Shown here: piece after piece, positions 1 through 13,226 of the stretch
How positions within the stretch are numbered: the first letter of the stretch is position 1
Layout of the letters: each line of letters opens with the position of its first letter
From: JBBIVP01 sp037439705 [NCBI: bacterium]
GTDB lineage: Bacteria; JBBIVP01
Assembly: GCA_037439705.1 (NCBI GenBank)
Contig: JBBIVP010000005.1
Location: 1-13,226 of the forward strand
DNA length: 13,226 nucleotides
Reading direction: 5' to 3'
The notes under the pieces: model-generated
The model's input: the letters and a program-made list of their open reading frames with translations, nothing else
Told to the model about the DNA's origin: nothing
Database searches by the model: none
Program-made: the position numbers and the translations under genes

Positions 1-476
1 CTCGCGGTCTGGAGAAGGATGAGATTATTCCTGTTAAGGTTTTGAGGGTCTATCTTGTTTACTCTTATATCTTTTCTTACCTCCTCTAATGCTTGCTTTA
101 CCTCTCTCCACTCTACCCCCTCAAACCCGTAATCCCTCTGCCACATCTTAAAAACATCCTCATGCGTCATTACACAATCTGCAGCATTTATTACACTTCC
201 TCCACCAATACACCTTCCCTCAAGAACATCTATGGAATAATCATGAGTTGGTTGCATGGCATTCATCCTGTAAAGTTTTGGAATAAGCTCATCTTCTCTC
301 TGATTTAAATCAGAGGAAGGAAGATAGGGACCTTCTTCCATTACCACGACTTTAACTCCCATTTTTGAAAGTTCTCTTGCAACCATTGCTCCTGCGCATC
401 CGGAACCAATCACACAGACTTTTGCTTTTATTATTTTCGTTTCTCCTTTTTTATAATCCTTGTCCGTCCATATCAT
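1..476 (-). CDS. GMC-family FAD-dependent oxidoreductase, N-terminal part (gluconate 2-dehydrogenase large-subunit-like)
   Basis: Partial gene: the first 158 codons are visible and the 3' end lies beyond the left edge. The N-terminus carries an FAD-binding Rossmann motif (GSGCAG, residues 24-29) followed by an acidic ribose-binding position (VVMEEG, about 44-49). The GMC signature CIGGGSVIN lies at 89-97. GMC enzymes oxidise alcohols or sugars with FAD. Pairing with a subunit 3-like gene directly upstream points to a membrane-associated sugar or sugar-acid dehydrogenase that passes electrons to a quinone or cytochrome. The ATG overlaps the previous stop as ATGA, and a GGGGTGGAG purine run just before it can serve as SD. 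It has no signal peptide of its own, so in this family export would ride on the Tat signal of the partner. The substrate cannot be read from this fragment. The family call is firm; gluconate specificity is not. Confidence 0.88.
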   Translation of the reverse strand, partial: MIWTDKDYKKGETKIIKAKVCVIGSGCAGAMVARELSKMGVKVVVMEEGPYLPSSDLNQREDELIPKLYRMNAMQPTHDYSIDVLEGRCIGGGSVINAADCVMTHEDVFKMWQRDYGFEGVEWREVKQALEEVRKDIRVNKIDPQNLNRNNLILLQTA

Positions 477-952
477 TTCTCCACCCCCTCTTTGGTAATC
501 GGTCCTTCATACCCTATATATTTCCAGACTTCTTCAGAGGAATAGTACAGAAAATTTGTTATGGATTTCATACCGAGATATATCCCTCTTAAAGGGGTTA
601 ATCTTGAATCTCGCAAAGAAATGAGTATCTTTTCTGCTTCCTCATCAGAAAGGTTAGAAAATCTCTTAAATTTAAGCTTTAAGAAAGGAAAATACTCAAG
701 AACCTTCAAGGCTGTCCTCATCATTTCTTTTACGAAGAAAATCTGAGATGAAATGAAATTATCTATTTTCTTTTGAAGTGCAATTTTTTCGGGGTCAACC
801 GGAATTTCCTCGCTTTTAGGAACTATTACCCTCACAAGTTTTCTTATAACAGCAAGTCTTCTCCCCTCCGTAGAGACTGGTCTCAGATTTGGGGGGATGC
901 CAAGAACTGCTGTAGCTGTTCCTGCCTTTTTTATAAATTCTCTTCTCTTCAT
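473..952 (-). CDS. Gluconate 2-dehydrogenase subunit 3-like protein with Tat signal
   Basis: 159 residues. The N-terminus is a twin-arginine signal (RREF at residues 3-6, short hydrophobic stretch 10-19), so the protein is probably exported folded, carrying its flavoprotein partner. The C-terminal motif FLYYSSEEVWKYIGYEGP (134-151) matches the characteristic end of the Gluconate_2-dh3 family, a small helical subunit that accompanies GMC dehydrogenases. No cofactor-binding motif is visible. The start is set by GGGGAGG about 10 bases upstream and by the ATGA overlap with the preceding gene; its own stop overlaps the GMC gene the same way. Such tight coupling suggests fixed stoichiometry. A cytochrome c subunit, common in these complexes, would have to lie outside the window. 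Family assignment rests on the C-terminal motif and context. Confidence 0.82.
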   Translation of the reverse strand: MKRREFIKKAGTATAVLGIPPNLRPVSTEGRRLAVIRKLVRVIVPKSEEIPVDPEKIALQKKIDNFISSQIFFVKEMMRTALKVLEYFPFLKLKFKRFSNLSDEEAEKILISLRDSRLTPLRGIYLGMKSITNFLYYSSEEVWKYIGYEGPITKEGVEK

Positions 953-2178
953 TTTTTCATTATCCTCCCCAATTCTATTGTTTCCTTTATTCCCCTTTCC
1001 TTCAAAGAATAAAATATCAAACTCCTTCTCGTCATTTTAAAAAACCTTTTACCATATTTCTTCAGAATTTTCCAGTTAATTTCAATACCAAGCCCTGACC
1101 TTTCAGGAATTTTCACCTTTCCCCCTTTTTGAAGAAAAGGGGTATCAAGAATTGCATCCCTCACTTCAGGAGTCCATGATGGGGGATGATAGGGATATTC
1201 AAGAAAAAAAGAAGTTCTGGTTTTTGAAGCAGAAAAAATGTGAAGATTTATTGCAAATCCTATTCCATTGGTCCATGTATGGGGAGTAAAAAGATATCCT
1301 TTCTCCTCGCATTCCTTCATGATTCTGAAACACTGGCTGATACCTCCGCAGAATGTAGCATCTGGCTGGTATATGTGATAGCAGTCTTTTTCCATCATGA
1401 TTTTGAATTCAGGATAACCTCCGGAATTGAGTTCCCCGCCTGCTATTTTAACCTTAGAATATTTCTTCAATTGAGATTGAGCATTGTAATCATCCATTGG
1501 AAGTGGTTCTTCAATCCATTCAACCCCCATTTCATAACAAAAATCCGCGAACCTTTTTGCTCTCTCTATGTGCCATAATGGAGCATCTTTTATAACCGTT
1601 ACCCTCCACCCCTGATTGGCATCAACTCCGATTTTAACCTCACCGCTTAGTGCCTGTGAAACTGCTTTCGCCTGTGCCCTGTCAATATCTTCTTCAAACT
1701 CATGAACCCTCAACTTTACTCCTTTAAAACCTTCTTCAACAACTGAAAAAACTTTCTCAACTGCTTCTTCAGGTCCCATTACCTCACCGAAGGACGCATA
1801 AACATCCACCTCGCCTCCCTTGCCACCGAGAAGTTCCCATAATGGTTTTCCCTTATATTTTCCAAGAATGTCCCAGAAAGCAGGTTCTATCCAGTAATTT
1901 CTCCATCCTAAATAACTCATTTCCCTTAACCTTTGCTGAACAAGGTCTATTTGGATGGGGTCCATACCTAAAAGATAAGGACCGAGGAGATGCCCTAACC
2001 CCTCCCTTTCTCTTCCCATTGATGCACCTGCACTGAAACCTTCTATTCCATCGTCTGTTATTACCCTTAAAAGGGTAAACCTGTTGTGAAGCTGAGGATA
2101 GCCCGGTATCCAGGCTGGCTTAAAAATGTGCTTTAATGGAATTGAAACATGGTAGAGTTCAATCCTTGCAACCTTCAT
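949..2178 (-). CDS. Mandelate racemase/muconate lactonizing (enolase superfamily) enzyme, probable sugar-acid dehydratase
   Basis: 409 residues with the two-part enolase-superfamily layout: N-terminal capping domain (about 1-125) and TIM barrel (about 130-365). Visible catalytic positions are K155-x-R157 (the KxK position of mandelate racemase), metal ligands D186 (VDANQ), E223/E224 (WIEEP) and E249 (GGE), D273 (QPD), H300 (PHTW) and E327 (LEYP). The Asp-His pair with a late Glu is the mandelate-racemase subgroup pattern, which includes many acid-sugar dehydratases. A basic tail of about 30 residues (378-409) follows the barrel. Gene position before the gluconate-dehydrogenase-like genes suggests a sugar-acid substrate; this is inference. 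It starts 5 bases after the rny stop with no clear SD, so translation probably depends on coupling. Superfamily and subgroup are secure; the reaction is not determined. Confidence 0.88.
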   Translation of the reverse strand: MKVARIELYHVSIPLKHIFKPAWIPGYPQLHNRFTLLRVITDDGIEGFSAGASMGREREGLGHLLGPYLLGMDPIQIDLVQQRLREMSYLGWRNYWIEPAFWDILGKYKGKPLWELLGGKGGEVDVYASFGEVMGPEEAVEKVFSVVEEGFKGVKLRVHEFEEDIDRAQAKAVSQALSGEVKIGVDANQGWRVTVIKDAPLWHIERAKRFADFCYEMGVEWIEEPLPMDDYNAQSQLKKYSKVKIAGGELNSGGYPEFKIMMEKDCYHIYQPDATFCGGISQCFRIMKECEEKGYLFTPHTWTNGIGFAINLHIFSASKTRTSFFLEYPYHPPSWTPEVRDAILDTPFLQKGGKVKIPERSGLGIEINWKILKKYGKRFFKMTRRSLIFYSLKERGIKETIELGRIMKK

Positions 2179-2183
2179 CTGCT

Positions 2184-3734
2184 TTATTTTGCATACTCCA
2201 CTGCTCTGAATTCCCTCACCACAACTACTTTTATCTGTCCAGGATATTTTATCTCTTCCCCTACCTTTTTTACAATCTCCCTTGCAAGAAAACTCGCCTC
2301 TTCGTCCCTCACTTTATCAGCATTCACGAAAATTCTTAATTCTCTTCCTGCCTGAATGGCGTATGCTTTATCCACGCCTGTAAATGAATTTGCAATTTCC
2401 TCAAGCTGACTCACTCTCTTAATATACGCTTCATACATCTCCTTTCGCGAACCAGGTCTTGCTGCTGAAAGAGCATCTGCAGCCTGGATTATAACCCCGT
2501 ATATATTTGCGGGCTTATCATCATGATGGGTTCTAACAGCCTCTATAAGGTCTTCGGATTCGCCTACCCTTTTCAACAATTCTGCTCCGATTTCAGCATG
2601 GGTTCCCTCTACTTCGTGGTCAACCGCTTTTCCTATATCGTGAAGGAGACCTGCTTTTTTGGCAAATTTCTGGTCAAGTCCCAGTTCAGCAGCAATTATA
2701 CCTGCTATATGGGCTACTTCTATTGAATGACTGTATACATTCTGGGAATAACTCATCCTGAACCTTAGCTTTCCTATTTCTTTAACAAGTTCAGGATGAA
2801 TTTGAAGTATTCCCACATCCATAATTGCCTCCTCTCCATATTTCTTTATTTTTGCTTCAAGTTCCTCCTTGCTCTTATTAACCACCTCCTCAATTCTTGC
2901 AGGATGAATCCTTCCATCCTCTATAAGTTTTGTCATGGCTATTCTCGCGAGTTCCCTCCTCATTGGATTCTGTGATGAAAGAACAACAGCAAGAGGAGTG
3001 TCATCTATTATCACATCAACTCCTGTAAGGGATTCAAAAGTCCTTATATTCCTTCCTTCCCTCCCTATAATTCTTCCTTTCATTTCATCATTTGGAAGGG
3101 AAATTACCGAAACAGTCAAATCTCCAACATACTCACCCGCATACCTCTGAATGGCAGTGGCAATTATTTCTTTCGCTTTCCTTTCGCTTTCCTCCTTTGC
3201 TCTTTCCATCTCCTCTATGATCATTTTGCCTATCTCCATTTTGAGCTCTTCTTTTGTTTTCTCCAGAATTATCCTTCTTGCCTCTCCTTCAGAAAGTCTT
3301 GCTATTTGATACAGTTTTCCCGAGAGTTCCTTTTCCTTTTTGGAAAGATTCTCTTTAAGACCCGCTATTTCTCTTTTTTCTTCCTCAAGCTTTTTTGCAA
3401 GGCTTTTCAGTTCCCTCTCCTTTTCTTCTACAAATTCTCCCCTTTTATCAATTTGATGTTCTCTCTGTCGTAATCTTTTCTCTATCTCAGTAATTTCCTT
3501 TTGCTTTTCAGAGATTTCTTTTTCAGCTGATTGTTTAAGCTTATAAATCTCCTCTTTTACCTTTAGTTCAGCCTCTTTCTGAATGTTCTCAGCTTTCTTC
3601 TTTGCATTCTCAATTATTTCCTTTGATTTCTCCTCAGCGGAGCTTATCTGTTTTTCACCAATTCTCTTTCTTATGTAGTACCCTATAAAAACTCCTAAAA
3701 TTAGTGCAATTACTCCTATGTATACCAGATTCAT
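2184..3734 (-). CDS. rny: Ribonuclease Y
   Basis: Endoribonuclease that starts mRNA decay and sits at the membrane. In order it shows an N-terminal transmembrane helix (about 5-22), a long Lys/Glu-rich coiled coil (about 28-195), a KH RNA-binding domain with GRIIGREGRN, and an HD hydrolase domain with YSHSIEVAH, LLHDIGKAVDHE, THHDD and AADALSAARPG. The C-terminus FRAVEYAK is the usual family ending, so the gene is complete. I place the start at the second of two near ATGs, giving 516 residues: AAAGGAGGT ends just before the first ATG (too close) but is 7 bases from the second. That start also gives a 4-base ATGA overlap with the cyclo-ligase gene, as at other junctions in this operon. The alternative start at 3740 adds only Met-Asp. 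Confidence 0.97.
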   Translation of the reverse strand: MNLVYIGVIALILGVFIGYYIRKRIGEKQISSAEEKSKEIIENAKKKAENIQKEAELKVKEEIYKLKQSAEKEISEKQKEITEIEKRLRQREHQIDKRGEFVEEKERELKSLAKKLEEEKREIAGLKENLSKKEKELSGKLYQIARLSEGEARRIILEKTKEELKMEIGKMIIEEMERAKEESERKAKEIIATAIQRYAGEYVGDLTVSVISLPNDEMKGRIIGREGRNIRTFESLTGVDVIIDDTPLAVVLSSQNPMRRELARIAMTKLIEDGRIHPARIEEVVNKSKEELEAKIKKYGEEAIMDVGILQIHPELVKEIGKLRFRMSYSQNVYSHSIEVAHIAGIIAAELGLDQKFAKKAGLLHDIGKAVDHEVEGTHAEIGAELLKRVGESEDLIEAVRTHHDDKPANIYGVIIQAADALSAARPGSRKEMYEAYIKRVSQLEEIANSFTGVDKAYAIQAGRELRIFVNADKVRDEEASFLAREIVKKVGEEIKYPGQIKVVVVREFRAVEYAK

Positions 3735-4303
3735 ATCCATACCTCCTTTGATTTAAAAATTCTTTTTTCAGTAATTATAAAATCCATTTTCACATCCCAT
3801 TGGTCTCCTTGAATAAAATCAAAAAGCTGAAAATGATAGCAGACGCCAACCTTAATTTTATTCTTTCCAGAAAATGTCCTGTCCACATATCCCTTCCCTC
3901 TTCCTATCCTTACTCCATTTCTTGAAAAGGCTATGCCCGGAAAAACAAAAAGGTCTATATTTTCAATATCTTCCTTTTCTTTGCCAACCGGTTCTTTTAT
4001 ACCAAATGCACCTTCACAAAGCTGATTCTCTAAATCGGTTACACGAAGGTAAGATAAAAAGTTTCCCTCAATTTTTGGGAAAAATAGTTCCCATTCTGCT
4101 TTCAAACCCCATTCCCATAAATCCCACAGATTTACTTCCCAGGACTGAGGGGAATAAACACCTATTTTTTTAAACTTTTCTTTTTCTATCAGGGTTCTTA
4201 AAAACTCATCTATTCTTTTGCTCTTATTTTCAAGGTATGAAAAATCCCTTATTGACCTCAATAACTTCAACATCTTCTCTCTAATCTCAGTCTTCTCTTC
4301 CAT
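3731..4303 (-). CDS. 5-formyltetrahydrofolate cyclo-ligase family protein
   Basis: 190 residues, normal length for the family (MTHFS, YgfA/Fau), which converts 5-formyl-THF to 5,10-methenyl-THF with ATP. Evidence: basic N-terminal helix (REKMLKLLRSIRDF), FFPKI, EGAFGIKEP (97-105), FPGIAFSRNGVRIGRGKGYVDR (in two parts, 121-130 and 131-142) and the closing DFIITEK (174-180). The glycine-rich loop is GRGKGYVDR where the family usually has GxGGGYYDR, so one Gly is Lys and one Tyr is Val; activity is likely but the loop is atypical. SD GGAG lies 6 bases before the ATG. Placement after zapA matches the common zapA-fau linkage of bacteria. Its stop overlaps the rny ATG. Family certain, exact activity slightly less so. 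Confidence 0.9.
   Translation of the reverse strand: MEEKTEIREKMLKLLRSIRDFSYLENKSKRIDEFLRTLIEKEKFKKIGVYSPQSWEVNLWDLWEWGLKAEWELFFPKIEGNFLSYLRVTDLENQLCEGAFGIKEPVGKEKEDIENIDLFVFPGIAFSRNGVRIGRGKGYVDRTFSGKNKIKVGVCYHFQLFDFIQGDQWDVKMDFIITEKRIFKSKEVWI
3741..3749 (-). promoter_or_regulatory. Strong Shine-Dalgarno that decides the rny start
   Basis: The minus strand reads AAAGGAGGT, a near-perfect anti-SD complement, abutting ATGGATATG. The GGAGG core is 1 base from the first ATG and 7 bases from the second, so the second ATG (3734) is favoured. Confidence 0.75.
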
Positions 4304-4409
4304 TTTTTTCTCCGGATGAAGATGTCAGGATATGAAAAACTATGGTGTCCGCTTACATTTCTTTTTCAGGTTTTTCCTTTTATGCTTAACTTCCTTATTT
4401 TTCCGTATC
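4304..4409 (-). other. zapA to cyclo-ligase intergenic region with possible weak RNA fold
   Basis: A 106-base gap in an otherwise tightly packed operon. On the minus strand AGGATA (4406-4411, touching the zapA stop) can pair with TATCCT (4327-4332), and GAAAAAC (4370-4376) with GTTTTTC (4334-4340), giving a nested but AU-rich fold. No U-run terminator and no convincing promoter are visible. It could be a processing element, an untranslated spacer, or a diverged small RNA; none is established. Confidence 0.3.
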
Positions 4410-4715
4410 CTAAACACCTTCACCCTTTATGTCCTTTAATGCCTTATTAACCAATTCTATTATATTTTTTATACTATTGTCAACTTCCATTTCAACTTTT
4501 TCTTTTTCCCTTTTAAGTTTGAAGAGCTCTTCAGAAAGAATAAGAGAAGTCATAACTGCCACCTCAACGGTGGATACAATTCCTGTCTTTTCTGAAAGCA
4601 TTTTATGAACTTCCTCAACTTTTTTAATCACCTCACCTATCTCTTCATCACTCAAATCTGTTCTGAAAGAGAAGGTTCTTCCGAGAAGGTTTACGGTTTT
4701 CAGTTTGAGTTCCAT
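4410..4715 (-). CDS. zapA: Cell division protein ZapA
   Basis: 101 residues, the usual ZapA size. ZapA binds FtsZ and cross-links protofilaments at the division septum. Evidence is the N-terminal head VNLLGRTFSFRTDLSDEEI (8-26), a helical middle with VAVMTSLILSEELFKL, and a C-terminal coiled coil rich in Lys/Glu. The start is supported by AAGGA 8 bases upstream, inside the end of the preceding coiled-coil gene; only 3 bases separate stop and start, so the two are probably co-translated. It heads the familiar zapA-cyclo-ligase order. The head motif and neighbourhood agree well. Confidence 0.92.
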   Translation of the reverse strand: MELKLKTVNLLGRTFSFRTDLSDEEIGEVIKKVEEVHKMLSEKTGIVSTVEVAVMTSLILSEELFKLKREKEKVEMEVDNSIKNIIELVNKALKDIKGEGV

Positions 4716-4718
4716 ACT

Positions 4719-4925
4719 TTATTCCTTCATATCCTCAAGTTGCTTTATGAGTTCATCAATCATTTTTACTGTTCTGTTAATCCCTGTTTCATATCTTTCA
4801 TTCTGCTTCTTCACCTTTAAAATCTCTTTCTTAAATACCACATTTTCTTCGGCTTTTTCTTTTAGAATTTTCACTAATTCTTTAATTAAATTTTCTAACT
4901 CCCTCAAATTATTGTAAACTTTCAT
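4719..4925 (-). CDS. Small coiled-coil protein upstream of zapA (ZapB/TIGR02449-like)
   Basis: 68 residues, almost wholly one predicted amphipathic coiled coil with regular Leu/Ile/Val heptads and many Lys/Glu; no other domain. Small coiled-coil proteins immediately upstream of zapA are known in other bacteria (for example the TIGR02449 group), so a role as a ZapA partner in the division ring is a reasonable inference from position, not from sequence similarity that I can prove. It is the first gene of the operon. There is no SD before the ATG; instead a promoter -10 box ends 6 bases upstream, so the transcript probably begins at or next to the AUG. Confidence 0.7.
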   Translation of the reverse strand: MKVYNNLRELENLIKELVKILKEKAEENVVFKKEILKVKKQNERYETGINRTVKMIDELIKQLEDMKE

Positions 4926-4931
4926 AAGAAA

Positions 4932-4960
4932 AAGTTATTAAATTATGTAAGATTTGTCAA
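4932..4960 (-). promoter_or_regulatory. Sigma70-like promoter for the zapA-rny operon, predicted leaderless
   Basis: Perfect -35 TTGACA, 17-base spacer, -10 TAACTT, then six bases (TTTCTT) to the ATG of the coiled-coil gene. The expected +1 falls on or one base before the A of the start codon, consistent with the missing SD. Confidence 0.6.
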
Positions 4961-4978
4961 GCGAAATTTATTGTGTTC

Positions 4979-5012
4979 TCTGAAAAAGGAAGAGTTAGCC
5001 CCGCTTTTCAGA
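4979..5012 (-). terminator. Hairpin at the end of rsmI, weak terminator candidate
   Basis: Inverted repeat TCTGAAAAG / CTTTTTCAGA with one bulged base and a 15-base loop, overlapping the rsmI stop. It lies between rsmI and the next promoter, where a transcription boundary is expected. The sequence after the stem has no U-run, so intrinsic termination would be weak. Confidence 0.35.
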
Positions 5013-5697
5013 ACCCTCTTTCTTTCCACAGCACAATCGTCCATTCACCCTTTATTTCGTTCATTTCATCAAAAATTTTTGCTATATCTAACACTTTACC
5101 CCTGTAAAAAGTTTCATATAACTTTGTCATCTCTTTCATAAGAGCCACCATAAAATCTAGCTCTACATCCGCAATTTCTGCAAGTGTCTTTTTCAGGCGA
5201 TATGGTGATTCATAAAGAACAATCGTTAATTTATAATTTTTGAGGTTTCTGAAGAATTCCCTTCTCCTTTTCTTATGAGGTGGGAAACCCAGAAAAACAA
5301 ACCCTTTTCCTGTTGGAGCCCCTGAGACAGAAAGAGCAGATGTTAAAGCAGAGGGACCTGGGACAGGGCTCATCTCTATTCCCATCTCTATTGCCTTTTT
5401 GATTATTGCTTCCCCCGGGTCAGATATTCCGGGGGTTCCAGCCTCTACAACAAGAGCGCATTTTTCACCATTTTTAACTCTCTGCAAATACGAAAGGATT
5501 CTTTTTTCATCCGTTCTCTGAAAAAAAGGAAAAACAGGTTTTTTTATTTCATAATGGTTAAGAAGCCTGAGAGTTTTTCGCGGATTTTCTGAAAGGATGA
5601 AATCCACCTCTTTTAGTACTCTCAAAGCCCTCAATGTAATGTCCTCAAGGTTCCCTATGGGAGTGGAAACTACAAAAATCTTCCCCTTATTTTCCAT
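5008..5697 (-). CDS. rsmI: 16S rRNA (cytidine-1402-2'-O)-methyltransferase
   Basis: SAM-dependent tetrapyrrole-methylase-fold enzyme that 2'-O-methylates C1402 in the ribosomal decoding centre. Motifs: VVSTPIGNLEDIT (9-21), AGTPGISDPG (86-95), PGPSALTSAL (113-122), LYESPYR (161-167), MTKLYE (190-195) and KGEWTIVLW (216-224). At 229 residues it is shorter than the 286-residue E. coli protein and stops right after the catalytic fold, without the small C-terminal domain; short forms exist in other lineages. The usual (A)EDTRxT segment reads SENPRKT (36-42), an atypical substitution in a well-conserved loop. SD AGGA lies 4 bases before the ATG. It overlaps the end of rpe by 11 bases, so the two are one transcript. 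Confidence 0.93.
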   Translation of the reverse strand: MENKGKIFVVSTPIGNLEDITLRALRVLKEVDFILSENPRKTLRLLNHYEIKKPVFPFFQRTDEKRILSYLQRVKNGEKCALVVEAGTPGISDPGEAIIKKAIEMGIEMSPVPGPSALTSALSVSGAPTGKGFVFLGFPPHKKRRREFFRNLKNYKLTIVLYESPYRLKKTLAEIADVELDFMVALMKEMTKLYETFYRGKVLDIAKIFDEMNEIKGEWTIVLWKERGF

Positions 5698-6367
5698 AAA
5701 GTCCTGATTTTTTTCTTATGTTTCTTATTGCCTTTAATGGATTTTCGTTTTTAAAAATGTATGCTCCCGCAACAACAATATCCGCTCCGGCTTTTATTAT
5801 ATCCTCAATGTTTTCTTCGTTTACTCCTCCATCAACCTCAATAAGGGTTTTCGCATTTCTTTTTTCTATCATTTCCCTTGCCCTCTCTATTTTGGGAAGC
5901 ATTTCTTTTATAAATTTCTGACCGTAAAAACCGGGATTGACTGTCATTATCAAAAGAACATCCATGATGTCAAGAAGATCTTCAACAGTATGGGGAGAAG
6001 TTCCTGGATTCAAAGAAACTCCTCCCTTTATTCCATTATATGATTTTATCTGGGTAAGCACTCTGTGGGGATGTTTTACAGATTCTATGTGAAAGGAAAT
6101 AATTCCTTCTTTTATAATTTCTGCTGTTCTATCAATGTATTTATCGGGGTCAAGAATCATAAGGTGAACATCAAGTGGAACGGATGTAATTTTCTTCATC
6201 GTTTCTATAACTGGAAAACCAATGGATATGTTTGGAACAAATACGCCGTCCATCACATCAATATGGAAAAAATCAACTCCTGCTTTTTCAATCTTTTTTA
6301 TTTCTTTTACCAAACAGGAAAAATCCCCCGCAAGTATTGATGGAGAGATTTTTATTTCCCTTTTCAT
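5687..6367 (-). CDS. rpe: Ribulose-phosphate 3-epimerase
   Basis: 226 residues, standard length. Interconverts ribulose 5-phosphate and xylulose 5-phosphate in the pentose phosphate pathway; TIM barrel, cytosolic. Metal ligands are visible: H35 and D37 in FFHIDVMDG, H68 in DVHLM, D179 in EVDGGV; D37 and D179 are also the acid/base pair. SPSILAGDF (8-16) and NPGFYGQKF (144-152) are typical. In the phosphate-binding loop the usual GSAIF is GAYIF (201-205), where contact is mainly through the backbone. It is first of a two-gene unit with rsmI. The ATG is directly preceded by AAAGAGG with zero spacing, and a -10 box ends 7 bases upstream, so initiation is probably leaderless rather than SD-driven. 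Confidence 0.97.
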   Translation of the reverse strand: MKREIKISPSILAGDFSCLVKEIKKIEKAGVDFFHIDVMDGVFVPNISIGFPVIETMKKITSVPLDVHLMILDPDKYIDRTAEIIKEGIISFHIESVKHPHRVLTQIKSYNGIKGGVSLNPGTSPHTVEDLLDIMDVLLIMTVNPGFYGQKFIKEMLPKIERAREMIEKRNAKTLIEVDGGVNEENIEDIIKAGADIVVAGAYIFKNENPLKAIRNIRKKSGLYGK

Positions 6368-6374
6368 CCTCTTT

Positions 6375-6402
6375 ATTATGCCAGAACGAAGATTTATATC
6401 AA
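6375..6402 (-). promoter_or_regulatory. Promoter of rpe-rsmI, predicted leaderless
   Basis: -35 TTGATA, 16-base spacer ending in TGG (extended -10), -10 CATAAT, then 7 bases to the rpe ATG. Expected +1 is at the start codon. Confidence 0.65.
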
Positions 6403-6410
6403 CAAATTGC

Positions 6411-6439
6411 TTGAAAAAATCCTGAAAACATAGTTAAAT
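6411..6439 (+). promoter_or_regulatory. Promoter for the five-helix membrane protein gene
   Basis: -35 TTGAAA, 17-base spacer, -10 TTAAAT on the plus strand, divergent from the rpe promoter in the same 90-base gap. The -10 ends 8 bases before an ATG at 6448. Box scores are moderate (5/6 and 4/6). Confidence 0.45.
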
Positions 6440-6447
6440 ATGAAAAA

Positions 6448-6465
6448 ATGAAAGGGGGTGGTTAA
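6448..6465 (+). other. Five-codon mini-ORF overlapping the start of the membrane protein gene
   Basis: ATGAAAGGGGGTGGTTAA encodes MKGGG and stops 5 bases inside the GTG-started gene, in another frame. It could be a translated leader coupled to the GTG at 6458. Alternatively it is the true start, displaced by one extra G in the G5 run: with four Gs the frame continues as MKGVVKTFLID into the membrane protein. The sequence alone does not decide between these. Confidence 0.35.
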
Positions 6466-6985
6466 AACATTTCTGATTGACCTGCCATTATTGAGTCTGT
6501 ATGGTTCCATTTATGCGCTCCTTCAAAAAAAGGAGGAAGGTTCTTTAATCAGGGAATCCGCTTTCAGATGGGGGCTTCTCTTTTCATCTATTTTTATCGT
6601 TTCTGTAATAATCTCCTACTTCATGGCTCCTCACTGGATGTGGATGTATTTTCCCGAAAATCCCAAGATCGGAGTTCTTGACTGGATTTACATCCTTCTT
6701 TTCCTTTACTACCTTCCTTACGCGGGTGGATATTTTCTTGCAAGAGAACTGAGAAAAAAAGGATTTATCTATGGAGCAATTGTCGCACTCATTTCTCTTC
6801 TTGAAGAAATTTTCATCGTTCTTAGACTATGGGATAGATACACCCATGTTGGAACAAGGGAAGAATTCTTAAATGGAACTGCAAACCTTCTCTGGAAATC
6901 CTCTGTCAATATTGTTTTTAACATAACAATCCCTATTCTTATTGTAGTATTCATAATCTCATTTATAAGGATAAGAAAGGGTTAA
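6458..6985 (+). CDS. Five-helix membrane protein of unrecognised family, paralogous to the membrane domain of the DUF362 fusion
   Basis: 175 residues from a GTG start; function unknown. Five hydrophobic segments lie at about 5-22, 38-58, 74-94, 102-123 and 150-171, with no signal peptide or known enzymatic motif. Two conserved stretches, YFxxPxWxWMY (54-64) and WxRxxxVGxxExFxxGTAxxLxK (125-147, partly in loops), recur in the N-terminal domain of the gene at 11447. TM4 holds an adjacent pair E116-E117 that the paralog lacks. The start is uncertain: GTG sits directly against the purine run with no spacing, an in-frame stop lies just upstream, and no in-frame ATG is near; D8 aligns with D8 of the paralog, which fits this start or one slightly upstream. 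It is convergent with the pyrophosphatase gene and divergent from rpe. Confidence 0.75.
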   Translation: MVKTFLIDLPLLSLYGSIYALLQKKEEGSLIRESAFRWGLLFSSIFIVSVIISYFMAPHWMWMYFPENPKIGVLDWIYILLFLYYLPYAGGYFLARELRKKGFIYGAIVALISLLEEIFIVLRLWDRYTHVGTREEFLNGTANLLWKSSVNIVFNITIPILIVVFIISFIRIRKG

Positions 6986-7009
6986 AAAACTCCTTTTTTT
7001 AAAGGAGTT
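6984..7009 (-). terminator. Intrinsic terminator of the pyrophosphatase operon
   Basis: Read on the minus strand: stem AACTCCTTT, four-base loop, AAAGGAGTT, then a run of Ts (GTTTTTTAA). The 9-bp stem is AU-rich but followed by six Ts. The U-run overlaps the end of the convergent membrane-protein gene. On the plus strand no T-run follows the stem, so it should act mainly on minus-strand transcripts. Confidence 0.65.
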
Positions 7010-7042
7010 GCACTAAATGAAAAAAGTAGGGAGATTTTTTTC

Positions 7043-9034
7043 TTAAAAGAGGAGGTTGTGGAGTTTTAGAATAAGGGGCGAAAAGACAAGGGAAACAATG
7101 GACATAAGCTTTATGAGAATGTTCATTGATGGTCCTGCTGTATCTTTGAAAGGGTCCCCTACTGTATCCCCTACCACCGCTGCTTTATGAGCATCTGAAC
7201 CCTTTCCTCCGAGATTACCCGCTTCTATAAACTTTTTCGCATTGTCCCACGCTCCACCACCGTTTGCCATAAGAAGCCCTATGAAAAGCCCGCTTGTGAT
7301 AGCACCCGCAAGCATCCCGCCCAGGGCTGAAGGACCGAACAGAACTCCCACAACAATAGGAGCAATAACAGCGACCACTCCAGGAAGAACCATCTTTTTC
7401 AAAGCGCCTGTTGTTGTTATTGCTATGCATTTTGCGGAATCAGGTTCTGCCTTTCCTCCCAGCAATCCGGGAATTTCCTTAAACTGCCTCCTTATCTCAT
7501 TAACGATGTAAAAAGCAGTTTTACCAACTGCCTTTAATGCAACAGAAGCGAGGAAGAATGGAATTGAGGCACCTATAAATAACCCGACTATAACTTCAGC
7601 ATCGGTAAGTCTAATTACAAAATCCTCTTTTCCGAGAACATGTTTAACTGTTGAAATATATGCGCTGAAAAGAGCAAGGGCAGTAAGGGCAGCGGAACCT
7701 ATTGCAAAACCCTTTCCTATAGCTGCGGTTGTGTTTCCAAGTGCATCAAGCGTATCAGTTATTGCTCTTGTCTGTGGACCAAGATGGGACATTTCTGAAA
7801 TTCCACCTGCATTATCTGCTATAGGACCATAAGCATCAACAGACATAACTATTCCAATTGTCCCAAGCATACCAACTCCAGCAAGGCTAACCCCATAAAT
7901 TCCCGCTGATTTGTAAGCCACGAGTATCCCAAAAGCTACTACAAGCACAGGAAGAAGTGTACTCTCCATTCCAACAGCGAAACCTGTGATGAGATTGGTT
8001 GCAGGTCCTGTTTTGCTTGATTCAGCAATTTCCTTTATAGGAGATTTTGAGGTATAAAACTCTGAAAAGAAACCTATCAGAACTCCAGCAATAATTCCTG
8101 AAAGAAGAGCATAAAAACAGGAAGTCTCGCCTGTTATATTTCTTATAAGGAAGAAAGAGGCAATAATAAAAATCAAAACTGCAACATAGGTGGCATTTCT
8201 CAGTGCTGTTTGTGGATGAAGTTTCTGGAAACCAAAAATGGAGATTATTCCAATAAGGGATGCAACAAAACCAACTGCAATGGTGTATAAAGGAAGTGAG
8301 AGAAGTTCGGGCTTATTTAAGGCATAACCTACCGCTATTGTTGCAACAACGCTTCCCACATAGGATTCAAAGAGGTCTGCACCCATTCCAGCAACATCTC
8401 CCACATTGTCTCCCACATTGTCTGCAATAACTCCCGGATTCCTCGGATCATCCTCAGGAATTCCTGCTTCAACCTTTCCCACAAGGTCGCTACCAACATC
8501 AGCCGCCTTTGTATATATTCCTCCTCCCACACGAGCAAAAAGAGCAATTGATGAAGCGCCCATCGCAAATCCATTTATTGCGGTTATGTTTTTATCTGTA
8601 AAGAGGTAAAACAACAATCCAAGGCCAAAAAGTCCGAGACTTGCCACAGAAAGTCCCATAACAGAGCCACCAAGGAAAGCAACCCTCAAAGCAGTCTCCC
8701 TTCCCGATTTATCAGCAGCCTCAGCGGTCCTTACATTTGCCCTTGTTGCGGATTTCATTCCCATAAATCCCGCAAGCATGGAGGAGAGAGCACCAAATAT
8801 AAATGAAAGGGCTGTCAGTGGTCCTAAACCTGGAGCGAAAAAAATTACAAGAAAAAGACAAACTACAAAAATCATAATGATCGAATACTCCCTTTTTAGA
8901 AAAACCATTGCTCCTTCGTGAATTTTCTCTGAGATAGAGAGCATCCTTTCATTTCCGTAAGGAAGCGAACGGATGTGTAAAAATATTCCAACTGCAATGC
9001 ATAACCCTATCACTCCTATTAGAGGTATCCACAT
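7043..9034 (-). CDS. hppA: Membrane pyrophosphatase, K+-dependent ion pump (probably Na+)
   Basis: 663-residue integral membrane pump with many hydrophobic helices. It couples pyrophosphate hydrolysis to Na+ or H+ export. Substrate-site motifs are intact: [11 protein letters not shown] (179-189), [18 protein letters not shown] (205-222), [14 protein letters not shown] (398-411) and [15 protein letters not shown] (622-636). The cation-specificity segment is [10 protein letters not shown] (433-442): Ala437 and Gly440 where K+-independent enzymes have Lys and Thr, so this is the K+-requiring type. K+ dependence together with FESYVG (222-227) favours Na+ pumping; ion choice is inference. SD AGGAGGTG lies 5 bases before the ATG. 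It follows trpE by 67 bases and has a possible promoter of its own. Using PPi as an energy source would suit an energy-limited anaerobe. Confidence 0.97.
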
Positions 9035-9064
9035 TTTTGCACCTCCTGAAAAATTTTGATAAAT

Positions 9065-9093
9065 TTTTTACAACTAAAAAATGAAAAATTCAA
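9065..9093 (-). promoter_or_regulatory. Possible internal promoter for hppA
   Basis: TTGAAT, 17-base spacer, TAAAAA on the minus strand in the trpE-hppA gap. It would give a leader of about 23 bases carrying AGGAGGTG (9040-9047). In AT-rich sequence such matches occur by chance, so this is tentative. Confidence 0.35.
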
Positions 9094-9101
9094 GGGAAAA
9101 C

Positions 9102-10562
9102 CTATCTTTTTGCCATCTCTACAGCCCTTAATAATGCCCTCGCTTTGGAAATTGTTTCCTCATATTCCAAGGAAGGAACAGAATCAGCAACTATTCCTGC
9201 ACCTGCCTGAATAAATACATCTTTTCCCTTTTTGATGAGAGTTCTTATTGCAATAGCCATATCCATATTTCCTGAATAGTCAAAGTATCCGATAGCACCT
9301 GAATATATCCCCCTCCTCTCTCCTTCAAGTTCATCAATAATCTCCATTGCCCTTATCTTGGGAGCTCCTGTAACGGTTCCAGCAGGAAATGCAGAAACAA
9401 AAGCAGAAAACATGTCTACATCCTCTCTGAGAACCCCTTTTACCGAGCTTACCATATGCATTACATGCGAATACCTTTCAACTGTCATAAGTTCCGATAC
9501 TTTCACACTCCCTGGAACAGATACCCTTCCTACATCATTTCTTCCAAGGTCAACGAGCATTATGTGCTCTGCCCTCTCCTTCTCACTTTTTAAGAGTTCC
9601 TCTTCAAGTTTCATGTCCTCTTCTACGGTTTTCCCGCGAGGTCTTGTTCCTGCTATAGGTTTTACCTCAATATCCCTTCCCTCAACCCTGACCAGAACCT
9701 CTGGAGAGGAACCAATTATTTGAAAATTCATCAGTTCAAGATAAAACATATAAGGGGACGGATTTATAACCCGTAATGCCCTGTATATCCTGAAGGGGTC
9801 TCCTGAATAAGAAGTTCTTAACCTTTGAGAAAGAACAACCTGAATCACATCTCCAGCAAATATGTATTCCTTAGCAACTTTAACAATTTCCTCAAATTTT
9901 TTTCTTGTAAAGTTTGACGATATTGGAAAATGAAACGAACCATCAAAAGTGATCTCATCCATTTTTGCCCTTCCCCTCCTTATCACATTCTCTATCTTTT
10001 CAATCTCTCTTATAGCATCCTCATAACCTCCTTTTTCAGCAAGAACCACTATGAAAAAAGTATGTTTGAGATTGTCATAAACTATAAACCTGTCGGTAAA
10101 CAAAAAGAATGCCTCAGGAAGTTTGATAACCTCTTTTGAAGAAATTTTTAATTTTTCAAAAAACCTGATACAGTCATAAGAAATGTATCCCACAGCTCCT
10201 CCAAGAAACCTTGGAAGTCCTTCATATCTATGAACACTGTATCTTTTTATAAATTCTTTTATAGGCTCAAGAGGAGTCTTTGCCTTTCCAGAGTATCGGG
10301 TTTTCCCTTTTCTGAATAAAATCTCAAAATCTCCATTTTTAAAGGTAAAAACTGCAAATGGAGAGAAACCTATGAAACTGAATCTCCCCCACTTTTCTCC
10401 ACCTTCCACACTTTCAAGAAGAAATGGATAATCAAACTTCTTTACTTTTGAAAATACGGTTAAGGGGTTTTCAAAATCAAGAAAAAGTTCTTTGTAAACT
10501 GGAACAAGTCCTCCCTTTTTTGCAAATGCGTTAAAAATTCTTTTTGGAGGATAAATTTCCAT
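9102..10562 (-). CDS. trpE: Anthranilate synthase component I
   Basis: 486 residues. With a glutamine amidotransferase partner it converts chorismate to anthranilate, the first step of tryptophan synthesis. Motifs: LLESVEGGEKWGRFSFIG (48-65; the LLES tryptophan-binding motif implies feedback inhibition and argues against PabB), NPSPYMFYLE (267-276), GSSPEVLVRV, KPIAGTRPRG (301-310), LVDLGRNDVGRV (336-347), FPAGTVTGAPKIRAME (392-407), NMDMAIAIRT (432-441) and QAGAGIVADS (452-461). All chorismate/Mg2+ regions look intact. No trpG, trpD or other trp gene lies next to it, so the amidotransferase must be elsewhere. Start and previous stop overlap as TAATG with no separate SD, indicating re-initiation after the metallo-hydrolase. 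No attenuator leader is possible because the unit appears leaderless at its head. Confidence 0.96.
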   Translation of the reverse strand: MEIYPPKRIFNAFAKKGGLVPVYKELFLDFENPLTVFSKVKKFDYPFLLESVEGGEKWGRFSFIGFSPFAVFTFKNGDFEILFRKGKTRYSGKAKTPLEPIKEFIKRYSVHRYEGLPRFLGGAVGYISYDCIRFFEKLKISSKEVIKLPEAFFLFTDRFIVYDNLKHTFFIVVLAEKGGYEDAIREIEKIENVIRRGRAKMDEITFDGSFHFPISSNFTRKKFEEIVKVAKEYIFAGDVIQVVLSQRLRTSYSGDPFRIYRALRVINPSPYMFYLELMNFQIIGSSPEVLVRVEGRDIEVKPIAGTRPRGKTVEEDMKLEEELLKSEKERAEHIMLVDLGRNDVGRVSVPGSVKVSELMTVERYSHVMHMVSSVKGVLREDVDMFSAFVSAFPAGTVTGAPKIRAMEIIDELEGERRGIYSGAIGYFDYSGNMDMAIAIRTLIKKGKDVFIQAGAGIVADSVPSLEYEETISKARALLRAVEMAKR

Positions 10563-11338
10563 TACAGGTCTATTTTCATTCCGTCATTGGCAGAGATTAT
10601 TTTAAATCCGCTTTTCTGCGACAACTTCTCAACAATCTCCCAGGGTTTACTTTGAATCATATGCATCCCAAAATGGGTGAGTATAGCAAGTTCTGGCTGA
10701 ACCGCCTCTATTATTTTGAAAGCATCATCTACACAAAGATGCAGAATCCCTTCCCTTCTTTCGGTGAGCACAGTATTTATTATAAGAACCTCTGCCATCT
10801 TTTTCTTTAAAGGCATATCAAAAAACTTTGTGTCTGAAATAAAAAGAATTTTTCCACTCTCCCATTCAAATAGAAAGGCGTAATTTTCAACCCCGTGCTG
10901 AAGTTTGAAAACAGGAGTTATTTTTACAGGACCAACGCCTACCTCTTCACCCTCCTTAAAGACTATTATTTTCTCCAGATAACTCCTGACATATTTAAAA
11001 ACCACAGGGTCATCCTCAAGACAATCTAAGGGAGTGAGAAGGACTCCTCTTTTCTGTAGCCCACCGTTTGTCATACCTTCTATGATTACATTTACATCAT
11101 TGGTGTGGTCAAGGTGTCTGTGAGAAATCAGAACGCAATCGGTATGAATAGGGTCAAGCTTTGGTTTTGAAGAGTTTAGTTTTACTATTGCTCCAGGACC
11201 GGGGTCAACATGTATACGATACCCGTCAAAATTCAGGATAAATCCCGCTGACGACCTAAGTTGCTTGATAACAACAAATCTTGCTCCCGCAGTGCCGAGA
11301 AACTTTATGTAATTCCCTTTTTTTTCTTCTGAAGCCAT
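10562..11338 (-). CDS. Metallo-beta-lactamase-fold hydrolase
   Basis: 258 residues, cytosolic. The metal centre is complete: HRHLDH (H73, H75, D77, H78), H148 (LQHG), D169 (ISDT) and H222 (THFGMH). The family includes tRNA-processing nucleases (RNase Z/BN), phosphodiesterases and PqqB-like proteins. The opening YIKFLGTAGARFVV with an SSAGFIL segment is typical of that phosphodiesterase-like branch, but I cannot assign the substrate. It heads a unit with trpE and hppA. The ATG has no SD; a -10 box (TATTAT) ends 6 bases upstream, so the mRNA is predicted leaderless. A link to tryptophan synthesis or pyrophosphate metabolism is not evident. Confidence 0.88.
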   Translation of the reverse strand: MASEEKKGNYIKFLGTAGARFVVIKQLRSSAGFILNFDGYRIHVDPGPGAIVKLNSSKPKLDPIHTDCVLISHRHLDHTNDVNVIIEGMTNGGLQKRGVLLTPLDCLEDDPVVFKYVRSYLEKIIVFKEGEEVGVGPVKITPVFKLQHGVENYAFLFEWESGKILFISDTKFFDMPLKKKMAEVLIINTVLTERREGILHLCVDDAFKIIEAVQPELAILTHFGMHMIQSKPWEIVEKLSQKSGFKIISANDGMKIDL

Positions 11339-11344
11339 AATGAA

Positions 11345-11372
11345 ATAATACCCATTATTCGGAAAATTTCAA
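11345..11372 (-). promoter_or_regulatory. Promoter of the hydrolase-trpE-hppA unit, predicted leaderless
   Basis: -35 TTGAAA, 16-base spacer, -10 TATTAT (5/6), then six bases to the ATG. It is divergent from the promoter of the DUF362 fusion gene. Confidence 0.6.
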
Positions 11373-11407
11373 ATCAATAAGCCTAAATCTCACCATGCAG
11401 TTTTGAA

Positions 11408-11436
11408 TTGAAAATTTATTTTTATTTTACCATACT
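11408..11436 (+). promoter_or_regulatory. Promoter of the DUF362 fusion gene
   Basis: -35 TTGAAA, 17-base spacer, -10 CATACT, with 10 bases to the ATG at 11447, so the leader would be about 3-4 bases. The -35 box covers the TTG that could otherwise be read as an upstream start codon. Confidence 0.5.
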
Positions 11437-11446
11437 GAAAATAACA

Positions 11447-12961
11447 ATGATAACCACTATTCCAGCCGATTACATAATGACTTTTATAATAGGAAGTTTA
11501 TTTTCTGTTTTCGCATTTCAAAATATTGTAAAAAGCGGAAGATTAATCAAAAATAAATATCTTCTTACCCTTATCCTTTTCCTGACCTTTTTCTGTATGC
11601 CCATTGCCCTGCTTTGCTATTTTCTCTATCCCGACTGGTGCTGGATGTACTGGGTTGAATCCAAAAAACTCTCATTCCCTTCAGTCTTTTTCTCTTTCCT
11701 TATGTACTATTTATTCACCCTCACTGGATATCTTGTGGGGTTTGAGGTTGAAAAAAGAAAGACGGGAAACGGACTAAAGGTCGTAGGACTTTCGCTTCTG
11801 GTTTTTATTATCTTCTGCTTTGTCAACTGGAGAAGGTTATTTTTTGTGGGTGACCTTGAAAGTTTCAGAAGTGGTTCTGCAAAATTTTTGTTTAAGATGC
11901 CAGAGCTATCAGCCATCGTTTTCGGCGGAATGGCAATTGCTTTTACTGGAATGGTTTTCATTCTCTATCGTTTTGGAAAAGAACTGGATTTCAAGCCCGA
12001 CGAAAAAGCCCTTTCTTCATATAGAAAATTTGAAAAATATGCTGGCATTTCAAGAGTGAAAGATACAGTCATTGATGCAATAAAAGATTCTCTGGAACTC
12101 TGGAACGGAATAGAATATTTGAAAAAACTACTTTATGAAAAGCCTTTTGTCCTAATAAAAATAAATGCTGCAGGAGGCGGAAAAGACAAAAAGGGAACAC
12201 AAATATCCCCTGTGGTTCTTTCAGCAGTGATTGACATAATAAGGGAATTAAAAAAAGATGCAAAGATATTCGTTGCTGAAAGCCCATCAATAGTGTGGTG
12301 GAATTTAAAACCTCTTCTTGAGGGAAGCAAAATAATGGATGTAATTGTCAATAAAAAGGTGGAGTTTTTAAACCTTTCAGTAGGACAGTTGATTGAACAC
12401 GATTTTGGAGGAAGACTCGGGCTCGAAAAAATTCATCATAAACTATTAGAAAACCCACTCCTCATAGACCTTCCAGTGGCAAAGACACACGCATTTTACA
12501 AAATGAGCGGGGCACTCAAGAACATGTTTGGCATTCTTCCTCATCCAATGAAGTTGAGAAGATACCATACAAAGGGATTTGCTGACATATCGGGAATGAT
12601 TTTTATTGATATATGGAGAAACTTTCCGCCAGATATAGTGATAGTTGATGGAACATTTTCCTGTGAGGGAGACGGTCCAGTAGCTGGAAAATCCAAAAAA
12701 ACCGATTTCATTCTCTCTTCAAACGATGCTCTTTCCGCTGATATCATTCTTTCTAAAATCATGGGGTTCAAAAAACCTGAAAAAATTCCATATCTGAAAT
12801 CTGCCATTTCTCTCGGTTTCAAACCTGAACCTGTGGTTTTGGGTGAAAACCCTGACACCTTTCTAAACCAGAAATGGAAGAAGCCACATCTGTCAAGGAC
12901 CTATAGCCTCTTCAAAAATTTCCTTTACATTTTAAAGGAACACCTCATTAAAAATTTTTAA
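11447..12961 (+). CDS. Membrane-anchored DUF362 protein: five-helix domain fused to DUF362
   Basis: 504 residues from this ATG. The N-terminal ~180 residues hold about five hydrophobic helices and share YFxxPxWxWMY (58-68) and WxRxxxVGxxExFxxGSAxxLxK (128-150) with the 175-residue protein at 6458. After a charged linker, residues ~234-462 are DUF362: KINAAGGGKD, LPVAKTHAFYKMSGALKNMF (342-361), a His in RRYH, FADISGM, IVDGTFSCEGDGP (399-411), GKSKKTDFILSSNDALSAD. DUF362 proteins are often tied to Fe-S or redox functions and many carry 4Fe-4S domains; none is seen here, and Cys in this domain is scarce, so a ferredoxin role is unlikely. DUF362 should lie on one face of the membrane, probably cytosolic. 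No SD precedes any candidate start. A TTG at 11408 would add 13 residues, but it lies within the -35 box and Asp8 from the ATG aligns with Asp8 of the paralog. Confidence 0.88.
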   Translation: MITTIPADYIMTFIIGSLFSVFAFQNIVKSGRLIKNKYLLTLILFLTFFCMPIALLCYFLYPDWCWMYWVESKKLSFPSVFFSFLMYYLFTLTGYLVGFEVEKRKTGNGLKVVGLSLLVFIIFCFVNWRRLFFVGDLESFRSGSAKFLFKMPELSAIVFGGMAIAFTGMVFILYRFGKELDFKPDEKALSSYRKFEKYAGISRVKDTVIDAIKDSLELWNGIEYLKKLLYEKPFVLIKINAAGGGKDKKGTQISPVVLSAVIDIIRELKKDAKIFVAESPSIVWWNLKPLLEGSKIMDVIVNKKVEFLNLSVGQLIEHDFGGRLGLEKIHHKLLENPLLIDLPVAKTHAFYKMSGALKNMFGILPHPMKLRRYHTKGFADISGMIFIDIWRNFPPDIVIVDGTFSCEGDGPVAGKSKKTDFILSSNDALSADIILSKIMGFKKPEKIPYLKSAISLGFKPEPVVLGENPDTFLNQKWKKPHLSRTYSLFKNFLYILKEHLIKNF

Positions 12962-12967
12962 AAACTC

Positions 12968-12996
12968 TTGACATTCCATTTAATCCTTGTTAAAAG
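12968..12996 (+). promoter_or_regulatory. Promoter of the GcvH-like gene
   Basis: Perfect -35 TTGACA, 17-base spacer ending in TGT (extended -10), -10 TAAAAG. Expected +1 is near 13003, leaving a leader of about 17 bases that contains the SD AAGGGGG upstream of the ATG. Unlike the other promoters here, this one predicts a conventional SD leader. Confidence 0.55.
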
Positions 12997-13019
12997 GCAT
13001 TCAAAAAAGGGGGCTGAAG

Positions 13020-13226
13020 ATGGATAAACGGTTCAGCAAAGAGCACCTCTGGGTGCTTCCAGTAAAAAGGAGGGGGAAAACCACTGCTAAAATTGGAGTT
13101 ACAGAATTCTTCATTACAAAATATGGCTACATAGAAGAACTCATCCTTCCGGACCCTGAGGAGACTTTTGAAGCGGGAGAAACAATGGGAGAAATAGTTA
13201 CAGGAAAAGAAGGTTCTGTTGACATA
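13020..13226 (+). CDS. GcvH-like lipoyl-domain protein, 5' part
   Basis: First 69 codons; the gene runs off the right edge. The start FSKEHLWV matches the opening of glycine cleavage H proteins (usually YTKEHEWV), followed by AKIGVTEFFITKYGYIEEL in the place of the GITDYAQ...GDIVFVEL segment, then FEAGETMGEIV and TGKEGSVDI. H proteins carry lipoyl-lysine and shuttle the aminomethyl group between P and T proteins. Here K63 is in the lipoyl-lysine position, but the surrounding ESVKA motif is VTGKEG, without the Glu three residues before Lys that lipoate-attaching enzymes normally recognise. It may be a GcvH-like protein with another role, or not lipoylated. No gcvT or gcvP is in view. SD AAGGGGG lies about 6 bases before the ATG, with its own promoter. 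Confidence 0.78.
   Translation, partial: MDKRFSKEHLWVLPVKRRGKTTAKIGVTEFFITKYGYIEELILPDPEETFEAGETMGEIVTGKEGSVDI

Follow-up and report, generated by a model that had tools for sequence, protein, structure and literature searches.

Erg28 acts as a scaffold in sterol demethylation, and the EXPERA proteins EBP and TMEM97 are sterol membrane proteins. DUF362 is a domain with many members, for which we know of no function. The Pfam family PF04015 (DUF362) is placed in clan CL0471, the 'DUF362-like superfamily', together with LarA/DUF2088, according to the portions of the sources available (PMC11770544, PMC7955657). The accessible portion of a study of Methylococcus describes bacterial sterol transport by BstA, BstB and BstC with sdmA and sdmB, in which inner-membrane and periplasmic lipid-binding proteins are encoded next to sterol-modifying enzymes; BstA is a transporter of the RND/MMPL type, and BstB is a binding protein of the ABC type (PMC10942540). 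Here, we describe a predicted five-helix membrane domain which is present twice in the window, that is, the whole stretch of 13,226 nucleotides that was analysed, once as a stand-alone protein (A) and once fused to DUF362 (F) (Table 1).

Table 1. Coordinates of proteins A and F and of their conserved parts
Feature	Position	Strand	Details
A, stand-alone five-helix membrane protein	6458..6985	+	GTG start, 175 aa, open frame
YFxxPxWxWMY motif of A	6617..6649	+	residues 54-64, between long helices 2 and 3
Second conserved block of A, Y84-K147	6707..6898	+	holds R127 and VGT 131-133
F, membrane domain fused to DUF362	11447..12961	+	ATG 11447, 504 aa, open frame
Membrane domain of F, A homologue	11447..11998	+	first ~185 residues; BLASTP, shuffles, alignment
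YFxxPxWxWMY motif of F	11618..11650	+	residues 58-68
Second conserved block of F, Y87-K150	11705..11896	+	pairwise alignment
DUF362 domain of F	12149..12748	+	Pfam; residues 235-434 in the ATG form, 248-447 in the TTG form

Homology of the stand-alone and fused proteins

The open reading frame list also holds an alternative start of F at TTG 11408, which would give a protein of 517 aa. A and F align by BLASTP with 49.7 bits (E 9e-12; 32/98 identical), and the sole gap in the alignment precedes the Y84 block, with none beyond. Their Smith-Waterman score is 163. Plain shuffles score 36.6 +/- 6.6, and those preserving the hydrophobic pattern 38.6 +/- 7.5; none of 5000 shuffles of either type reached 163, and the score stands 17-19 s.d. 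above them. In addition, a DNA pattern for YFxxPxWxWMY has two matches in the window and none in 200 shuffles. The BLASTP score, the shuffles and the motif counts all speak against a chance similarity of hydrophobic sequence, as do relatives that turn up in six phylum-level groups, and this explanation, rejected on 0/5000 composition-preserving shuffles, has a negligible probability. Judged from sequence, A and the membrane part of F are securely homologous paralogs of one large family of inner-membrane proteins with five predicted helices. The preliminary description had placed the YFxxPxWxWMY motif at the residues given in Table 1, followed by a gapless second block from Y84, and had listed D8, a G-x-L-I segment and further residues as common to both proteins; the motif positions were confirmed, the only BLASTP gap sits before Y84, and the alignment recovered the shared residues. 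Both proteins carry a PDWxWMY-type motif, with H in place of D in A.

Three genes on the other strand lie within 6458-12961 and are unrelated to this pair; two of them are an H+-pyrophosphatase and a metallo-beta-lactamase fold gene by Pfam, and the third reads by eye as TrpE. Upstream of A as well as of F, the next gene lies on the opposite strand.

Family standing, distribution and topology

For the membrane domains of A and F, the best Pfam and NCBIfam matches were far under the cut-off. A resembles TIGR04086 and DUF3792 as its best sub-threshold profile matches, which fall short of the cut-off (15.6 vs 30 bits, 15.2 vs 31.3) and cover A partially. Ten further members had no above-cut-off Pfam match to the five-helix domain, and across 26 members each NCBIfam family matched at most 1. 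Structure prediction of both domains, which had been proposed earlier as a check, gave five long helices each by AF2, at 8-21, 34-56, 73-99, 103-130 and 149-174 in A (pLDDT 75.9, pTM 0.71), and at 7-28, 37-60, 77-103, 109-126 and 152-180 in F (pLDDT 72.0, pTM 0.60). Sequence searches of the PDB gave no match to A up to E 5 and none to F below E 0.3, Foldseek against the PDB found none significant (best E 2.2 for A and 3.4 for F), and the best VIA matches (A: Z 5.5, rmsd 4.8, 110 aligned; F: Z 6.8, rmsd 3.6, 119 aligned) are at a level common for helical bundles; a BFVD search with the model of A led nowhere. Both proteins match the family profile A5 by construction, being rows of it, and their pairwise homology is independent of this. 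The five-helix domain is a large bacterial family without a convincing Pfam or NCBIfam model, and the original view of an unrecognised domain in both proteins holds, with no convincing Pfam or NCBIfam match, no significant PDB match and five helices predicted twice.

Going by record titles, the family is present in Actinomycetota, Myxococcota and Spirochaetota, in a few Bacillota, and in two further phyla. Profile searches of six phylum-level groups found members in 2/2, 10/297, 49/282, 20/246, 14/179 and 3/398 genomes; the phylum of a Bacteroidales genome had members in 0/178 genomes, in a search run without a positive control. Matches to the motif pattern across the genome collection numbered 28, of which four are members (L010, L021, L024 and L027) and the remaining 24 were judged chance from their translated reading frames; the genomes behind 18 of these 24 yielded no member in a profile search (0/18). 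Family scans of viral contigs gave no relative, three motif-pattern matches there being judged chance after translation. Two members searched by tblastn against plasmids gave no match, and F matched three plasmid records, with similarity confined to its DUF362 part. F forms a long branch without firm placement in the tree; alignment A9 omits row L095 of A7, which had the wrong reading frame. Among the frames read, the stand-alone form is the rule and the fusion to DUF362 occurs in this window only, the unread places comprising 20/50 of one profile search (including a 471-aa frame in G437) and seven new places of a second, mostly of long-subtype size. A 491-aa frame (L076) joins the five-helix domain to a PBP-like domain, not to DUF362. 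The free-standing paralog, which had been regarded as a companion of the fusion, is the usual form, and the fusion is the exception.

K/R residues are in excess in loops 1-2 and 3-4 and in the C-tail of 26/26 members, which would place the C-terminus, where DUF362 hangs in F, inside; the bias of F itself is weak, with five K/R in loop 4-5. D8, D59, W60, Y64, R127 and T133 are conserved among the 26 aligned members, and neither His nor Cys occurs in columns conserved in at least 14/26. From charge bias and predicted helices, we infer an outer N-terminus and a cytosolic C-terminus, with D8, PDWxWMY, R127 and VGT probably on the outer side. These residues suggest more than the membrane anchor that was first supposed. 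The domain may itself be an integral-membrane enzyme, such as a lipid isomerase, hydratase or lyase, whose neighbours catalyse other steps of a pathway: the conserved polar and aromatic residues of the 26 members exceed the need of a plain anchor, and several partners resemble lipid-pathway enzymes. We consider this unlikely, as the partner classes are unrelated between lineages (SDR, ALDH, OYE, DUF362, glycyl radical) and poorly fit one reaction, and as the conserved site is outside by charge bias, away from the NAD(P)-dependent enzymes.

Genes beside the members

The PF04015 match in F (E 2.2e-31, 109.9 bits, profile positions 1-197 of 200) clears the curated cut-off of 24 bits over nearly the full model. 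In an alignment of 12 DUF362 proteins, F included, 12 columns are invariant, and this part of F has the shared residue in every one; it keeps the K-x-N, K-x-H, KN-x-x-G, D, E, G and D positions, with I where most DUF362 proteins have P in KPN. A DUF362 gene directly adjoins the member, in the same orientation, at four Spirochaetota loci (L191, L196 and L199, named by Pfam, and L192, named by BLAST) and at two loci of another phylum (L053 and L054). In 16 Spirochaetota loci, 4 adjacent DUF362 genes were observed and 0.0074 expected, an expectation that used a 600-bp interval picked after viewing the loci, and the four amount to about two events, since L192, L196 and L199 are close relatives; 14 Spirochaetota genomes contain 83 DUF362 matches. 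Counted alone, DUF362 is not significantly enriched in near versus far genes (3/140 vs 2/230, p 0.28). Viral contigs held DUF362 relatives at one locus, which was left aside. The idea of a DUF362 system is backed by the DUF362 genes that adjoin members elsewhere, and needs correcting in that DUF362 is one of several partners.

In short-form Actinomycetota loci, an SDR or FAD oxidoreductase is directly adjacent on the same strand in 17 of the 19 read, some labelled by Pfam and the rest by BLAST. Extended and classical SDRs occur in different loci of this phylum; the extended SDR matched many NCBIfam families, none above the cut-off that would name its reaction. An aldehyde dehydrogenase is the next gene in 5/5 loci of one clade, a sixth locus (L067) having a same-strand frame of this type, with Pfam confirmation on one, and Old Yellow Enzyme stands beside the member in 5/5 loci of another clade (Pfam on all five). 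A radical SAM enzyme is the same-strand partner in 2/2 loci, and a glycyl-radical enzyme is also among the same-strand partners. Some lineages have no recurring neighbour, and a clade of 17 rows, from the phylum to which the Myxococcales locus belongs, is without a labelled partner. The gene overlapped by two A-type members codes for a macro domain and not for a redox enzyme. TetR or AraC neighbours gave no evidence as pointers to a ligand. Redox-enzyme labels fall on 30/140 near same-strand genes and 7/230 far genes (p 2e-8, optimistic because the partner HMMs were built post hoc from the neighbours themselves and the loci are non-independent). The set was given 60 loci, L192 being lost since its frame scored better as START, and gene calls in the G+C-rich loci are crude. 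The redox partner suggested in the preliminary description agrees with the identified enzyme partners, which are mostly redox enzymes, though 81/140 near same-strand genes carry no label.

This bias toward redox enzymes would also suit electron transfer between a membrane quinone and a soluble oxidoreductase, as would the 4Fe-4S matches on the DUF362 proteins of L191 and L204. The DUF362 part of F differs from these in having no ferredoxin match by Pfam, the well-conserved columns lack His and Cys, and neighbours such as the acyl-CoA ligase and the START-type proteins have no use for electrons, so that electron transfer appears very improbable.

Lipid-type genes form a second group of neighbours. 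A START-type gene lies upstream of the member in 8/16 Spirochaetota loci; one of the proteins has a Pfam START match (4e-11), those of L198 and L196 do not reach the Pfam E of 1e-5 and are named by likeness to L189 and others, and all eight have signal-like N-termini by eye, those of L198 and L200 from an internal start. An acyl-CoA ligase is downstream of the member in L198 and L205 (Pfam), and a polyprenyl synthetase lies ~1 kb from two members (Pfam on one). In L143, the gene upstream of the member encodes an MMPL transporter that also matches the sterol-sensing-domain model, in overlap with the MMPL match; RND-type proteins commonly match this model. The five-helix protein might, by analogy with Erg28, merely tether soluble enzymes to the membrane, given that varied soluble enzymes adjoin it, extended and classical SDRs among them, and that the enzyme of F is fused at the end which is cytosolic by charge bias. 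Such a scaffold is quite unlikely in our estimation, because a pure tether would have no need to conserve residues on its other face and would leave the START-type genes with signal-like N-termini unexplained.

Proposed mechanism and comparison with known systems

The position of the genes beside redox enzymes and, in one group, lipid carriers suggests that the family helps bacteria to handle hydrophobic molecules. Tentatively, and with somewhat less than an even chance of being right, we favour a membrane receptor or permease from which a docked cytosolic enzyme would receive a hydrophobic substrate. At its conserved outer site, the five-helix protein would take up a sterol-, terpenoid- or long-acyl-like molecule supplied by the outer leaflet or by a periplasmic carrier, would let it through to the inner side, and would there deliver it to an enzyme docked at the cytosolic C-terminus, which in F would be the covalently attached DUF362 protein; transfer, docking and the class of substrate are all conjectural. 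Several observations were counted against the receptor/permease reading: the ordinary housekeeping genes beside A and the opposite-strand genes upstream of A and F in the window, the two START-type proteins that fall short in Pfam, the clade with no labelled partner and the 81/140 unlabelled near genes, the macro-domain overlaps, the non-significant count for DUF362 alone, the weak charge bias of F, and the overlap of the sterol-sensing and MMPL matches. Its extension to a widespread lipid module, with one outer site and a cytosolic port for lineage-specific enzymes (SDR, DUF362, aldehyde dehydrogenase, Old Yellow Enzyme and glycyl-radical enzyme), START-fed in Spirochaetota, is rather doubtful. 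If the module reading is true, it would provide the first physiological context for DUF362 proteins, as enzymes acting on membrane-delivered hydrophobic substrates. For DUF362, a membrane partner whose neighbouring genes are of lipid type points to a concrete candidate substrate class. The profile, the motif and the operon partners would also let five-helix members be named and assayed.

Erg28 and the EXPERA proteins are likewise small multi-helix membrane proteins working with sterol enzymes, and we take them to differ from the family in motif and helix count. No Erg28 or EXPERA family was listed by Pfam for A, F and ten further members, a comparison made by profile and not by fold. F is like other DUF362 proteins (PF04015) in its C-terminal part and differs from them in its fusion to a five-helix membrane domain; with the LarA-type nickel-pincer enzymes, the common Pfam clan is the sole known link, as far as the available part of the source goes (PMC11770544). 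No sterol synthesis gene was recognised in the family loci read. Compared with what is accessible of the Bst description, the family loci differ in that BstA and BstB are not five-helix proteins and in that their own carrier is START-type, and some of them are alike in also joining a membrane protein, a carrier-type gene and SDR-type enzymes.

Two related membrane domains in one window

The window encodes a short stand-alone membrane protein, A, and a larger protein, F, in which a membrane domain is fused to DUF362. Between them, on the other strand, lie genes for a membrane pyrophosphatase, a TrpE-like protein (by eye) and a metallo-beta-lactamase fold protein.

Positions of the two membrane proteins in the window
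Protein	Positions	Strand	Basis
A, 175 residues	6458-6985	+	open frame
F, 504 residues, C-terminal part DUF362	11447-12961	+	PF04015, E 2.2e-31

The preliminary description had reported a common motif, YFxxPxWxWMY, and a second aligned block (Y84-K147 of A); pairwise alignment and the DNA motif pattern find both in A and F as stated. The relation that it proposed between the two membrane domains is borne out, since A matches the first ~185 residues of F at E 9e-12 (BLASTP, single comparison), and, measured against two shuffling schemes, the alignment score stands 17-19 standard deviations above the mean, with none of 5000 shuffles reaching it. Judged from their sequences, the two domains are homologous.

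The presumed GTG start of A lies within a conserved GGGGTG run (window 6450-6470), often read as TGA-AAG-GGG-GTG-RTT, which is common to 15 of 41 family members compared, from several phyla (besides the window, loci L123-L127, L129-L132, L134, L136, L109, L113 and L114). The run resembles an extended Shine-Dalgarno sequence, with no in-frame ATG, GTG or TTG at the usual distance 3' of it; it would mark an unusual start or else serve in regulation. Elsewhere in the window, a protein clipped by the edge (3-952) weakly matches GMC/MftG oxidoreductase (2.6e-13) and cholesterol oxidase (6.8e-6), and is preceded on the same strand by a small Gluconate_2-dh3-like protein just under the Pfam cut-off; a frame resembling the clipped protein lies near a family member of the long subtype (described below) in L151. 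The frame 3' of F (13021-13226, +) was judged by eye to resemble a glycine cleavage H/lipoyl protein.

Extent and predicted architecture of the family

Searching the genome collection with the DNA pattern of the motif gave 28 loci, four of which were members, all stand-alone; from these four, successive profiles (A3, A4, A5) were built and iterated. With A4 (E 1e-3), members were found in 2/2 genomes of the phylum of locus L027, 10/297 of that of L024 and 49/282 of that of the Myxococcales locus L021. With A5 (E 1e-4), they were found in 20/246 genomes of Actinomycetota, 14/179 of Spirochaetota and 3/398 of Bacillota (phylum of Proteiniclasticum), as well as in 22/31 genomes of one actinomycetotal class, a set partly overlapping the 20/246; profile search found none in 178 genomes of the phylum of a Bacteroidales genome. 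The phylum names follow the titles of the sequence records to which the loci belong. A long subtype of about 280-410 residues, starting MVQVDVFWSYG, is on profile evidence part of the family, as A4, which contains no row of this subtype, matches long Spirochaetota members at E 7e-15 to 5e-8. Long members often have a TetR regulator (by similarity) on their 5' side (L117-L121, L145-L149, L151, L052 and L203), and an enoyl-CoA hydratase-like gene 3' in three loci (L147, L149, L151).

Pfam placed none of 10 further members over its cut-off, except for the PBP part of L076, and each NCBIfam family was matched by at most one of 26 members (best E 0.0005). In L076 (601-2061, -), the membrane domain and a PBP_like_2 domain (1.2e-10) share a single frame, an arrangement that is hard to square with a C-terminus in the cytosol, short of translation beginning at an internal lipoprotein start.

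AlphaFold2, given six sequences as input, predicted five long helices for both A (pLDDT 75.9, pTM 0.71) and the F domain (pLDDT 72.0, pTM 0.60). Foldseek gave no significant match to the PDB for A (best E 2.2) or the F domain (best E 3.4), and VIA gave best Z values of 5.5 and 6.8, respectively, which are common on the tool's own scale. In all 26 members, lysine and arginine are enriched in loop 1-2, loop 3-4 and the C-terminal tail relative to the N-terminus, loop 2-3 and loop 4-5, the bias of F being among the weaker ones; an outward N-terminus is therefore probable, with a cytosolic C-terminus, the end that carries DUF362 in F. Residues conserved among these 26 (numbered as in A), namely D8 (20), P58 (25), D59 (21), W60 (26), Y64 (24), R127 (18), G132 (22) and T133 (19), are placed in outer loops or outer helix ends; G16 (24) and G91 (23), within helices, are also conserved. 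Columns conserved in 14 or more of the 26 contain neither His nor Cys.

Redox enzymes, lipid-type proteins and DUF362 as neighbours

Neighbourhoods of about 100 members were examined. Across 59 loci, 140 same-strand genes lay no more than two positions from the member, of which 30 carried a redox-enzyme label and 81 no label at all; of 230 genes at least three positions away, 7 carried a redox-enzyme label. The partner enzyme varies with lineage. In 19 actinomycetotal loci of the short form, the adjoining same-strand gene is an extended SDR in 12 and a classical SDR in three (some by Pfam), and an FAD amine-oxidase-type enzyme in two, followed in one by an extended SDR; L141 has just a 75-residue SDR fragment, and L150 lacks an SDR. 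The SDR lies 5' of the member in some actinomycetotal loci and 3' in others, and SDR identity drops to about 29%, which argues that the link has outlived rearrangement. In one Myxococcota clade the next gene encodes an aldehyde dehydrogenase in 5/5 loci (Pfam on one), and a sixth locus, L067, carries that enzyme on the member's strand; the only labelled partner to recur in other Myxococcota clades is a polyprenyl synthetase, roughly 1 kb from the member in L155 and in L157. In L126 and L129, the member overlaps a macro-domain gene. Within the phylum of L024, one subclade has an Old Yellow Enzyme gene some 11 bp 3' of the member in 5/5 loci. A radical SAM partner occurs in both L123 and L125. 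In Bacillota, the member of L214 (684-5144, -) is followed by a pyruvate-formate-lyase-like glycyl radical enzyme, a small protein without assigned function and a radical SAM activase-like gene; L212 and L213 have no labelled partner among their neighbours.

Lipid-type proteins also recur. A START-type gene lies 5' of the member in 8/16 Spirochaetota loci, as named by Pfam START on L189 (E 4e-11) and by similarity in the remainder, those of L196 and L198 not reaching a Pfam match at 1e-5. All eight proteins have a signal-like hydrophobic N-terminal stretch by eye, in two cases when translation is taken to begin at an internal start. L198 and L202 have the order START-type protein, membrane protein, extended SDR and acyl-CoA ligase (ligase and SDR by Pfam in L198). 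In L143 (1844-6142, +), an MMPL transporter matching the sterol-sensing domain (2.3e-14), a model frequently matched by RND-type proteins, precedes the membrane protein and an FAD oxidoreductase. In L192 (4591-5853, -), a START-like part and the membrane domain share one 421-residue frame, which has no Pfam match at 1e-5 and is either a fusion or an assembly error.

DUF362 genes occur directly 3' on the same strand in 4/16 Spirochaetota loci (L191, L192, L196 and L199; by Pfam for all save L192), where 83 DUF362 matches in 57.2 Mb (14 genomes) predict 0.0074 such neighbours. In another subfamily (L053 and L054, phylum of L024), a DUF362 gene is found some 100 bp 5' of the member, on the same strand. 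The DUF362 of L191 is separate in the tree from those of L192, L196 and L199, and that of F forms a third long branch; the association thus seems to have had more than one origin, in few independent events. For DUF362 alone, the near-versus-far count was not significant. Searches of 19 genomes with the whole of F placed the membrane matches and the DUF362 matches in different frames. Contig C27 of genome G969 has three DUF362 matches within about 13 kb, one adjoining a family member.

Proposed role and nearest known systems

Most simply, the family protein would be a receptor or permease from which a docked enzyme receives a hydrophobic substrate, judging by the conserved site on its outer side, a tail in the cytosol that can bear a fused enzyme, the exported-looking carrier-type partner and the cytosolic redox partners. 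The START proteins, 3Beta_HSD-type SDR matches and sterol-sensing match lead us to guess at a sterol- or terpenoid-like substrate. Three rival readings are given lower probability: the domain as an enzyme in its own right, next as a scaffold and, least likely of the three, as a means of electron transfer.

In the available portions of the literature naming DUF362, no membrane fusion is described, and those pairing it with a membrane protein and fusion were judged unrelated. Pfam clan CL0471 holds both DUF362 and LarA/DUF2088, according to the accessible part of one paper (PMC11770544). In gene layout, the closest analogue found to the family loci is the Bst sterol system, as far as the available portion of its description extends (PMC10942540).
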